DNA from: Micromonospora sp. M71_S20
Lineage (GTDB): Bacteria; Actinomycetota; Actinomycetes; Mycobacteriales; Micromonosporaceae
NCBI RefSeq assembly: GCF_003664255.1
Contig: NZ_RCCV01000001.1
Span: 4,216,001 to 4,280,000, forward strand
DNA: 64,000 nucleotides
Direction of reading: 5' to 3'
The translations under genes were made by a program, and so were the position numbers. Under the pieces are notes generated by a model. The model ran no database searches and was not told the origin of the DNA. It was given only the letters and a program-made list of their open reading frames with translations. The first letter of the stretch is position 1. Every line of letters begins with the position of its first letter. This document shows positions 1-64,000 of this stretch, piece after piece.

Positions 1-708
1 GCGGTGGACGCGGCGGCCCGGGGCTGGTGGTGGAGCCCGCCCGGCCTCGACTCCTACCGGGACCTGCTGACCGGCACCGAGCTGTGGCGCACGCTGGGCT
101 TCACGCTGGTGCTGGCGACCGTGGTCACCGCCGTGGTGCTGGGCGTCGCGCTGCTCGCCGCGTACCCGCTGGCCTGGTTGAGCGGGCCACCCGCCCAGGC
201 CACCGGGCTGCTGCTGATGGCCGCCAGCATCGTGCCGGTGCAGGTGATCGCCGGGCCGGTCAACGAGGTGCTCGGCGTGGTGCTCTCCTCGGGCACGGCG
301 CGCGGCCTGGCGCTGGTGCACGTCGCGCTGGGCGTGCCGTTCGCCGTGCTGGTGCTGCGCAACGCGTTCGCGGACCTGCCCGCCGAGCAGGTGCGGGCGG
401 CCCGGGTGGGCGGGCGGCACTGGTGGGGCACCCTGCGGCTGCTCGCCCGGCACAACCGCCCGGCCGTGGTGGCGGTCGCGGTGCTGGAGTTCGTGCAGGT
501 GTGGAACGACCTGGTGGTGGGTCTGCTGTTCAGCGGGCCGGGCGCGCTGCCGCTGGGGCTGTTCCTCGCCGGCCAGACCCGGGGCTTCGCGGCCAACAGC
601 GGGGCGCTCGCCGCCGGGTCGGTCATCGCCTCCATCCTTCCGGTGCTGCTGGTGGTGCTGGCCCGCCGCCAGCTCGTCGCCGGTCTGGTCGCCGGAGGCG
701 TGCGGTGA
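1..708 (+). CDS. Sugar ABC transporter permease, MalG type (5' end cut off)
   Basis: Inner-membrane permease of a carbohydrate ABC importer. The visible 235 codons are mostly hydrophobic, with about five membrane segments. Around residues 130-150 there is an EAA-type loop (EQVRAARVGG followed by a Trp-rich stretch) that docks on the ATPase, and FVQVWNDLVVGLLF is typical of the MalG branch. The reading frame is open to the first base of the window, so the GTG at position 4 is probably internal and the true start lies upstream; MalG proteins are usually 270-300 residues. The next gene starts at the GTGA overlap with this stop codon. Partner permease, binding protein and ATPase are not visible. 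Its substrate cannot be told. Confidence 0.85.
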   Translation, partial: AVDAAARGWWWSPPGLDSYRDLLTGTELWRTLGFTLVLATVVTAVVLGVALLAAYPLAWLSGPPAQATGLLLMAASIVPVQVIAGPVNEVLGVVLSSGTARGLALVHVALGVPFAVLVLRNAFADLPAEQVRAARVGGRHWWGTLRLLARHNRPAVVAVAVLEFVQVWNDLVVGLLFSGPGALPLGLFLAGQTRGFAANSGALAAGSVIASILPVLLVVLARRQLVAGLVAGGVR

Positions 709-3080
709 CGCCGCCGGGGCCGGTCCGCCGCTCGCGGCGGCCCCGGCGGCTGAGCCTGCTGCTCGCGATCGGCGGCGTGGTCGGCGGCACGGTCAGCGCG
801 GTGCTCGGCAACGTCACCGGCAACCTGCTCTCCGAGCTCTCCGTCGCCCAGCTCGGCTCCGCCAGCGCCGGGGTGATCGTGCTCGGCCTCGCCGCCGCGA
901 TGATCGTGGAGTGGCGCCGCCAGCGGCAGCAGGCCGCGACGCCGGACGACGTCGAGGCCACACCCGCCGCCGGCGCGCCCACCCTGCCGTGGCCGGCCGG
1001 GTTCACCGGGCGGGACGGGCACGTCGACGCGATCATCGGCCTGCTGGAGAAGGAGCACGCGGTGGCGGTAGTCGGCCGGCGGGCCGTCGGCACCTCGGCC
1101 TGCGCGATCCAGGCCGCCAACCTGTGCCGGGACGACTTCCCCGACGGCCAGTACTACCTGGACCTGCGCCGGGGCGGCCGGCGGCACGACGCCCGGCAGG
1201 TGCTGACCGCGCTGGCCCGGATCCTCGGCACCCGGCCGCCGGCCTCGGGACGCGCCGACGACCTCGCCGACGCCGTCGACGAGCTGAGCGGCCAGCTCGA
1301 CGGCCGGGCGATCCTCGTGGTGCTGGACAACGTGGACGACCCGGCCCAGGTCCGGCCGCTGCTGCCGCCGACCGCGCGGACGTGCCGCCTCCTGCTGGCC
1401 GGCACGGGAGCGCTGGCCGCGCTGGACGGGGTGGTGGCGCACGGGCTCGCCGAGCCGGACGCCGACGACGCCGTCGAGCTGTTCGCCGCCGCGGGCGCCA
1501 CCGCGCCCGTCGCCCGGCCGCACCGCCCGGACCCGCGCACCGACCCGGCGGTACGCGCCCTCGTCGAACTCTGCGGGCGGCAGCCCCGCACGGTCGCGGA
1601 GCTGGGTCGACGTACGGCACAGCACGGGTGGCGGCACACCGACGTGCTCGACGCGCTGCGCCGCGCCGTCGACACGCCCCCGCACCAGCACGTCGCCGCC
1701 TCCCCGGCGACCCTGCTGGTGACCGCGCGGGACACCGCGTACCACGCGCTCGGCGGCGAGGCGGGGCGACTGTGGCGGCTGATGTCGCTCAGCCCGGTGC
1801 CGCTGGACCGGCCGACACTCGCGGCGCTCGCCGGTCGTCGCCCGGACCGGGTGGCCGCCCTGCTGCACGAGCTGGCCACCGGCGGGTTCGTCACCGGCGC
1901 GCCCGGCGACCGCTACGAGGTGCGCCCGCTGCTGGCCCCGTACGCCCGGATGCACCTGCGCGACGCGGAGCCGGCGCGGCGGCGGGTCGCCGCCCAGGCC
2001 CGGCTCACCCGGCACCTGGCCCGGCGGGCCGAGCGGCACGCCGCGAGCCTCGCCGTGGTCGGCTCGCCCCCGGACCGGGAGCCGACGCTGGCGCTGGACG
2101 ACGACCCGTACGGCTGGTTCGACCTGCACCAGGAGCTGCTGCTGGCCGTGGTCCGGGTGCCGGCTGGCGCGGCGGAGACCCTGCCGCGCCGGGTACGCCG
2201 CTGGTGGTTCCGCCTGGCCGTGGCGCTGTGCGGCTGGCTCGCCCACGCCGAGCGGCTCGACGAGTGGGCGGAGGTGTGCCGCACGGTGCTCGCCACGCCC
2301 ACGGCCGACGACCGGCCGGAGATCGCCGGCTGGGCGCACAACGAGCTGGGGGTGCTGCGCCGCCGCCGGCACGACCCGCAGGGGGCGGCGACGGCGCTCA
2401 GCCTCGCGGTGGCGGAGCGGGGCCGGCGCGGCACCGCGCAGGCGCGGATGAACCTGGGCCTGGTGCTACTGGACCTGGGGCAGTTCGACGACGCGGTGGA
2501 GCACCTGGAGCTGTCGCGGCGGCACCGCTCCGCGGCGGACCGGGCCGGGCACGCGCTGACCGATCTGGGCCTGGGCGCCGCCCGGCTGGCCCGGGGGGAG
2601 CTGGAGGTCGCGCACCGCCACCTGGTCCGCGCGGCGAACGCCTTCCGCGCGCTCGGCGACGCCCGGGGCTACGCGGCGGCGCTGACCAACCTGGTGCTGG
2701 TGCACGCCGGGCTCGGCGAGCACCTCGACGCGGCGCAGTCGTGGCGGGCGGCGCTGCGCGAGTACGACTCCGTGGCCGATCCGACCAACCGGGCCGCCGC
2801 GCTGCTCAACGCGGGTGCCGCGCTGTTGGCCGCCACGCCGGCCCAGGCCCGGCAGGCGTACGAGATGCTGGCGGAGAGCCTGCGGCTGCGCGACGGGCGG
2901 CCCACGGCCGGCCTGGGGCGGACCCTGCTGCACCTGGGCGACGCCGCGGCGGCCCTCGACGACGCCGACGAGGCCCGGCGGCACTGGGCGGACGCGGCGG
3001 GCGTCTGCGAGGAGGCGGGAGACGTCGACGGTCAGGCCGCGGCCGACGCCCGCCTGGTGGGCAGCGACGCGCCGGCCTGA
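705..3080 (+). CDS. Membrane-anchored NB-ARC-like/TPR protein with degraded nucleotide-binding motifs
   Basis: Start chosen at GTG 705, overlapping the previous stop by 4 bp; the frame is open further upstream but only as a shadow. The protein has 791 residues. Two hydrophobic segments lie at about 17-36 and 55-69, followed by the FTGRD motif (100-104) that precedes NB-ARC domains in AfsR-type STAND proteins. The Walker A position reads GRRAVGTS (124-131): the Lys is absent. Walker B is preserved (ILVVLDNVDD, 203-212). The downstream T-S-R sensor reads AGT, and the GLPLA motif reads GRQPR. A winged-helix-like part follows, then several TPR repeats to the C-terminus. It may be a signalling scaffold that no longer hydrolyses ATP; this is inference. 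No regulatory target is visible. Confidence 0.8.
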   Translation: MTPPGPVRRSRRPRRLSLLLAIGGVVGGTVSAVLGNVTGNLLSELSVAQLGSASAGVIVLGLAAAMIVEWRRQRQQAATPDDVEATPAAGAPTLPWPAGFTGRDGHVDAIIGLLEKEHAVAVVGRRAVGTSACAIQAANLCRDDFPDGQYYLDLRRGGRRHDARQVLTALARILGTRPPASGRADDLADAVDELSGQLDGRAILVVLDNVDDPAQVRPLLPPTARTCRLLLAGTGALAALDGVVAHGLAEPDADDAVELFAAAGATAPVARPHRPDPRTDPAVRALVELCGRQPRTVAELGRRTAQHGWRHTDVLDALRRAVDTPPHQHVAASPATLLVTARDTAYHALGGEAGRLWRLMSLSPVPLDRPTLAALAGRRPDRVAALLHELATGGFVTGAPGDRYEVRPLLAPYARMHLRDAEPARRRVAAQARLTRHLARRAERHAASLAVVGSPPDREPTLALDDDPYGWFDLHQELLLAVVRVPAGAAETLPRRVRRWWFRLAVALCGWLAHAERLDEWAEVCRTVLATPTADDRPEIAGWAHNELGVLRRRRHDPQGAATALSLAVAERGRRGTAQARMNLGLVLLDLGQFDDAVEHLELSRRHRSAADRAGHALTDLGLGAARLARGELEVAHRHLVRAANAFRALGDARGYAAALTNLVLVHAGLGEHLDAAQSWRAALREYDSVADPTNRAAALLNAGAALLAATPAQARQAYEMLAESLRLRDGRPTAGLGRTLLHLGDAAAALDDADEARRHWADAAGVCEEAGDVDGQAAADARLVGSDAPA

Positions 3081-3124
3081 GCAGGGCCCCCGGTTGAGAG
3101 CCCCCGCCCGCGCGGCGGCGCGGC

Positions 3125-4156
3125 TCACCCGTCCAGGCGGCGCACCATGTTCATGATCGTCTCCAGCTGGGCGCCGCCCTTGATCGGGTAGTTGGTCGCG
3201 CCCAGGTAACCCCACCAGTCCCAGCAGCCGTTCGGGTTCGTGGCGGCGGTGCTCGCCTGGGGGTACAGCACGATCAGGTCGTTGGTGTCGGCGTACTGGT
3301 TGAGGTTCGCCCGGTCCACGAAGGCGGTGCCGACCGCGCCGTGGCCCTGGAGGCAGCCGTGCAGGGCGACGAGCAGCCGGCACGACCGTCCGGCGGCGCA
3401 GGAGGCCGGCACGTAGGCGAATCCGTCGGCGCCCATGCTCAGCCCGGGTGCCCAGCCGTTGACCGCGTACGTGTGCTGGCTGAACCGGATCAGGCTGCCG
3501 CCCAGCGGGCCGGTGTTCGGCGCCCGCACGCTGCCGAGGAGCTTGCGCAGCAGGGCGTTCTGCGGGTCGGTGCCACAGTCGGCCAGGAACGGCGACGCGG
3601 TGACGGCGCACCCGAGGGTCCCGTACGGGGTGACCCAGGCGTGGCCGGCCGGCGATCCGCTGTCGTACTGCACGCTGGCACCGAAGTGCTGGTAGTAGCG
3701 GACCAGGTCGTCGGTGACGGACTTCCTGACCACGGTGTCGCCGTTGCCGTGGAAGACGTACACGGGATCGCCGGAAAGGTTGCCCACCGGGTCGACCCAG
3801 CCGTACGAGGCCCACGTCCGGGTGTACGCCTGGAGGGCGGGGACGTTCGTCGGGTACACGTTGTCGCCGCAGCCGTCGAGCGCCTGGGCGACGTTGTTCT
3901 GCGCGCAGTAGTACGGCCCCGCGGCGAAGACCGCCGCGCCCCGGATCCGGGACGAGTAGGCGACGTGGAGCTGGGTGGCCATGTAGCCACCGGAGGAGAC
4001 GCCGGCGACGTACACGCCGGAGACGTCGTAGGGGCGCAGGGTGCCGGCGACCGGCGCCTTGGTGGCCGGGGTGGCGGCCTGGGCGGGGGCCGCGGTGGTG
4101 AGGACGAGCAGCAGGGCGGTGACGAGGGCGGCGGTGGCCTTCAGCGGTGCGGTCAT
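3125..4156 (-). CDS. Secreted PHB-depolymerase-family esterase (permuted, type II order)
   Basis: 343 residues with a signal peptide (about 1-27, APAQA cleavage region) and an AGGAG ribosome site. The lipase box GVSSGGYM (52-59) supplies the nucleophile Ser54; likely acid and base are Asp140 (GNGD) and His172 (PAGH). The oxyanion motif LHGCLQ comes last, at 266-271. This Ser-Asp-His-oxyanion order is that of the circularly permuted (type II) extracellular poly(3-hydroxybutyrate) depolymerases, rather than the usual oxyanion-first order. Many Cys suggest disulfides. No separate substrate-binding domain is seen, so polymer versus short-chain ester as substrate is open. It ends 44 bp from the convergent NB-ARC gene. 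Confidence 0.85.
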   Translation of the reverse strand: MTAPLKATAALVTALLLVLTTAAPAQAATPATKAPVAGTLRPYDVSGVYVAGVSSGGYMATQLHVAYSSRIRGAAVFAAGPYYCAQNNVAQALDGCGDNVYPTNVPALQAYTRTWASYGWVDPVGNLSGDPVYVFHGNGDTVVRKSVTDDLVRYYQHFGASVQYDSGSPAGHAWVTPYGTLGCAVTASPFLADCGTDPQNALLRKLLGSVRAPNTGPLGGSLIRFSQHTYAVNGWAPGLSMGADGFAYVPASCAAGRSCRLLVALHGCLQGHGAVGTAFVDRANLNQYADTNDLIVLYPQASTAATNPNGCWDWWGYLGATNYPIKGGAQLETIMNMVRRLDG

Positions 4157-4286
4157 GGCGCTCTCCTGTCCGCCAGCGGGGGCGTCGTGCCGGCGTACGC
4201 AGAAGCTAACGTGACGCCGGGCACAGTGGACATGAGTGCCGTCGACACCTCGGGCGACGCCGGAGTGTCCGGGACCGACACACGGC

Positions 4287-4598
4287 CTACTCGGCGCGCC
4301 AGACGGCCTCGCGGGGCGGGCCGGGTTCGGCCCAGCACAGCCCGCCCTTCGCCTCCACGCCCGGCAGCCCGTCGACCATCCGGCTGATGTCCACGAGCGA
4401 CGCCAGCGACACCACGACGTCGTTGCGCAGGTCCGCCACCGCCGTTTCGAGGTCGTCCCCCTCCGCCGACCAGTCGATGTCCGCGGCCCGCAGGTCCGCC
4501 ACCGCGTGGTCGGTGAGCACCTGCGGATCGGTCACGGCCACCGTGAGCCGGCAGTACACGTTGAGGGTGAGTGGTTCCGGGGCGCCGGCGTCGGTCAT
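4287..4598 (-). CDS. Small conserved hypothetical protein
   Basis: 103-residue soluble protein starting at ATG 4598; a longer open frame extends upstream but runs antisense through the ArsR gene, so this ATG is preferred. It begins with TLNVYCRLTVAVTDPQVL and is rich in acidic residues and Ala/Val. No membrane segment, signal peptide or catalytic motif is recognised. Its start lies about 45 bp from the ArsR operator, transcribed away from it, so the ArsR sites could also affect it. Function unknown. Confidence 0.7.
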   Translation of the reverse strand: MTDAGAPEPLTLNVYCRLTVAVTDPQVLTDHAVADLRAADIDWSAEGDDLETAVADLRNDVVVSLASLVDISRMVDGLPGVEAKGGLCWAEPGPPREAVWRAE

Positions 4599-4642
4599 GC
4601 CCCCAGCATGACCGACGCGGACGGATCGGGACCAGACGGCTT

Positions 4643-4697
4643 CACTTAGGGCTTGACCTAAGTGTGGAGCACGGGCATACTTAGGTTCATGCCTAAG
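4643..4697 (+). promoter_or_regulatory. ArsR promoter with two matching operators; probably leaderless transcript
   Basis: Two inverted repeats with the same arm and the same 6-nt spacer are seen: CACTTAGG-GCTTGA-CCTAAGTG (4643-4664) and CTTAGG-TTCATG-CCTAAG (4680-4697), centres 35 bp apart. They enclose a housekeeping-type promoter: -35 TTGACC (4653-4658), 17-bp spacer, -10 CATACT (4676-4681). Transcription would begin at about 4688-4689, which is the A of the ATG start codon. That predicts a leaderless mRNA and explains the lack of a good ribosome site. The first operator covers the -35 box and the second covers the -10 box and start codon, as expected for autorepression. Confidence 0.75.
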
Positions 4698-5051
4698 CAA
4701 TCGGGCGCCGGAGACCGAAGCGACGACGGGACCCTGGACGGCGTGTTCCACGCGCTGTCGGACCCGACCCGCCGCCGGGTCGTCGAGCTCCTCGGCCGAG
4801 GGCCCGCGACAACCAGCGAGCTCGCTCGTCCGTTTGACATGGCACTGCCGTCGTTCACCCAGCACCTGGGCGTCCTCGAGCGCTCCGGCCTGGTGACGTC
4901 GGAGAAGAAGGGGCGGGTGCGGACCTACCGGCTCGCCCCCCAGCCGCTCGAGCACGTCGACACCTGGCTCGCCGGTCAGCGCGCGACGTGGTCCCGGCGC
5001 CTCGACCAGCTCGACTCGTTTCTCCACGACCTGAAGGAGCAGCAGACATGA
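4689..5051 (+). CDS. ArsR-family winged-helix repressor
   Basis: 120-residue DNA-binding regulator. The helix-turn-helix region runs from ALSDPTRRRVVELL (about 25-38) through TTSELARPFDMALPSFTQHLGVLERSGLV, followed by the wing EKKGRVRTYRL. There is no CxC metal-binding motif, so it is not a classical metal sensor; it belongs to the ArsR branch that is paired with SRPBCC proteins. ATG 4689 is chosen because it sits at the predicted transcription start and inside the second operator; a GTG at 4662 in the same frame is less likely. The stop overlaps the next gene as ATGA, so the two are co-translated. Confidence 0.88.
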   Translation: MPKQSGAGDRSDDGTLDGVFHALSDPTRRRVVELLGRGPATTSELARPFDMALPSFTQHLGVLERSGLVTSEKKGRVRTYRLAPQPLEHVDTWLAGQRATWSRRLDQLDSFLHDLKEQQT

Positions 5052-5530
5052 CCGCCTACCCGAGCGTGAACCCGAGTCTCGACCTCGTCCTGGAGCGCAC
5101 CGTCGACGTGGCGCCCGAGCTGGTCTGGAAGGCCTGGACCACGCCCGAGCTGGTCGTGCAGTGGTTCGCCCCGCGGCCCTGGTCGACCTCGTCCTGCGAG
5201 ATCGACCTCCAGCCCGGCGGCAGGTTCAACACGGTGATGCGCTCGCCCGAGGGCGAGGAGTACCCGAGCACCGGCTGCATCCTGGTCGTCGAGGAGGGCT
5301 CGACGCTGATCTTCACCTCAGGGCTGGGCCCGGGCTTCCGCCCCCAGGTCAGCGACGGCTTCCCGTTCACCGCGATCATCAGGCTCGAGCCCACCGGCAA
5401 CGGCACGAAGTACACGGCCACCGCGATCCACGCCGACGCCTCGGCGAAGAAGTCGCACGAGGAGATGGGCTTCATCGAGGGCTGGAGCGCCGCGCTGGAC
5501 CAGCTGGTCGAGGTCGTCAAGGGCCGCTGA
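5048..5530 (+). CDS. SRPBCC (AHSA1-like) domain protein
   Basis: 160-residue single-domain protein of the START/AHA1 fold, with the opening pattern LERTVDVAPELVWKAWTTPELVVQWFAP and an EIDLQPGGRF strand typical of the AHSA1 family. The fold forms a hydrophobic pocket; in regulator-linked members the ligand is generally unknown. It starts at an ATGA overlap with the ArsR gene, so expression is translationally coupled and should be controlled by the ArsR operators upstream. A second copy of the same domain pair, fused in one polypeptide, lies at 32406-33263. The gene converges on the dioxygenase gene with a 152-bp gap. Confidence 0.88.
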   Translation: MTAYPSVNPSLDLVLERTVDVAPELVWKAWTTPELVVQWFAPRPWSTSSCEIDLQPGGRFNTVMRSPEGEEYPSTGCILVVEEGSTLIFTSGLGPGFRPQVSDGFPFTAIIRLEPTGNGTKYTATAIHADASAKKSHEEMGFIEGWSAALDQLVEVVKGR

Positions 5531-5682
5531 CGGACGCGGCGGCGGATGAGGGCCCAGCCGTGCGGACCGGTCGCCGAGCCGGCGCCCACGACCGGCTGAA
5601 CCCTCGTCCCGCCGCCCCGCTCGGGACGGCCGGAAAAGCCGACAGGCGGCGGCCCACAGCGGCGGCGGCCGGACGGTGGCCG

Positions 5683-6552
5683 TCAGATGTTGGAGGAGTC
5701 GATCGGCACGTCGGTCGGCAGTGCGGGTGCGCCGGCCAGCGGGGCCTCGGCACGGCAGGACGACCCCACCGTGTAGGCGGTCATCGACAGCGACCCGTAC
5801 GCGTACCCGTCCACCAGCACCTGCGCGCCGTCGCCGGCGGCGCCGGCCAGGCCGGCGAGGTAGAGCAGCGGGACGAAGTGGTCCGGCGTCGGCACGGCCC
5901 GGCCGAAGTCACGGTGGGCGTCCAGCGTGGCCGCCTCGGTCGGCTCGCCGAGCATGACGTCCTTCGCCGCCTCGTCGAACCGCCGCGCCCAGTCGAAGCC
6001 CTCGTCGACCATGCGCGGGTCCACCCCCCGCAGGTTGTGCACCACGTTGCCGCTGGTCACGACGAGCACTCCGCGCTCGCGCAGCGGGGCGAGCCGCGCG
6101 CCCAGGTCCAGGTGGTAGTCCAGTCCCTTGAACGCGTTGATGCTCAACTGGACGACGGGGACGTCCGCGTCGGGAAACGCGTGGGTGAGCACCGACCAGG
6201 TGCCGTGGTCGATCCCCCACGAGTCGACGTCCGCCCCCACCCAGGTGGGACGGACCACGTCGGCGATCTCCTCCGCCAGCTCCGGCAGGCCGGGCGCCGG
6301 GTAGTCGACGTCGAACAGCTCCGGCGGGAAGCCGTAGAAGTCGTGGATCGTCCTCGGCCGGGGCATCGCGGTGACGGCGGTGGCGCCGATGTACCAGTGG
6401 GCCGACACGACCAGGATCGCCCGGGGCCGCGGGACCGCCCGCCCGAAGGCGCGCCACGCCTGCGTGTAGCGGTTGAGTTCCAGCGCGTTCATCGGGCTGC
6501 CGTGACCGATGAACGCGGCCGGCATCACCGCCGGAACGGTTCCGCCGCTCAT
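5683..6552 (-). CDS. Class III extradiol dioxygenase, DODA/YgiD type
   Basis: 289-residue enzyme of the LigB superfamily, closest in pattern to 4,5-DOPA extradiol dioxygenase. Metal-ligand candidates are His in FIGHGSPM (about 15-22), His in VSAHWY (about 50) and His in [10 protein letters not shown] (about 225). The HDFYGFP segment is also characteristic. Family members open catechol rings using a non-heme metal, and some have only weak or promiscuous activity, so the physiological substrate is uncertain. A ribosome site (GGGGAGCAGC) precedes ATG 6552. It stands alone, with no other aromatic-degradation gene beside it. Confidence 0.85.
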
Positions 6553-6658
6553 GCTGCTCCCCCCGCCGTGGTCACCCGAGCGTAACCAACGTCGGAGGGA
6601 GCAGCCCGGTCAACGCCGGCCGCGACCGGTTGTCACCGCCCGAGGCCGGCGGTCGCCG

Positions 6659-6913
6659 TCAGTCGGACACCTCGCGCCAGGCGGGATGATTGCCGCGCCA
6701 CGCCCCGGCCAGAATGACCGCCGACGTCCGACCGGGGCACTCCTGCACCCGGGAGCGGCCTGACTCGCCGCCGATCCGTACCTGTACGTCCCATCGCTGC
6801 CCGTCGGTACGGATGTACACGTCCCGACGCCCACGCTGCGACGTGTCGCCGTTCCACCAGTGTTCTTCGACCCTCACCCCGCGACCGTATAGCAGTTCGT
6901 CCGTGGACGACAC
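6659..6913 (-). CDS. Small hypothetical protein
   Basis: 84-residue frame starting at GTG 6913. The core, from VRVEEHWWNGDTSQ through DVYIRTDGQRWDVQVRIGG to SAVILAGAWRGN, alternates charged and hydrophobic residues as a small beta-rich domain would. No motif, signal or membrane segment is recognised. The ribosome site is weak and two other frames are open here, so it could be a chance ORF, but its residue composition looks more protein-like than theirs. Confidence 0.5.
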   Translation of the reverse strand: MSSTDELLYGRGVRVEEHWWNGDTSQRGRRDVYIRTDGQRWDVQVRIGGESGRSRVQECPGRTSAVILAGAWRGNHPAWREVSD

Positions 6914-7008
6914 GGCCGGTCTCGGTGGAGACCACCCCTGGGTGGGATCACCGGTCAGGCGGACTCCCCCGGCGCCAGGTGGCGGTAGCCGGGCACGGTC
7001 TCGGCGAA

Positions 7009-7557
7009 TTAGCCGTTCACGCTGGTCAGGCCGCGCTCGTTGAGCTGCGCGTCGTGGATCGGGAACACCCGCTCGGCCCCGACGGCGGTGGCGAAGTCGA
7101 TCGCCTCGGTGAGCTTCAGCCAGGATGCCTGTGCCGGGACCAGCAGCGTCTCGACCGGCCGGTCCGGCCGGTGCAGGGAGTCGCCCGGGTGGTAGACCGC
7201 GTCGCCGACGAGGTAGCCCAGGTTGGCGCAGTCGGGCTGGCCGCCGTGGATGGTGGCGTGCCGACCGCCGAGCGCGGTCACGGTGAGGCCGGCGGCGGCG
7301 AACCGCTGACCGGCGCCGACCCTGGTCACGGACAGCGGCGCCAGGTCGGGCAGGACGGCGCCCTCCGGCGCGAAGACCGGCACGCCGAGACCCGCCAGCC
7401 GGAGCACGTCGACGTGGTCGGTGTGCTCGTGGGTGACCAGCACGGCGTCCGCGCCGGCCAGGGCCCGTGACTCGCTCCAGGTGCCGGGGTCGATGACCAG
7501 CACGCCGCCGTCGTGCTCCAGCCGGACGCAGGAGTGGGTGAACTTCACGATCCGCAT
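7009..7557 (-). CDS. MBL-fold metallo-hydrolase, probably truncated by an in-frame stop
   Basis: 182-residue protein of the UlaG-like MBL group, starting at ATG 7557 (MRIVKFTHSCVRLEHDGGVLVIDPG). The metal-binding motif THEHTDHVD is present near residue 42, with further ligand candidates GGRHATIHGG, YHPGDSL and the late FPIHDAQLNERG. The TAA stop (7011-7009) comes right after TSVNG. The same frame then stays open for 17 more codons, reading FAETVPGYRHLAPGESA to a TGA at 6957-6955. Family members normally end with a similar Y-R-x-L-x-P-G-E tail, so the stop looks like a recent nonsense mutation. The hydrolase core seems intact. The substrate is unknown. Confidence 0.82.
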   Translation of the reverse strand: MRIVKFTHSCVRLEHDGGVLVIDPGTWSESRALAGADAVLVTHEHTDHVDVLRLAGLGVPVFAPEGAVLPDLAPLSVTRVGAGQRFAAAGLTVTALGGRHATIHGGQPDCANLGYLVGDAVYHPGDSLHRPDRPVETLLVPAQASWLKLTEAIDFATAVGAERVFPIHDAQLNERGLTSVNG

Positions 7558-7720
7558 CCGCCGACCGTACGCCGGGTGGTGGCGCCCGGAGTGCCCGGCG
7601 GCGGGCGGCACGGGCCGCGCGGAGCGCGGTGCCGGCCGGCGTTCCCGGCCCGATTCGCCGGACGGCTCAGGGACCGCCCCGAGCCGCGTGAGAGGCTGCG
7701 GGGCGGAAGGGAGTACCGAC

Positions 7721-9295
7721 ATGGGCGACTACGGCCATCCGCTGGCCTTCGGGGCGTTCCTGACACCCGGCAACGCCGAGCCGGGGCGGGTGGTGGGCCT
7801 CGCCGTGCTGGCCGAGCAGGTCGGGTTCGACCTGGTCACCTTCCAGGACCACCCGTACCAGCCCGCGTTCCTCGACACGTGGACGCTGATGAGCTTCGTG
7901 GCCGCCCGGACCGGCACGGTGCGGCTGGCCGCCAACGTGACCAACCTGCCGCTGCGCCCGCCGGCCGTCCTGGCCCGCAGTGTGGCGAGTCTCGACCTGC
8001 TCAGCGGTGGCCGGGTGGAGCTCGGCCTGGGCGCCGGCGCGTTCTGGGAGGCCATCGAGGCGATGGGCGGGCGCCGGCTCTCCCCCGGGCAGGGCGTGCG
8101 GGCCCTCGCCGAGGCGATCGACGTCGTCCGCCAGGTCTGGGACGTCGAGGCGCGCGGCGGCGTCCGGGTCGACGGCGAGTTCCACCGGGTGCTCGGCGCG
8201 AAGCGGGGCCCCGCCCCCGCCCACGACGTGGGCATCTGGCTCGGCGCGTACAAGCCGCGGATGCTGGCCTTGACCGGCAGTCGGGCCGACGGGTGGCTGC
8301 CGTCGCTGGGCTACCTGCAACCCGGCGACCTCGGCAGGGGCAACACGATCATCGACGACTCCGCCCGGGAGGCCGGCCGCGACCCGGCCGACGTGCGCCG
8401 CCTGCTCAACGTCACCGGCCGCTTCGCCCCCGTCGGCCGGGGACCGCTCGACGGCCCCGCCGAGCAGTGGGCCGAGGAGCTGGCGGACCTGGCGCTCAGC
8501 GACGGGATCAGCACCTTCATCCTGGGCAGCGACGATCCCGAGGACCTGCGGCGCTTCGCCGCCGAGGTCGCCCCCGCCGTACGCGAACTCGTGGCCGGCG
8601 AGCGCGCGGCCGGCACCCCGCCCGCCGCGGCCCCGGCGGCGCCCGGGCCGGCCCCGGCGGAGGCGCCGGCCGTTCCCCGCCCGCCCGCCGGCGCCGGATC
8701 CTTCGCCGTCGTCCCGACGCCCGACGACGGCGTGCGCCGCAGCGCGATCCGGGTCTGGGACGAGACCACGCGGCCCACCGGCCCCACGCCGGACCCGGCA
8801 CGCACCTACACCCCGCACGACCAGGCCGGCGCCCAGCACCTGATCGACGTGCACGACGGGTTGCGCGCCGAGCTGACCCGGCTGTACGACCTGGTGGAGC
8901 AGGTGGGCGCCGGGCTGCTCGACGCGGGCACGGCCCGCTCGCACATCAACACGATGACCATCCGGCAGAACAAGTGGACCCTGGGCACGTACTGCGAGTC
9001 GTACTGCCGGGTGGTCACCACCCACCACACGCTGGAGGACCGGGGCATCTTCCCGCACCTGCGCGGGGGCGACGCCCGCCTCGCCCCGGTGCTGGACCGG
9101 CTGGAGCAGGAGCACCACGCGATCCACGACGTGCTGGAGCGGGTGGACCGGGCGCTGGTCGCGTTCGTCTCCGTCGCCGACGGGATGGCCGAGCTCCGCG
9201 CGGCGGTCGACCTGCTCAGCGACACGCTGCTGTCCCACCTCGCGTACGAGGAACGCGAGCTCGTCGAGCCGATCGCCCGGCTCGGGCTGAACTGA
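7721..9295 (+). CDS. Luciferase-like flavin-dependent oxidoreductase fused to a hemerythrin-like domain
   Basis: 524-residue two-domain protein; ATG 7721 is preceded by GGAAGGGA. Residues 1-300 are a TIM-barrel luciferase-like (LLM) domain (FGAFLTPGN, GGRVELGLGAGAFWEAIEAMG, IWLGAYKPRML) of the kind that uses F420 or FMN. A Pro/Ala-rich linker (about 300-350) joins it to a hemerythrin HHE domain (about 375-520) with the ligand pattern IDVHDGL, TTHHTLEDRGIFPHL, LEQEHHAIHDVLE and LSHLAYEERELVEP, consistent with a di-iron four-helix bundle. Such iron sites bind O2, NO or act as redox sensors. The combination suggests coupling of flavin/F420 chemistry to O2 or NO; that role is inference. Confidence 0.88.
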   Translation: MGDYGHPLAFGAFLTPGNAEPGRVVGLAVLAEQVGFDLVTFQDHPYQPAFLDTWTLMSFVAARTGTVRLAANVTNLPLRPPAVLARSVASLDLLSGGRVELGLGAGAFWEAIEAMGGRRLSPGQGVRALAEAIDVVRQVWDVEARGGVRVDGEFHRVLGAKRGPAPAHDVGIWLGAYKPRMLALTGSRADGWLPSLGYLQPGDLGRGNTIIDDSAREAGRDPADVRRLLNVTGRFAPVGRGPLDGPAEQWAEELADLALSDGISTFILGSDDPEDLRRFAAEVAPAVRELVAGERAAGTPPAAAPAAPGPAPAEAPAVPRPPAGAGSFAVVPTPDDGVRRSAIRVWDETTRPTGPTPDPARTYTPHDQAGAQHLIDVHDGLRAELTRLYDLVEQVGAGLLDAGTARSHINTMTIRQNKWTLGTYCESYCRVVTTHHTLEDRGIFPHLRGGDARLAPVLDRLEQEHHAIHDVLERVDRALVAFVSVADGMAELRAAVDLLSDTLLSHLAYEERELVEPIARLGLN

Positions 9296-9336
9296 ACCGG
9301 CCGTCGCGCGGCGCCCGCGTGGCGGAGGATCGGGGC

Positions 9337-9768
9337 ATGCAGCGACGACCCGGGCGGGGGCACCGCCGCCTGCCGCACACCGCCGACGTCCGCATCGAGG
9401 CGTGGGCGCCGAGCCGGGAGGAGTGCGTCGCCGAGGCGGTCGCCGCGCTGGTCGACACGTTCGTCGACCCCGCCGGGGCGCGGCCGGGTCCGCAGCGGGA
9501 GTTCCGCGCGCCGCCCGGCGACGACGACGCGGACCTGCTGGTGGGCGTACTCGACGAGGTGATCTTCCGGATGGAGACGGCGGGTGAGCTGCCGCTGCGC
9601 ACCGACGTGGCCGACGACGGCGCCGGCGGCCTGGTGGTGCGCTGGCGCACGGCGGACACCGACGCCGTCGAGCTGGTCGGCGCGGTGCCGAAGGCCGTCT
9701 CCCTGCACGCGCTGCGCTTCGGCCCCGACGTCGAGGGCTGGTGCTGCGCGGTGACGCTGGACGTGTGA
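9337..9768 (+). CDS. Archease-family protein
   Basis: 143-residue protein with the archease pattern: HRRLPHTADVRIEAWAPS near the N-terminus, an acidic DDDADLLVGVLDEVIFRMET helix and the closing VPKAVSLHALRF segment. The conserved Asp in HTADVRI and the terminal acidic residues are the metal-binding positions in known archeases. Archease stimulates guanylylation and turnover of the RNA ligase RtcB, whose gene lies convergently 63 bp downstream. It is close behind the LLM-hemerythrin gene (41 bp), probably without a functional link. Confidence 0.85.
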   Translation: MQRRPGRGHRRLPHTADVRIEAWAPSREECVAEAVAALVDTFVDPAGARPGPQREFRAPPGDDDADLLVGVLDEVIFRMETAGELPLRTDVADDGAGGLVVRWRTADTDAVELVGAVPKAVSLHALRFGPDVEGWCCAVTLDV

Positions 9769-9785
9769 GCCGCCCGCTCGGCCCC

Positions 9786-9849
9786 GCACCACGCCGCCTG
9801 CCGCTCAGCCCTGCACCACGCCGCGTGCCGCTCAGCCCTTCACCACGCC
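9786..9849. repeat. 27-bp tandem repeat at the 3' end of rtcB
   Basis: Two adjacent 27-bp units (9786-9812 and 9813-9839) differ at one base, and a third partial unit continues into the rtcB coding end. Read on the minus strand, each unit holds GVV-K/Q-G followed by a stop and a few bases, so the array is a tandem duplication of the rtcB termination region. Ribosomes stop at the first copy (9834-9832); the extra copies fill the gap to the archease gene. Replication slippage is the likely cause. Confidence 0.8.
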
Positions 9850-11250
9850 GAGCGGGACCAGCCGGGCCACCTTCCGGCAGAGCCCGGCGCCCTCGGCGGC
9901 CGCCACCACCGCCGAGACGTCCTTGTACGCCGTCGGCATCTCCTCGGCCAGACCGCGCCGGGACGCCCCGCGCACCGCGATCTCCTGCGCCTCCAACTGG
10001 GCACGCGGGTCCAGCCCGCGCTCCGACCTCACGGCCTGCTTGCGGCTCTGCACCCGGCCGGCCCCGTGGCAGGTGGACGCGAAGGCCGGCGACCCCGGCA
10101 CGCCGGTGAGCACGTACGAGCCGGTGCCCATGGAGCCGGGGATCAGCACCGGCTGGCCCACGTCCCGCAGGTCGCCGGGCAGGTCGTCGTGGCCGGGCGG
10201 CAGCGCGCGCGTGGCCCCCTTGCGGTGTACGCACAGCGCGCGCCGCGCGCCGTCGACGCCGTGCGTCTCGATCTTCGCGAGGTTGTGCGAGATGTCGTAG
10301 ACCAGGTCGAGCCGGCTGCCGGTGACCCGGGCGAAGACCTTCCGGGCGGCGTCGGTCAGCAGTTGCCGGTTGGCCCGGGCGTAGTTGGCGGCGGCGGCCA
10401 TCGCGCCCAGGTAGGCGCGGCCCTCGTCGGAGGTGACCGGGGCGCAGGCGAGCTGGCGGTCCGGCACCTCGATGCCGTGGCGGGCCATCACCTTCTCCAT
10501 CTTCCGCACGTAGTCGGTGCAGATCTGGTGGCCCAGCCCCCGGGAGCCGCAGTGGATCATCACGCAGACCTGGCCGGGGCGCAGCCCGAAGGCGGTGGCG
10601 GCGGTGTCGTCGTACACCTCCTCGACGGCCTGCACCTCCAGGAAGTGGTTGCCGGAGCCGAGGCTGCCGACCTGGCGCGCGCCGCGCTCGATCGCCCGCT
10701 CGCTGACCCGCGCCGGATCGGCGTCACCGACGGCGCCGGCGTCCTCGCAGCGGTACAGGTCCCGCTCGACGCCGAAGCCGCGCTCCACCGCGTAGCGGGA
10801 GCCGCCGCGCAGCACCGCGTCGAGTTCCGCGCGCGTCGACAGCTGCCACACCGCGCCCTTGCCCATGCCGCGCGGGGTCGCCTCGCCCAGCCCGTCCATC
10901 AGCGCGTCCAGTCGGGGCCGCAGCCCGTCGCGGTCGAGGTCGGCGGCGAGCAGCCGGACGCCGCAGGAGATGTCGAAGCCCACCCCGCCGGGCGAGACCA
11001 CGCCGCCGTTCGCGACGTCGGTGGCGGCCACCCCGCCGATCGGGAACCCGTAGCCCCAGTGCACGTCGGGCATGGCGTACGAGGCGTCGACGATGCCGGG
11101 CAGCGTGGCGACGTTCGCGACCTGCTCCAGCGACCTGTCCTCCCCGGCGTCGGGCAGCAGGGACCGGGACGCGAAGACCACCCCCGGCACCCGCATCGGG
11201 TCGTGCCGGTCGATCCGGAAGCGGTACGGCGACTCCTCGACCAGCTCCAT
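9832..11250 (-). CDS. rtcB: RNA-splicing ligase RtcB
   Basis: 472-residue Mn2+/GTP-dependent RNA ligase that joins 2',3'-cyclic phosphate or 3'-phosphate ends to 5'-OH ends. The metal set is present: Asp93 and Cys96 (GFDISCGVR), His202 (GSGNHFLE), His233 (MIHCGSRG) and His322 (DISHN). The nucleophile His354 is in [11 protein letters not shown]. Length and motif order match the standard family, and the C-terminal MPTAYKDV segment is intact. It faces an archease gene, its known activator. The GNAT gene ends 28 bp upstream on the same strand, so the two could share a transcript. A role in RNA repair or tRNA end healing is likely. Confidence 0.95.
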
Positions 11251-11278
11251 TCCCGGCGGCTACCCGGGCGGGCCGCCC

Positions 11279-11893
11279 TTACACCCGCTCGCCGGCGGCC
11301 GGCCGCCGCATCGCCCAGACGTCGGGTCCGCCGTCGGGCACCCGGGCCTGGCCGGTGACCGCGAAGCCCAGCCGCCGGTAGAACCGCACGTTCGGCTCCG
11401 ACGAGGTCTCCAACACGGCGGGCAGGCCGGCGCGGTCGGCCTCGGCCAGGCCGGGCCGCAGCACCCGGGCGCCCAGCCCCCGGCCCTGGTCGGTCCGGCG
11501 CACGCCGACGGTGGCGAGCAGGAACGCCGGCTCGGCCGACCGCAGCGAGGCGCAGGCCGCGTCGGCGGCGTGCAGCGCCGACTGCCGGTCGCCGGCCAAC
11601 TCGGCGTTGCGCGCCGCGACACCGGCCCAGGCCTCATCCGGCACCGGCCGGTCCGGGCGCAGCCAGACCGCCACCGCCGCCGGCCGGCCGTCGGCGTCCA
11701 CCGCCGCCCAGACGTCGCCGTAGGGCAGCCCGACGGCGGCGACGGTGCCGGCGAACATCGCCCCCAACCGCTCCCGGTGCCGGTCGGCCGCCACCGTCCA
11801 GGCCATCCAGGGGTACCCGTTGAAGGCGTCGGCGAGCACGTCGGCCGCCTCGGCGGTCGACTCCGGCCCGATCCGGCGTACCTCGAACTCCAT
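11279..11893 (-). CDS. GNAT-family N-acetyltransferase
   Basis: 204-residue acetyl-CoA-dependent transferase; ATG 11893 is used because it follows a GGAGGGA ribosome site, although the frame is open further upstream. The acetyl-CoA loop is clear in the C-terminal half: LATVGVRRTDQGRGLGARVL (Q/RxxGxG/A), followed by LETSSEPNVRFYRRLGF, typical of the C-terminal beta-alpha unit. The N-terminal half has ADVLADAFNGYPWMAWT, as seen in a common actinobacterial GNAT group. Acceptor unknown. It is followed at 28 bp by rtcB. Confidence 0.88.
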   Translation of the reverse strand: MEFEVRRIGPESTAEAADVLADAFNGYPWMAWTVAADRHRERLGAMFAGTVAAVGLPYGDVWAAVDADGRPAAVAVWLRPDRPVPDEAWAGVAARNAELAGDRQSALHAADAACASLRSAEPAFLLATVGVRRTDQGRGLGARVLRPGLAEADRAGLPAVLETSSEPNVRFYRRLGFAVTGQARVPDGGPDVWAMRRPAAGERV

Positions 11894-12077
11894 GCCGTCC
11901 CTCCCCACGCTCCTCGGCCGGCGACCCGGCACGCGGTGCGTGATCATGCCACGGTACCCGCGCCGGCGTCCCCGGAATATCGGGTCGGGCCGGCCCACCC
12001 GGTCGACGGCCACGGTCTGGGCCGGACCGGTGTCGCCGCAGGCGGCGAACCGGGTGGCGGCGCGGCGGGCACGGTCA

Positions 12078-13433
12078 CTACTCCTGTCCGGTCCTCGCCG
12101 GATCTGCTCCCGACCCGTCCTCGGTCCCCGGCCGCTCCGCGGGCGTGGACCGGCTGGCGGCTGCCGGGCGGTCGGCCCGACGTGAAGGCGGAGCCACCGA
12201 TCGCCGGGCCCGGTGGATCCGGTGCAGCACCCCGTGCCAGGCCGGCGCCTCGCGGGCGTCGTCGAAGGCCCGGGCGATCACGACGTCGGTGGAGGAGTGC
12301 GCCAGGATCGAGATGACGATCGTCAGGGCGACCAGGTGGAACACCTCGTCGCCGGCCGCGATGCCGGACTCGAGCACCAGCAGCCCGTAGACCACGGAGG
12401 CGAAGCCCTTCGGCCCGAACCACATGGCGGCGGCCTGCTCCCGCAGGCCCAGTCCCGAGCGCAGGAACGAGATCCACAACGCGACCGGCCGAGCCACCAC
12501 GATTGCCAGCACGGCGAAGACCCAGCCGGTCCAGGAGATCTCGCCGAGGAACTCCACCGAGATCAGCGCCCCGAACACCAGCAGTGCGGCCAGCTTCAGC
12601 AGCTCCGCCACGTTCTCCCCGAAGTGCTCGAACGCCGCCCGCTGCCGCGGCCCGAAGGTGGCCACGGTGATCCCGGCGGCGAACGCCGCCAGGAACAGGT
12701 TGCCGTGGGTGGCCTTGCCCAGCGCCAGCACCAGCAGGCCGATCGCCATCCCGTTCAACGGGGCGTACGCCGTCGACGCGGCGAACCAGCGGGTCCGCTC
12801 CAACGCGATCGCCAACAGCGGCACCAGCACCCCGATCAGCAGACCTACCGCCAGTTCGGTGCCCAACTCCCACAGGTGCAGGTCGTCCGAGCCGGCCGCG
12901 ACCGCCAGGAGGACCACCACGAACGGCAGGGCCAGGCCGTCGTTGACGCCGGACTCCACGTTCAGCAGGTGCCGCAGCCGCGCCGGGACCTTGTCGTTGC
13001 CGACCAGTGCGGCGGCGAAGACCGGATCGGTCGGGGCGAGGATGGCCCCGACCAGCAGCGCCTCCGGCCAGTCCAGACCGGCCACGTAGTGCGCCAGCAC
13101 CGCCGTCACCAGCAGGGTCAGCGGCAGACCCCAACCCAACGCCCGACCGGGCAACCGCCACGCCGAGCGCAGGTCGGCCCAGCCCACCCGCATCCCGTCG
13201 GTGAACAGCACCGCGAACAACGCCAGCTCCGCCAACTGGGCCACGATCGGCGAGTCGGCCCGCAGATGCAGCACACCCCCGGTGTCCTCGCCCAACAGGA
13301 AGCCGGCGACCAGGAACAGCGCCGCCGTGGAGAGGATGGTGCGGTGGGCCAGCGCCGACACGAGCACGGCAGCCAGCAGGACAGCGGCGAAGCACAGCAG
13401 CAGCACAGGGAGACCTTCCGGGGCGCGGACCAT
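12078..13433 (-). CDS. CPA1/NhaP-type cation:proton antiporter
   Basis: About 451 residues with 11-13 membrane segments, exchanging Na+ or K+ for H+. Diagnostic motifs are VGAILAPTDPVFAAALVG and the ion-site pattern LLNVESGVNDGLALPFVVV; the unwound-helix region FGPKGFASVVYGLLVLE is also typical. A hydrophilic C-terminal tail of about 60 residues rich in Arg, Pro and Ser is cytoplasmic and may be regulatory. The start is placed at ATG 13433, just before the first membrane helix, with GGGAAG upstream; ATG 13481 is an alternative. It is divergent from the ABC exporter at 13631. A role in pH or salt homeostasis is inferred from the family. Confidence 0.88.
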   Translation of the reverse strand: MVRAPEGLPVLLLCFAAVLLAAVLVSALAHRTILSTAALFLVAGFLLGEDTGGVLHLRADSPIVAQLAELALFAVLFTDGMRVGWADLRSAWRLPGRALGWGLPLTLLVTAVLAHYVAGLDWPEALLVGAILAPTDPVFAAALVGNDKVPARLRHLLNVESGVNDGLALPFVVVLLAVAAGSDDLHLWELGTELAVGLLIGVLVPLLAIALERTRWFAASTAYAPLNGMAIGLLVLALGKATHGNLFLAAFAAGITVATFGPRQRAAFEHFGENVAELLKLAALLVFGALISVEFLGEISWTGWVFAVLAIVVARPVALWISFLRSGLGLREQAAAMWFGPKGFASVVYGLLVLESGIAAGDEVFHLVALTIVISILAHSSTDVVIARAFDDAREAPAWHGVLHRIHRARRSVAPPSRRADRPAAASRSTPAERPGTEDGSGADPARTGQE

Positions 13434-13630
13434 CACGGTGCCGACCAGACTTCCCGGCGCTCCACAGATCCCGGCGATCATACCGACAGCCGGCGCGGCG
13501 ACGCACCGGCCGCTTCGCCGGCGCCGGGCGAACGGGCACTTCCCCGGCGTGACGCGGCGCAGTACGGTGAGGACGGTGCGCCGGGAAGCCTGGTCGGCAG
13601 TCGTGACACGTCGTCGACCGGAGGAATCCT

Positions 13631-14515
13631 GTGGCCACACCCGCGGTTCGCACGCAGCACCTGAGCAAGCGCTACGGGAAGGTGCTCGCCCTCGACGGGC
13701 TGGAGCTGACCGTGCCGGCCGGCGAGGTGTTCGGGTTCCTTGGCCCGAACGGCGCCGGGAAGTCCACCACGATCCGGCTGCTGCTGGGCCTGGCCCGGCC
13801 CACCACCGGCCGGGCGTGGATCTTCGACACCGACGCCGGCGACGTCGCCGCCCATCGCCTGCTGGCCTACGTCCCGGCCGACGTGGCGCTGTGGCCGCAG
13901 CTCACCGGCGCGGAGACCCTCGAGCTGCTCGCCGCCACGGGACCCGGCGTCGACCGCGCCTACCGCGACGAACTCGTGGAGCGGTTCGCCCTCGACCTGT
14001 CCAAACCGGCCCGCACCTACTCGACCGGCAACCGGCAGAAGATCGCGCTCGTCGCCGCGTTCGCCACGCGCGCGCCGTTGCTGGTCCTCGACGAGCCGAC
14101 GAGCGGGCTGGACCCGTTGATGGAGCGGGAGTTCCGCCGTGCCGTCGCGGTCGCCCGCGACCGCGGCCAGACCACGTTCCTCTGCTCGCACCAACTGGCG
14201 GAGGTCGAAGCGATCTGCGACCGGGTGGCGATCCTGCGCGCCGGCCGGCTCGTCGACGTCGCCACCGTCGACGAGCTGCGCCGCCTGCACCGTACCGAGG
14301 TGACCGCCCGGTTCACCGGCCCCGTACCCGACCTGTCCGGTGCGGCCGGAGTCGACATCGTCGCGCAGGACGGCGGGACGCTCAGCTTCTCCCTGACCGG
14401 GCCACCCGCACCGGCGCTACGCGCCCTCGCCGCCGCCGACGTCACCGCCCTCACCGTCCGGGAGCCGAGCCTGGAGGAGATCTTCCTCGACTACTACGGC
14501 GAGACCGCCCGATGA
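13631..14515 (+). CDS. ABC exporter ATP-binding subunit
   Basis: 294-residue ATPase starting at GTG 13631 after GGAGGAATCC. Walker A is GFLGPNGAGKSTT (about 37-49), Walker B plus catalytic Glu is PLLVLDEPTSGLDP, and the switch His is in FLCSHQLAEVEAI. The signature is the weak variant YSTGNRQKI, as is common in DrrA/CcmA-like drug exporter ATPases, and a C-terminal domain ends with REPSLEEIFLDYYG, another mark of that group. Its stop overlaps the permease start as ATGA, so the two subunits are made together. Drug or lipid export is likely; substrate unknown. Confidence 0.93.
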   Translation: MATPAVRTQHLSKRYGKVLALDGLELTVPAGEVFGFLGPNGAGKSTTIRLLLGLARPTTGRAWIFDTDAGDVAAHRLLAYVPADVALWPQLTGAETLELLAATGPGVDRAYRDELVERFALDLSKPARTYSTGNRQKIALVAAFATRAPLLVLDEPTSGLDPLMEREFRRAVAVARDRGQTTFLCSHQLAEVEAICDRVAILRAGRLVDVATVDELRRLHRTEVTARFTGPVPDLSGAAGVDIVAQDGGTLSFSLTGPPAPALRALAAADVTALTVREPSLEEIFLDYYGETAR

Positions 14516-16137
14516 CCGCCGCCCTGCCAATGGCCGGCCGCACCGCGGACACCGCCGCCCGGCGGGCGGTCACCCGCCTGGCCGTACGCCAGGTACGCCG
14601 GGGCGCACTCGTCGTGCTCGCCGTGACCGTCGGCATGTCGACGCTGGTCGCCGCCACCCACGCCAGGACCGTCGGGGACGCTCTCGACGCGGGCGCGCTC
14701 GCCGTCCTGGCCCGCAACCCGGCGATCCGGACCCTGTTCGGCGAGCCGGTCGCCCTCGAGACCGCCGGCGGTTTCACCGTCTGGCGGACCGGCACCATAC
14801 TCGCCGTCCTGCTGTCGGTGTGGGGGCTGCTCGCGACCACCCGCATCACCCGCGGCGAGGAGGCGGCGGGCCGGTGGGACCTCCTGCTCGCCGGCCGGCT
14901 GGGCCCGGCCGCGGTGCTCGGCCGGCACCTCGCGGTGCTGGCGGTCGCGGCGGCCCTGACCGCGGCCACGCTCACCGCGGCGCTCGTCGCGGTCGGCACC
15001 CCCGCCCGCGGAGCGGCCCTGCACGCCGCCGGGCTGGCGCTGGTCGTCACGGTGGCCGTCGCGGCGGCCGCCCTCGCCGCCCAGGTCTTCCCCACCCGGG
15101 CCACGGCGACCGGGGCCACGCTGGCGTTTCTCGGCGTCGGGCTGCTCGCCCGAATGGTCGGTGACGGCGTCGCCTCGCTCGGCTGGCTGCGCTGGCTGCC
15201 TCCGTACGGGCCACTGGCCCTGACCCGCCCCTACCGGGACGACCGGGTGTCCCCCCTGATCGTGCTGGCGTTCGCCACGGTCGTCCTCTCCGCCGCCGCG
15301 CTCACCCTGGCGCGCCGGCGGGACGTCCGCGACGGACTGCTCTCCCCCGCCGCTGGCCGGCCGCCCCGTCTGCGGCTGCTCGGCTCGGTGGAGGCCTTCG
15401 CCGTCCGGCGGATGCTGCGGCCGCTCGCCGGCTGGTCGGCGGGCGTGGGCGCGTACTTTCTGTTGATCGGCGTGCTCACGGTGTCCCTGACCGACTTCCT
15501 CGGCGACAACCCCCGCTTCGCCGATCTCGCCGCACGGGCGGGCTTCGCCGGTCTCGACTCCGCCCGCGGGTACGCCGCCACCCTGTTCGCGCTGCTCGCC
15601 GTGCCGGTCGGCGCCTTCGCCGCCGTCCGCGTCGCCGCCTTCGCCGCCGCGGAGACCGACGGGCGTCTGACCCTTCTCAACGCCGGCATGGTCCCGCGCG
15701 CCCGGCTGCTCAGCGCGGAGGTCGGCACCACCGCGGTCGGCGCGGCGGTGCTGGTCACCGTCGCCGGCGCGGCGACGTGGCTCGGCGCGGTCGTGGTCGG
15801 CGCGGATCTGCCGCTGGGCGCGGCGTTTGCCGGCACCTGGAACGTCCTTCCGGTGGCGCTGCTCAACCTCGGGGTCGCGGTCCTCGTCCTCGGCCGGACG
15901 CCACACGGGGTGGCGGTCGTGGGCATGGTGCCGGCGGCCGGAGGTTTCCTCCTCAAGGTCATCGCCGACAGCACCGGGGCCGCGAGCTGGGTGAGTTGGC
16001 TCTCGCCGTACACCCACCTCGCGGACGTGCCCCAGGCGACGCCGGACTGGCCCGCCACGGCCGTCATGGTCGGTCTCGCGGGCGCGGCCCTGGCCGTCGG
16101 CACGTTCGGTTACCGGCGACGGGACGTGATGGTCTAA
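14512..16137 (+). CDS. ABC-2-type exporter permease (large, duplicated)
   Basis: 541-residue membrane protein with about 12 hydrophobic segments, twice the usual size of an ABC-2 permease. The two halves look like a duplication: each begins with a charged strand (RLAVRQVRRGALVV and FAVRRMLRPLAGWSAG) and contains a cytoplasmic ERDGRL/EAAGRWDLLLAGRLG-like element. This arrangement matches single-gene permeases of actinobacterial multidrug exporters of the TetAB(46)/antibiotic-exporter type. It begins at ATG 14512 inside the ATPase stop. No TetR or MarR regulator is adjacent. It ends 165 bp from the convergent sugar-ABC operon, with nothing clear in that gap. Confidence 0.85.
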   Translation: MTAALPMAGRTADTAARRAVTRLAVRQVRRGALVVLAVTVGMSTLVAATHARTVGDALDAGALAVLARNPAIRTLFGEPVALETAGGFTVWRTGTILAVLLSVWGLLATTRITRGEEAAGRWDLLLAGRLGPAAVLGRHLAVLAVAAALTAATLTAALVAVGTPARGAALHAAGLALVVTVAVAAAALAAQVFPTRATATGATLAFLGVGLLARMVGDGVASLGWLRWLPPYGPLALTRPYRDDRVSPLIVLAFATVVLSAAALTLARRRDVRDGLLSPAAGRPPRLRLLGSVEAFAVRRMLRPLAGWSAGVGAYFLLIGVLTVSLTDFLGDNPRFADLAARAGFAGLDSARGYAATLFALLAVPVGAFAAVRVAAFAAAETDGRLTLLNAGMVPRARLLSAEVGTTAVGAAVLVTVAGAATWLGAVVVGADLPLGAAFAGTWNVLPVALLNLGVAVLVLGRTPHGVAVVGMVPAAGGFLLKVIADSTGAASWVSWLSPYTHLADVPQATPDWPATAVMVGLAGAALAVGTFGYRRRDVMV

Positions 16138-16302
16138 CCCGCGGGGAGGATGCGACGCCGGCGATCGTCCGCAGCACGGCCGCCGCGACCGCCGGCCGTG
16201 GTGGTGATGTCGTCAAGGTGGCAGCGACCGGGAGCATCCCGGTTCCACCGGGGCGGCGTCAGGGCGGACGGCCCCCGTCGACGGCTACGGTCCCGGGCGA
16301 GG

Positions 16303-17214
16303 TCACACCCGGTAGAAGCCCCGGTAGCGACGGATGAGCCGCCACTGCACCACCACCGCCGCCACGGTCAGCAGGATCATCACCAGGGTCGCGGCGGCGG
16401 CGTAGCCGTAGCGCAGGTACTCGAAGCCGGTGCGGTAGACGAACAGCGACAGGTAGGTGGTGGCGTACGGGGGTGGGCCGCCGTCGGTCACCACGAAGGC
16501 CGGCACGAAGGAGAAGTGCAGGCTCTGGATGGCGTCGCGCACCGCCAGCAGCCCGAGCACGGGCGCCATCAGCGGCAGCGTGACCCGGCGGAACACGTCC
16601 CAGCCGGTGGCGTCCTCGATCGCCGCCATCTCGTAGACGTCGCGGGGCAGCGCGCGGCGGGCGGCCAGCAGCACCACGAAGGTCTCCCCGACGGTGAACA
16701 GGCTCATCAGAATGATCGCCGCGCGGGCGTCGGTCGGGTCGGTGAGCCACTGCGGCGGGGTGCGTCCCAGCGCGGTCAGCCCGTTCTCCCCGCCCGTGCG
16801 CAGCAGCTGGTTGATCGGGCCGTAGAGCGGGTTGAGCAGCCAGAGCCAGAGCAGCCCGTAGGCGATCTCCGGCACCGCGGTCGGCAGCACCGCCGCGGTG
16901 CGGGCGCCGCCGACGCCGACCGCGCGGCGGTGCAGCAGCAGCGCCAGGCCGAGCGCGAAGAGCACCCGCAGCGGTACGGCCACCAGCGCGAAGACCAGCG
17001 AGTTGGTCAGCGACACCCGGAACACCGGGTCGGCCAGCAGCGCCGCGAAGTTGTCCAGCCCCACCCAGCGCGGCGGGCGCAGCAGGTCGTACTCGGTGAA
17101 GGCCAGCGCCAGGGTGACTGCGGCGGGCAGCAGCACCAGCCCGACCAGCCCGACCAGGTACGGCGTCAGCATCAGCGCCAACTGCCGGCGCGAGCGGCGG
17201 TCCGTGCCCGTCAC
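16303..17214 (-). CDS. Sugar ABC transporter permease, MalF type
   Basis: 303-residue permease with six predicted helices and GTG start at 17214, overlapping the ATPase stop by 4 bp. The EAA loop reads YEMAAIEDATGWDVFRRVTLPLM (about 218-240). The N-terminal pattern PYLVGLVGLVLLPAAVTLALAFTEYDLL and VGLDNFAALLADP are those of the first permease of carbohydrate importers (CUT1). It is the last gene of a four-gene operon running from 20454 down to 16303: MalG-type permease, binding protein, ATPase, MalF-type permease. Confidence 0.92.
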   Translation of the reverse strand: MTGTDRRSRRQLALMLTPYLVGLVGLVLLPAAVTLALAFTEYDLLRPPRWVGLDNFAALLADPVFRVSLTNSLVFALVAVPLRVLFALGLALLLHRRAVGVGGARTAAVLPTAVPEIAYGLLWLWLLNPLYGPINQLLRTGGENGLTALGRTPPQWLTDPTDARAAIILMSLFTVGETFVVLLAARRALPRDVYEMAAIEDATGWDVFRRVTLPLMAPVLGLLAVRDAIQSLHFSFVPAFVVTDGGPPPYATTYLSLFVYRTGFEYLRYGYAAAATLVMILLTVAAVVVQWRLIRRYRGFYRV

Positions 17215-18254
17215 GGGGCGTACCGGCGCCCGGAGCCGGCGTGGAAGACGTGCACCTCGGCCCAGCGCACGCCGACGCGTACCGCCGCGCCCCTTCCGGG
17301 CCGGCGGGCGGCGGGCACCCGGGCGACGACGGGGTGCCCGCCGGCGAGCCTCAGGTACGCGTACGCGTCCTCGCCGACCACCTCGACCCGGTCGACGGTG
17401 GCCGCCGCGCCGTCGACCGCGTCCAGGACGACCGCCTCGGGCCGGAATCCGATCTCCAGCTCGCCCGCCCCGGCCGGGTCGACGGGCGCGGTGCCGCCGG
17501 GCGTGAGCGGCCCCCCGGCGGGCAGCAGGTTCATCGCCGGGGAGCCGACGAAGCGGGCGACGAAGGTGGTGGCCGGGGTGCGCCAGATCTCGTCGGGGGT
17601 GCCGACCTGCTCGATGCGCCCGTCGCGCAGCACGGCGATCCGGTCGGCGAGCACCAGCGCCTCGGTCTGGTCGTGGGTGACGTGCACCATCGTCGCGCCC
17701 AGCCGGTCGTGCAGGGCCCGCAGCTCGGCGCGCATCTGCACCCGCAGCGCCTGGTCGAGGTTGGACAGCGGCTCGTCGAGCAGGAACACGTCCGGCTCGC
17801 GCACCAGAGCCCGGGCCAGCGCCACCCGCTGCCGTTCGCCGCCGGAGAGCTGGCCGGGCCGGCGGTCCAGCAGGGCGGCGCAGCCGACGGTCTCGGCCGC
17901 CGCGCGGGCCCGATCCCGGGCCACCGCGCGGGGTGTGTCGCGTACCTCCAGGCCGAACGCGATGTTCTCCGCGACGCTCAGGTGCGGGAAGAGCGCGTAC
18001 GACTGGAAGACCATCGACACGTTGCGCCGGCCCGGGCGCTCGGCGGTGACGTCGCGGCCGGCGATGCGGATCCGGCCGGCGGTGACCGGCTCCAGGCCGG
18101 CGACGACCCGCAGCACTGTCGACTTGCCCGCCCCCGACGGGCCGAGCACCACCAGCAGCTCGCCCCGGGCGGCGGTCAGGTCCACCTCGTGCAGCACCGT
18201 CGACCCCCGGTACGCGGCCGAGACGCCGGCCAGGGCCAGGCCCGGATCGCTCAC
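17211..18254 (-). CDS. Sugar ABC transporter ATPase, MalK/UgpC/MsmK type
   Basis: 347 residues; GTG start at 18254 overlaps the binding-protein stop. Walker A VLGPSGAGKST (about 33-43), Q-loop MVFQSYALFPHLSV, signature LSGGERQRVALARAL, Walker B VFLLDEPLSNLD and switch VTHDQTEAL are all intact. After about residue 235 comes an OB-fold/TOBE domain, as in CUT1 ATPases that serve several sugar porters. It is unusual that this importer has its own ATPase; many actinomycete sugar importers share one MsmK elsewhere on the chromosome. Confidence 0.93.
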   Translation of the reverse strand: MSDPGLALAGVSAAYRGSTVLHEVDLTAARGELLVVLGPSGAGKSTVLRVVAGLEPVTAGRIRIAGRDVTAERPGRRNVSMVFQSYALFPHLSVAENIAFGLEVRDTPRAVARDRARAAAETVGCAALLDRRPGQLSGGERQRVALARALVREPDVFLLDEPLSNLDQALRVQMRAELRALHDRLGATMVHVTHDQTEALVLADRIAVLRDGRIEQVGTPDEIWRTPATTFVARFVGSPAMNLLPAGGPLTPGGTAPVDPAGAGELEIGFRPEAVVLDAVDGAAATVDRVEVVGEDAYAYLRLAGGHPVVARVPAARRPGRGAAVRVGVRWAEVHVFHAGSGRRYAP

Positions 18255-19597
18255 CCGTGCTCCCCGCGGGCGAAGATCGGCCGGGTCTGCCGGTCGAGCT
18301 CGCGGACGACGTCGTCGAGCCGGTCGCCCCGGTGCATGGCGTTCTCCAGGATGCCGTAGGTGACGTCCTCGATCTCCGGCCAGGTGGAGACGGTCGGCAG
18401 CGCCCGGACGGTGGGGATCGCGTCGAGGAAGACCTTCGCGCTGCGTGGCGGCTGGGCGGGACCGAGGAACGCCGGCGACCGCGACACCCCGATGTGCGAC
18501 GGGACGGTACGTCCGGTGGCGGCGATGATCCGCTGGCCCTCCTCGGCGATGGCGAACTCCAGGAACCGCCACGCGGCGTCCTTGTGCTTCGCGCCCCGGG
18601 TCATGCAGTACGCGTCGGAGTGCAGCACCCCGACCTGCTCCTTGTAGACGGGCAGCGGGGCGACGTCCCACTCGAATCCGGTGATCGAGCGGAACGTGGT
18701 GGTGGAGCGGCGGGAACTCATCAGCATGGCGAGCCGGCCGTTGGCGAAGCGGGACTCGTCGTCCTCGGCCTCCACCTCCTCGTCGGTGGGCACCACCCCG
18801 TACGCCAGCCGCAGGTCGACCAGGTTCTTCAGCGCCTCCCGGGCGGCCGGGGTGTCCAGGGTCAGCCGGGTCGGCCTCGCCGGGTCGTCGACGATCTCGG
18901 CGCCACCCGACCAGACGAACGGGGCGAGCCGGATGATCGACGGCTCGACGCCGAGGCCGTGCACGGCCGGCCGCAGCGCCGCGCCCTCGCTCTCGGTGGC
19001 CTTGACCACCACGCCACGGGAGTCGCGGGTCATCGCGGTCGCGGTGGCGACCAGGTCGTTCCACGTCCAGCCGGCCCTCGGCTCGGGCACGCCGTACTTC
19101 GTGAACAGGGTGCGGTTGTAGTAGACGGCCAGGCTGGAGACGTTCTGCGGCAGGCAGAGCTGCCGGCCCTGCCAGCGGAACGCGTTCCAGGCCACCGGGT
19201 AGTAGTCGGCCGGGTCGACGGCCTCGGAGGCGGCCAGCCGGTCGTCCAGCGGCTCGATGACGTCCTTGGCGGCGAACTGGCCGTAGAAGCGGTAGTTCAT
19301 CAGGAACAGATCCGGCGGGGCGCCGCCGGCCACCGAGGTGGCGAGCCGGGCCAGCAGGTCCTTGCGGTCGCTGGCCTCGACGAGCTGCACGTCGGCGCCG
19401 GGACGCGCCTTCTCGTACGCCTCGACGAGGGTGCGGTAGGCGGCGAGTTCCTCGGGGGCGCCGAAGACCAGCAGCCGCACCGGCCCGTCGGCGGACGACC
19501 CGGAGCCGGCGCCGCACCCGGCGGCGGCCAGCACGGCGGTGAGCAGCAGCGCGAGCAGCGCCTTCGGTCGCATCGTCGGTTCCGTTGCCGGTCGCAT
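18251..19597 (-). CDS. Sugar ABC transporter substrate-binding lipoprotein
   Basis: 448 residues with a lipoprotein signal: hydrophobic run ALLALLLTAVLAAA then lipobox AAGC, lipidated at the Cys. The mature part follows the family-1 extracellular binding-protein pattern (VRLLVFGAPEELAAYRTLV, DLFLMNYRFYGQFAAKDVIEPLDD, AVYYNRTLFTKYGVPEPRAGWTWNDLV). ATG 19597 lies just beyond the upstream permease stop; ATG 19573 with GGAA before it is an equally good start. The ligand is likely an oligosaccharide or sugar derivative. Confidence 0.92.
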   Translation of the reverse strand: MRPATEPTMRPKALLALLLTAVLAAAGCGAGSGSSADGPVRLLVFGAPEELAAYRTLVEAYEKARPGADVQLVEASDRKDLLARLATSVAGGAPPDLFLMNYRFYGQFAAKDVIEPLDDRLAASEAVDPADYYPVAWNAFRWQGRQLCLPQNVSSLAVYYNRTLFTKYGVPEPRAGWTWNDLVATATAMTRDSRGVVVKATESEGAALRPAVHGLGVEPSIIRLAPFVWSGGAEIVDDPARPTRLTLDTPAAREALKNLVDLRLAYGVVPTDEEVEAEDDESRFANGRLAMLMSSRRSTTTFRSITGFEWDVAPLPVYKEQVGVLHSDAYCMTRGAKHKDAAWRFLEFAIAEEGQRIIAATGRTVPSHIGVSRSPAFLGPAQPPRSAKVFLDAIPTVRALPTVSTWPEIEDVTYGILENAMHRGDRLDDVVRELDRQTRPIFARGEHG

Positions 19598-19599
19598 CG

Positions 19600-20454
19600 T
19601 CAGTCCCGTCCCGTCGGGTCGTCGTGGTGGAGGAAGCGCCGCTGGGCGAGCACGAAGACGGCCAGCGCCGGCACCGTGGCCAGCACCGCCCCGGCCAGGA
19701 ACACCGGGAAGTTCGTCGGGTCCAGCACCGACAGGGAGCGCAGCGCCAGCGGCAGGGTGAACAGGTTGCGGTCGTAGACGTAGACCAGCGGGTCGAGGAA
19801 GTTCGACCAGGTGAGCACGAAGGTCAGCGCGGTGAGGCCAGCGGTGACCGGGCGCACCAGCGGCAGGGCGACCCGCCACCAGGTGCGCAGCGGCGACAGG
19901 TCCGCCACCAGGCAGGCGTCGTAGAGGTCGGTCGGCAGCGCCCGGAACGCCAGGTGGTAGACCAGGACGTAGAGCGGTGAGGTGCCCAGCAACGCCGGGG
20001 CCACCAGCGGCACCAGGGTGTCGGTCAGGCCGAGCGTCCGGAAGATCGCGAAGCGGGGCACGAGCAGCGCCGTGGCCGGCACCATCAGCGCGACCAGGGA
20101 GGCCGCCACGACGACGCCGGTGACGCGCGGGGCGATCCGGGTCAGCGCGAAGCCCGCCAGGGAGGCGACGAGCACGCTCAGCGGCACGGCGACGACCGCG
20201 ACCAGGACCGAGTTGAGCGAGGCGCGCAGCAGCCCGCCCAGCTCGACGGCCTCCCGGTAGCCCGTGGTGGACACCGGCTCCGGCACGAGCTGCGGGGTGG
20301 GCGGCGGCGGCAGGCCCGGCTCGGTGAGCGAACCGGAGACCAGCAGCAGCAGCGGCGGGACGAAGACGAGCAGGACGAAGGCCGCGCCGAGCGTGCGCCA
20401 GGCGCGGCCGGCCGCCTCGGGCAGCGGTGAGGGGCCGCGTGCGCGGCCCCTCAC
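19600..20454 (-). CDS. Sugar ABC transporter permease, MalG type
   Basis: 284 residues, six predicted helices. The EAA loop reads DACLVADLSPLRTWWRVALPLVRP (about 183-206). The N-terminus has an unusual Arg/Pro-rich stretch (RGRARGPSPLPEAAGRAWRT) before the first helix. GTG 20454 is assigned as start, but a perfect 9-bp hairpin (20431-20450) covers codons 2-8, so translation may begin further downstream. First gene of the four-gene importer; it follows the large secreted Asp-box protein gene by 25 bp on the same strand and may be read through from it. Confidence 0.88.
   Translation of the reverse strand: MRGRARGPSPLPEAAGRAWRTLGAAFVLLVFVPPLLLLVSGSLTEPGLPPPPTPQLVPEPVSTTGYREAVELGGLLRASLNSVLVAVVAVPLSVLVASLAGFALTRIAPRVTGVVVAASLVALMVPATALLVPRFAIFRTLGLTDTLVPLVAPALLGTSPLYVLVYHLAFRALPTDLYDACLVADLSPLRTWWRVALPLVRPVTAGLTALTFVLTWSNFLDPLVYVYDRNLFTLPLALRSLSVLDPTNFPVFLAGAVLATVPALAVFVLAQRRFLHHDDPTGRD
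20431..20450 (-). terminator. Short perfect hairpin at the start of the importer operon
   Basis: GGGGCCGCG-TG-CGCGGCCCC forms a 9-bp stem with a 2-nt centre, beginning 30 nt after the stop codon of the secreted Asp-box protein gene on the same strand. It could be a partial terminator that lowers read-through into the importer, or an RNA structure that limits translation of its first gene. It has no U-tract. Confidence 0.45.
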
Positions 20455-20479
20455 CGTGTCGTTGCCGATGGTCGCCTGC

Positions 20480-23272
20480 TCAGAGCGTGAGCTGCCAGGC
20501 GCCGAGGCCGTGCGAGGCGGCGTAGAGCACCCGCTTGCCCGGCACGATGGTCAGCCCGGCGACCTCCACGTTCGGCATGCCCCGGGCCGCCTTCACCCAG
20601 GTCGTGCTGCCCTTGGCCAGCCGCAGCACGCCGAAGTCGGTGGCCGCGTAGAGGGTGCCGGTGACGTCGTCGCGGACCAGGTCGGTGATCGGCTGGTCGC
20701 CGAAGTCGTACGACCGGTCGGTCCAGGTCGCGCCGGCGCCGGCCAGCCGCACCTCGAACGCGTGCCCCAGGGTGGCCGGGGTGTTCGAGTTGAAGCCGCT
20801 GTAGGAGACCCACGCCCGCGCCGGGTCGGCCGGGTCGACGTGGACGCCGGTGACGAAGCGGTTCGGCGTGGCGGCGGTGTCGATCCGCGTCCAGGTGACC
20901 GCCGACGCCGGCTCGGCGTCGACGTTGCGGGACACGAAGACCCGGCCGGTGCTGGTGGCCGCGTACGCCGTGGACGAGTCGGAGGCGACGCGCTCGACGA
21001 CCGAGACGGCGCCGCCGGCCCGGTCGCCCCACGCGGCGTCGGTCAGGTTGACCGTGCCCAGCGGCGCGAAGTCGCCGCACTGCGCCTCGAAGGTGCCGGT
21101 CCAGGTGTTGCAGATCCGGTCGGCCTCGGCCAGGCTCCGGTCGCCCAGCCCGAACGTCTTCGTCCGGTAGACGGTGCGCGAGGTGCCGGCGAACATCGTG
21201 CCGCTGACCTTCGGATCGGTGATCACCGGGGCGTAGAACAGGGTGCCCGGCTGCCCGAAGATCGGGTCGGAGATCGAGATCCAGCTGCCCACGTCGCCAT
21301 TGGCGAAGTTCACCTCGGGCGAGGCGTCGTAGAAGGTGTGGAAGCGGAACTCCGGCCTGCCGACGTCGAAGCCGGACGCGCCGCCGTCACCGATCATCGT
21401 GTTGACCCAGCGCCGGCGCTCGCCCTTGTTCTCCCAGGTGCCGTTGTCCTGGGTGCCGCCCTGCAGCAGCCGGTGGTCGTGCGGGCTGGCCGAGAGGCTG
21501 ATGAACTGCAAGGTGTTCATGCCCTTGTTGATGCCGTCCAGCTTCGACGGGATCTTCGACAGCATCTGCCGGCAGCGGTCCTTCTGCGCCTGCGTGGTCA
21601 GGTTGCGGTCCGGGTTGTCGCACCAGGCCGAGCGGTCCACGAACTGGCCGCTGGAGCGCATCACGCCGCCGTCGTTGGCCTCGAAGAACTGGTACGGGTT
21701 GCGCGGGTTGGTGACCAGGGCGTGCTGGTCGGGGTGCAGGCCGTTGGGGTGCAGCTCGTCGGTGCCGTCGTAGGTCATGTCGGTGCCGCTGACGCCGGCG
21801 TCGGTGGACAGCACCACGGCCCGCTTGTGGGCGACGGTCTCGCCGTAGACGTACGAGCCGCCGGTGTAGACGATGTCCGGGTGCCCGGCCGGGGTGTGCA
21901 CGAACACGTCGTACCAGCACTGGCCGGTGCACTGGTTGTAGGTGGCGTAGCCCGGGTCGGCCGGGTTGGCGCTGCTCAGGTCGGTGAACGCGGGGGCGGC
22001 GCCGGCCACGTCGTCGCTGCGGAACAGCCGCGAGTACGGGTTGCCGAGGTTGCCCTCGTAGACGTACATGCGGGTCTTGCCGTTCGGCAGGGCGGTCACG
22101 TCGATCGCGGCCCGGGTCTGGAAGACCGCCGGGTTCAGCGAGGGCTTGATCTGCGTCCAGGTGGCGCCGGCGTCCGCGGAGCGCCAGACCCCCCGGGCGT
22201 ACGAGGAGGCGTAGACGGTGTTCGCGTCGCGCGGGTCGAGCTTGACGTAGCGCACGCCGCGCGGCGAGCAGGCGGCGGTGTTGTTGTATTCGGCGGCGCT
22301 GCCCGTGCACTGCGTCGCGTCGGCCGAGCCGTTGTGGATGAACTTCCAGTTCGCGCCGCCGTCGGACGACTTGTAGAGGCCCCACTTCTCGGCGTCGGGC
22401 ACGGGCCGGGTGACGCCGGTGCAGCAGGAGCCGGACATGCCGCGCAGGGCGGTGGTGGTGGCGACGTAGAGCGTCTTCGGGTCGCCGGGCTTGATGGTGA
22501 TCTCGCCGATGCCCTTGCCGGCGAGGGCGTCCTTGCCCAGCGGGCCCTTCCAGGTGACGCCGCCGTTGGTCGACTTGTAGAGCCCGACGCCGGCGACGCA
22601 GCCGGAGGCGCAGGTGTTCGCCTCGCCGGTGCCGACGTAGATGGTCAGCCCGGTCCTGTCGTTGCGGTCGATCTTGACCGAGCCGGCCGCGTTGATGCCG
22701 AGCGGCCCGCCCAGGTAGAACCACTTCGGTTCGGCGGCGAGGACGTTCAGGGTGCCCCAGACGCCCCCGCCGGCCGGCGTGACGTACGCCCGGCAGAGCA
22801 GCGCGTTGCAGTCGGGGGCGATGTCGATGGAGGTGACCCGGCCACCCGCGACGTACGCGTTCGGCACGTAGTTGGAGGCGTTGCGGAACTCGGTGAACGG
22901 ATAGAGGGCCTCGCTGGGGCCGATGTTCGTCCAGCCCCGGGTGCCGCCGGCGCGCCGCTCGGCGGCGGCGTACGCCGACTTGGACCGGTCGACCTGGGCG
23001 ATGCTGATCGTGCTGGCCGGGTACGCGCGCTCCAGGAACTCCTGCTGCGCGGCGTTGCCGGGCCCGTCCGGCGACATGCCGTCGCTGCCCGGCACGGCCT
23101 GGCGCAGCCGCTCCATGTGGGCGCCCAACGCGCCCGGCATCTCCCCGTCGCCGGCCGCGGCGACGGGGGCCGGCACCTCGGCGCCGGCGAAGTGGATTCC
23201 GATGAGCCCGGTCGATGCCACCAGGGCACCGACCGCCAGTCCTGCGAGCAGATGGCGACGTCTGCGCTTCAC
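20480..23272 (-). CDS. Large secreted BNR/Asp-box beta-propeller protein
   Basis: 930 residues with a signal peptide (KRRRRHLLAGLAVGALVAS, about 1-31) and GTG start after GGAGGGA. Asp-box repeats of the SxDxGxTW type are seen at 234-241 (STNGGVTW), 302-309 (SSDGGANW) and 365-372 (SADAGATW), with more degenerate ones later. They mark tandem beta-propellers like those of GH74 xyloglucanases, sialidases and sortilin-like proteins. No complete catalytic signature of sialidase or GH74 was recognised, so enzyme function is not claimed. It lies directly upstream of a sugar importer in the same direction, which suggests an extracellular polysaccharide- or glycan-related role. Many paired Cys (CASGC, GSCCTG) suggest disulfides. 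Confidence 0.82.
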   Translation of the reverse strand: MKRRRRHLLAGLAVGALVASTGLIGIHFAGAEVPAPVAAAGDGEMPGALGAHMERLRQAVPGSDGMSPDGPGNAAQQEFLERAYPASTISIAQVDRSKSAYAAAERRAGGTRGWTNIGPSEALYPFTEFRNASNYVPNAYVAGGRVTSIDIAPDCNALLCRAYVTPAGGGVWGTLNVLAAEPKWFYLGGPLGINAAGSVKIDRNDRTGLTIYVGTGEANTCASGCVAGVGLYKSTNGGVTWKGPLGKDALAGKGIGEITIKPGDPKTLYVATTTALRGMSGSCCTGVTRPVPDAEKWGLYKSSDGGANWKFIHNGSADATQCTGSAAEYNNTAACSPRGVRYVKLDPRDANTVYASSYARGVWRSADAGATWTQIKPSLNPAVFQTRAAIDVTALPNGKTRMYVYEGNLGNPYSRLFRSDDVAGAAPAFTDLSSANPADPGYATYNQCTGQCWYDVFVHTPAGHPDIVYTGGSYVYGETVAHKRAVVLSTDAGVSGTDMTYDGTDELHPNGLHPDQHALVTNPRNPYQFFEANDGGVMRSSGQFVDRSAWCDNPDRNLTTQAQKDRCRQMLSKIPSKLDGINKGMNTLQFISLSASPHDHRLLQGGTQDNGTWENKGERRRWVNTMIGDGGASGFDVGRPEFRFHTFYDASPEVNFANGDVGSWISISDPIFGQPGTLFYAPVITDPKVSGTMFAGTSRTVYRTKTFGLGDRSLAEADRICNTWTGTFEAQCGDFAPLGTVNLTDAAWGDRAGGAVSVVERVASDSSTAYAATSTGRVFVSRNVDAEPASAVTWTRIDTAATPNRFVTGVHVDPADPARAWVSYSGFNSNTPATLGHAFEVRLAGAGATWTDRSYDFGDQPITDLVRDDVTGTLYAATDFGVLRLAKGSTTWVKAARGMPNVEVAGLTIVPGKRVLYAASHGLGAWQLTL

Positions 23273-23443
23273 GAGGTCCCTCCGGCAGATGACGGCGCCA
23301 CCTCAGCGCGACCATCCGGATTGCCGACCGCCGCTGGCAGCGTCCACGGTGGAGAATGACAGAGCGCATCGACGCAGACAATCCCCTGCATGGACGGGGA
23401 TCGACGCGTGGTTGCATTCGCAGGGAACGGGTAGTGCGCCAGC

Positions 23444-24256
23444 ATGCCATCGCGTTACGAGGACTACCCGAGAATCGCCATCGTCACCGGCGCGGACTCC
23501 GGCATCGGCCGGGCCTGCGCCGTCGCCCTCGCCGAGGCCGGCTTCGACGTCGGCGTCACCTGGCACCGCGACGTCGAGGGCGCCGAGCGGACCGCCGCCG
23601 AGGTACGCGCCGCCGGCCGGCGCTGCGAGGTCGCCGAGCTGGACCTGACCCGGCTGCCGGGCGCCGACGCGGTCGTCGACGGGCTGGCCGACCGGCTCGG
23701 CGGCCTCGGCGTGCTCGTCAACAACGCCGGCACCGGGGCGTCCACACCGTTCGTCGACACCGGCTGGGAGCAGTGGCGCGAGGTGCTCTCCGTCGACCTC
23801 GACGGGCCGTTCCTGTGCGGGCAACGGGCCGCCCGGCGGATGCGGGCCGCGGGGCTGGGCGGGCGGATCGTCAACATCACCAGCGTGCACGAGCACGCGC
23901 CCCGGGTCGGCTCGGCCGCGTACTGCGCCGCCAAGGGCGGGCTCGGCCTGCTGACCAAGGTGATGGCGCAGGAGCTGGCCCCGGACGGGATCACCGTCAA
24001 CGCGGTCGCCCCGGGCGAGATCGCCACCCCGATGACCGGCCAGGAGGACGTCGACCCGTTCACCCAGGAGCGCCCCGGGGTGCCGGTCGGGCGGCCCGGC
24101 GACGCGCGGGAGGTGGCCGCCGTGGTCACGCTGCTCGCCTCGCCCGCCGCCGCGTACGTCACCGGCGCGTCCTGGCCGGTGGACGGCGGCATGCTGATGA
24201 TGGGCCCGCAGGCCAACGCGCTGGAGTCGCACGACTGGCGTTCGGTGCAGGGCTGA
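23444..24256 (+). CDS. SDR-family NAD(P)-dependent oxidoreductase
   Basis: 270-residue classical short-chain dehydrogenase. Cofactor motif [10 protein letters not shown] (about 15-24), NNAG (about 92-95), catalytic Ser in [11 protein letters not shown] and the YxxxK pair in AAYCAAKGG are all present, as is the closing [10 protein letters not shown]. Classic glucose/3-oxoacyl reductase-like layout; [23 protein letters not shown] also matches the YgfF/SDR group. It is divergent from the secreted Asp-box gene across 171 bp. Substrate unknown; cofactor preference cannot be settled by eye. Confidence 0.9.
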
Positions 24257-24590
24257 GCGCAGGCGTGGCCCGCGCTGCCTGCGGCTCCGCCCCCTGCACC
24301 CGCTACCTGGCAGCGCAGCCGGTGTGCCGGCTCCACCGCGCCCGGCGTGGGCCGCGCGGACGGTGCGCCGCGGCCCCACCGCACCCGGACGCGAGAGCTG
24401 CGCAGACGGGCGTCACGGCTCCACCGGCCCCCGGACGTGGGCCGCGCGGACGGTGCCGCCGCGGCTCCCCGCGCCCGGGGCGTGGGCCGCGCACCCGGCG
24501 GCCCGGTGGCCCCCCGGGGGCGGGACAATGGGAGCCTCCGCCTGCGAGACCGCCGGCGGGAAGGCCCCGATCGGCAGGAGAACGGTCAGC
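24257..24590. repeat. GC-rich gap with three direct-repeat copies
   Basis: This 334-bp stretch has no convincing gene. GTGGGCCGCGCGGACGGTGC occurs at 24347-24366 and again at 24437-24456, and its first eleven bases recur at 24482-24492, each followed by a related CCGC-rich segment. A ribosome site (AGGAG, 24576-24580) for the next gene lies at its end. It looks like local duplication in non-coding DNA rather than a regulatory array. Confidence 0.6.
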
Positions 24591-25481
24591 GTGTCGGAGA
24601 CTCCCGGGGCGACCTCGCCTGCGGACGGACTGCGCGCCGACTGCGCCCGGTGCTTCGGGCTCTGCTGCGTCGCGCCCGCCTTCTCCGCGTCCGCCGACTT
24701 CGCCATCGACAAGCCCGCCGGGCGGCCCTGCCCGAACCTGCGGGCCGACTCGCGCTGCGGCATCCACGCCAACCTGCGCGACCGGGGTTTCCCCGGCTGC
24801 ACCGTCTTCGACTGCTTCGGCGCCGGCCAGCGGGTGGCCCAGGTCACCTTCGGCGGGCGGGACTGGCGCGACGCGCCGGAGACCGCGGCGCGCATGTTCG
24901 ACACGTTCGCGGTGATGCGGCCGCTGCACGAGCTGCTCTGGTACCTGACCGAGGCGCTCGCGACACGCCCACCGCAGCCGCTGCGCGACCATTTGTCCGC
25001 CGCGCTCGACGAGACCGAGCGGCTGGCCCGGGAGCCCGCCGGGACGCTGCTGGGGCTCGACGTGGACGCGTACCGGGGACGGGTCAACCCGCTGCTGGCC
25101 CGCGCCGGGGACGCGGCCCGGGCCCGGGGTGGCCGTCCCGGCGTGGACCGGCGGGGCGCCCAACTGTTCGGCGTCGACCTGCGCCGGGCCGACCTGCGCC
25201 GGGCGAACCTGCGCGGGGCGCTGCTGATCGGCGCCGACCTGCGCGGCGTCGACCTCGGTCTGGCCGACCTCACCGGCGCCGACCTGCGCGGCGCGGACCT
25301 GCGCGGCGCGGATCTCTCCGGCGCCCTGTTCCTGCACCAGTCGCAGCTCGACGCGGCCCGGGGCGACCAGCACACCGCCCTACCGCCCGGGCGGACGCGC
25401 CCCGGCCACTGGTCCCCGTTGTCCCTCACCCCCCTGCGCCGCCCACCCCGCTCCCCCACCCGCCCACCCCGCCGCCGCTGA
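24591..25481 (+). CDS. Cys-rich (YkgJ-like) protein with C-terminal pentapeptide repeats
   Basis: 296 residues starting at GTG 24591, 10 nt after AGGAG; ATG 24528 is in frame but lacks a ribosome site. The N-terminal 75 residues hold a cluster CARCFGLCC ... CPNL ... [15 protein letters not shown] ... DCFGAGQ, resembling the Cys pattern of YkgJ-type zinc/iron-cluster domains. A helical middle follows (about 90-185). From about 195 to 265 there are some twelve A(D/N)LxG pentapeptide units that would fold as a right-handed quadrilateral beta-helix. The last 30 residues are Pro/Arg-rich and disordered. Metal binding is inferred from Cys spacing. Function unknown; pentapeptide-repeat proteins include DNA mimics that bind gyrase. 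Confidence 0.8.
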
Positions 25482-25551
25482 CCCCCTCTCCCGCCCCACC
25501 GCCCCGCCCTCGCCCCCGTGCGCCCCACCCTCGCCCTCGCGCCCGCTCTTC

Positions 25552-25625
25552 GCGATCATGCAGTTGTGGTGCTGGACAAAACGGTCTTCACCCCATCACG
25601 GCGGGCACCACAACTGCATGATCGC
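25552..25625. repeat. Perfect 21-bp inverted repeat, REP/BIME-like
   Basis: Left arm GCGATCATGCAGTTGTGGTGC (read without its first base: CGATCATGCAGTTGTGGTGC) is at 25552-25572 and its exact reverse complement is at 25605-25625, separated by 32 nt. It is markedly less GC-rich than its surroundings, lies in a non-coding gap between two genes on the same strand, and has no nearby transposase. The form suggests a repetitive extragenic palindrome or a small non-autonomous element. A very stable hairpin would form in RNA. Confidence 0.75.
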
Positions 25626-25631
25626 CACGGC

Positions 25632-25655
25632 ACCCCGCCCGGGCGGGGGCGGGGT
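25632..25655. terminator. GC-rich hairpin beside the inverted repeat
   Basis: ACCCCGCCC (25632-25640) pairs with GGGCGGGGT (25647-25655) across a 6-nt loop. It lies 150 bp after the pentapeptide gene and about 75 bp before the next small gene. It may terminate transcription, although no U-tract follows. The preceding stretch 25430-25550 is strongly C-rich on this strand. Confidence 0.4.
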
Positions 25656-25729
25656 GGGGCGGGTTTCGGGTGGGGGGTTGCGGGTAGCCGGGGGCGGAAC
25701 GGCAGCGGCGGACGGCAGGGGAGGCAGCG

Positions 25730-25966
25730 GTGGGGTATCGGGCGCGCGACGGTGAGCTGCCGGTCGACCCGGCACACGCCGAGGACGAGGCCGGCCAGGC
25801 CCGGCTGGTCCAGGTCGAGGCGGACACCGACGTCCCGGCGCCGGACGACACGACGACGAAGCCCGACATCGTCACCGAGGACGACGGGTCGGGCATGGCG
25901 GGCGGCGCGTCGGGCACCTCCAGCGGCGGGTCGGGCATGCCGGGCCACCCGGACGCGGCGCGCTGA
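25730..25966 (+). CDS. Small acidic hypothetical protein
   Basis: 78 residues starting at GTG 25730 with GGGGAGG close upstream. The sequence is highly acidic in the middle (VQVEADTDVPAPDDTTTKPDIVTEDDG) and ends in a Gly/Ser/Met-rich tail (SGMAGGASGTSSGGSGMPG). It is predicted to be disordered and has no membrane segment. It is 48 bp upstream of another small acidic protein gene with similar composition, so the two may form a pair. Function unknown. Confidence 0.65.
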   Translation: MGYRARDGELPVDPAHAEDEAGQARLVQVEADTDVPAPDDTTTKPDIVTEDDGSGMAGGASGTSSGGSGMPGHPDAAR

Positions 25967-26014
25967 GCACCGCGAGGCACGTTTGCGGGCAGGCCACGGG
26001 GGCAGGAGAGCGGC

Positions 26015-26245
26015 ATGACCGATCAGAACCGTACCGACCGGGCCGCCACCGACGAGCCGGACGGCGCCACCGCCATGCAGGCGTCGCTGCGTCCGCCGGG
26101 CGAGTCCCTGCGCAGCACCGACGACACCGGCGACGACTTCGCCGACCTGCCGGCCGAGGACCGGAGGTCGGCCCGGGAGGTCAGCCGCGCCGGCTACGAC
26201 GTGGACGCCGTGTCCGGCACCACCGACCCGAGCCGCACCGAGTGA
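26015..26245 (+). CDS. Small acidic hypothetical protein
   Basis: 76 residues; ATG 26015 follows CAGGAGAG. Rich in Asp, Glu, Thr and Arg (STDDTGDDFADLPAEDRRS), hydrophilic throughout and probably disordered. The composition resembles the gene just upstream and is typical of small actinomycete proteins of unknown role. It converges on rnhA with a 17-bp gap. Confidence 0.7.
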   Translation: MTDQNRTDRAATDEPDGATAMQASLRPPGESLRSTDDTGDDFADLPAEDRRSAREVSRAGYDVDAVSGTTDPSRTE

Positions 26246-26262
26246 CCTGACCGCCGGTCCGG

Positions 26263-26742
26263 TCAGCGACCGGCGGGCACCGCCGACGCGCGGGCCTCGG
26301 TCATGCCCCGGTTGGCCAGCGCGTCGGCGCGCTCGTTCTCCGGGTGGCCGTTGTGCCCCTTCACCCACAGCCAGGTGACCTCGTGCCGGGCGCACGCGGC
26401 CTCCAACCGCTGCCACAGGTCGGCGTTCTTGACCGGCTGCTTCGCGGCCGTCCGCCAGCCGTTGCGCTTCCACGAGGCCAGCCAGCTGGTGATGCCGTTG
26501 CGCACGTACGTGCTGTCGGTGTGCAGTTCGACCGTGACCGCCCGGGTCAGGCTCTCCAGGGCCTGGATGGCCGCCATCAGCTCCATCCGGTTGTTGGTGG
26601 TCGGGGTCGCCTCGCCGCCGCACAGTTCCCGCTCGTGCGCGCCGTAGCGCAGCACGACACCCCACCCGCCGGGGCCGGGGTTGCCGCTGCACGCCCCGTC
26701 GGTCCAGATCTGCACGACCCTGCCGGTCGTCTCGTCCACCAT
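26263..26742 (-). CDS. rnhA: Ribonuclease HI
   Basis: 159-residue enzyme that cuts the RNA strand of RNA:DNA hybrids. The four acidic catalytic residues are in place: Asp15 ([16 protein letters not shown]), Glu54 (TNNRMELMA), Asp76 ([10 protein letters not shown]) and Asp140 (NERADALA), together with the flexible catalytic-loop His (KGHNGHPEN). The basic protrusion is present ([16 protein letters not shown]). Length and motifs match the bacterial single-domain family. Confidence 0.95.
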
Positions 26743-26965
26743 GCCGGCAACCTACCGAATCCGCACCGCCTCCCCCGCCGTCGGGCGGCGGCGCGGCGCG
26801 GGTCACCTCCCGCGCGTACGCGCCCGACGGCCGGAGGGTCGCCGCCACCGGCCGGGCGTGGGCGACGGAAAAGGCCGTGTCCCGGTTCCCCCGCCGCTGG
26901 CAGGATGGCCTCCCGTGACGGGAAGCCGGGACGGCCTGCGGGCCGACGCCGCCGGCTGAGGCGGC

Positions 26966-28216
26966 TCAGTCGTCGGCGTCGGCCCGGTCGCCCACCACCG
27001 GCCGCGGGACCGTCCAGGTCGCCGCCCGGCGGGTCGGGTCGAGGCGGTCGCGGAGCCGGGCCACGGCGTCACCGGCGGTGGCGGCGACCATCGGCCGCAG
27101 CCGGGTGGAGCTCATCAGCGCCACCTCCTCCGCCGGGGTGGTCGCGCCGTCGAGGAACCGCAGCACCCGCTCGGCGGGGTTGCGGTCGAAGATCCGACCG
27201 AAGAATTCCGGCCCGCCGACGCCGCCGGCGTCCAGCGCCCGCAGCGCGACCGCGTCCATCCAGCGGTGCCGACGGGGGTACGCGGGATCGGGCACCGGCG
27301 GGCGGCCGGCGGCGAGGGCGCGGGCGACCTGCTCGGCCTGGCGGTGCATGGCGGAGAAGGTGAAGCCGGTGGAGGGTCGGGTGGCGCCGCCGGCCGTGCC
27401 GAGGCGGACCACCCGGGGCGAGGGCCGGGCCTCGAACGGGCCGTCGGTCATCGGAATCACCCCGTTCTCCACCTCGCGGACGGTCAACCGGGTCGGGTCG
27501 AGGCCGAGCAGGTCCCGGTAGCCGGCCAGCGCCGCGTCGTACCCGGCGTCGGTGAGCAGGTCGGGGCCGAACTCCGTGTACTCCACCAGGGCGTACCGGT
27601 CGCTCACCGGCAGGACGTAGCCGAACGACACGCCCCGGGCGGGCTGCGGGGTGCGGAAGTCCATCAGGACGGCCCGTGCCGGGTCGAAGACCGGCACGTC
27701 GGACTCCAGCCACCAGCCCCGGAAGTGCTGGAGCCAGTTGGTGCGCCCGGGTCGCCGGGGCGGCCGGGGCCGGGAGTCCAGCACCCAGGACGCGCGGACG
27801 GCCGGCCCGGCGCCGCCGGCGCGTACCGTGACGTGCCCGCCGTCGTCGTGCAGGGCGTCGACGGGCGCGACGATCCGCCGTACCCCGAGCCGCCGCTCGG
27901 CCTCGGCAGCCCGGTCGTAGACCGGGCCCGAGCGCAGCATGGCGTACCGCAGGGGGGCGAGATCGAGGACGCGGCGGCCGTCGGGTGTCGCCACCTCGAC
28001 CTGGGGCCAGCTCGCAGCCAGCAGCGGGTCCAGGTCGCTGCCGGGACGGTCCCAGAACGCCCAGGTCCGGTCCTGGCCGCGCCGGTGGACCGGGTCGATG
28101 ACGGCGACCCGGAGGTCCCGCACCCCGTGCCGGTCCAGGGCCGCGAGGACCAGCGACGCGGCGCCGCCGCCGCCGACCAGCGCCAGGTCGACGTCCAGCG
28201 GCGCGGAGGTGTTCAC
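26966..28216 (-). CDS. Lycopene cyclase-family protein
   Basis: 416 residues starting at GTG 28216 (GTG 28225 is also possible). An N-terminal dinucleotide-binding motif (LALVGGGGAASLVLAALD), TWAFWDRPG and the central YALVEYTEFGPDLLTDAGYDAAL plus GTAGGATRPSTGFTF are hallmarks of FAD-dependent CrtY-type cyclases, which close the ends of lycopene into beta-rings. No phytoene synthase, desaturase or GGPP synthase gene is visible in the window, so here it is an orphan. Membrane association is expected although no helix is obvious. Specificity (one end or both) cannot be read from sequence. Confidence 0.88.
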   Translation of the reverse strand: MNTSAPLDVDLALVGGGGAASLVLAALDRHGVRDLRVAVIDPVHRRGQDRTWAFWDRPGSDLDPLLAASWPQVEVATPDGRRVLDLAPLRYAMLRSGPVYDRAAEAERRLGVRRIVAPVDALHDDGGHVTVRAGGAGPAVRASWVLDSRPRPPRRPGRTNWLQHFRGWWLESDVPVFDPARAVLMDFRTPQPARGVSFGYVLPVSDRYALVEYTEFGPDLLTDAGYDAALAGYRDLLGLDPTRLTVREVENGVIPMTDGPFEARPSPRVVRLGTAGGATRPSTGFTFSAMHRQAEQVARALAAGRPPVPDPAYPRRHRWMDAVALRALDAGGVGGPEFFGRIFDRNPAERVLRFLDGATTPAEEVALMSSTRLRPMVAATAGDAVARLRDRLDPTRRAATWTVPRPVVGDRADADD

Positions 28217-28360
28217 GCCGCCCACGCTGCCACACCGACCGGGCCGTCCGGCCACCGACCGGCCCCGCCCGCGCACATCCGGCCGGCGGCGGTACGGCGG
28301 TAGGGTGCCAGCGGTCGCCCCCCGGGCGACGGTCACGTCACCCCGGAGGACGCCCGCCCC

Positions 28361-29503
28361 ATGAGCACCGACGCCACCAACGCCCTCACCGCCCGGTGGG
28401 CGTCCGGCCTGGACGACGGCCAGACGGTCCTCTCCGGCGCCGGCGTCTACCCGCTGCTGGCGCTGCTCGCCCGCTACGCCGCCGGTCCGGCCCGCGACGA
28501 GCTGCTGGCGGTCGCGCCGGAGCCGGCCCGGTCCGACCTGGACCGCTCCCCCACCACCCGGCTCGCGCTCGCCGCCTGGGCGCGGCGGGACCTGCCGCTG
28601 ACCGACCGCTGGTCGCGGGAGGTGCCGGCGGCAATGCGCGGGGAGCTGACCGGTGATCCGGCGCGCGACGGGGCGGCCCTCGACGAGTGGGCCGCCGCCC
28701 ACACCGACGGCCTGGTCCCCCGGATGCCGGTGCGGGTCACCCCGACGACGGCGATGGTCCTGGCCAGCGCGCTGTCGCTGCGGACCGGGTGGGCCGAGCC
28801 GTTCCGCGACGCGTGGTGCCAGCCGGCCGCCGGGCCGTGGGGCGGCCGCCGGCTGGCCGGGCTGAGCCGGCTCGGGCACGACCTCGACGCGCTACGGGCC
28901 GTCGACACCGCCGCCGGTCCGCTGAGCCTGCTGACCGTACGCGGCGCCGAGGACGTCGACGTGGTCCTCGCCCTGGGCGCGCCGGGGCGCGGGGCGGCGG
29001 CGGTGCTGCCGGCCGCGATCGGCGCGCTCGGCGCACCGTCCGCGCTGCCGGTCGACGCCGGCCCCGGCGTCGTCGAGCAGGTCGTGGACGCGTACGACGA
29101 CCGGCCCGAGCTGCTCGTCTCCACGGTGGGCTTCACCGTCTCGGCCGACCACGACCTGCTGGAGCGGGCCGCGACGTTCGGCCTCGCCACCGCCGTCGGC
29201 GACGGCGACCACTTCCCCGGCATCGCCCGGCTCCTGGCCGTCTCGCAGGCGCGGCAGAGCGCGACGGCGACGTTCGGCGCGACGGGTTTCCGCGCGGGGG
29301 TGGTGACCGCCGTCTCCACGCGGGCGGGCTCGGCACGGCGGCCGGTCACCGCGCGCAGACGGCGGGTACGCCTCGACGTCGACCGCCCCTTCGGCTTCCT
29401 CGCCGTGCACCGGCCCTCCGGGCTGGTGCTGCTCGCCGGCTGGGTGACCGACCCCGACGCCGCGACGCCCGACGCTCAGCGGTCCCCGGCCCGCCTGCGG
29501 TAG
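28361..29503 (+). CDS. Serpin-family protein with atypical reactive-loop hinge
   Basis: 380 residues, no signal peptide, so it is cytoplasmic. Serpin features: N-terminal helices, MVLASALSLRTGWAEPF (equivalent to the breach/shutter strand in serpins) and the C-terminal signature DRPFGFLAVHRPSGLVLLAGWVTDP. The hinge that in inhibitory serpins reads EGTEAAAATA is TGFRAGVVTA here: P15 Gly remains, but P14 Thr is Phe and the Ala run is broken. The loop then runs through an Arg-rich stretch. Protease inhibition by loop insertion is therefore doubtful. Its end overlaps the convergent GNAT gene by 28 bp. Confidence 0.83.
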   Translation: MSTDATNALTARWASGLDDGQTVLSGAGVYPLLALLARYAAGPARDELLAVAPEPARSDLDRSPTTRLALAAWARRDLPLTDRWSREVPAAMRGELTGDPARDGAALDEWAAAHTDGLVPRMPVRVTPTTAMVLASALSLRTGWAEPFRDAWCQPAAGPWGGRRLAGLSRLGHDLDALRAVDTAAGPLSLLTVRGAEDVDVVLALGAPGRGAAAVLPAAIGALGAPSALPVDAGPGVVEQVVDAYDDRPELLVSTVGFTVSADHDLLERAATFGLATAVGDGDHFPGIARLLAVSQARQSATATFGATGFRAGVVTAVSTRAGSARRPVTARRRRVRLDVDRPFGFLAVHRPSGLVLLAGWVTDPDAATPDAQRSPARLR

Positions 29504-30012
29504 ACGACCTGGCGGCGCAGCGGCCCGGACTCGACGTCCGGGTCGTCGAAGTCGTCGGCCGGATCGGTGGTCATGCCCAGGCGGCGCATCACCGCCTGCG
29601 AACGCACGTTGGTCGCGGTGGTGATGGCGAGGATCTCCGGCAGCCCGACGGTGTCGAAGCCGTGGCGCAGGACGGCGCGGGCCGCCTCGGTGGCGTAGCC
29701 GTGCCCCCAGGCGGAGCGGGCGAGCCGCCAGCCTGCCTCCACGCCGGTGACCGGCACACCGTCGTCGACCCGGTCCAGCCCGGCGAAGCCCACGAACGCG
29801 CCGCCGTCGCGGACCTCGACGGCCCAGAAGCCGTAGCCGAGCCGGTCGAGGTCCGCCTGGAACGAGCGCGCCGAGGCGGCGGCCTGCTCGGCGGTGAGCA
29901 GCGGGCCGAGGTGCTCGCGTACCTCGGGGTCGGCGTTCATCGCGGCCCACGGCGAGAGGTCGGACTCCCGCCAGTCGCGCAGCAGCAGCCGTTCGGTCCT
30001 GATCTCCGTCAC
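29476..30012 (-). CDS. GNAT-family N-acetyltransferase (RimJ/RimL-like)
   Basis: 178 residues, GTG start at 30012. Typical opening TERLLLRDWRESDLSPWAAMNADPEV, AGWRLARSAWGHGYATEAARAVLRHGF (acetyl-CoA loop W-G-x-G-Y-A) and ITTATNVRSQAVMRRLGM. This is the branch that acetylates ribosomal protein N-termini or small molecules such as antibiotics and amino acids. Target unknown. The 3' end overlaps the serpin-like gene in the opposite direction, so antisense RNA interference between them is possible. Confidence 0.9.
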   Translation of the reverse strand: MTEIRTERLLLRDWRESDLSPWAAMNADPEVREHLGPLLTAEQAAASARSFQADLDRLGYGFWAVEVRDGGAFVGFAGLDRVDDGVPVTGVEAGWRLARSAWGHGYATEAARAVLRHGFDTVGLPEILAITTATNVRSQAVMRRLGMTTDPADDFDDPDVESGPLRRQVVYRRRAGDR

Positions 30013-30067
30013 CGCGCGACCCTAGCGCCGGGCGGGCGCCGGGGCACGCGGGATTCAAGGCGGCCCG

Positions 30068-30403
30068 TCAGTCCCGGGCGATGGCCTCGATGGTCGCCAT
30101 GTGCCGCTCGCCCCAGTCGCCGAGCGGCATCAGCGCCTGGTTCAGGGACCGGCCGAAGTCGGTGAGCGAGTATTCCACCTTGGGCGGCACCTGCCGGTAG
30201 ACCTCGCGGTGCACGAGGCCGTACGCCTCCATCTCGCGCAGCTGCTGGATCAGCATCTTCTCGCTGATCCCGTCGATCCCCCGGCGCACCTCGGCGAAGC
30301 GGCGAGGGCCGTTGTCCAGCTCCCACAGGATCAGCGCCTTCCACTTGCCGCCCACGACGTCGATCGCGGCGTCGAGCCCGCACGTGTAGGTCCGCTTCTT
30401 CAC
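30068..30403 (-). CDS. HxlR-family winged-helix regulator
   Basis: 111 residues, GTG start at 30403 after GGGGAG. HxlR pattern: YTCGLDAAIDVVGGKWKALILWEL, with the single N-terminal Cys used as a redox or electrophile sensor in YodB/HypR-type members, then GISEKMLIQQLREMEAYGLV and the wing VPPKVEYSLTDFG. It is divergent from the oxidoreductase gene at 30542 across a region with two inverted repeats, so it probably regulates that gene and itself. Confidence 0.92.
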   Translation of the reverse strand: MKKRTYTCGLDAAIDVVGGKWKALILWELDNGPRRFAEVRRGIDGISEKMLIQQLREMEAYGLVHREVYRQVPPKVEYSLTDFGRSLNQALMPLGDWGERHMATIEAIARD

Positions 30404-30415
30404 GTCGCTCCCCTC

Positions 30416-30456
30416 ACTTACCAAAAGGTAAGTACCTGAGAAAATAGTCGGTACTT
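30416..30456. promoter_or_regulatory. HxlR operator region
   Basis: Two inverted repeats built from the same element lie between the divergent genes. ACTTACC-AAAA-GGTAAGT (30416-30433) is a tight palindrome. AAGTACC (30430-30436) is repeated inverted as GGTACTT (30450-30456), 13 nt apart. The shared AAGTA/TACTT element is the kind of half-site recognised by HxlR dimers. The AT-rich segment between them (GAGAAAATAG) may carry the promoter. No experimentally known motif is claimed. Confidence 0.6.
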
Positions 30457-30541
30457 GCTGCTCCGTGCGTACGGAAACAGGATGGGACCGGCCCGGCGGC
30501 ACGCGCAAGGCCGGGCGATCCGTCCACGAAGGAGCACTCCC

Positions 30542-31426
30542 ATGACCGACCGCGACCTGCCCCCGGTGACCGTGCTGGGCCTCGGACCGATGGGCCAGGC
30601 CCTCGCCGGCGCGCTGCTCGCCGCCGGGCACCCGACCACCGTCTGGAACCGCACGGCCGCCCGGGCGGACCCCCTCGTGGCACGCGGCGCACGCCGGGCG
30701 CCGACGGTGACGCAGGCCGTCCGCGCGAGCCCGCTGGTGCTCGCCTGCGTCATCGACTACGCCGCCGTCCGCGCCATCGTCGAGCCCGCGGCCGACGCCC
30801 TCGCCGGGCGCACCCTGGTGAACCTCACCGCCGACACCCCGCGGCGGGCCCGGGCGATGGCCGCCTGGGCCCGCGGGCAGGGCGTCGACTACCTCGACGG
30901 CGCGATCATGACCCCGGCCCCCACCATCGGCGGCCCGGAGGCGCTGGTGCTCTACAGCGGGCCGGAGCACCTCTGGCGCGCCCACCGGGACAGCCTGGCG
31001 CACCTCGGCGGCTCGGCCGACTGGCTCGGCGCGGACCCGGCTCGCGCCGCCGCATACGACGTGGCGCTGCTCGACATCTTCTGGACCGGAATGAGCGGTA
31101 TCGCGCACGCCTTCGCCCTGGCCCGGGCGGAGGGGATCACGGCGGCGGAGCTCGCGCCGTACGCCAGGGGCGTCTCGGGTCTGCTGCCCGACCTCGTCGA
31201 CGACCTGGCCGGGCGGATCGACGTCGGGAACCACACCGCCGACGTCTCCACCATCACCTCCGCCGCTGCCACGATGACACACATCGTCGAGGCGGCCGAG
31301 GGACACGGCATCGACACCGGCACGCTGCGGGCGGCCAACGCCGTCGTCGCCCGGGCGGTGGACGCCGGGCACGGTGACGACGACTTCTCCCGCCTGGCCC
31401 GGGTGTACGCGGAGGCGGCCGCGTGA
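30542..31426 (+). CDS. NAD(P)-dependent oxidoreductase, imine-reductase/HIBADH-like (copy 1)
   Basis: 294 residues; ATG 30542 follows GAAGGAG. Rossmann motif VLGLGPMGQALAGALLAAGHPTTVWNRT (about 10-37), then MTPAPTIGGPEALVLYSG and the helical C-terminal dimerisation half. The pattern is that of the 6-phosphogluconate-dehydrogenase superfamily branch that includes imine reductases and actinomycete reductases with unknown substrates. Divergent from the HxlR gene and overlapping the next gene by a GTGA, so the two reductases form an operon. Confidence 0.88.
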   Translation: MTDRDLPPVTVLGLGPMGQALAGALLAAGHPTTVWNRTAARADPLVARGARRAPTVTQAVRASPLVLACVIDYAAVRAIVEPAADALAGRTLVNLTADTPRRARAMAAWARGQGVDYLDGAIMTPAPTIGGPEALVLYSGPEHLWRAHRDSLAHLGGSADWLGADPARAAAYDVALLDIFWTGMSGIAHAFALARAEGITAAELAPYARGVSGLLPDLVDDLAGRIDVGNHTADVSTITSAAATMTHIVEAAEGHGIDTGTLRAANAVVARAVDAGHGDDDFSRLARVYAEAAA

Positions 31427-32313
31427 GCGCCCCGCGCCATCGGCCCGTCACCGTGCTCGGGCTCGGCGCGATGGGCAGGGCCCTGGCCGGCGCGCTGCTC
31501 GCCGCCGGCCACCCCACGACCGTGTGGAACCGGTCGCCGGAGCGCTCCGCCGCGCTGGCCGGGGCGGGAGCGGACGTGGCCGGATCCGCCGCCGAGGCGG
31601 TCGCGGCGGGCGATCTGGTCGTGGTATGCCTGCTCGACGACGACGTCACCCGTCGGGTGCTCGAGCAGGCAGCGCCGGCCCTGGCCGGACGGACGGTGGT
31701 GAACCTGACCAACGGCACCCCCGCGCAGGCCCACCGGCTCGCGGAGTGGGTGACCGCGCGGGACGCCAGGTACGTCGACGGCGGCATCATGGCCGTGCCG
31801 TTCATGATCGGCCAGCCCGGCGCGTTCGTGCTCTACAGCGGCGCGGAGGACGCCTTCCTCGACTGGCGGGACACCCTCGCGGCGTTCGGCGACGTCCACT
31901 GGCTCGGTGCCGACCCCGGTCGGGCGGCCGTGCACGACCTGGCCCTGCTCGCCGCCATGTACGGCATGTTCGGTGGATTCCTGCACGCCACGGCGATGGT
32001 CCGCGCGGCCGGCACGCCGGCGGGCCAGTTCGCGCCGATGGTGACCGGGTGGCTGACCGCCATGCTCGGGGAGCTGCCCGCCCTGGCGGCGGCCGTCGAC
32101 TCGGGCGAGCACGACGCCGACGGGTCCTCCCTGCGGATGCAGGCCGCCAGCTTCGGCAACCTGCTCGCGGCCTGCCGGGACCTGGGGGTCGACGCCGGGC
32201 TGATGCGCCCGGTGCGTGACCTGCTGGACGAGGCGGTCGCCCGGGGCCACGGCGAGGAGGGCCTCTCCGCGCTGGTGGGGCTGCTGCACGACGACGCCGG
32301 CCGCCCGGCCTGA
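31423..32313 (+). CDS. NAD(P)-dependent oxidoreductase, imine-reductase/HIBADH-like (copy 2)
   Basis: 296 residues starting at GTG 31423 inside the stop of copy 1. It shares the N-terminal VTVLGLG-MG-ALAGALLAAGHPTTVWNR stretch with copy 1 almost residue for residue, as well as VNLT(A/N), MxxPxxIGxPxAxVLYSG and DWLGADPxRAAxxDxALL, so the pair arose by tandem duplication. The C-terminal halves are more diverged, suggesting a different substrate or formation of a heterodimer. Co-translation is expected. Control by the HxlR operator upstream is likely. Confidence 0.88.
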   Translation: MSAPRHRPVTVLGLGAMGRALAGALLAAGHPTTVWNRSPERSAALAGAGADVAGSAAEAVAAGDLVVVCLLDDDVTRRVLEQAAPALAGRTVVNLTNGTPAQAHRLAEWVTARDARYVDGGIMAVPFMIGQPGAFVLYSGAEDAFLDWRDTLAAFGDVHWLGADPGRAAVHDLALLAAMYGMFGGFLHATAMVRAAGTPAGQFAPMVTGWLTAMLGELPALAAAVDSGEHDADGSSLRMQAASFGNLLAACRDLGVDAGLMRPVRDLLDEAVARGHGEEGLSALVGLLHDDAGRPA

Positions 32314-32374
32314 CCGCTCCCGCCGCCCTCTGCCGGGTGGATGCGGCGACACGCTGGACATGCAGTCGTCCGGT

Positions 32375-32392
32375 TGCCTAATCTGACAGGCA
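32375..32392. promoter_or_regulatory. Possible operator before the fused ArsR-SRPBCC gene
   Basis: TGCCT (32375-32379) and AGGCA (32388-32392) form an inverted repeat with an 8-nt centre, just upstream of the start region. The TTGCCTAATCT stretch is the only AT-containing element in the gap. It may be the autoregulatory site of the ArsR-type domain, but the arms are short. Confidence 0.35.
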
Positions 32393-32405
32393 GCCGGGCG
32401 GCTGC

Positions 32406-33263
32406 ATGTGTGAGGTGGGCAGGGTGGACGACGTGTTCCGGGCGCTGGCCGACGCGAGTCGGCGTCGGCTCCTCGACGACCTCAACCGGCGCGACGGGCA
32501 GAGCCTGCGCGAGCTGTGCGCCGGGCTCGACATGACCCGGCAGTCGGTCAGCAAGCACCTGGCGGTGCTGGCGGCGGCCAACCTGGTGACCACCGTGCGA
32601 CGCGGCCGGGAGAAGCTCCACTACCTCAACCCCGTCCCGATCAACGCCGTCGCCGACCGATGGATCGACCATTACGACCGCGAGCGGGTGCGCGCACTCG
32701 CCGACCTACGGACAGCTCTGGAGCGGGAGCCGATGGACAGTCCCACCTTCGTCTACACCACCTACGTCAACACCAACCCCGAGAGGCTCTGGGCCGCGCT
32801 GACCGAGCCGGCATTCACCCGCCGCTACTGGGGCGGCGTCGCGCTGCGCTCCGACTGGCGGGTCGGCTCACCCGTGCTGTGGCAGGACGAGCCGGGCGGC
32901 GAGTTCCGCGACCTCGGCCAGCGCGTCCTGGTCGCCGAGCCGTTCCGCCGGCTCTCCTACAGCTGGCACGGCTTCCAGCCGGAGCACGCCGCACACTTCG
33001 GCTGGTCCGACGAGGAGTTGGCGGCCCGACTCGGCGAGCGGAGGTCCCGGGTCACCTTCGACATCGCCCCGTACGGCGGGTTCGTCAAGTTGACGGTCAC
33101 CCACGAGGACTTCTCCCCCGGCAGCGAGATGTACCGGGCCGTCAGCGGCCAACTCGACGGCAGTGGCGGCTGGCCGGAGCTGCTGGCCAGCCTCAAGTCG
33201 CTGCTGGAGACCGGGGAGCCACTGCCCGAGCCGCGCCCCGAGAGCGCCACCGCGCAGGGCTGA
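32406..33263 (+). CDS. ArsR-type HTH domain fused to an SRPBCC domain
   Basis: 285 residues. Residues 1-100 are an ArsR winged helix (FRALADASRRRLLDDLNRRDG, CAGLDMTRQSVSKHLAVLAAANLVTTVRRGREKLHYL). A short linker leads to an AHSA1/SRPBCC domain (about 112-265: FVYTTYVNTNPERLWAALTEPAFTRRYWGGV, LSYSWHGFQPE). It is the single-chain equivalent of the two overlapping genes at 4689-5530. The fusion implies that the ligand pocket directly controls DNA binding. ATG 32406 or GTG 32424 can be the start; the latter has a better ribosome site. No partner gene is adjacent, so it may act on itself or elsewhere. Confidence 0.87.
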   Translation: MCEVGRVDDVFRALADASRRRLLDDLNRRDGQSLRELCAGLDMTRQSVSKHLAVLAAANLVTTVRRGREKLHYLNPVPINAVADRWIDHYDRERVRALADLRTALEREPMDSPTFVYTTYVNTNPERLWAALTEPAFTRRYWGGVALRSDWRVGSPVLWQDEPGGEFRDLGQRVLVAEPFRRLSYSWHGFQPEHAAHFGWSDEELAARLGERRSRVTFDIAPYGGFVKLTVTHEDFSPGSEMYRAVSGQLDGSGGWPELLASLKSLLETGEPLPEPRPESATAQG

Positions 33264-33669
33264 CCCCGTCCCGGCACGCGGGCGACACCGGCGGACCCCG
33301 CTGCCGGGCGACCGGCACGGCGGCGCGTCCCGCCCCGAGCAAACCGGCCAGGACCGGGTCAAGGCGGCGGGCCGGACGCGTACGGCCCGCCGCGGGGCAC
33401 CGTTCCCGAGTGGGGCCGGGACGGCCCAGCCGCGACAGCACGACCCCCGCTGACATCGGCACGGCCAACCCTCGCGGGTGGGCCGTGCCGGCATTTCCGC
33501 AGCTCCCTCCGCCTCGCGGGTGGACACGTGACGGCAACGAAGATTTCTCATTTTCACCGGATCGGGGCCCCAACCCTCCTAGGGTTGGTCACACCGGTGC
33601 TAGTCACGGAGTTGGCCACCCGAACGACGTCCCACGCAGTCAGCGGACGAAAAGTGAGGGAAGACGCGT
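33264..33669. other. 406-bp gene-free gap before the surface-protein gene
   Basis: No convincing gene. It holds the hairpin at 33458-33489 (separate entry) and a second inverted repeat CCAACCC-TCCTA-GGGTTGG at 33570-33588, placed about 80 bp before the next start codon where an operator or promoter element would be expected. The stretch 33537-33565 is relatively AT-rich (AACGAAGATTTCTCATTTTC) and may carry promoter sequence for the next gene. A ribosome site (GAGGGAAG) lies before ATG 33670. Confidence 0.5.
33458..33489. terminator. Strong hairpin, probable terminator
   Basis: GGCACGGCC pairs with GGCCGTGCC, one A/G mismatch, then ACCC pairs with GGGT around a TCGC loop: 13 base pairs in 32 nt. 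It lies about 195 bp after the fused ArsR-SRPBCC gene and before the next transcription unit. No U-tract, as is usual in this window. Confidence 0.6.
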
Positions 33670-34158
33670 ATGAAGGCAAAGACAGTTCTCGTATCGGCGG
33701 CGCTCGGCGTGGGTCTCGGCACGCTCCTGCTCCCCGGCGCGGCGCTGGCCGACACCGTCGTGTCACCGGCCACCACGCCGGTCGGCGGCACGGTCGTGCT
33801 CACCGCGACGACCTGCAACCCGAAGTCCGGCGACGCGATCTTCCGCGTCACCGGCCCCGACCGCGACCAGAACGTCCGGTCCACCACCGCGGCGGCCGGC
33901 GGCGGCCTGAGCGCCGAACTCTTCACCGCCGGCTTCACCCTGGGCACCTACACCGTGACCGCGACCTGCGGGGACGGCAGCGCGGCCGGCAGCGCCACGT
34001 TCACCGTCACCCCGATCGGCGGGGCCCAGGCCGGCGGCCGCGGCACCGACGACGGGACCGGGGAACTGGCCGCCGGCGGCGCCCTGCTCGGCTCCGCCGC
34101 GGGCGGCGCACTGATCCTGGCCCGCCGCCGACGCCACATGGCAGCGGCCACGCTCTGA
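33670..34158 (+). CDS. Secreted, C-terminally anchored surface protein; candidate sortase substrate
   Basis: 162 residues. Signal peptide 1-27 (cleavage after GAALA). A beta-rich Ig-like central part (VSPATTPVGGTVVLTATTC ... GTYTVTATCGDGSAAGSATFTV) carries one Cys pair. The end has the layout of a cell-wall sorting signal: a Gly/Thr/Asp spacer (GGRGTDDGTGELAAGG), a hydrophobic helix (ALLGSAAGGALIL) and a basic stop (ARRRRH). No LPxTG or close variant is present at the expected place. A class F sortase gene follows 111 bp downstream on the same strand, so it may use a non-standard signal or remain a simple membrane protein. Confidence 0.78.
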   Translation: MKAKTVLVSAALGVGLGTLLLPGAALADTVVSPATTPVGGTVVLTATTCNPKSGDAIFRVTGPDRDQNVRSTTAAAGGGLSAELFTAGFTLGTYTVTATCGDGSAAGSATFTVTPIGGAQAGGRGTDDGTGELAAGGALLGSAAGGALILARRRRHMAAATL

Positions 34159-34206
34159 CCGACGGCCCCGCGCCGTCCACTCCTGAAAGCCGTCCATCCC
34201 TGCAAC

Positions 34207-34243
34207 GGGTGCCCGCACCGGTGAACCACCGGAGCGGGCACCC
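34207..34243 (+). terminator. Hairpin between surface protein and sortase genes
   Basis: GGGTGCCCGC (34207-34216) pairs with GCGGGCACCC (34234-34243); after one A/A mismatch CCGGTG pairs with CACCGG around an AAC loop. The 16-bp structure begins 49 nt after the stop of the surface protein gene. It could be a partial terminator or RNA-stabilising element that lowers sortase expression relative to the surface protein. Confidence 0.6.
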
Positions 34244-34269
34244 GGGCGAACGCGTACGGAGGTGGGATC

Positions 34270-34884
34270 GTGTCCTGGCGCAGGCCCGGCTGGGCGGTGA
34301 CGGTCATCGTCCTGCTCGCCACGTCCGGGCTCGGCCTGGTCGCCGCCGGACTGGCGACGACCCCGCCCCGCCCGCCCCGGCCGGGGGCCGCCGCCGCCCC
34401 CGTACCGACCCGCCCCGCGCTGCCGCCGCTGCACCGGGCCGAGCCGGTCGACGTGCGGATCCCGGCCATCGACGTACGGGCGCGGATCGTCCCGGTGGGC
34501 GCCGACGCCGACGGGCACCTGGAGGTGCCGCCGCTGGACCGGCCCACCCTGGCCGGCTGGTACCGGCATGGTGCCAGCCCCGGCGAGACCGGCAACGCCG
34601 TGATCGTCGGGCACGTCGACTCCGCCGCCGGCCCCGCCGTATTCTTCGACCTCGGCCGGCTGCGGCCCGGCGACACCGTGCGGATCACCCGCGCCGACGC
34701 CAGCGTCGCCACCTTCGCCGTCGACGGCGTCGGGTCGTACCCGAAGGACCGCTTCCCCACCGACCTGGTCTACGGGCCCAGCGACGCGACCGGCCTGCGC
34801 CTGATCACCTGCGGCGGCCGGTTCGACCGGGACACCGGCAACTACGTCGACAACGTCGTCGTCTTCGCCACCCGGGTGCCGTGA
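34270..34884 (+). CDS. Class F sortase
   Basis: 204 residues with one N-terminal membrane anchor (about 8-30) and a Pro-rich linker. The sortase barrel has the catalytic His115 (NAVIVGHVDS), Cys181 (LRLITCGG) and an Arg shortly after (FDRDTGNYVDNVVVFA), the compact layout of class F enzymes of actinobacteria. GTG 34270 follows GGAGG. Sortases cleave a sorting motif and link the protein to the wall; the class F signal is generally LPxTG-like. The only candidate substrate beside it lacks that motif. Confidence 0.92.
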   Translation: MSWRRPGWAVTVIVLLATSGLGLVAAGLATTPPRPPRPGAAAAPVPTRPALPPLHRAEPVDVRIPAIDVRARIVPVGADADGHLEVPPLDRPTLAGWYRHGASPGETGNAVIVGHVDSAAGPAVFFDLGRLRPGDTVRITRADASVATFAVDGVGSYPKDRFPTDLVYGPSDATGLRLITCGGRFDRDTGNYVDNVVVFATRVP

Positions 34885-34948
34885 CCCCCGGATCCGCCAC
34901 AGCCGAGTACGGTGGCCGCGCGGATGCGGGCGCGACGGAGGGGGACGG

Positions 34949-36052
34949 GTGGCTCGTCGGGTGGGAGAACGGGTGAGGCTGTCGGCCGTGTTCGACCGGC
35001 TGCTCGGCCGACCGCTGCCCGGGCAGCGCGCGCCAGAACCCCCACGCTCCAATCCCGACGCCGTGGTCGACTGCGCCGTCTACGTCGACGGGCGGCGCGA
35101 GCCCGGCCGTCCCCACTACGCCGACGCCTACGCCCGCAGCCGTCGCGGCCGCGACGCCTTCGTCTGGCTGGGCCTGCACGAGCCCGACGCCGCGGTGATG
35201 GCGGCCGTCGGCCGCACCTTCGGGCTCGACGACCTGACCGTCGAGCAGGCCCTCGCCGACGGCCACCGCCCCACGGTGCGCCGCGACGGCGACGTGACCC
35301 TGCTGGTGCTGCGCACCGCCCGTTACGTCGAGCACGCCGAGCTGACCGACACCTCCGAGGTGGTCGACACCGGCGACGTGATGGTGCTGCTCGGCGACCG
35401 CTTCGCCGTCACGGTGCGGCACGGCGCCGCGGGCGCGCTCACCTGCGTGCGCGCCGACGTCGAGCAGCGCCCGGCGGTGCTCGCGCAGGGGCCGTGGGCG
35501 GTCGCGTACGCGGTCTGCGACCGGATGGTCGACCTCTACCTGGAGGTCGCCGGGCACGTCGAGCGGGACCTGGAACGCATCGAGGAGGCGGTGTTCGCCC
35601 GCGACCGCTCGGCCGACATCCAGCACGTCTACCAGCTCAAGCGGGAGGTGGTCGAGTTCAGGCGGGCGGTGCAGCCCCTGCAGGCGCCGCTGCGCTCCCT
35701 GCTCGACCAGCGGCCCGACAACCCGCCGCGCGGCCTGCACCGGTGGTTCGTCGACGTGGACGCCCGGCTGACCCGGGCGGTGGACCGGGTCGCCGCCTAC
35801 GACGACCTGCTGAACTCGATCGTGCAGTCCCGGTTGGCGCAGCTCGCGGTGGAGCAGAACAACGACATGCGCAAGATCGCCGCGTGGGCCGCCATCGCCG
35901 CGACCCAGACCGGCATCGCCGGGATCTACGGCATGAACTTCGCCAACATGCCGGAGCTGCAATGGCGCTACGGCTACCCCGCCGTGCTCGGCCTGATGGC
36001 GCTGACCGCGTTCACCCTGCACCGCCTCTTCCGCCGCTCGGGCTGGCTCTGA
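34949..36052 (+). CDS. corA: CorA-family Mg2+/Co2+ channel protein
   Basis: 367 residues, GTG start after GGAGGGGG. A large cytoplasmic N-terminal domain (about 1-300) with a long stalk helix (LKREVVEFRRAVQPLQAPLRSLL), then two C-terminal membrane helices. The first ends in the diagnostic YGMNFANMPEL, which supplies the GMN selectivity loop, and the second ends at the short basic tail RLFRRSGWL. Length and order match pentameric CorA. It ends 6 bp from the convergent next gene. Confidence 0.94.
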   Translation: MARRVGERVRLSAVFDRLLGRPLPGQRAPEPPRSNPDAVVDCAVYVDGRREPGRPHYADAYARSRRGRDAFVWLGLHEPDAAVMAAVGRTFGLDDLTVEQALADGHRPTVRRDGDVTLLVLRTARYVEHAELTDTSEVVDTGDVMVLLGDRFAVTVRHGAAGALTCVRADVEQRPAVLAQGPWAVAYAVCDRMVDLYLEVAGHVERDLERIEEAVFARDRSADIQHVYQLKREVVEFRRAVQPLQAPLRSLLDQRPDNPPRGLHRWFVDVDARLTRAVDRVAAYDDLLNSIVQSRLAQLAVEQNNDMRKIAAWAAIAATQTGIAGIYGMNFANMPELQWRYGYPAVLGLMALTAFTLHRLFRRSGWL

Positions 36053-36058
36053 GCGCCG

Positions 36059-38242
36059 TCACTCCATCGTGGACGGCTCCGGGATCGCGGGCGCGGGGCT
36101 GGTGCGCGGCATCGGGACCTCGGTGGCCCGGACCGCCGGCGCCGACGCCAGCATCCGGTCGAAGACGTTGCGGAACAGCGTCGACATCGCCGGATCGTCC
36201 GCCAGGGCGCCGACGAACGAGATCGAGGACGCGCTGAAGACCAGGGCGCCGCTGGGCCGCTCCAGGAGGACCAGCGCGGCGCCGCGGCCCCCGGGGTTCT
36301 CCCCCCGGGCGATGACCTGCGCCGGGGACGCCTCGCCGGCCAGCCCGCGCAGCCCGTCGGTCTCCCAGCCGCTGGCGGCGCCGTTGTAACCCGTGCGGCC
36401 GAACCTGCTGCCGACCACCAGGCCCGTGCCGGCCAGCAACGGGTGCTCACGCAGCACCTGGTACGGCGCGTACGTGCCGGCGTCGGTGTAGTTGGTGCCG
36501 AGCAGCTGCGAGGCGGGCAGGCCCAGCTCCGTGTAGATGTCCCGCCTGCCGTCCGCGCGGCGGTAGGTGACCACCGTACGGCCGGAGTTGACCTGCACCC
36601 GCTCGTACAGGCCGTTGCCGCCCGGATAGATCAGCCGGCCGCCGCCGGCCTGGAAGTTGACCAGGCGCTGGCGCATCGTGTCGGACCAGTACTCGGGATG
36701 GCTGCCCAGCACGAGCACCCGGTAGTCGGTGAGCCAGCCGTTGGAGCCGTGCAGGTCGGCGTCCTCGTAGACGTCGAAGGCGAGCCCCTGTCGGGACATC
36801 CAGCGGGTCAGCAGCAGGTCCGAGAAGAGGGTGTGGTCGCGGATCCCGGGATCGTCGACGTTCAGCTCCGTCGACGGCCGACGCAGGAAGAGGGGGCGCC
36901 GGCCGGTCGTGTCCGGGCAGTACTGGCTGTGCCCGCCCCAGCTGTTGTAGGCGTTGTAGGTGAAGGTGGGCAGCAGCACCGCGATCTTGTTGGTGGGGCG
37001 GGTCGGGCGCACGAGGAACGGCACGTACCGGTGCAGCCCGTTCGGGCCCTCCAGCCGGGCGGCGTAGAGGCCGGGCTGCCAGTCGGCGGGAACCCGGAAC
37101 TGCAACCGGTCCGACCACCCGCAGCCGACGCCGAGGAACCCCACCGGCAGCGACTGCACCCCGCCGGTCACGGGCAGCGGTGCCGAGACGACCACGGGGG
37201 CGCCGGGGTTGGGCGCCAGCCGCACCATCGACGCGGTGAGCGACGGGAATCCGGTCGACACCGCGATCCGCGCCACCTCGCCCTGCGCCACGCTCGGCGT
37301 GTTGGCGTAGCCCTGGAGGGCGGCCTGGGTCTGCACCGTCCAGCCGGAACCGACCCTCTTGCCGGTGCCGCTGTTCATCCAGACGGCCCGCCGGTCGGGG
37401 CCGGCGGTGGTGTGGTTGGTCAACCGGTACTGCGCGAGCGCGCCGGTCTGCCGGGCGGTGGCCGCGTCCGGCGGGATCGCGTACAGCGCCCCCTGGCCGG
37501 TGAACCACACCCCGTCGTTGAGGAAGAAGTTGCGAAACCCGGAGCCGATCCGCAGGCCCGAACCCGACGCCCAGGTGCCGCCGCCGAGGTGCCGGTGCCA
37601 GCGGATGTCGCCGTAGTGGTAGGCGTAGAGGACCCCGGAGGTGTCCGCCTGCAACACCGCGCCGGTGAAGCCACCACCGATCCGCGCCCCCTGGACCGTC
37701 CACGTCCTGCTGACCAGGTCGTACTGGTGCAGGAACAGCTCGCCCGCGGCGTTCTGCCCGTAGAACGCGCCGTGGAACCCGCACAGCCGGGGGTAGCGCT
37801 CGAATCCGGCGCCGATCTGCCCGCCGCTGATCCAGGTGCCGGCGCCGGTCGTCGCGTTGGTCAGCCGGTAGCGGTAGTAGTGGACGGTGCCGTCGCCGCG
37901 TACGGCGTAGAGCGAGCCGTCGAGCCCACCGAAGACCGCCCGGAACTGGTGCCACCCGGAGCCGATGCGGCGGCCCGAACCGCTCGCCCACCTGAACGCG
38001 CCGGTCTGCCAGCCCGTGTGCCGGTACCAGTGCAGCGCGCCGTCGGCCTGGATGGCGAAGATGACGCCGTATCCGCCGCCGACCAGGCGGATGAACCGTT
38101 GCTGCGGGTCGTGGCGGGGCGCGGCGGCCGACGCGCCGGACGGGCCCGCCAGCAGCAGCGGCGGCACGGAGGCGGCGATGACGGCACCGTCGCGCAGCAA
38201 CCGTCGGCGTGATACGCCCCCCAGGTCCGGCATGTTCCCCAT
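36059..38242 (-). CDS. Tat-exported tachylectin-like propeller fused to an N,N-dimethylformamidase-like domain
   Basis: 727 residues. A twin-Arg signal (VSRRRLLRDGAVIAAS, then a hydrophobic run to GASA at about 40) predicts Tat export of a folded protein. Residues about 45-310 hold repeated blades of the type WASGSGRRIGSGWHQF..., matching tachylectin-2-like lectin propellers. The second half (about 320-700; GFLGVGCGWSDRLQFRVPADW, NAYNSWGGHSQY, VLVLGSHPEYWSDTMRQRL) resembles the large subunit domain of N,N-dimethylformamidase. A carbohydrate-binding, secreted hydrolase or amidase is implied. The domain pair is unusual and its substrate is unknown. No gene for a small DMFase subunit is nearby. 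Confidence 0.83.
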   Translation of the reverse strand: MGNMPDLGGVSRRRLLRDGAVIAASVPPLLLAGPSGASAAAPRHDPQQRFIRLVGGGYGVIFAIQADGALHWYRHTGWQTGAFRWASGSGRRIGSGWHQFRAVFGGLDGSLYAVRGDGTVHYYRYRLTNATTGAGTWISGGQIGAGFERYPRLCGFHGAFYGQNAAGELFLHQYDLVSRTWTVQGARIGGGFTGAVLQADTSGVLYAYHYGDIRWHRHLGGGTWASGSGLRIGSGFRNFFLNDGVWFTGQGALYAIPPDAATARQTGALAQYRLTNHTTAGPDRRAVWMNSGTGKRVGSGWTVQTQAALQGYANTPSVAQGEVARIAVSTGFPSLTASMVRLAPNPGAPVVVSAPLPVTGGVQSLPVGFLGVGCGWSDRLQFRVPADWQPGLYAARLEGPNGLHRYVPFLVRPTRPTNKIAVLLPTFTYNAYNSWGGHSQYCPDTTGRRPLFLRRPSTELNVDDPGIRDHTLFSDLLLTRWMSRQGLAFDVYEDADLHGSNGWLTDYRVLVLGSHPEYWSDTMRQRLVNFQAGGGRLIYPGGNGLYERVQVNSGRTVVTYRRADGRRDIYTELGLPASQLLGTNYTDAGTYAPYQVLREHPLLAGTGLVVGSRFGRTGYNGAASGWETDGLRGLAGEASPAQVIARGENPGGRGAALVLLERPSGALVFSASSISFVGALADDPAMSTLFRNVFDRMLASAPAVRATEVPMPRTSPAPAIPEPSTME

Positions 38243-38489
38243 GGCGACCCCTCTCCGGCGAGGCGGATGTGCTGGGCAACCTACGGAACCAAGGGCGACG
38301 GCGTGACCCCGTCGAGCGCCCGCGGCGGGAATTCGGATGATCCGCGAGCACCTGCGACCGGCCGGCCCGCGCCGGTCCCGCCGATCAAGGGATTGACGGA
38401 ATGCAATTGATAGTTGTCGATCGACGGCCCAAGGTCGGTACGGCCGGGCTGCGGGCGGCCCGATCAGCGGCGGGCGGCGGGCGCTCCGG

Positions 38490-39962
38490 TCAGGGCGCGC
38501 AGGGCGGGGCCTGCGTGTCGCCGGCCGCGAGGGCGCGCAGCGGGACCGGCTTGACCGGCGCCTGCGCGGTGAACGCCCCGACCTCCTCCGGCCCCCGGCC
38601 GGTCAGCGTGCAGATGAGCTGACAGAGGCCCGGCTGGCAGGACCGGCCCTGGCACAGGCCCATCCCGACGCGGGTCACCAGCTTCACCGCGTTCGCGGTG
38701 CCCAGGTGCGGGTTGGCCCGCAGCGCGCGGCGCACGTCACCGGCCCGCACCTCCTCGCAGCGGCAGAGCACGGTGTCGTCGGTGACCAGGCTGCCCAGGG
38801 CCGCCCGGTCCGGCGCGAACCGGTCGAGCACCTGGGTGACGAAACGTCGCCGGCGCCGCAGTTCCCGGCGCACCGGGCCGGCCAGCGCGGCGGCCCGGCG
38901 CTCGTCGAGCAGCCCCAGGTCGCGCAGCACGCCGAGGGCGGCCAACCGGCCCTCGACCACCGCCTGCTCGGCACCCGCGACGCCGGTCAGCTCGCCGGCC
39001 ACCGCGATCCGGGGCACCGAGGTGCGCAACCACTCGTCGTGCCGGACCACCCAGCCGCCCGCGGGCGAGTCCCAGGTCACCGCGCAACCGGCCTGGCGGG
39101 CCAGCTCGACGGAGGGGACGAAGCCGTACCCCAGCGCCAGCACGTCGCAGGGCACGTCCCGGTCGGTCCCGGGCACCGGCTGCCCCGTGGCGCCGACCTC
39201 GGCGAGGGTCACCCTGCTCAGGTCCGGATCGCCGTCGGCGCGGCGGACCACCGTGGCGAACCGGACCGGCACCCCCGCCCGGCGCAGCACGCGCAGCGCC
39301 CCGACGCCCTCAGCGATCTTGCCGCCCGCGCCCGCCGCGGCGGCCAGCCCGGCCGGTCCGGGCAACAGGTCGCGGCGGCGTTGGACCAGCGCGACCTCGA
39401 CCACCCGGGCACCGGCGCGCACCAGTTGGGCGGCGACCACCAGCAGCAGCGGATGCCCCCCGGCCAGCACGAACCGGCCGCCCGGCAGCAGGCCCTGCGC
39501 CTTGACGAACGTCTGCACGCCGCCCGCCGTGAGCACTCCCGGCAGGGTCCAGCCGGGAAACGGCACCGGCAGGTCGTACGCGCCGGCGGTGAGCAGCACC
39601 GCCCGGGGTTCGAGCAGGCGGACCCCGGCCGGGCCGTGCGTGGCGACCCGGTAGCGGCCCGGCGGTGGCTGCTCGCCCGCGTACCCGTCGAGGCCGGCCC
39701 GGGTGCCGAGGACGCCCCACACCGTGGTGTCGGCGAGCCACCGGACGCCGGGAGCGGCGGTGGCCTCGGCGAGCAGCGCCCGACCGGCGGAGGACGGTGC
39801 GGCCGGCGGGGCGAAGCCGGCCGGCGGCCGGCGGTGGATCTGCCCGCCCGGCTGCTCCTGCTCGTCGACGACGGTGACGGCGGCGCCGTGCCGGCCGAGG
39901 GTGGCGGCGGCGGCCAGCCCGGCCGGGCCGGCGCCGACCACCACCACGTCGGGCGCGCTCAC
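38490..39962 (-). CDS. FAD/NAD(P)-dependent dehydrogenase subunit with C-terminal Cys cluster (HcnB/LhpE/OoxA-like)
   Basis: 490 residues. FAD motif VVVGAGPAGLAAAATLG (5-21), EQEQPGGQIHRR and a second dinucleotide fold (about 155-190, FVLAGGHPLLLVVAAQLV). The last 100 residues carry a BFD-like [2Fe-2S] domain: CRCEEVR (about 398-404), then GLCQGRSCQPGLCQ (about 435-448). This is the large subunit of three-part amino- or imino-acid dehydrogenases (D-hydroxyproline dehydrogenase, opine oxidase, HcnABC cyanide synthase). It overlaps the small [2Fe-2S] gene by GTGA and is the last gene of the leftward operon. Confidence 0.88.
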   Translation of the reverse strand: MSAPDVVVVGAGPAGLAAAATLGRHGAAVTVVDEQEQPGGQIHRRPPAGFAPPAAPSSAGRALLAEATAAPGVRWLADTTVWGVLGTRAGLDGYAGEQPPPGRYRVATHGPAGVRLLEPRAVLLTAGAYDLPVPFPGWTLPGVLTAGGVQTFVKAQGLLPGGRFVLAGGHPLLLVVAAQLVRAGARVVEVALVQRRRDLLPGPAGLAAAAGAGGKIAEGVGALRVLRRAGVPVRFATVVRRADGDPDLSRVTLAEVGATGQPVPGTDRDVPCDVLALGYGFVPSVELARQAGCAVTWDSPAGGWVVRHDEWLRTSVPRIAVAGELTGVAGAEQAVVEGRLAALGVLRDLGLLDERRAAALAGPVRRELRRRRRFVTQVLDRFAPDRAALGSLVTDDTVLCRCEEVRAGDVRRALRANPHLGTANAVKLVTRVGMGLCQGRSCQPGLCQLICTLTGRGPEEVGAFTAQAPVKPVPLRALAAGDTQAPPCAP

Positions 39963-40219
39963 CGGGGCACCGCCGTGCGGACCCGCATGTCGGCCCGCAC
40001 CCGGATCAGGCAGGACCGCTGGCAGGGCACGTCATCCACGGTGACGACGCACTCGAAGCAGACGCCCATGTTGCAGTAGGGCCCCCGGCGGGCGCCGCCG
40101 CGCGTGGTGCCGACGGCCCGCTGCCCGGCGGCGAGCAGCGCGGTGGCCAGCGACTCGCCCGGGTGGGCGGACACCGGCCGCCCGTCCACCTCGATGGTGA
40201 CCGGCGCGGGCCGGTGCAT
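39959..40219 (-). CDS. Small [2Fe-2S] subunit of the dehydrogenase (HcnA/LhpF/OoxX-like)
   Basis: 86 residues from ATG 40219, which follows GAGG by 9 nt. A TTG at 40270 would add 17 residues and overlap the upstream stop; it is less likely but fits the tight packing of the operon. The sequence is a plant-ferredoxin-type domain: VTIEVDGRPVSAHPGESLATALLAAG, then a Cys pattern in GPYCNMGVCFECVVTVDDVPCQRSC that holds the cluster. It passes electrons between the two flavoprotein subunits on either side. Confidence 0.88.
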   Translation of the reverse strand: MHRPAPVTIEVDGRPVSAHPGESLATALLAAGQRAVGTTRGGARRGPYCNMGVCFECVVTVDDVPCQRSCLIRVRADMRVRTAVPR

Positions 40220-40262
40220 CGCGGTGCGCCTCGGCGCCTGCGCGGGCTCCGGCGGACGGTGT

Positions 40263-41450
40263 TCAGACAAAGTTCAGCGCTCCGAAGCGGGAGGGTGAGT
40301 AGTCCTCGATCGACCGGTCGGGCTCGCCGGTGACGACCATGGCGGCGAGCAGCCGGGCGTAGGTGAGACCGAGGGTGAAGGCCGAGCCGCCGGTGGCGAC
40401 GTACAGTCCCGGCCGGCGCGGCACCGCGCCGAGCAGCGGCAGATGGTCCGGGGTGAGCGTGGTCATGCCCGTCCACGTCCGGATCACCGGCAGGTCGAAC
40501 ACCGCCGGCACCACCCGGGCGGCGTCGGCGTTGCCCACCAGCGACTCGTACCGCAGCTCCGGGTTGGTCTCCAGGTCGACCCGCCCGGCGCGGCTGACCA
40601 GCTTGGCCGGCCATCCGCCACCGATCAGCACGTTGCCGTCCTCGGTCTGCTTCATCGACAGCCGCCGGCCGACGTGCTGGATCAGGTGCGGCAGGAACGG
40701 CCGGCTGCGGGCGGTGGCGCTCATCGTCAGCCCGACCGGGAAGACCGGCAACCGGACGTCGGCCATCGCGGCCAGCTCGGCGGTCCAGACGCCCCCGGCG
40801 AGCACGACCGTGTCGGCCAGGTGGGTCTCCCCGGCGGTGTCCCCCGGGCCGGCCCCGGTGCGCAGTTCCCAGTGCCGGCCGCGCCGGTGCAGCCCGGTGA
40901 CCCGGCAGCCGGTGCGCAGCACGGCACCGTGGCGGCCGGCGGCCCGGGCCAGCGCCGGGGTGACCAGCCGGGGGTTGGCCTTTCCTTCGCCGGGCACGTG
41001 ACCGGCGGCGAGCACGGTGTCCGCCAGGTACGGCGCGAACCGGCGCAGCTCCGGGCCGGAGAGCACGGCGACGTCGAGCCCGTACTCGCGTTCCAGGGCC
41101 GCCTTGCGATCCAGCACGGCGATCTCCGCCGGGGTCTCGGCGAGCATCAGCCCGCCGGTGCGGGACACTCCGCAGCGCTCGCCGAGCTCGTCCTCGATGG
41201 TCGCCCAGGCCCGCACGGCGTCCAGGTGCAGCGGCAGCGCGCGGGCCGCCGCCCGGGCCGCGTCGTCGCCGTGCTCGACCATCCGGAACTCCAGCTGGAA
41301 GTGCAGGCTGCCCGCGTTCTGCCCGGAGGCGTGCCGGTTGACCTGGTCCTTCTCGACGAGCAGGACCCGATTGCCGGCGCGGGCCAGGTGCCAGGCGGTC
41401 GCGCAGCCGAGCAGGCCGCCGCCGACGACCGCCGTGTCGTACACGGTCAC
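40263..41450 (-). CDS. FAD-dependent amino/imino-acid dehydrogenase subunit (HcnC/LhpB/OoxB-like, DadA fold)
   Basis: 395 residues, GTG 41450, overlapping the DapA-like stop by 4 bp. FAD motif DTAVVGGGLLGCATAWHLARAG (5-26), EKDQVNRHASGQNAGSLHFQLE and the closing GLYVATGGSAFTLGLTYARLLA of the DAO/glycine-oxidase family. In three-part enzymes of this kind this subunit carries the substrate-oxidising FAD. The ASGQNAG stretch is typical of the opine-oxidase/hydroxyproline-dehydrogenase branch. The exact substrate cannot be read; D-hydroxyproline, proline, opines and glycine are all known for the superfamily. Confidence 0.88.
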   Translation of the reverse strand: MTVYDTAVVGGGLLGCATAWHLARAGNRVLLVEKDQVNRHASGQNAGSLHFQLEFRMVEHGDDAARAAARALPLHLDAVRAWATIEDELGERCGVSRTGGLMLAETPAEIAVLDRKAALEREYGLDVAVLSGPELRRFAPYLADTVLAAGHVPGEGKANPRLVTPALARAAGRHGAVLRTGCRVTGLHRRGRHWELRTGAGPGDTAGETHLADTVVLAGGVWTAELAAMADVRLPVFPVGLTMSATARSRPFLPHLIQHVGRRLSMKQTEDGNVLIGGGWPAKLVSRAGRVDLETNPELRYESLVGNADAARVVPAVFDLPVIRTWTGMTTLTPDHLPLLGAVPRRPGLYVATGGSAFTLGLTYARLLAAMVVTGEPDRSIEDYSPSRFGALNFV

Positions 41451-42367
41451 GGCAGCAGGTCGAGCTGGGTCATGGTGGCCCGGACGCGGTCCTGTTCGGC
41501 GGGGGTCAGCGGGAGCAGCGGCGCGCGCACGTGGCCGGCCGGCACGCCGCGCAGCGTGAGCGCGTACTTCATGATCGCCTGCGCGTTGCCGAACCGGGCG
41601 CCGTAGTCGGGCCCGAACCAGTCCTCCATGATCACCCGGTCGCGGGCGCCGAGCATCCGGGCCCGGTCAAGGTCCCCGGCGCGCAGGGCGCGGAAGAAGT
41701 CGGGGTGGTCGGCGCCGAGCACGGCGCCGGCGCCCATCAGCCCGTCGCCACCGATCGTGGTCATCAGCTCGATGCCCACCTCGTTGGTGGGGATGCCGAA
41801 GTAGCGCACCCGGTGCCGCAGGGCCACCAGGCTCCGGACGAAGCCGCCGAAGTCCGGAGTGGAGTTCTTGACCGCCACCACGGTGTCCAGCGCGCTCAGC
41901 TCCAGCAGCAGGTCAGCGTCCAGGTCGACGCCCGTGCCGCGCGGCCAGTTGTAGACGCAGAGCGGCAGGTCCACCGCCTCGGAGACGGCCCGGTAGAAGG
42001 CCACGACCTCGGCCCGGGTGGGCACCACGTACGGCGGCGGGGTGAGCAGGATGCCGTGCAGGCCGGCGTCCCGGGCGGCCTCGGCGTGCCGGATCGCCTC
42101 CGCCGGCGTGTACGCGTTGCAGCCGCCGAGGACGGTGAGCCGGTCGCCGACCCGCTCGGCGGCCGTCCGGAACAGCTCGGCCCGTTCGTGTTCGCTGAGA
42201 CTGAACCACTCGCCGGTGGTCCCGCCGACGATCACCCCGTGCAGCCGCTCGGCGGCGAGCCAGTCCAGTTGCCCGCGCCAGGCGGCGAGGTCCAGCTCAC
42301 CCGTGGCGGTGAACGGGGTGGTGACGGCCGGCAGGTAGCCGAACCAGTCGACGCTGTCACGGTCCAC
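41447..42367 (-). CDS. Dihydrodipicolinate synthase-family (class I aldolase) lyase or deaminase
   Basis: 306-residue (beta/alpha)8 barrel. Schiff-base Lys167 (VVAVKNST), Tyr139 (LCVYNWPRGTG) and the Thr pair in GGTTGEWFSLSEHER (48-62) are in place. The family includes DHDPS, sialic-acid lyase, KDG aldolase and Pyr4H2C deaminase; the latter acts right after D-hydroxyproline dehydrogenase, which is what the neighbours resemble. It cannot be the housekeeping DHDPS by context. GTG 42367 follows AAAGGA. First gene of the leftward operon, 72 bp after the regulator on the same strand. Confidence 0.87.
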   Translation of the reverse strand: MDRDSVDWFGYLPAVTTPFTATGELDLAAWRGQLDWLAAERLHGVIVGGTTGEWFSLSEHERAELFRTAAERVGDRLTVLGGCNAYTPAEAIRHAEAARDAGLHGILLTPPPYVVPTRAEVVAFYRAVSEAVDLPLCVYNWPRGTGVDLDADLLLELSALDTVVAVKNSTPDFGGFVRSLVALRHRVRYFGIPTNEVGIELMTTIGGDGLMGAGAVLGADHPDFFRALRAGDLDRARMLGARDRVIMEDWFGPDYGARFGNAQAIMKYALTLRGVPAGHVRAPLLPLTPAEQDRVRATMTQLDLLP

Positions 42368-42439
42368 TGCGGGTCCTTTCGACGGGCGGCGTCGTACCGC
42401 CCACGTGCGCGACGTGGGCCGGGTGACGTGCCGGGTGGG

Positions 42440-42976
42440 TCAGGGGGTCGGCGGGGTGACCGCGATGATGAGCCGGGCCCGCTGGTCGCTGGCGTTGCGG
42501 TAGAGGTGGGGCAGCCGGGAGTCGAAGGTGATCGCCTCGCCGGTCTTCAGCACGTACTTCTCGCCGCCGATCTCGGCGACGACCTCACCGGTGACGGCGA
42601 TCGCGCACTCGGTGGAGGGGTGCGCCCACGGCTCGGTGGAGCTGGCGTCGCCGGGCGCCAGCTCGGCTTCGAGCACCTCCAGGTCGCCCCGCCCCGGCGT
42701 GAGGCGGTCGTAGGCGATCTGCCCGGGAGGCGCGGCGAGCCGGGACCGCGAGCCGGGCCGGCTGATGTGCACCAGCGGGGCGTCCGGCTCGGAGAACAGC
42801 GCCGCTATGGAGGTGTCGAAGACCTTGGCGAGCTTACGCAGGGTGGCCAGGCTGGGGTCCGTGGCGCCGTTCTCGATCTGGCTGAGCAGGGCGGGCGACA
42901 CGTCGGCCGCGGCCGCGAGCTGGCGCAGCGTGAGGGAGTGCTGCTGGCGCAGGTCGCGGAGCTGGTCACCGAGCAT
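42440..42976 (-). CDS. XRE-family regulator with C-terminal cupin domain
   Basis: 178 residues, ATG 42976 after GAGGAAAG. N-terminal HTH (LRDLRQQHSLTLRQLAAAADVSPALLSQIENGATDPSLATLRKLAK, about 6-51, shown here in pieces as LTLRQLAAAADVSPALLSQI and GATDPSLATLRKLA) and a small beta-barrel cupin (about 95-172; HPSTECAIAVTGEVVAEIGG, ITFDSRLPHLYRN) that binds a small effector. Such regulators (PuuR-like) usually repress catabolic genes next to them. It lies at the head of the leftward operon, with the peptide-importer operon starting divergently across the shared control region. Confidence 0.92.
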   Translation of the reverse strand: MLGDQLRDLRQQHSLTLRQLAAAADVSPALLSQIENGATDPSLATLRKLAKVFDTSIAALFSEPDAPLVHISRPGSRSRLAAPPGQIAYDRLTPGRGDLEVLEAELAPGDASSTEPWAHPSTECAIAVTGEVVAEIGGEKYVLKTGEAITFDSRLPHLYRNASDQRARLIIAVTPPTP

Positions 42977-43278
42977 GCGTCTTTCCTCGTTCCGAAAACA
43001 GTGTGGCTAGAAATGTTTGACGTGACTATACGCCGCTGTCTAGGGTGGTCAAACACAAGGTGAACGTGTTTGGCGCTACTAGACAAGCGGCGTCGAGGCA
43101 CGAACCGGACACGAGTTCTGTCCGGGTACATCCAACCCCATGACGGCACAACGGCGCAGACCCGCGAAGCCGCCACGGTTGGCACCAACGGCCCGGCCGC
43201 GGCGCCACCGACGTCGCCGGGTGTGACAGCCCCAGAGCCCGTCCCGCGCGGGCCGGCCCATACGAAGGTAGGAACAGC
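42977..43278. promoter_or_regulatory. Face-to-face promoters with repeated TGTTTGAC element
   Basis: On the minus strand, TTGACC (43052-43047), 16-bp spacer and TATAGT (43030-43025) form a near-consensus promoter for the regulator/dehydrogenase operon. On the plus strand, TTGACG (43017-43022), 18-bp spacer and TAGGGT (43041-43046) form a promoter for the importer operon. The two overlap almost fully. The element TGTTTGAC is at 43014-43021, inverted at 43048-43055, and as TGTTTGGC at 43067-43074; it spans both -35 boxes. GTCTAG (43038) and CTAGAC (43079) form another inverted pair. One repressor bound here could close both operons. The plus-strand transcript would have a leader of about 225 nt, 43052-43278, with no clear structure. 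Confidence 0.7.
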
Positions 43279-44886
43279 ATGTCGGTGTCCCCTCGCCGGC
43301 TCCGCGTCGGAGCGATCGCTCTGGCGGCGCTGGCCATAGCCTCCAGCACCGCGTGCAGCGCGGGCGGCAGCGGAGGAAGTGGAGACGGCGGTTCGGCCAA
43401 GACCCTCACCGTCAACACCTCGTTCGTCCTCAAGACCCTCGACCCCGGCCGGATCTACGAGGCGACCGGCCTCACCGCCGTGCACTCGCTCTACGACACC
43501 CTGCTGACCTTCGAGGGCTCGGACGTGAGCAAGCCGGTCCCGGCGCTGGCCGAGTCGTACGAGGCGTCGCCCGACGCCAAGACCTTCACCTTCAAGCTGC
43601 GCGAGGGCGTGAAGTTCTCCGACGGCACCGCGCTGACCGCCGACGACGTCGTCTTCTCCCTCAACCGGCTGAAGAACGTCAAGGCCAGCCCGGCCGTCAT
43701 GGTCAGCGGCCTCACGTTCGCCAAGACCGACGAGCGGACCGTGGTGGTCACCTCGGCGACCGCCGACCCGAACATCCCCGTGGTGCTCGCGATGCCCTCC
43801 ACGGGCGTCGTGAACTCCAAGGTCGCCAAGGAGCACGGCGCGACGGACGCCGCCGACGCCGCCAAGAACGACACCGCGCAGCAGTACCTCGACACGAACT
43901 CCGTCGGCAGCGGCCCGTACGTGCTCAAGTCGTACGACCCGTCGGCGCAGGTGGTGCTGGAGGCCAACCCCAACTACTGGGGCGACAAGCCCGAGTTCAG
44001 CCGCGTCGTGCTGCGCAACATGGACGTGCAGACCCAGAAGCTGACCATGCAGCGGGCCGGCGGCTCCGAGATCGCGCTGGACATCTCCGGCAAGCTGCTG
44101 GAGGGGCTGCCGGGCAGCCTGAAGACCTCCGCCATGCAGGACACCGTCTACTTCCTCTTCCTCAACGCCGACCCGGCCGTGTCGCCGGTGACCTCGAACG
44201 CGAAGTTCAACCAGGCGCTGCGGGCCGCCATCGACTACGAGGGCATCGCCGGGCTGTACGGCAAGGGCGCCGCCCCCGGCGCCGGCCTGGTGGCCCCGGC
44301 CTACCCGGGCGCGCTGCCCGCCGAGGAGCAGTCGAAGCGTGACGTGGCGAAGGCCAAGGCGTTGCTCACCGAGGCGGGGCTGACCAACCCCACGGTCAAG
44401 TTCAACTACCCGGCCATCACCTACAAGGGGGTCGACCTGGGCACGGTCGCGACGAAGGTGCAGGGCGACGCCGCCGAGGCCGGCATCAAGCTGGAGCTGA
44501 CCCCGCAGCCGCTGACCACCTTCCTCGACGAGATGCGTACGGGCAAGATGGCCCTCGGATTCACCCCGCAGAGCCTGAACTACCCGGTCGCCGACTCGCT
44601 GATCAACAACATGTCCCCCGGCCAGGCCACCGCGCTGCGCTCGGGCTGGACGGTGGAGCGGGCCGACCCGGCCGTCGTGACCGCCGGCAAGAAGGTCACC
44701 GAGACCCTCGACCTGGCCGCCCGGGCCGCCGCCATGCAGCAGTGGCAGCGGGCGATGAACGCCGCCTCGCCGTACGTCGTCCTGGCCAGCAACTCCTCCA
44801 CCGTGGTGGCGAGCGGCGACCTGACCGGCACGGACTACACCGCCGCCGGTTGGCAGGTCGACCTCGCCGCGGTGGGCCGGGGGTAG
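43279..44886 (+). CDS. Peptide ABC transporter substrate-binding lipoprotein
   Basis: 535 residues; lipoprotein signal RLRVGAIALAALAIASSTAC with lipidated Cys26. The mature part has the family-5 binding-protein layout: VLKTLDPGRIYEATGLTAVH, FTFKLREGVKFSDGTALTADDVVFSLNR, then GSGPYVLKSYDPSAQVVLEANPNYWG. Such proteins bind di- or oligopeptides, nickel or opines. AGGTAGGAA precedes ATG 43279. First gene of a nine-gene rightward operon with mostly overlapping or very close genes. Confidence 0.93.
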   Translation: MSVSPRRLRVGAIALAALAIASSTACSAGGSGGSGDGGSAKTLTVNTSFVLKTLDPGRIYEATGLTAVHSLYDTLLTFEGSDVSKPVPALAESYEASPDAKTFTFKLREGVKFSDGTALTADDVVFSLNRLKNVKASPAVMVSGLTFAKTDERTVVVTSATADPNIPVVLAMPSTGVVNSKVAKEHGATDAADAAKNDTAQQYLDTNSVGSGPYVLKSYDPSAQVVLEANPNYWGDKPEFSRVVLRNMDVQTQKLTMQRAGGSEIALDISGKLLEGLPGSLKTSAMQDTVYFLFLNADPAVSPVTSNAKFNQALRAAIDYEGIAGLYGKGAAPGAGLVAPAYPGALPAEEQSKRDVAKAKALLTEAGLTNPTVKFNYPAITYKGVDLGTVATKVQGDAAEAGIKLELTPQPLTTFLDEMRTGKMALGFTPQSLNYPVADSLINNMSPGQATALRSGWTVERADPAVVTAGKKVTETLDLAARAAAMQQWQRAMNAASPYVVLASNSSTVVASGDLTGTDYTAAGWQVDLAAVGRG

Positions 44887-44893
44887 CAACTCC

Positions 44894-45982
44894 ATGACGA
44901 CGACAGTCGACGACGCCGAGCCGGGCGCGGTCACCACGACCGTGTCCCGGCCCCGGCCGCACCGGGCACTGCTGTTCTTCCTGCTCAAGCGGGTGGCCAT
45001 CACGGCCGGGCTGCTGCTGGGCGTCACGATCGTGACGTTCGGCCTGGTCACCGTGGTGCCCGGCGACCCGGTCACGGCCAACCTCTCCGACCAGGCGCTC
45101 AACGACCCCGCGACGGTGGCCGCGTTCCGCGAGAAGTGGGGCCTGGACCAGCCGCTGTACGTGCAGTACCTGCAGTACCTGGGCAACCTGTTCCAGGGCG
45201 ACCTCGGCATCTCCCAGCAGACCGGCCGTACGGTGGCCGACGACCTGTTGCAGTACGTGCCGGCGACCATGGAACTGGCCATCCCCACCATGGTGCTGGC
45301 GCTGCTCATCGGCACCGGGATCGGCATGCTCGCCGCCGTCCGCAACGGTCGGGTCACCGACCAGCTGATCCGCGTCGGCGCGCTGCTCGGCCTGTCCACG
45401 CCGCCGTTCTGGCTGTCGCTCGTCGTGCTCTACGTCTTCTTCTACCAGCTCGGCCTGGCGCCCAGCGGCGGCCGGCTCTCGACCGACTTCAGCCCGCCGC
45501 CGACGGTGACGGGCATGTACACGGTCGACGCCGCCCTCGCCGGCCAGTGGGACGTCGCCTGGGACGCCGCCCAGCACCTGGTCCTGCCGGTGCTCGTGCT
45601 GACCAGCCTGACGGTGGCGATGCTGGTCCGGTTCGTCCGCTCGTCCATGCTGGAGGTGCTCCAGCAGGACTACATCCGGGCCGCGTACGCCAAGGGCCTG
45701 CCCGCCCGGGTGGTGTTCCGCCGGCACCTGCTGCGCGCCGGCCTGGTCCCGGTCATCACCGTCTCCGGTCTGGCCTTCGCCTCGCTGCTCTCCGGCACGG
45801 TGCTGGTGGAGAACATCTTCGGCTGGCCGGGCCTCGGCCAGTACGCGTACCGCAGCGCGACGGCGCTGGACCTGCCCGCGATCCTCGGCGTCAGCCTCTT
45901 CGTGGCGCTGGTCTACACGCTCGTCAACCTCACCGTCGACCTGCTGTACGGACTAATCGACCCGAGGATCCGCCTGTCATGA
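44894..45982 (+). CDS. Peptide ABC transporter permease, DppB type
   Basis: 362 residues with six membrane segments. A hydrophilic N-terminal extension of about 35 residues comes before the first helix (FFLLKRVAITAGLLLGVTIV). The DppB periplasmic loop VVPGDPVTANLSDQALNDPATVAAFREKWGLDQP and the EAA-type loop YIRAAYAKGLPARVVFRRHLLR are present. It starts 7 bp after the binding-protein gene and overlaps the next permease by ATGA. Confidence 0.93.
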   Translation: MTTTVDDAEPGAVTTTVSRPRPHRALLFFLLKRVAITAGLLLGVTIVTFGLVTVVPGDPVTANLSDQALNDPATVAAFREKWGLDQPLYVQYLQYLGNLFQGDLGISQQTGRTVADDLLQYVPATMELAIPTMVLALLIGTGIGMLAAVRNGRVTDQLIRVGALLGLSTPPFWLSLVVLYVFFYQLGLAPSGGRLSTDFSPPPTVTGMYTVDAALAGQWDVAWDAAQHLVLPVLVLTSLTVAMLVRFVRSSMLEVLQQDYIRAAYAKGLPARVVFRRHLLRAGLVPVITVSGLAFASLLSGTVLVENIFGWPGLGQYAYRSATALDLPAILGVSLFVALVYTLVNLTVDLLYGLIDPRIRLS

Positions 45983-46896
45983 CCACACTCGCACCCGATC
46001 CCGTGGCGCCCGACCCGAAGGCGACCGGGGCGCTGGCCCGGCGCCGGTGGCCGGGTCGGCTGCGCGGTCGCTCGACCGGGCGGCCCATCTGGCGGCAGCC
46101 GATCGCCGTGGCGGCCCTGGTCATCCTCGGCGGGTGGCTGCTGGCCGCGCTGTTCGCCCCGCTCGTCGCGCCGTACGACCCGCTGGCGCAGAGCCCCGAC
46201 GCCTACGCGCCGCCGTCCGGCACGCACTGGTTCGGCACCGACTCCCTCGGCCGGGACGTGTTCAGCCGGGTGATCCACGGCGCCCGCCTGTCGATCCCGC
46301 TCGCGCTCGCCATCGTCTCGCTCGCCCTGCTGATCGGCGGCCTGCTCGGCCTGGTCGCCGGCTACGTGGGCCGGTTCGTCGACGAGGCGCTGATGCGTCT
46401 GACGGACCTGGTCTTCGCGTTCCCGCAGATCATCCTGGCGATGGCGGTCACGGCCGCGTTCGGGCCCAGCACCCGCAACGCCGTCCTCGCGCTGGTCATC
46501 GTCTCCTGGCCGGTCTACGCCCGGGTCATCCGCAGCGCCGTGCTGACGATGCGCGGCGAGGACTACCTGAGCGCCGCCCGGCTGCTCGGCATCGGGCCGA
46601 TGCGCGCGCTGCGCCGCGACGTCCTGCCCAACAGCGTGGGTCCGGCGATCGTGCTGGCCACCCTGGAGCTGGGCAACGCCGTGCTGCTGCTCTCCGCGCT
46701 GTCCTTCCTCGGCCTCGGCCCCCGCCCGCCGGCCGCCGAGTGGGGCTCGATGGTCGCGCTCGGCTCGCAGGACCTCTCCATGTGGTGGGTCAGCGTCTTC
46801 CCCGGTCTGGCCATCCTCACCGTGGTGATGGCCTTCAACGTGCTCGGCGACGCGCTGCGCGACCGGATCGACCCCCGCTACGCGAAGGGACGTTGA
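45979..46896 (+). CDS. Peptide ABC transporter permease, DppC type
   Basis: 305 residues from ATG 45979 inside the DppB stop. Typical DppC features: a cytoplasmic basic N-terminus, APYDPLAQ and HWFGTDSLGRDVFSRVIHGARLSI after the first helix, and an EAA loop EDYLSAARLLGIGPMRALRRDVLPN. It ends at the DppC mark LGDALRDRIDPR. Pairs with the DppB subunit to form the channel. Confidence 0.93.
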   Translation: MTTLAPDPVAPDPKATGALARRRWPGRLRGRSTGRPIWRQPIAVAALVILGGWLLAALFAPLVAPYDPLAQSPDAYAPPSGTHWFGTDSLGRDVFSRVIHGARLSIPLALAIVSLALLIGGLLGLVAGYVGRFVDEALMRLTDLVFAFPQIILAMAVTAAFGPSTRNAVLALVIVSWPVYARVIRSAVLTMRGEDYLSAARLLGIGPMRALRRDVLPNSVGPAIVLATLELGNAVLLLSALSFLGLGPRPPAAEWGSMVALGSQDLSMWWVSVFPGLAILTVVMAFNVLGDALRDRIDPRYAKGR

Positions 46897-46899
46897 GAA

Positions 46900-47877
46900 A
46901 TGGCACCCCTGCTCGAGGTCGACTCCCTGGCCGTCACCCTGCCCGGCCCCACGGGGCCGCTGCCGATCCTGCACGACGTGTCGTTCACCGTCGACGAGGG
47001 CGAGATGGTCGGCATCGCCGGGGAGAGCGGGTGCGGCAAGAGCCTCACCGCGCAGACCCTGCTCGGGCTGCTGCCCGCCGGCGCCAAGGTCACCGGGTCG
47101 GCCCGCTTCGCCGGCACCGAACTGCTCGGCCTGGACACCAGGCGCTGGCAGAAGGTGCGCGGCGCCGGCATCGCGATGGTCTTCCAGGACCCCACCGCCG
47201 CGCTGCACCCGATGCTCACGATCGGCCGGCAGCTCACCGAACACATGCAGGTCCACCTGGGCCTGGACCGGCGGGCGGCCGACCGGCGGGCCGTGGAGCT
47301 GCTCGAGCAGGTCCGCATCCCCGACCCGCAGCGGGCGGTGCGGGCCTACCCGCACCAGTTCTCCGGCGGCATGCGGCAGCGGGCGGCCATCGCTATCGCC
47401 CTCGCCGCCCGCCCCCGGCTGCTGATCGCCGACGAGCCGACCACCGCGCTGGACGTGACGGTGCAGGCCGGCATCCTGGCGCTGCTGGACCAGCTGCGCG
47501 CCGAGACCGGGCTGGCCGTCGCCTTCATCACCCACGACCTCGGGGTGCTCAGCGCGCTCACCACCCGCGGGTACGTCTTCTACGCCGGGCGGGTGGTGGA
47601 GACCGGGCCCACCGGGGCGCTGCTCACCGCGCCGCGCCACCCGTACACGGCGGCGCTGCTCGGCGCCCGCCCGCACGGCACCCAGGCCGTCGGCACGCTG
47701 CGCCCCATCCCGGGCGGGCCGCCGGCGCCGGGACAGGCGCCGCCCGGGTGTCCGTTCCAGCCCCGGTGCGGGTTCGCCGAGCCGTCCTGCGGCACCGCGC
47801 CGCCCCCGCTCGCCCCCGCCGGCGCCGACCGGTCGGTGGCCTGCGTGGTCCGTCCGCACCTGGAGGTGGCGGCATGA
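46900..47877 (+). CDS. Peptide ABC transporter ATPase, DppD type
   Basis: 325 residues. Walker [15 protein letters not shown]-loop [19 protein letters not shown], signature [15 protein letters not shown], Walker [16 protein letters not shown] and switch [10 protein letters not shown] are intact. The C-terminal oligopeptide-ATPase domain has the Cys pattern [17 protein letters not shown], which in relatives can hold an iron-sulfur cluster. Overlaps the next ATPase gene by ATGA. Confidence 0.94.
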
Positions 47878-48857
47878 ACGAACCGGTCGGCTCGGGCAAC
47901 CTGCTCGAGATCAGCGACGTCGAGGTGGAGTACAGGGCGCGCGGCCGGGGGCCGGTGCGGGCGGTGGCCGGGGTGAGCCTCGAGGTGGCGCCCGGCCAGA
48001 TCGTCGGCCTGGTCGGCGAGTCCGGCTGCGGCAAGTCGTCGCTGGCCCGGGTGGCGGTCGGGCTGGCCGCGCCGAGCGCCGGGACGATCCGCTTCGCCGG
48101 CCGCCCGGTCACCCCGCTCGGCTGGCGCCGCCGGCCCGTGCCACAGGTCGGGCTCCAGATGGTCTTCCAGAACCCGTACGCGTCACTGAACCCCCGGCGC
48201 ACCATCGGCGCCCAGCTCCTCGACGGGGTGCCGGACACGGTGACCGGCGCCGCCCGCCGGGCGCGGGTCGCCGACCTGCTGGACCGGGTCGGCATGCCGG
48301 CCGGGGCCGCGGAGCGGTACCCGCACCAGTTCTCCGGCGGCCAGCGGCAGCGGCTCGCCATCGCGCGGGCGCTCGCGCCAAAACCCCGGATGATCATCGC
48401 GGACGAGCCGGTCACCGCGCTGGACGCCTCGTCCCAGGCGCAGGTGGTCAACCTGCTCGTCGGGCTGGTCCGGGACCTGGACATGGGCATGCTGTTCATC
48501 TCGCACGACCTGTCCCTGGTGCACGAGATCGCCGACGTCACGGCGGTGATGTACCTGGGCCGGATCGTGGAGACCGCACCCACCCGTCAGCTGTGGCGCT
48601 CGCCCCGGCACCCGTACAGCCGGGCGTTGATCGACGCGGTGCCGCAGATCGGCCCGCACCCGCAGCTGCCCAGGACGCTCGCCGGCGAGGTGCCCGACCC
48701 GGCGCACGCGCCGACCGGGTGCCGGTTCCGGCCGCGCTGCCCGCACGCCTTCGCGCCGTGCGGGCAACAGCCGCCCACGCTCGACCTCGGCGGCCGCAGC
48801 GCCGCCTGCTGGCTCAACGACCCCACGGTGGCGCCGACCACCGTGCCCGCCGCGTAG
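47874..48857 (+). CDS. Peptide ABC transporter ATPase, DppF type
   Basis: 327 residues from ATG 47874. Walker [17 protein letters not shown]-loop [18 protein letters not shown], signature [15 protein letters not shown], Walker [16 protein letters not shown], switch [13 protein letters not shown]. The C-terminal part has [20 protein letters not shown], the same Cys-rich oligopeptide-ATPase tail as in DppD. Second ATPase of the heterodimeric motor, completing the importer. Confidence 0.94.
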
Positions 48858-48867
48858 AGGACTCCGC

Positions 48868-50106
48868 ATGCACATCCCCACCGAACAGGTCCTGGTCAAC
48901 CTCGCGCTCTACGACGGCGTACGGGACGACGTCCAGCGCGACAGCGGCGTCTGGATCGGCGCCGACGGCACGATCCGCGCGGTCGGGCCGGTCGACGACG
49001 TCCTCGCCGAGGCCGGCGGCGCCCGGGTGGTCGACCTGCACGGCGACCACGTCATGCCCGGCCTGACCAACATGCACGTGCACCTCTCGCTCGGGCTGCC
49101 CGGCCACTTCGGCGACGAGGTGCACCGGTCGAACCTCGCCGAGCTGGTGCTGCTGATGGCCGACTCGGCGCGGCGCACCCTGCACTCCGGGGTCACCACC
49201 GCCCGGCTCGTCGGCGAGAGCCGGTACGCCGACTTCGCCCTGCGCAAGGGCATCGAGCGCGGCGCGGTCGACGGCCCGCGGATCTTCACCGCCGGGCACG
49301 CCCTCTGCTGCACCGGGGGGCACGGCTGGGAGGCCGACGCTCTGGAGGCCGACGGGGCGGACGGGTTCCGCCGGCTCACCCGGCAGCAGATCCGGGCCGG
49401 CGCCGACCTGATCAAGGTGTGCATCTCCGGCGGCATCGCCGGCGAGTTCGAGTCGATCGACACCCCTCAGCTGCTCGACGACGAGCTGGCGGCGGTGATC
49501 CGGGTGGCGCACGACTGGGGACGCAAGGTCACCGCGCACGCCGGCCCGGCCGACTCGGTGCGCCGCGCCGTGGAACTGGGGCTGGACTGCGTCGAGCACG
49601 GCTACGAGCTGACCGACGAGGTGACCCGGCTGATGGCCGACCGGGGTGTCTGGTACGTCCCGACCATCGTGGTCAGCCGCTGCGAGCAGTTCTTCCGCGA
49701 CTCCGGCGTGCCGGGCTGGCTGATGGACCGCGCCCTGGCCGCCGGGCCCCGGCACTGGGAGAGCCTCCAGCACGCCATCCGCAACGGGGTGCCGATCGCG
49801 CTGGGCAGCGACATGCCGCCGCACGCCGGCTACGACGAGACGACCGCGACCGTGCGGGAGCTGGAGTTCATGGTGGACGCCGGGATGCCCGTCGCCGACG
49901 CGCTGAGGTCCGCCACCATCCGCCCCGCGCAGTGGCTCGGCCAGGCCGACGCGCTCGGCAGCGTCGAGGTCGGCAAGCACGCCGACCTGCTGGTCCTGCG
50001 CGACGATCCCACCCGCTCGGTGTCCGCGCTGCGCACCCTGCACGCGGTGCTCAAGGGTGGCGTCGCCTACCGCGACGACCACGGCCGCCTCGGCGTCGCC
50101 CGATGA
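48868..50106 (+). CDS. Amidohydrolase, prolidase/imidazolonepropionase-like
   Basis: 412 residues of the metal-dependent amidohydrolase superfamily. Metal and catalytic residues: His70 and His72 (NMHVHLSLG), Lys183 (ADLIKVCISGG), His224 (VTAHAG), His244 (CVEHGYE) and Asp315 (ALGSDMPPH), the set for a binuclear site bridged by a carboxylated Lys. The branch with K-x-x-x-S-G-G includes cytoplasmic Xaa-Pro and Xaa-Arg dipeptidases. No signal peptide, so it acts on imported material. It follows the importer by 10 bp and overlaps the DUF885 gene by ATGA, suggesting hydrolysis of the imported peptide. Confidence 0.88.
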   Translation: MHIPTEQVLVNLALYDGVRDDVQRDSGVWIGADGTIRAVGPVDDVLAEAGGARVVDLHGDHVMPGLTNMHVHLSLGLPGHFGDEVHRSNLAELVLLMADSARRTLHSGVTTARLVGESRYADFALRKGIERGAVDGPRIFTAGHALCCTGGHGWEADALEADGADGFRRLTRQQIRAGADLIKVCISGGIAGEFESIDTPQLLDDELAAVIRVAHDWGRKVTAHAGPADSVRRAVELGLDCVEHGYELTDEVTRLMADRGVWYVPTIVVSRCEQFFRDSGVPGWLMDRALAAGPRHWESLQHAIRNGVPIALGSDMPPHAGYDETTATVRELEFMVDAGMPVADALRSATIRPAQWLGQADALGSVEVGKHADLLVLRDDPTRSVSALRTLHAVLKGGVAYRDDHGRLGVAR

Positions 50107-51749
50107 CGACGATCACCGAGGTCGCCGACGGGTACCTCGACGCGCTCGCCGAGCTGGACCCGGAGGCCGCCGAGGCGGCGGGTCGTACCCCCGGATCGCA
50201 CTTCGCGGACCTCTCCCCCGACGGCTTCGCCGCCCGCGCGGAGCTGGCCCGCCGCACCGCCACGGCGGCGGCCGGCGCCAGCGCCGACGGGACCGCGCAG
50301 CGGGCCCTCGCCGGCGCGCTGACCGACCGGCTGGCCAGCGAGGTCGACCTGTACGACGCGGGCTTCACCACCCGGCTGCTCGCCCCGCTGGCGACGCCGG
50401 TGCACCTGGTCCGGCAGGTCTTCGACAACCTGCCCCGCAGCAGCGCGGAGGACTGGGCGGTCGTCGCCGCGCACCTGCGCCGGGTGCCCGCGGCGCTCGG
50501 CCAGTACGCCGACACGCTGCGCTGGTCGGCACAGCGGGGACACCTGGTCGCCCGCCGGCAGGTGCTGGCGGTCGCCGACCAGTGCACCGCCTGGGTCACC
50601 GCCGACGACTTCTACGGCCGGCTGGTGGCCGCTCACCCGGGCGGGCCGCTGGCCGGGGAGCTGGCCGCCGGGGCGCGGTCGGCCGCCGCCGCGACGGCGG
50701 ACTTCGCCGCGTTCCTGCGCACCGAGCTGGCGCCCCGGGCCACCGACGTCGACGGCGTGGGCCGCGACCTGTACGCCGTCACCGCGCGCAGCTTCCTCGG
50801 CGCGAGCGTCGACCTGGACGAGCTGTACGCGTACGGCTGGGAGGAGCTGGCCCGCACCGCCGCCGAGCAGCGCGCCGTCGCCGCCGAGCTGGGCCACCCG
50901 AACGTGGCGCGGGCGCGGGCCGCGCTGGACGCCGACCCCGCCGGCCGGGTGCCGGTCGGGCCCGACCTGGAGCGGTGGCTGCGGGAGCGCACCGAGCGGC
51001 TCACCGACGCCCTGGACGGCCCGCACTTCGACATCCCGGCCGCCACCCGCCGCGTGGTGTGCCGGATCAGCCCCGCCGCCTCCGGCGTCATGTACTACAC
51101 CCCGCCCGACGCCGGGTTGACGCGCCCGGGCGGGATCTGGTGGTCGACGCCCCCGGGCGAGTCGACGGTGCCGGTGTGGCGGCACGTCGGGACGCTCTGC
51201 CACGAGGGGCTGCCCGGGCACCACCTCCAGCACGCGATCACCCTGACCACCGCCGAGCTGCACCCGTGGCAGCGGTCGCTGTGCCAGGTGCACGGGTACG
51301 CCGAGGGCTGGGCGCACTACGCCGAGCGCCTCGCCGACGAGCTGGGCCTCTACGCCGGCCCCGCCGAGCGGCTCGGGATGCTCGACGGGCAGATGTGGCG
51401 GGCCGCCCGGGTGGTCATCGACCTCGGCCTGCACCTGGACGTGCCGATCCCGGCCGGGACCGGTCTCACCGACGCGCGCCGGTGGACCCCCGAACTGGCC
51501 GTGGACTTCCTGATCCGCGTCGCCGGGCTGGACCCGGCGACCGCGCGCTTCGAGGTCGACCGCTACCTCGGCTGGCCGGCGCAGGCGTTGGCCTTCAAGG
51601 CCGGGGCGCGGCTCTGGCAGCAGGCCCGCCGGGAGGTCGAACGGCGCGAGGGCGCCGGGTTCGACCGCAAGCGGTTCCACCACCGCGCCCTGCGGCTCGG
51701 CCCGATGGGGCTCGACCCGCTGCGCGCCCGCCTCGCCGAACTCTCCTGA
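50103..51749 (+). CDS. DUF885-family protein, metallopeptidase-like
   Basis: 548 residues, ATG 50103 inside the amidohydrolase stop. The DUF885 signature is clear: VGTLCHEGLPGHHLQHAI with H367-E368-x-x-P-x-H373, resembling the HExxH zinc site of M2/M3-like peptidases, plus a downstream Glu in VHGYAEGWAHYAERLADELGLY. DUF885 proteins are thought to be peptidases but few have been tested. No signal peptide. Cytoplasmic, it would complement the preceding amidohydrolase in breaking down imported peptides. The GGIWWSTPPG segment is another family mark. Confidence 0.87.
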   Translation: MTTITEVADGYLDALAELDPEAAEAAGRTPGSHFADLSPDGFAARAELARRTATAAAGASADGTAQRALAGALTDRLASEVDLYDAGFTTRLLAPLATPVHLVRQVFDNLPRSSAEDWAVVAAHLRRVPAALGQYADTLRWSAQRGHLVARRQVLAVADQCTAWVTADDFYGRLVAAHPGGPLAGELAAGARSAAAATADFAAFLRTELAPRATDVDGVGRDLYAVTARSFLGASVDLDELYAYGWEELARTAAEQRAVAAELGHPNVARARAALDADPAGRVPVGPDLERWLRERTERLTDALDGPHFDIPAATRRVVCRISPAASGVMYYTPPDAGLTRPGGIWWSTPPGESTVPVWRHVGTLCHEGLPGHHLQHAITLTTAELHPWQRSLCQVHGYAEGWAHYAERLADELGLYAGPAERLGMLDGQMWRAARVVIDLGLHLDVPIPAGTGLTDARRWTPELAVDFLIRVAGLDPATARFEVDRYLGWPAQALAFKAGARLWQQARREVERREGAGFDRKRFHHRALRLGPMGLDPLRARLAELS

Positions 51750-51790
51750 CCCACCGACACCCCCGTCCGCCCGACCGGAAGCGAGCCCCG

Positions 51791-52168
51791 ATGACCGTTG
51801 ACGATCTCACCGCCGCCATCACCGACATGTACCGGTCGTTGGGCGACCGGGCGGCGTTCGACGCCCGGCTGCACCCCGAACTGACGATCTGGGAGTCCGA
51901 CGCGCCCGACCTGCTGGACGGTCTGGCCGCCCTCGACGACCTGCGGGACCGCCGGGCGGCGGACCGGGGACCGGCCGCGCCGCCGGCCTCGGTCGCCCCC
52001 GAGCAGTTCCGGGTCGAGTCGTGGGACGACACCGGCCTGGTCCGCTACGTCCTGCGGGCCCGGTACGCGGCCGGGCAGCCGGACGACTGCTTCCGGGTGA
52101 CGGACGTGCTGCGCCGCGACGAGCGGGGCTGGCGGATCGTGCACCACCACGCGGAGGCCCTGCGATGA
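51791..52168 (+). CDS. Small NTF2/SnoaL-like protein
   Basis: 125 residues with the cone-shaped alpha+beta pattern of the NTF2-like superfamily (DUF4440/SnoaL type): ITDMYRSLGDRAAFDARLHPELTIWESD ... FRVTDVLRRDERGWRIVHHHAEAL. The terminal W-R-I-V-H-H-H strand is diagnostic. Members may be enzymes, pocket proteins or subunits of oxygenases. It is 41 bp after the DUF885 gene and overlaps the next gene by ATGA. Confidence 0.85.
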   Translation: MTVDDLTAAITDMYRSLGDRAAFDARLHPELTIWESDAPDLLDGLAALDDLRDRRAADRGPAAPPASVAPEQFRVESWDDTGLVRYVLRARYAAGQPDDCFRVTDVLRRDERGWRIVHHHAEALR

Positions 52169-52491
52169 GCGCCGAGGAACCGGTCACCGACCTGTACGAC
52201 CTGCGGGTCGTGGTGGAACGGATCGAGGGCCGCTCCGTCTGCGGCCTCCAGCCGGGGGACCACATCGACCTGACCGAGTCGAACCGGCTCCGCATCCCGA
52301 CGGGCAAGCACTTCTGCCTCTACGCCCTCGCCGCGTGCCTGCCGCTGCTGCCGGCCAAGCAGCGCCCGTTGCCGCCGGGGGACTGGCTGGCCCGGGACTG
52401 CCACGTGGCCTGCCCCGATCCCGACGAGCGGGTCATCCTGCGCATCGAGCGGACCGGCCGGCGCCAGATCCCGACTGGAGAACTGACGTGA
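52165..52491 (+). CDS. TIGR04076-family small protein
   Basis: 108 residues from ATG 52165. The pattern LYDLRVVVERIEGRSVCGLQPGDHIDL ... LRIPTGKHFCLYALAACLPLLPAKQR ... DCHVACPDP matches the TIGR04076 family, whose members share conserved Cys residues and a G-D/H motif and whose function is unknown. Four Cys (CG, FC, AAC, DCHVAC region) might bind a metal. It is translationally coupled on both sides: ATGA with the NTF2-like gene and GTGA with the oxidoreductase gene, which suggests a complex or shared pathway with them. Confidence 0.8.
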   Translation: MSAEEPVTDLYDLRVVVERIEGRSVCGLQPGDHIDLTESNRLRIPTGKHFCLYALAACLPLLPAKQRPLPPGDWLARDCHVACPDPDERVILRIERTGRRQIPTGELT

Positions 52492-53486
52492 GCACCGACG
52501 ACGGACGCCGACTGGTCGGCATCGGACTGCAGTCCGACAAGAGTGCCGACGAGTACGCCGCGCTGGCCGAGCTCGCCGAGGGGCACGGCTTCGACGTGCT
52601 GTCGGTCTTCGGTGACCTGATGTACCAGCCGCCGTTCTTCCCGCTGCTGGTGGCCGCGCGGCACACCCGGCGGATCCGCCTCGGGTCGGCCTGCCTGAAC
52701 CCGTTCACCATGCATCCGGTGGAGATCGCCGGACAGGTCGCGGCCCTGGACCTGGCGTCGAACGGGCGGGCCTACCTCGGGCTGGCCCGGGGCACCTGGC
52801 TGGACCAGGTCGGGGTGCCCCAGGCCCGGCCGCTGCGGCGGATCGCCGAGACCGTCGACGTGGTCCGGCTGCTGCTGTCCCGTGACGACCGGGGCTTCCA
52901 GGGCCGGGAGTTCACCGTGGCGCCCGGCACGGCGCTGCGCTACGCCCCGGTCCGCGCCGACGTGCCCGTCCTGGTGGGGACGTGGGGTCAGCAGACCGCC
53001 CGGACGGCCGCCGCGTTCGCCTCGGAGATCAAGGTCGGCGGGTCGGCCAACCCGGCGATGGCCAAGACCATGCGCGCCTGGCTGGACGACGCCGCGCCCG
53101 AGGCCCGGGTCGGCGTGGTGCTCGGCGCCGTGACCGTGGTGGACGAGGACGGCGCCCTGGCCCGGCGGGTGGCCCGTACGGAGGTGGCCATGTACCTCGC
53201 CGTGGTCGCCGCCCTCGACCCGAACGTCGACATCGACCCGGAGCTGCTGGCGCGCATCCAGCAGCACGTCGCCCGCCAGGAGCACGACCTCGCCGGCGCG
53301 CTGATCGGCGGGGACCTGCTCGACCTGTTCGCCTTCTCCGGCACCCCCGAACACGTCGCGGCGCAGGCCGCGGCGGTGTTCGACGCCGGGGCGACCCGGG
53401 TGGAGTTCGGCACCCCGCACGGGTTGACCCCGGCTGGCGGCGTCGACCTGCTCGGCCGCCGGGTGCTGCCGCTGCTGCGGCAATGA
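52488..53486 (+). CDS. Luciferase-like (LLM) flavin/F420-dependent oxidoreductase
   Basis: 332-residue TIM-barrel enzyme of the bacterial luciferase/MER superfamily, GTG 52488. Motifs: ALAELAEGHGFDVLSVFGDLMYQPPFF, LGSACLNPFTMHPVEIAGQVAALDLASNGRAYLGLARGTWLDQVG (in pieces: IRLGSACLNPFTMHP and YLGLARGTWLD) and VPVLVGTWGQQTART. The pattern is nearest to F420-dependent methylene-tetrahydromethanopterin reductase-like enzymes. It is the last gene of the operon, which ends at the hairpin 3 bp after its stop. It may oxidise or reduce the product released by the peptidases; this is inference. Confidence 0.9.
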   Translation: MSTDDGRRLVGIGLQSDKSADEYAALAELAEGHGFDVLSVFGDLMYQPPFFPLLVAARHTRRIRLGSACLNPFTMHPVEIAGQVAALDLASNGRAYLGLARGTWLDQVGVPQARPLRRIAETVDVVRLLLSRDDRGFQGREFTVAPGTALRYAPVRADVPVLVGTWGQQTARTAAAFASEIKVGGSANPAMAKTMRAWLDDAAPEARVGVVLGAVTVVDEDGALARRVARTEVAMYLAVVAALDPNVDIDPELLARIQQHVARQEHDLAGALIGGDLLDLFAFSGTPEHVAAQAAAVFDAGATRVEFGTPHGLTPAGGVDLLGRRVLPLLRQ

Positions 53487-53488
53487 CG

Positions 53489-53530
53489 CCGTGGCGGGGG
53501 CGGGCGTGCACCGGCCCGCCCCCGCCACGG
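53489..53530 (+). terminator. Perfect 17-bp hairpin ending the peptide operon
   Basis: CCGTGGCGGGGGCGGGC (53489-53505) and its exact reverse complement (53514-53530) flank an 8-nt loop, starting 3 nt after the stop codon of the last operon gene. It is the strongest hairpin in the window and very likely stops transcription, although no U-tract follows. Confidence 0.85.
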
Positions 53531-53589
53531 GCCCGCCGTCCCGCCCCGCTTGCACGGGCAGTCGAATTCTTTCGTTCTGAGATCCAACT

Positions 53590-53644
53590 CTTGCGCTGGC
53601 AAGTCCAGTACTGACACCATACCCATCGATACCTTTCCGTATCG
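53590..53644 (+). promoter_or_regulatory. Two inverted repeats before the secreted GH gene
   Basis: CTTGC-GCTG-GCAAG (53590-53603) has the form of a LacI-type or sugar-responsive operator. CGATAC-CTTTCC-GTATCG (53627-53644) ends at the ribosome site GGAGGGAG and could sequester it or bind a regulator. The region around 53560-53600 is AT-richer than average and may contain the promoter, but no clear -35/-10 pair is seen. Confidence 0.45.
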
Positions 53645-53658
53645 GAGGGAGCAGGGCC

Positions 53659-56043
53659 ATGGCGGTGTCGCGCCGGAGACTGATCGGATCACTCGCCGCG
53701 GGCTCGGCCCTCGCCGCTGTCGCGCCGACCGACCTGGTGGCGGCCCTGCGCGGCACCGCGTACGCGGCCAGCCCGCCGGGCGACGTCGTCGGCAAGGTCT
53801 CGGTCGGCTACCAGGGCTGGTTCAGCTGCCCCGGTGACGGCGCGCCCATCGGCGGCTGGTGGCACTGGAGCCGCGACCGGTTCCAGTCTCCCTCCCCGGC
53901 CAACACCACCATCGTCTCCTGGCCCGACATGCGGGAGTACGCCCGCGGCTACACCACCGCCTACCCGCCGCTCGGCAACGGCCAGCCGGCGCAGCTCTTC
54001 TCCTCCTACGACGAGCAGACTGTCGACACCCACTTCCGCTGGATGCGCGAGCACGGCTGCGACACCGCCGCCCTGCAACGGTTCAACCCGTTCGGCGACG
54101 AGGGGCCGACGCGCGACGCCATGACGGTCAAGGTCCGGGGCGCGGCCGAACGCCACGGCCGCAAGTTCTACGTCATGTACGACGTCACCGGCTGGACGGC
54201 GATGCAGTCCCAGATCAAGGAGGACTGGCTGAACCGGATGTCCGCGCACACCGCCTCCCCGGCGTACGCGCGGCAGAACGGCCGGCCGGTGGTCTGCGTC
54301 TGGGGCTTCGGCTTCAACGACGACGGCCGCCCCTTCGCCCCCGCCGCCTGCCTCGACGTCGTCAACTGGTTCAAGGCCCAGGGCTGCTACGTCATCGGCG
54401 GCGTGCCGACGTACTGGCGACAGGGCGTCAACGACTCCCGGCCGGGCTTCTCCGAGGTCTACCGTGCGTTCCACATGCTCTCGCCGTGGATGGTCGGGCG
54501 CACCGGCACCCTCGACGGGCTCGACTGGTTCCACACCAACGTCAACGTCCCCGACCTGGCCGACTGCGCCGCGCACGGCATCGACTACCAGCCCTGCGTG
54601 ATGCCGGGCGACCTGTCGGCCGGGCACCGCCGCCACGGCGACTTCTACTGGCGGCACCTCTACAACATGACCCGGCTCGGCGCCCAGGGCCTCTACGTGT
54701 CGATGTTCGACGAGTTCAACGAGGGCAACCAGATCGCCAAGACCAGCGAGACGCAGGCGACCACCCCGGCGGGGGCGGGCATCCGCGCGCTGGACGAGGA
54801 CGGCGTCGCCTGCTCCGCCGACTACTACCTGCGGATCACCGCCGACGGCTGCCGGATGTTCAAGGGCCAGCTCGCCCTGACCCCCGTACGGCCGACGCCG
54901 CCCGTCGTCGGCGGCGGCCCGGCGCCCGGGGGCGACCTGGCCGCCGGCCGGCCGACGTCGGCGAGCAGCCGGAACGGCTCGTTCGCCGCCGGCAACGCCG
55001 TCGACGCCGATCCGAACAGCTACTGGGAGTCCACCAACGGCGCCTTCCCGCAGTGGTGGCAGGTCGACCTCGGCGCGGCGCACGCGGTGACCCGGATCGT
55101 GCTGGCCGTGCCGGCCGGCTGGGAGGCGCGCACCCAGACGCTGACGGTGCAGGGCAGCACCGACGGCGCGACCTTCCGCACGCTCGCCGGGCCGGCCGGG
55201 GTCCGGTTCGACCCGGCCACCGGCAACACCGCGACCCTCACCGTGCCGTCGGCCACCGCCCGGCACGTGCGGGTGACCGTCACCGCCAACACCGCCTGGC
55301 CGGCGGCCCAACTCGCCCGCGTCGGGGTGTACGCGGCGACCGGGACGCCCACCCCGCCCACGCCGCCGGGCGGCCTCACCGTGACCGGCCGCACCTCGAC
55401 AAGCGTGTCGCTGGCCTGGACGGCGTCGACCGACGCCGACGGCGTGACCGGCTACCAGGTGCGCCGCGACGGGCAGACCGTCGCGTCCGTCCCGGGCACC
55501 TCCGCCACCGTGGGCGGGCTGACGCCCAGCACCGCGTACACCTTCACCGTCGTCGCCGTGGACGGGGGCGGCACCCTGTCGGCGCCGTCCAGCGCGGTGT
55601 CGGTGACCACCGACCCGGCACCCGGGACCGACCTCGCTCGGGGCCGGCCGGTGACGGAGAGCAGCCACGTCCAGAACTACGGCTGCGCCAACACCGTCGA
55701 CGGTGACGCCGACAGCTACTGGGAGAGCGCCGGCAACGCCTTCCCGCAGTGGGTGCGGGTCGACCTCGGCACGGTCGTCGAAGTCGGACAGGTCGTGCTC
55801 CGGCTCCCGCCCGCCGCCGCCTGGCAGCGACGCACCCAGACGGTCGCGGTCGAGGTGAGCCCGGACGGCGCCGCGTGGAGCACGCCCGTCGCGCCGGCCG
55901 GCCGGGTCTTCGATCCGGCCACCGGCAACCGGGTGACGCTCGCCGTCCCGGCGACGCCCGGCCGGTACGTGCGCATCCGCGTCACCGGCAACACCGGCTG
56001 GCCGGCGGCGCAGCTGTCCCAGCTTGAGGTGTACGCCGCATAG
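53659..56043 (+). CDS. Secreted GH99/GH71-like glycoside hydrolase with discoidin-FnIII-discoidin tail
   Basis: 794 residues. Twin-Arg signal (VSRRRLIGSLAAGSALAAV, cleavage near AYAA, about 37). Catalytic region about 40-410: KVSVGYQGWFSCPGDG, WPDMREYARGYTT, FRWMREHGCDTAALQRFNPFG and LYVSMFDEFNEGNQI (349-358), the acidic motif of the GH99/GH71-like barrel. A discoidin/F5-8C domain (about 426-560), a fibronectin-III domain (about 568-652) and a second discoidin domain (about 655-794) follow; the two discoidin domains are similar (SYWES-NAFPQW). Such tails bind sugar polymers. GH99 enzymes cleave alpha-mannans and GH71 alpha-1,3-glucans; the neighbouring GH87-like gene favours alpha-glucan. Confidence 0.82.
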   Translation: MAVSRRRLIGSLAAGSALAAVAPTDLVAALRGTAYAASPPGDVVGKVSVGYQGWFSCPGDGAPIGGWWHWSRDRFQSPSPANTTIVSWPDMREYARGYTTAYPPLGNGQPAQLFSSYDEQTVDTHFRWMREHGCDTAALQRFNPFGDEGPTRDAMTVKVRGAAERHGRKFYVMYDVTGWTAMQSQIKEDWLNRMSAHTASPAYARQNGRPVVCVWGFGFNDDGRPFAPAACLDVVNWFKAQGCYVIGGVPTYWRQGVNDSRPGFSEVYRAFHMLSPWMVGRTGTLDGLDWFHTNVNVPDLADCAAHGIDYQPCVMPGDLSAGHRRHGDFYWRHLYNMTRLGAQGLYVSMFDEFNEGNQIAKTSETQATTPAGAGIRALDEDGVACSADYYLRITADGCRMFKGQLALTPVRPTPPVVGGGPAPGGDLAAGRPTSASSRNGSFAAGNAVDADPNSYWESTNGAFPQWWQVDLGAAHAVTRIVLAVPAGWEARTQTLTVQGSTDGATFRTLAGPAGVRFDPATGNTATLTVPSATARHVRVTVTANTAWPAAQLARVGVYAATGTPTPPTPPGGLTVTGRTSTSVSLAWTASTDADGVTGYQVRRDGQTVASVPGTSATVGGLTPSTAYTFTVVAVDGGGTLSAPSSAVSVTTDPAPGTDLARGRPVTESSHVQNYGCANTVDGDADSYWESAGNAFPQWVRVDLGTVVEVGQVVLRLPPAAAWQRRTQTVAVEVSPDGAAWSTPVAPAGRVFDPATGNRVTLAVPATPGRYVRIRVTGNTGWPAAQLSQLEVYAA

Positions 56044-56055
56044 CGGCGGTCACTG

Positions 56056-56084
56056 CCGGCCGCGCGGCTGTGCCGCGCGGCCGG
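56056..56084 (+). terminator. Perfect 13-bp hairpin between the two secreted glycosidase genes
   Basis: CCGGCCGCGCGGC (56056-56068) and GCCGCGCGGCCGG (56072-56084) form a perfect stem with a TGT loop, 12 nt after the stop codon. It may end or weaken transcription before the GH87-like gene, or protect the upstream mRNA 3' end. The next gene starts 29 nt later. Confidence 0.65.
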
Positions 56085-56113
56085 ACCCGTCCCACCACGA
56101 GAAGAGTCCCGTC

Positions 56114-58159
56114 ATGCCCCTGAGCAGATACTCGCCGCCCGGACCGTCGTCGCGGCGGCGGCCCCGGGCGGCGGTCGCCGCCACCGTCGCGCTCGCCACC
56201 GCCCTCGGCGTCCTGGCCGGCGCGCCCGGCCCGGCCACCGCCACCCCACCCGCCGGCACCGGGCCGGTCGTGACCAGGGCCGGCCTCGACCCGCGCCTGG
56301 TCGCGGGACGCGGCGCCGACGTCGACTTCGTCGAGCAGGAGGCGGAGAACGCCACCACGAACGGCGAGGTCATCGGCCCCGACCGCACCGCCTACACGCT
56401 GCCGGCCGAGGCCTCCGGGCGCAGCGCGGTCCGGCTGACCCCTGGCCGGTACGTCGAGTTCGTCCTGCCCCGCGCCGCCAACGCGATCACCGTGCGCTAC
56501 AGCATCCCCGACGCCCCGCGGGGCGGCGGCATCACCGCCCCGCTGGACGTGGCGGTCAACGACCGGCGGGTCCGGACGATGACCCTCACCTCGCAGTACG
56601 CCTGGCTCTACAACCAGTACCCGTTCTCCAACGACCCGACCGCCGGGCTGCTGCACCCGGACTGGTGGATCACCGAGTGCTCGTGCGTGCCGGCGGCCAC
56701 CACGCCGTACCCGAGCATCCCCACGCCGTTCCGCCCCAGCCACTTCTACGACGAGCAGCGGCTGCTGCTCGGCCGGACGTACCGGGCGGGCGACCGGATC
56801 CGGCTCACCGCCCCGGCGGGCAGCAACGCGGCGTGGACGGTGATCGACCTGCTCGACTCCGAACTCGTCGGTCCCCCGCGCGTCCGGCTGCGCGCCGCGA
56901 ACGTCCTGGCCTTCGGCGCCGATCCGACCGGCCGCCGCGACTCCGCCGACGCCCTGGACCGGGCCATCGCCTTCGCCCGACGGGCGGACGTGCCGGTCTA
57001 CCTGCCGCCCGGCACGTACCAGGTCAACCGGCACATCATCGTCGACGACGTGACGATCGAGGGCGCCGGCAACTGGTACACGATCGTCAAGGGGCGCGAG
57101 GTCGCGCTGCCCACGCCCGCGCCGGACGGCTCGGTGCACACCGGCGTCGGCTTCTACGGCCGCAGCGCCGCCGACGGCGGCAGCCGCGACGTGCACCTCT
57201 CCGGCTTCGCCATCGAGGGCGACGTGCGCGAGCGCATCGACACCGACCAGGTCAACGCGATCGGCGGCGCGATGAGCGACTCCACCATCGACGGGCTGCA
57301 CCTGCGCCACACGAAGGTGGGCATCTGGTTCGACGGGCCGATGACCAACGTGCGGGTCACCGACACGATCATCGTGGACCAGATCGCGGACGGGCTCAAC
57401 TTCCACACCGGCGTCACCGACTCGCTGGTCACCCACACCTTCGTCCGCAACACCGGCGACGACGGGCTCGCCATGTGGTCGGAGAAGGTCGGCAACGCCC
57501 GCAACCGGTTCGACCACAACACCGTGCAGTCGCCGGTGCTGGCCAACGGCATCGCCCTCTACGGCGGCACCGACCTCACCGTGTCGCACAACCTGGTCGC
57601 CGATCCGGTGCGCGAGGGCAGCGCGATCCAGGTAGGGTCCCGCTTCGGCGCGGAGCCCTTCACCGGGCGGCTGCTGATCACCGGCAACACCACCGCCCGC
57701 GCCGGCACGTACGAGCTGAACTGGAAGATCGGGCTGGGGGCCATCTGGTTCTACGCCCTCGACCGGGACATCGACGCGACCGTCGACGTGATCGGGGACA
57801 GCTACCTCGACAACACGTACAACGCCATCATGCTGGTCAGCGACTGGCCGGTGAAGGACCTCCACTCGATCACCGGCGTCCGGTTCCAGGACATCCGGGT
57901 CGACGGCACGGGCACCTCCGTGCTGAGCGCCCGCGCGGCGGGCTCGGCCTCGTTGCGCAACGTCGACGCCCGCAACGTCGGCGCCGTCGGCGTCAACAAC
58001 TGCGGGTCGTTCAACTTCCCGGCGACCGGCTCGGAGTTCGCCCTCACCGATCTCGGCGGCAACGACGGCGGCTGGCTGGCCCCGTGGCAGTTGCCGAACA
58101 CCATCACCTGCGACGACCGCCCGCCGGTCGTGCCGCCGCCGCCACCGTCGGCCTGGTGA
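56114..58159 (+). CDS. Secreted GH87-like alpha-1,3-glucanase (mycodextranase type)
   Basis: 681 residues. Signal peptide about 1-44 (RRRPRAAVAATVALATALGVLAGAPGPATA). A CBM6/35-like beta-sandwich (about 70-255; EQEAENATTNGEVIG, GRYVEFVLP) precedes a right-handed beta-helix (about 258-665; VLAFGADPTGRRDSADALDRAI, VPVYLPPGTYQVNRHIIVDD). The putative catalytic Asp set is D426 (ADGLNFHTG) and D449-D450 (RNTGDDGLAMWS); a D-x22-DD spacing of this kind is that of characterised GH87 enzymes as I recall them. GH87 proteins attack alpha-1,3-glucan or nigeran of fungal walls. Likely co-expressed with the GH99-like gene, together forming a fungal-wall or alpha-glucan attack pair. Confidence 0.84.
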   Translation: MPLSRYSPPGPSSRRRPRAAVAATVALATALGVLAGAPGPATATPPAGTGPVVTRAGLDPRLVAGRGADVDFVEQEAENATTNGEVIGPDRTAYTLPAEASGRSAVRLTPGRYVEFVLPRAANAITVRYSIPDAPRGGGITAPLDVAVNDRRVRTMTLTSQYAWLYNQYPFSNDPTAGLLHPDWWITECSCVPAATTPYPSIPTPFRPSHFYDEQRLLLGRTYRAGDRIRLTAPAGSNAAWTVIDLLDSELVGPPRVRLRAANVLAFGADPTGRRDSADALDRAIAFARRADVPVYLPPGTYQVNRHIIVDDVTIEGAGNWYTIVKGREVALPTPAPDGSVHTGVGFYGRSAADGGSRDVHLSGFAIEGDVRERIDTDQVNAIGGAMSDSTIDGLHLRHTKVGIWFDGPMTNVRVTDTIIVDQIADGLNFHTGVTDSLVTHTFVRNTGDDGLAMWSEKVGNARNRFDHNTVQSPVLANGIALYGGTDLTVSHNLVADPVREGSAIQVGSRFGAEPFTGRLLITGNTTARAGTYELNWKIGLGAIWFYALDRDIDATVDVIGDSYLDNTYNAIMLVSDWPVKDLHSITGVRFQDIRVDGTGTSVLSARAAGSASLRNVDARNVGAVGVNNCGSFNFPATGSEFALTDLGGNDGGWLAPWQLPNTITCDDRPPVVPPPPPSAW

Positions 58160-58281
58160 GCCCCTCGCGGTGGGCGGTGGACTCCGCCGCCCACCGCACC
58201 GGCCAGTCCTGTCCGGCGGGTGTCCAGCGCCAGGTCGGAGAGGCGATCGTATGCGCGGCCGCCTCCGCCGCGCCACCGCCA

Positions 58282-58323
58282 GCCGCCGCCGTACCGGGAC
58301 ACCCCGGCACGGCGGCGGCTTTC
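58282..58323 (+). terminator. Intrinsic-type terminator after the GH87-like gene
   Basis: GCCGCCGCCGT (58282-58292) pairs with ACGGCGGCGGC (58309-58319), with an inner CCGGG/CCCGG stem and ACAC loop, and TTTCTC follows. It is the only hairpin in the window with a T-run, and it closes the secreted glycosidase unit. Confidence 0.8.
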
Positions 58324-58508
58324 TCGTACCCCCTGAACGGGAACCGTCGACCCAACCCCGCACCCACCCGCCGGCCGTGTGACGGGTCAGCCGTTCACCA
58401 CGATTGACGAATGTCGACCAAATGTGCTAACAAACCGCCTTGTGAATGTCGTCGAAAATGGCGGAAACCCTCCTCTTTCCGGAAACTGACACGGGACGCG
58501 ACAGAGGC

Positions 58509-58538
58509 GTGACACATTGCCTTTCGTCGTTGCATAAT
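58509..58538 (+). promoter_or_regulatory. Promoter for the tryptophan-type operon
   Basis: GTGACA (58509-58514) and CATAAT (58533-58538) match the housekeeping -35 and -10 consensus at 5 of 6 positions each, with an 18-bp spacer. Transcription would start near 58545, giving a leader of about 60 nt before GTG 58608. No operator palindrome was recognised. Confidence 0.6.
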
Positions 58539-58607
58539 GGCCGCCGCACGCGCTGTCGCACCGTCGGTTTCCGATGCGGCGACGCCGACCGAAGGGGACA
58601 CAATTCC

Positions 58608-59312
58608 GTGAAGCGGGACCACTCACCTGTGCTGCCTGGCGACGGCGCCACGGACTATGCGCGCTACATGCGGCTGGACGCGCTGCTCGACCTGCAACGG
58701 CGTCCGGAGGAGATGCTCCACCGCGACGAGCTGCTCTTCCAGGTGGTGCACCAGTCCACCGAGTTGTGGCTGAAACTCGCCGCCGCCGAGCTGGCCGAGG
58801 CGGTCACCCGGCTGCGCGCCGGCGAGCTGGCGGTGACCGAGTCGCTGCTGGCCCGGGCGACGCTCGGAATCCAGCTGGTCACCGACCAGCTGGAGATGTT
58901 CCGGCACCTGTCCCCGGCCGACTTCCAGGCCATGCAACCGGCGTTGGGCAAGGGATCCGGCGCGGAGTCGCCCGGCTGGCGGCAGGTCCAGGCCACGAGC
59001 CGACAGCTAGGCCGGGCGTTCGCCGAGCATCTGGAAGCCCAGGGAATCGACCCGGCCACACTGGGCCGGCCGGATCCGGCGGACCCCGTCCAGCGGCTCG
59101 CCGAGGCGCTCGTCGAGTGGGACGAGCGGGTGTCGCTGTGGCGGACGCGGCACTATCAGCTCGCCCTGCGTGTCGGGGGCCACGCCCCGGACGGTGCCGA
59201 GGCGACGATGCTCGCCAAGCTCGTCGGATACCGGTTCTTCCCCGAACTGTGGCGGGCCCGCCTGAAGCCCACCGATGAATCCGGTAACGAATCACAGGTC
59301 GGTCGTCCCTGA
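58608..59312 (+). CDS. Tryptophan 2,3-dioxygenase-family protein, short form (TDO-A)
   Basis: 234 residues; GTG 58608 is 10 nt after GAAGGGG. TDO features: DYARYMRLDALLDLQ (16-30), MLHRDELLFQVVHQSTELWLKL (the distal-pocket His48 of the HQxxELW motif), SLWRTRHYQLALRVGG with the expected proximal heme ligand His182, and the closing FFPELWRARL. The GTGGT substrate loop that should follow the proximal His is replaced by GGHAPDGAEAT. The protein is about 50 residues shorter than usual TDO. Heme binding is likely; tryptophan oxidation is uncertain. First gene of a four-gene operon, with a TDO paralogue next. Confidence 0.82.
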   Translation: MKRDHSPVLPGDGATDYARYMRLDALLDLQRRPEEMLHRDELLFQVVHQSTELWLKLAAAELAEAVTRLRAGELAVTESLLARATLGIQLVTDQLEMFRHLSPADFQAMQPALGKGSGAESPGWRQVQATSRQLGRAFAEHLEAQGIDPATLGRPDPADPVQRLAEALVEWDERVSLWRTRHYQLALRVGGHAPDGAEATMLAKLVGYRFFPELWRARLKPTDESGNESQVGRP

Positions 59313-59388
59313 CAATCCTCGTCCACCAGAAATTGTCAATCCCTCCCCACCTGTCTGCGTGGCGACCGAAATGTCGAGGTGCGGTTTC

Positions 59389-60663
59389 GTGCGTGAACTG
59401 ACGAGCTGGCTGTCCGGTGCCGGTGAGCCCGACAGTTTCCCATACTCCGCCGTGCTGGCGGAGTTTCACCGGGTCGGCAAACACTTCGTCGAGAAGGAGC
59501 TGCTGGCCCTGCTCGACCAGGCCCGTGCGCAGTCGACGGTGCCGGCGGCCGCGCGGGACGCCCACGCCCGGTTGCTGGGTGACTTCCTCGACACCGCGCT
59601 CGACAAGTGGGACGGCCGGTACGACTACCGCAGTTACCTGGCGCTGCGGCTGCTCCGGCTGCCCTGCGGGGACGACGTCGACGACGGGCCGGCCGCCGAC
59701 CCGCTCGGTGCCCGGCGGGAACGGGACCGGCTCCTCGTCCGCCTGGTCGCCGACGCGCTGGCCTTCGAGCTGACCGCCGCCTCCGGCACCACCGACCTGC
59801 TGCCCGAGCGGCGCCCGAGCCGGGACGTGGTGGCCAAGCGCTACCGGCTCGGCGTACGGGCCGCGTCCCCCGCCCTCGTCCGGATGGGCCTGGCCGGCAC
59901 GGTCCCCCACCGGGAGGCGGTGGCGACCCCGGACGAGCTGCGGGCCCTCGCCGCCGACCCGGATCCCAGCGGGGAGCTGGTGCTGCGGCTGAGCATGCTG
60001 CCGGTCCACGTGACACACGACGAGTACTTGTTCATCCGGGTGCTCCAGGCGTACGAGTGCCTCTTCGCCGGGATCGCCGACGAGCTGCGCGCCACCGTCG
60101 CCGCCCTGACCGCCGGCCAGGCGGGGCCGGCGGTCGAGCGGCTGGCGTACGCCCGCGAGCAGCTCACCAGCGCCGGACCGCTGTTCTCGCTGCTGGCCAC
60201 CATGCATCCGGAGGCGTTCCGGACGTTCCGGGAGTTCACCGAGGGGGCGAGCGCCATCCAGTCGCGCTCCTACAAGCTGGTGGAGTCGCTGTGCCGTACC
60301 CCGGAGGGGTCGCGGTTGGACTCGGCCGCCTACCACCAGGTGCCGGAGGTCCGCGACCGGGTGCACGCCGGGCGGCCGTCGGTCGACGACGCGTTCCGGG
60401 CCGCCGTACGCGACGGCCTGCTCGCCGCGCCTGGCGGCGAGCGGGTCGAGGAGGAGATGCGGTCGTTCGCCGCCGCGGTCGTCCAGTGGCGGCGTACGCA
60501 CCACCGGCTGGCGACCCGGATGCTCGGCCCCCGCCCCGGCACCGGCTACACGGAGGGCACGCCCTACCTGGCCGCCGTCCGGTCCATCCCGGTCTTCACC
60601 TCCGTCGCCGACGACTCCCGATCGGCGTCCCCGACCGGACCGACCGGAGGCAGCCCCGAGTGA
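59389..60663 (+). CDS. Tryptophan 2,3-dioxygenase-superfamily protein, long form (TDO-B)
   Basis: 424 residues from GTG 59389, which has GAGG 9 nt upstream; the same frame is open to ATG 59275, overlapping the previous gene. An N-terminal helical extension of about 200 residues has no recognised family. From about 205 the TDO pattern appears: THDEYLFIRVLQAYECLF, EGASAIQSRSYKLVE, QWRRTHHRLATRMLG with proximal His371 or His372, and the substrate loop RPGTGYTEGTPYL (GTGxT). The distal His of the HQAYE motif is Leu219 here. So it keeps the loop its neighbour TDO-A lacks and lacks the His its neighbour keeps. The stop overlaps the next gene by GTGA. Confidence 0.8.
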   Translation: MRELTSWLSGAGEPDSFPYSAVLAEFHRVGKHFVEKELLALLDQARAQSTVPAAARDAHARLLGDFLDTALDKWDGRYDYRSYLALRLLRLPCGDDVDDGPAADPLGARRERDRLLVRLVADALAFELTAASGTTDLLPERRPSRDVVAKRYRLGVRAASPALVRMGLAGTVPHREAVATPDELRALAADPDPSGELVLRLSMLPVHVTHDEYLFIRVLQAYECLFAGIADELRATVAALTAGQAGPAVERLAYAREQLTSAGPLFSLLATMHPEAFRTFREFTEGASAIQSRSYKLVESLCRTPEGSRLDSAAYHQVPEVRDRVHAGRPSVDDAFRAAVRDGLLAAPGGERVEEEMRSFAAAVVQWRRTHHRLATRMLGPRPGTGYTEGTPYLAAVRSIPVFTSVADDSRSASPTGPTGGSPE

Positions 60664-61838
60664 GCCCGCCCGAACCGCACCCCGACGCGCACGTGCCCGA
60701 GTGCCTCGACGCCACCGCGCACGCCGCCCTGCGCGCCGAGTTCCCCCTGCTCCAGAGCGCCGTCTATCTCAACAACAACTCCACCGGCGCGGTGCCCAGA
60801 GGGGCGGAACACGTCCTCACCGGCTACTGGGAGACGCTGCGGAGCTGGCGCGACGAGGTCTGGCAGGGCTGGCACGTCGGCCTCGACCGGTACGCCGACT
60901 CGGTCGCCGACCTCATCGGCGCGCCGGCGGGCAGCGTCGTCACGGACGCGAACCTCAGCACGCTGCTCGCCCGGGTGGCGTCCTGTTTCGACTACCGCCC
61001 GCCGCGCGACCGGATCGTCACCACCGACCTCGAGTACCCGACCGTGCCGTTCATCTGGAACGCGTTCCGCCGCTACGGCGCCCGACTCGACGTGGTCGGC
61101 TCGGGCGGCCCGTGGTTCGACGAGGACGCCCTCGAGGCGCGGATCGACGAGCGGACGCTGCTGGTGTGCGTCCCGCACGCCAGCTTCTCCTCCGGCGCCA
61201 CCGTCGACCTGCCCCGACTGGTGCGCCGGGCCCACGACGTCGGTGCCCTGGTGGTCGTCGACGCCTTCCAGAGCGTCGGGGTCATGCCGCTGGACGTGAC
61301 GGCGCTCGGCGTCGACGTCGTCCTCGGCGGCGCGCACAAGTGGCTCTGCGGCGTCGGCACCGCCTTTCTCTACGTCCGCCCGGGCCTGGTGCCGCAGCTG
61401 GAGCCGGCGGCGACCGGCTGGCAGGCCGGCGACCGGGCGTTCACGTTCCAACCGTCGACCGGCTGGGCCGACGGGGCCCGGCGATTCGCCGGCGGGACAC
61501 CGTTCCCCCTCACCTCGTTGGTCTCCCAGGTCGGCCTGGACCTGCTGGCCGGCGTCGGCATTCCCGCGATCCGCCGGCACTCGCTCGCCTGCACCCAACG
61601 GGTCCTGGACCGGGCCGCGGCGGCCGGCATCGACGTGGTCAGCCCGACCGAGCCGCACCGGCGCGGCGGCGTGGTGTGCCTCGATGTCGCCGACGGCGAG
61701 GCGGTCAAGCGGCGGCTGGCCGCGCGGGACATGGTCTGCAGCTGGCGTGGCTACCTGCGGGTCGGACCGCACGTCTACAACACCATCGAGGAGATCGACG
61801 CGTTCATGGACGCACTGGAAGAGGAGCTGGGCCGGTGA
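60660..61838 (+). CDS. Kynureninase-like PLP-dependent enzyme (class V fold)
   Basis: 392 residues, GTG 60660. PLP Lys227 in VLGGAHKWLCG, PLP-contacting Asp201 in VVVDAFQSVG, VYLNNNSTGAVP near the N-terminus and VPHASFSSGATVDL are as in kynureninase and related class V enzymes (also SufS- and isopenicillin-N-epimerase-like). Kynureninase splits kynurenine to anthranilate and alanine, which fits a pair of TDO-type proteins upstream; an epimerase or lyase on a related substrate is the alternative. No aryl-formamidase or kynurenine monooxygenase gene is beside it. Overlaps the TDO-B stop and the methyltransferase start (GTGA). Confidence 0.85.
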   Translation: MSPPEPHPDAHVPECLDATAHAALRAEFPLLQSAVYLNNNSTGAVPRGAEHVLTGYWETLRSWRDEVWQGWHVGLDRYADSVADLIGAPAGSVVTDANLSTLLARVASCFDYRPPRDRIVTTDLEYPTVPFIWNAFRRYGARLDVVGSGGPWFDEDALEARIDERTLLVCVPHASFSSGATVDLPRLVRRAHDVGALVVVDAFQSVGVMPLDVTALGVDVVLGGAHKWLCGVGTAFLYVRPGLVPQLEPAATGWQAGDRAFTFQPSTGWADGARRFAGGTPFPLTSLVSQVGLDLLAGVGIPAIRRHSLACTQRVLDRAAAAGIDVVSPTEPHRRGGVVCLDVADGEAVKRRLAARDMVCSWRGYLRVGPHVYNTIEEIDAFMDALEEELGR

Positions 61839-62866
61839 ACGTCACCCTGTCACCGCGGGCACTGATGAGCCTGCTCGCCAACGGGCCCAAGGCCATGGAC
61901 GTGCTGGAGACCGCGCTCGGCATGGGGCTGCTCGACGCCCTGGAGCCGGGCCCGGCCCGCCTCGGCGAGCTCGCCGAGCGGTTCGGCGTGCGGCCCCTGC
62001 GGCTCTACAAGTTCCTCGACTGCCTGGAGAGCCTCGGCTTCGTCGCGCGCAGCGAGCCCGGCGACGACATCGCCTCGGCCACGTACCGGACGGCACCCGG
62101 CCTGCGCGACGCCGTCGCGGCGGTGGTCGGCCCGGACGCCATCGAGCGGGACCGGGACCGCTATCCCTGGCGGCGGCTGCACGGCCGGCTGGGCGAGAGC
62201 CTGCGCGGCGAGGTCAGCATGGGCGACGACGACTTCGCCTGGCCGCCGAAGACCGACGAGCAGACCGCCGACTTCGAGCGCAGCATGGCCGTCGGTCTCG
62301 GCCCGGTGATCGAGGCGGTGCACCGCAACGCCGACCGGCTGTGGCCGGGGCGGACGCGACTGCTGGACGTCGGCGGCGGGGACGGCACGCTCGCCGCGCA
62401 CGTCCTCGACGACGCCCCGGGGCTGCGGGTCGACGTGTACAACCTGCCGGCGGTGGCGCCGCTGGTGGAGGCCACCCGGGCCCGCAGGGGGCACGCGGAC
62501 CGGCTGGGGTTCGTCGGCGGCGACTTCCTCGCCGAGCCGCTGCCGTCGGGCTACGACGCGCTGGCGTTCGTCCGGGTGCTGCACGACTGGCCGAACGAGG
62601 TCGCCCGCCGGCTGGTCGAGAAGGCGTACGCGGCCCTGGAGCCGGGCGGGATGCTGCTGATCTGCGAGGAGTTCCGCACCCCGGACCGGCTGGCGATGCA
62701 GTTCTTCTGGAGCTACTTCCTCATCGGGGTCGACAGCTGCGTGAGCCGGCTGCGGGAGGTCGACTTCTACACCGGCCTGCTCAAGGAGGTCGGCTTCGAA
62801 CGGGTGGCGGTGCTGCCCGGCGGCTGGGAGCTGGTCTGCGCGTACAAGCCGGGGACCGGGGGGTGA
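61835..62866 (+). CDS. SAM-dependent O/C-methyltransferase (plant-COMT-like family)
   Basis: 343 residues from GTG 61835. An N-terminal winged-helix dimerisation domain (LGMGLLDALEPGPARLGELAERFGVRPLRLYKFLDCLESLGFV in parts) is followed by a Rossmann domain with SAM motif LLDVGGGDGTLAAHVL (about 176-191), YNLPAVAPLVEA, and the LHDWPNEVA segment typical of the family's active site. Members methylate hydroxyls or ring carbons of natural-product intermediates; related enzymes C-methylate 3-hydroxykynurenine in actinomycin- and sibiromycin-type pathways. Last gene of the operon; a methylated kynurenine- or anthranilate-type product is a reasonable inference. Confidence 0.87.
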   Translation: MNVTLSPRALMSLLANGPKAMDVLETALGMGLLDALEPGPARLGELAERFGVRPLRLYKFLDCLESLGFVARSEPGDDIASATYRTAPGLRDAVAAVVGPDAIERDRDRYPWRRLHGRLGESLRGEVSMGDDDFAWPPKTDEQTADFERSMAVGLGPVIEAVHRNADRLWPGRTRLLDVGGGDGTLAAHVLDDAPGLRVDVYNLPAVAPLVEATRARRGHADRLGFVGGDFLAEPLPSGYDALAFVRVLHDWPNEVARRLVEKAYAALEPGGMLLICEEFRTPDRLAMQFFWSYFLIGVDSCVSRLREVDFYTGLLKEVGFERVAVLPGGWELVCAYKPGTGG

Positions 62867-62973
62867 AGCGCGCGCGGGGGCCGGGCCGGCTCCCGCGCCG
62901 CGGCGGCCCCGGCGTTTGACCGCCGGGGCCGGGGGAAGACCGTGCGCCCAGGGCCGATTCCCGAGGAGCGACG

Positions 62974-63345
62974 ATGGCGGACGCAGGACGGGCCAGGAAG
63001 GCCACCGGGGCGCGCAAGGCCCCGATGAAGCGGGCGGCGGCGGCGAAGAAGGTGGCGACGGCCACGAAGCGGGCCACCGGGGCGACCGCGGCCAAGTCTC
63101 CGGGTGAGAAGCCGACCGCGACGACCGCCCGCGTGGCCCGGAAGAAGGACACCTCGGCCACGGCGACCCCGGCCCGCGCCCGCAAGGCGCCCGCCACGGC
63201 CGCGCCGGCGAAGAAGGCGCCCGCGAAGAAGGCGGTGAAGGCCGCGGCGACCCGCGCCGGCGCGGCCTCGAAGACCTCGGCCCGCAAGGCCACGACCATG
63301 GAGTCGTTCGGCACCCGACGGGCGCCCCGGACGAGCGCCGGCTGA
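62974..63345 (+). CDS. Lysine/alanine-rich histone H1-like protein
   Basis: 123 residues, strongly basic and low in complexity: repeats of KAPAKK, KRAAAAKKVATATKRA and RKATGARKAP resemble the C-terminal tails of actinobacterial nucleoid proteins and histone H1. It would bind DNA without sequence specificity. No globular domain is present, unlike HupS-type proteins that have an HU domain before the tail. ATG 62974 follows GAGGAGCG. A low-complexity ORF could be spurious, but the ribosome site and codon use support it. Confidence 0.75.
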   Translation: MADAGRARKATGARKAPMKRAAAAKKVATATKRATGATAAKSPGEKPTATTARVARKKDTSATATPARARKAPATAAPAKKAPAKKAVKAAATRAGAASKTSARKATTMESFGTRRAPRTSAG

Positions 63346-63474
63346 CCCGGGAGGGCTGGGGCACGCCGGGCCCGGTCGCGGCGCGCCCGTCACCGGCGTC
63401 GGACCCGACCCCCGCGTGCCGCCCGGCCGGGGTCCGGACGCCGGCCGCGCCGGGCCGTCGGCCAGAATGGGCCG

Positions 63475-63891
63475 GTGGCGAAGCGACCCCGCCGGCGGGC
63501 GGCCGACGACCCTGACCGGCCCTGCCCGTGCGGCTCCGGCCAGCCGTACGCCGGATGCTGCGGGCGGCTGCACCGGGGCGAGGCGGACGCGGCGACCGCC
63601 GAGGCGCTGATGCGCTCGCGGTACAGCGCCTTCGCCGTCGGCGACACCGCGTACCTGCTGCGCAGCTGGCACTCCTCGACCCGGCCGGGCCGGCTCGACC
63701 TCGACGCCGGCCAGCGCTGGACGGGCCTGGAGATCGTCGACACCGACCGGGGCGGGCTGTTCGACGCCACCGGCACCGTCGAGTTCCGGGCCCACCACCG
63801 CGCCGGCGGCCGGCCGGGTACGCAGACCGAGCGCAGCCGGTTCGTCCGTGAGGACGGCCGCTGGGTCTACCTCGACGCGCTGCCCGACTGA
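63475..63891 (+). CDS. YchJ-family protein with SEC-C motif
   Basis: 138 residues, GTG 63475. The N-terminal SEC-C zinc motif is complete: CPCGSGQPYAGCCGRLH (17-33). The UPF0225/YchJ domain follows, with EALMRSRYSAFAVGDTAYLLRSWH and the closing TERSRFVREDGRWVYLDA, an NTF2-like fold. Function unknown; SEC-C motifs often bind nucleic acid or protein partners through zinc. No operon partner is visible. Confidence 0.92.
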   Translation: MAKRPRRRAADDPDRPCPCGSGQPYAGCCGRLHRGEADAATAEALMRSRYSAFAVGDTAYLLRSWHSSTRPGRLDLDAGQRWTGLEIVDTDRGGLFDATGTVEFRAHHRAGGRPGTQTERSRFVREDGRWVYLDALPD

Positions 63892-63930
63892 CCCCGGTCG
63901 CGGCGCCGGGGCACCGCGACCGGCACACGG

Positions 63931-64000
63931 TCAGCCGTTCGCGGTGATGCCCTTCGACAGGCCGAGCCGCCGCACCGCCGCCGAGACGAGCGCGTCCGGC
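63931..64000 (-). CDS. C-terminal end of an unidentified gene (cut off)
   Basis: A minus-strand frame ending with TGA at 63933-63931 reads PDALVSAAVRRLGLSKGITANG up to the window edge (23 codons). Its composition is protein-like and it sits at a plausible distance after the convergent YchJ gene. Too short to name. The real identity needs the adjacent sequence. Confidence 0.4.
   Translation of the reverse strand, partial: PDALVSAAVRRLGLSKGITANG

Follow-up and report, generated by a model that had tools for sequence, protein, structure and literature searches.

Two adjacent tryptophan dioxygenase-like genes in Micromonospora form a conserved pair with contrasting distal residues

Two neighboring genes of Micromonospora sp. 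M71_S20 raise the question of whether a pair of tryptophan dioxygenase (TDO)-like proteins, each missing a different part of the expected active site, makes up one enzyme or two. The genes, here called A and B, lie in a 64,000-nucleotide stretch of DNA (the window), and an initial annotation had read them as TDO paralogues lacking opposite halves of the active site, possibly forming a heteromeric or subfunctionalized heme enzyme. Both reading frames are open in the window sequence (Table 1). Purine-rich, Shine-Dalgarno-like stretches lie upstream of both GTG starts; that of B is preceded by GAGGTG and opens the protein with VRELT, a beginning common to many relatives. A and B are separated by 76 nt, and the joints that follow are tighter: the GTG start of a pyridoxal phosphate (PLP) enzyme overlaps the stop codon of B (GTGA), and a GTG start of a methyltransferase (MT) overlaps the stop codon of the PLP gene, so that the genes look like one operon. 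RedM is the best of the matches listed for the methyltransferase, SibL and hydroxyindole O-methyltransferase being others among them.

Table 1. Positions of the genes and of the active-site residues within the window.
Feature	Position	Strand	Remark
A, 234-aa TDO/MarE-like protein, GTG start	58608..59312	+	
A distal His48	58749..58751	+	His in 145/145 A rows
A proximal His182, putative heme ligand	59151..59153	+	His in 145/145 A rows
A eroded substrate loop GGHAPDGAEAT	59175..59207	+	GTx[GHRN] absent in 58/145 A rows
B, 424-aa heme-oxygenase-like protein, TDO-like core and IDO/PrnB-like N-terminal cap	59389..60663	+	
B N-terminal cap region, residues 14-185	59428..59943	+	model aligns with PrnB/IDO, not TDO
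B Leu219 at the distal-His position	60043..60045	+	Leu in 144/144 B rows
B Lys296 at the carboxylate-Arg position	60274..60276	+	Lys in 144/144 B rows
B proximal His371	60499..60501	+	His in 142/144 B rows
B substrate loop GTGYTEGT	60538..60561	+	first Gly and next Thr each in 142/144 B rows
PLP enzyme, aminotransferase class V, kynureninase-like	60660..61838	+	1qz9 match E 2.4e-36
O-methyltransferase-family protein (Methyltransf_2)	61835..62866	+	start is the overlapping GTG, or ATG at 61865

Against the Pfam family PF03301 (gathering cut-off 34.9 bits), A scores 67.8 bits and B 56.7 bits (56.3 in the longer frame from 59275). Both fall far short of the TDO equivalog TIGR03036 (102.5 and 68.4 bits, cut-off 390.7), for which two Streptomyces A proteins score 133.8 and 104.1 bits and three other B proteins 60.5–70.5 bits. 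PF03301 was matched by all 22 B rows of a Pfam scan; no IDO or PrnB Pfam family appeared among the matches listed for these rows, and the 12 other families in the list were each hit by a single row at E 0.0083 or worse. Profile comparison relates A to B with a probability of 96.9% over 165 columns. A and B both have the PF03301 core or helical fold and the proximal His that define the TDO/IDO/PrnB superfamily, but the TDO trio of distal His, carboxylate-binding Arg, and GTGG loop is incomplete in each, since A in the window has no such loop and B has neither the His nor the Arg.

To compare these positions across both families, we aligned 145 A and 144 B rows comprising the window, the loci, and search matches of 215–290 aa (A) and 380–480 aa (B), the matches having been taken from the best 120 of 1959 for A and the best 120 of 825 for B before length filtering. 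Some rows hold the same gene twice (e.g., A of the window and P0123), and rows B_L106 (frameshifted) and B_L098 (wrong frame) were left out of all counts. The residues named in the initial annotation are all present in the window: A has its distal His within VVHQSTELW, its proximal His, and the altered loop, and B has Leu in place of the distal His (RVLQAYE), together with its proximal His and the GTGYTEGT loop. The distal position is invariant within each family and the proximal His nearly so (Table 1). To the earlier reading we add that the carboxylate-binding Arg (R117-equivalent) is replaced by Lys in every B row, while the same position in A varies (R in 119, K in 23, A in 2, and H in 1 of the 145 rows). 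The loop is close to constant in B, whereas 87 of the 145 A rows keep GTx[GHRN], by eye shifted one residue away from the proximal His relative to canonical TDO, and the remaining 58, the window included, do not. The equivalents of the cap tyrosines Y24 and Y27 are conserved in the alignment of both families (145 and 144 of 145 A rows; 144 of 144 B rows for each). Outside these sets, a divergent B-like gene (L097) has a distal Ile, an Arg, and a GTGGTSG loop, indicating that such genes vary, and several of the TDO relatives encountered carry Ser, Asn, or Leu at the distal position.

The absence of opposite halves therefore describes the window pair correctly but is not a constant of the family; the alignment, together with a tree of A, indicates that the constant contrast consists of the distal residue and the Lys of B, and that loop loss is local. 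In this tree (30 A rows and three other TDOs, some rows carrying a short tail where slices ran a few residues beyond stops), the loopless rows form a five-member clade (window A, L010, L022, L015, and L019) and, separately, the pair L087/L088. We also considered loop loss in A as a response to the possession of B, an idea left unsupported, as L087 and L088 are loopless without a B, and six other B-less A rows retain the loop. The proposal that the two proteins have diverged in role is supported, and A has lost strict conservation at the amino-acid-binding positions.

A literal extension of the initial annotation is that A and B contribute two half-sites to a single composite active site. On paper, A and B of the window do lose complementary parts, but the part of the published account available for MarE, a 2-oxindole-forming TDO-superfamily monooxygenase of the maremycin pathway, places the distal His and the substrate loop in one chain and names Tyr24, Val27, and Leu28 as the pocket residues supplied by the neighboring chain (PMC11904535). 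In this geometry, the losses in A and B would not repair each other, making a single composite pocket very unlikely by analogy. The loop retained in most A rows and the existence of A without B and of B without A, described below, also argue against shared half-sites, and we give this arrangement hardly any credence.

Predicted structures separate the two proteins further. Among the matches listed by Foldseek, the A half of the predicted model fits MarE and TDO best, whereas the model of B (AlphaFold2 [AF2] pTM 0.89 for B alone) aligns with PrnB and IDO over nearly its whole length (10–16% identity in the aligned part) and with TDO over the core only (22–23% identity), the TDO match beginning at about residue 186. 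Both match PF03301, but they are not twin TDOs. With TDO, A and B have in common the core and the proximal His, and A also the distal His; B differs by its distal Leu and its Lys, and the segment linking the lid to the proximal helix is shorter in both proteins. The likeness of B to IDO and PrnB, an N-terminal cap and core along the whole chain, lies in the model and is not matched by the sequence profile. IDO has a Ser at the distal position and needs no distal base, and the absence of the distal His from B fits its IDO-like architecture. A resembles MarE in its retained distal His, altered loop, simplified helices, and fold, as far as the accessible portion of the MarE account describes them (PMC11904535), but MarE keeps Arg118, the position at which A varies, and in sequence bacterial TDO (E 3.8e-24) is a closer match for A than MarE is (E 1e-5). 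The same portion of that account makes no mention of a B-like partner and reports that H55A MarE still forms product, even more than before (PMC11904535), so that a distal His can evidently be dispensable within the superfamily.

We then asked how regularly the two genes occur together. B is rare: among 396 genomes sampled from the whole phylum, three have it (E ≤ 1e-20), one of them the genome of the window. A survey of the family (300 genomes) found A (E ≤ 1e-40) in 55 and B (E ≤ 1e-20) in 59; both occurred in 52 of the 62 genomes with either gene, only A in 3, and only B in 7. These genomes yielded 54 A-B pairs, with A upstream in every one, which bears out the expectation of a conserved gene pair. 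Pairing demanded the same strand, and the gaps of -1 to 1232 nt were measured between profile matches rather than gene ends; many of the long gaps hold the PLP gene. Of 26 loci located by their B in named genomes, 25 have A nearby. Only Actinomadura chibensis (L034) departs from this; about 15 kb upstream of its lone B lies a TDO-like protein with a distal Asn and a canonical GTGGTGG loop (L045:8030-8818).

The pairing is nonetheless not obligate. At ten places, A has no B within 6 kb of it: two of these A genes are fragments (G610 and G654), and the other eight belong to A-PLP-MT cassettes (L081–L088, with only a 76-aa methyltransferase piece called in L082). Three of these eight genomes are without any B at E ≤ 1e-3, in four (G462, G479, G401, and G687) a seemingly intact B lies at another place and could act from there in trans, and in G693 B is broken across two frames. 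In G462 and G479, the B without A stands behind ABC-transporter and regulator genes, where G401 has A-B. B is clear in three of the genomes that have only B (G603, G556, and G694, the last without a gene call at that place), while in three more (G471, G589, and G613) the B-like matches are just weak and partial. In the seventh, G532, a divergent A-like gene lies downstream of B; otherwise, the A profile finds distant TDO-like matches in these genomes (best E 3.2e-12 to 1.1e-21). The initial annotation had named, as counting against its proposal, homologues of either gene commonly found alone as active TDOs with the same residues, and this outcome is seen in part: 3 of the 55 A-bearing genomes are without B, and three of the seven B-without-A cases are clear. 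Gene calls in the loci came from a G+C-periodicity caller that missed or shortened some genes (e.g., no B was called in L089).

Several further places were recorded in the course of the survey. The genome of M71_S20 itself has a second cassette, in the order A-PLP-B and 48–49% identical (L035:9087-12207, contig C4), a TDO of canonical appearance (L036), and a TDO-like protein with a distal Ser adjoining a kynureninase-like gene (L037). Three Micromonospora genomes have a lone B at one place with common neighbors (L089:8259-9335, L093:7609-8823, and L094:7596-8830), the last split over two frames.

Frequent pairing, together with A/B gene overlaps of 4 nt in L027 and L032 and 13 nt in L029, would also fit a stoichiometric complex. 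In such a hetero-oligomeric heme oxygenase, the pockets would be separate, each partner's N-terminal helices would close over the other's site, as they do in the TDO/MarE dimer, and both proteins would be needed for activity. The uniform order of the 54 pairs, the cap tyrosines kept in both families, and loci in which A-B stands without PLP or MT genes alongside (L101, L102, and L105) all speak for it. Nevertheless, A-PLP-MT loci persist in three genomes with no B anywhere, clear B genes lack A in three others, and, with the structural match of B to TDO beginning only at about residue 186, tyrosines 80 and 83 of B correspond to those of the TDO cap by sequence alignment only. PrnB, among the nearest whole-length folds of B, is a monomer in solution according to the part of its account available (PMC11791213).

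To model a complex, we took A and B of L021, which lie in one frame, and read the A stop as Trp, giving a 680-residue pseudo-fusion with its natural spacer; the AF2 input was alignment A6, alignment A3 having been dropped as its B rows fell on the A half. The prediction (pLDDT 81.7; pTM 0.68, compared to 0.89 for B alone) gave no clear A-B interface, in a read-through construct without PAE or a decoy control, and counts as evidence neither of an interface nor of its absence. An apparent natural fusion of 680 aa in L021 was rejected, the search match having run through the A stop codon, and a search for A inside longer proteins (7998 candidates scored) found no A-B fusion. It did find three proteins of metagenome origin with an ATP-grasp domain fused to A (P0244, P0245, and P0246), all ATP-grasp-A by order and one by Pfam. 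Separately, B is fused to a kynureninase-like PLP enzyme in Micromonospora polyrhachis (P0113). Mirror-tree comparison of 27 cassettes gave a raw A-B distance correlation of 0.93, and A-B given PLP was the top partial correlation (0.65, against 0.47 for A-PLP given B and 0.29 for B-PLP given A). Within the 19 Micromonospora cassettes, however, A-B (0.74) ranked below B-PLP (0.81) and PLP-MT (0.84), and the partial correlations were 0.64 for B-PLP against 0.47 for A-B; we therefore counted this mixed result for neither side. On balance, we consider an obligate hetero-oligomer somewhat unlikely.

A division of labor in which catalysis falls to B, with A reduced to a degenerate or regulatory subunit, or in which these roles are exchanged, would account for the variability of A at the Arg117 position and in the loop, where B is nearly invariant. 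Neither His, distal or proximal, varies in A, however, and A is the partner that survives without the other, in the A-PLP-MT cassettes; we judge such a division quite improbable.

The surrounding genes offer clues to the pathway, many of their names having been assigned by eye. A kynureninase-like PLP enzyme usually follows the pair, as does, in Micromonospora, usually a methyltransferase, and there the A-B-PLP-MT order recurs at varying chromosomal places. In four Streptomyces loci of one cluster type (L026, L028, L030, and L031), A-PLP-B follows ATP-grasp genes and is accompanied in all four by a trpE-like (anthranilate-synthase-like) gene and an FAD aromatic hydroxylase; trpG- and trpD-like genes (named by eye) are found in L026 and L028. 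By Pfam, L028 further encodes a class IV aminotransferase and a PF04199 cyclase, a member of the family to which bacterial kynurenine formamidase belongs. In three other Streptomyces loci (L027, L029, and L032), A-B lies between NRPS genes. The tryptophan supply genes, the formamidase-family cyclase, and the kynureninase-like enzyme point to a tryptophan substrate and a kynurenine-like product.

Taken together, we favor with moderate confidence a reading in which A and B are separate heme oxygenases serving the same tryptophan-derived pathway, each binding heme on its own proximal His in its own active site. A would be a short MarE/TDO-type enzyme with its distal His and Tyr/Tyr cap motif intact but its amino-acid-binding residues loosened; given a distal His and no strict carboxylate anchor, it may act on an indole that is altered or bound. 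B would join a TDO core to an IDO/PrnB-type N-terminal cap, hold the amino-acid end through the invariant Lys and the GTGxTEGT loop, and work without a distal His, needing no distal base, as in IDO. Acting in series or side by side, the two enzymes may oxidize tryptophan or a close derivative; whether they catalyze successive steps or act on separate substrates, the outcome would be a kynurenine-like product for the PLP enzyme to cleave and the methyltransferase to methylate. The persistence of A-PLP-MT without B is expected if B performs a separate step. The pathway is also supported by the PLP enzyme, whose nearest solved-structure relative is a kynureninase (1qz9) and whose KYNU_C domain scores above its cut-off. 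Counting against this reading, the PLP enzyme lies far below the cut-off of the kynureninase equivalog TIGR01814 (72.8 of 246.4 bits); B might lack heme, or A might be inactive. A bolder combination, in which A and B assemble or hand over an intermediate to carry out a tryptophan oxidation beyond the reach of any single known TDO, IDO, MarE, or PrnB and B is also a surviving architectural intermediate between TDO and IDO/PrnB, seems to us doubtful.

What is new here is the pairing of enzymes of known kind, one of which, B, stands between TDO and IDO/PrnB in its architecture; a literature search, which covered subscription journals and the comma-containing spelling "tryptophan 2,3-dioxygenase" only in part, found no paper on such an A-B pair. 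TDO, IDO, MarE, and PrnB make different products with one fold. A conserved pair in which the distal His is kept in one member and permanently replaced in the other allows a direct test of this residue's role, and the same cassette tests the roles of the carboxylate anchor and the cap domain, while the combination of core and cap in B bears on the relation between the two branches. The cassette also marks seemingly unexplored tryptophan-derived pathways in Micromonospora and Streptomyces, some within NRPS clusters.

Three neighborhoods of B-like genes deserve brief mention. At L090:7643-8788, a lone B has as neighbors an NRPS gene, an MbtH-like gene, and DpgA/HpgT-like genes (all named by eye), a setting that suggests use of this B in a peptide antibiotic pathway. 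At L095, L096, L101, L102, and L105, ABC-2-type permease genes precede B or A-B in the same orientation (named by eye), a hint that the product is exported; L095, L096, and L101 also have ABC ATPase and large-regulator genes (named by eye). Finally, an NRPS region that contains a divergent B/A-like pair also has, 1.6 kb upstream of this pair, a 64-aa open reading frame with four DWGWQ repeats, preceded by a purine-rich stretch (L092:5661-5855, + strand); the repeat was seen in no other sequence among 73 scanned, and the frame could encode a peptide signal or a RiPP-like precursor.
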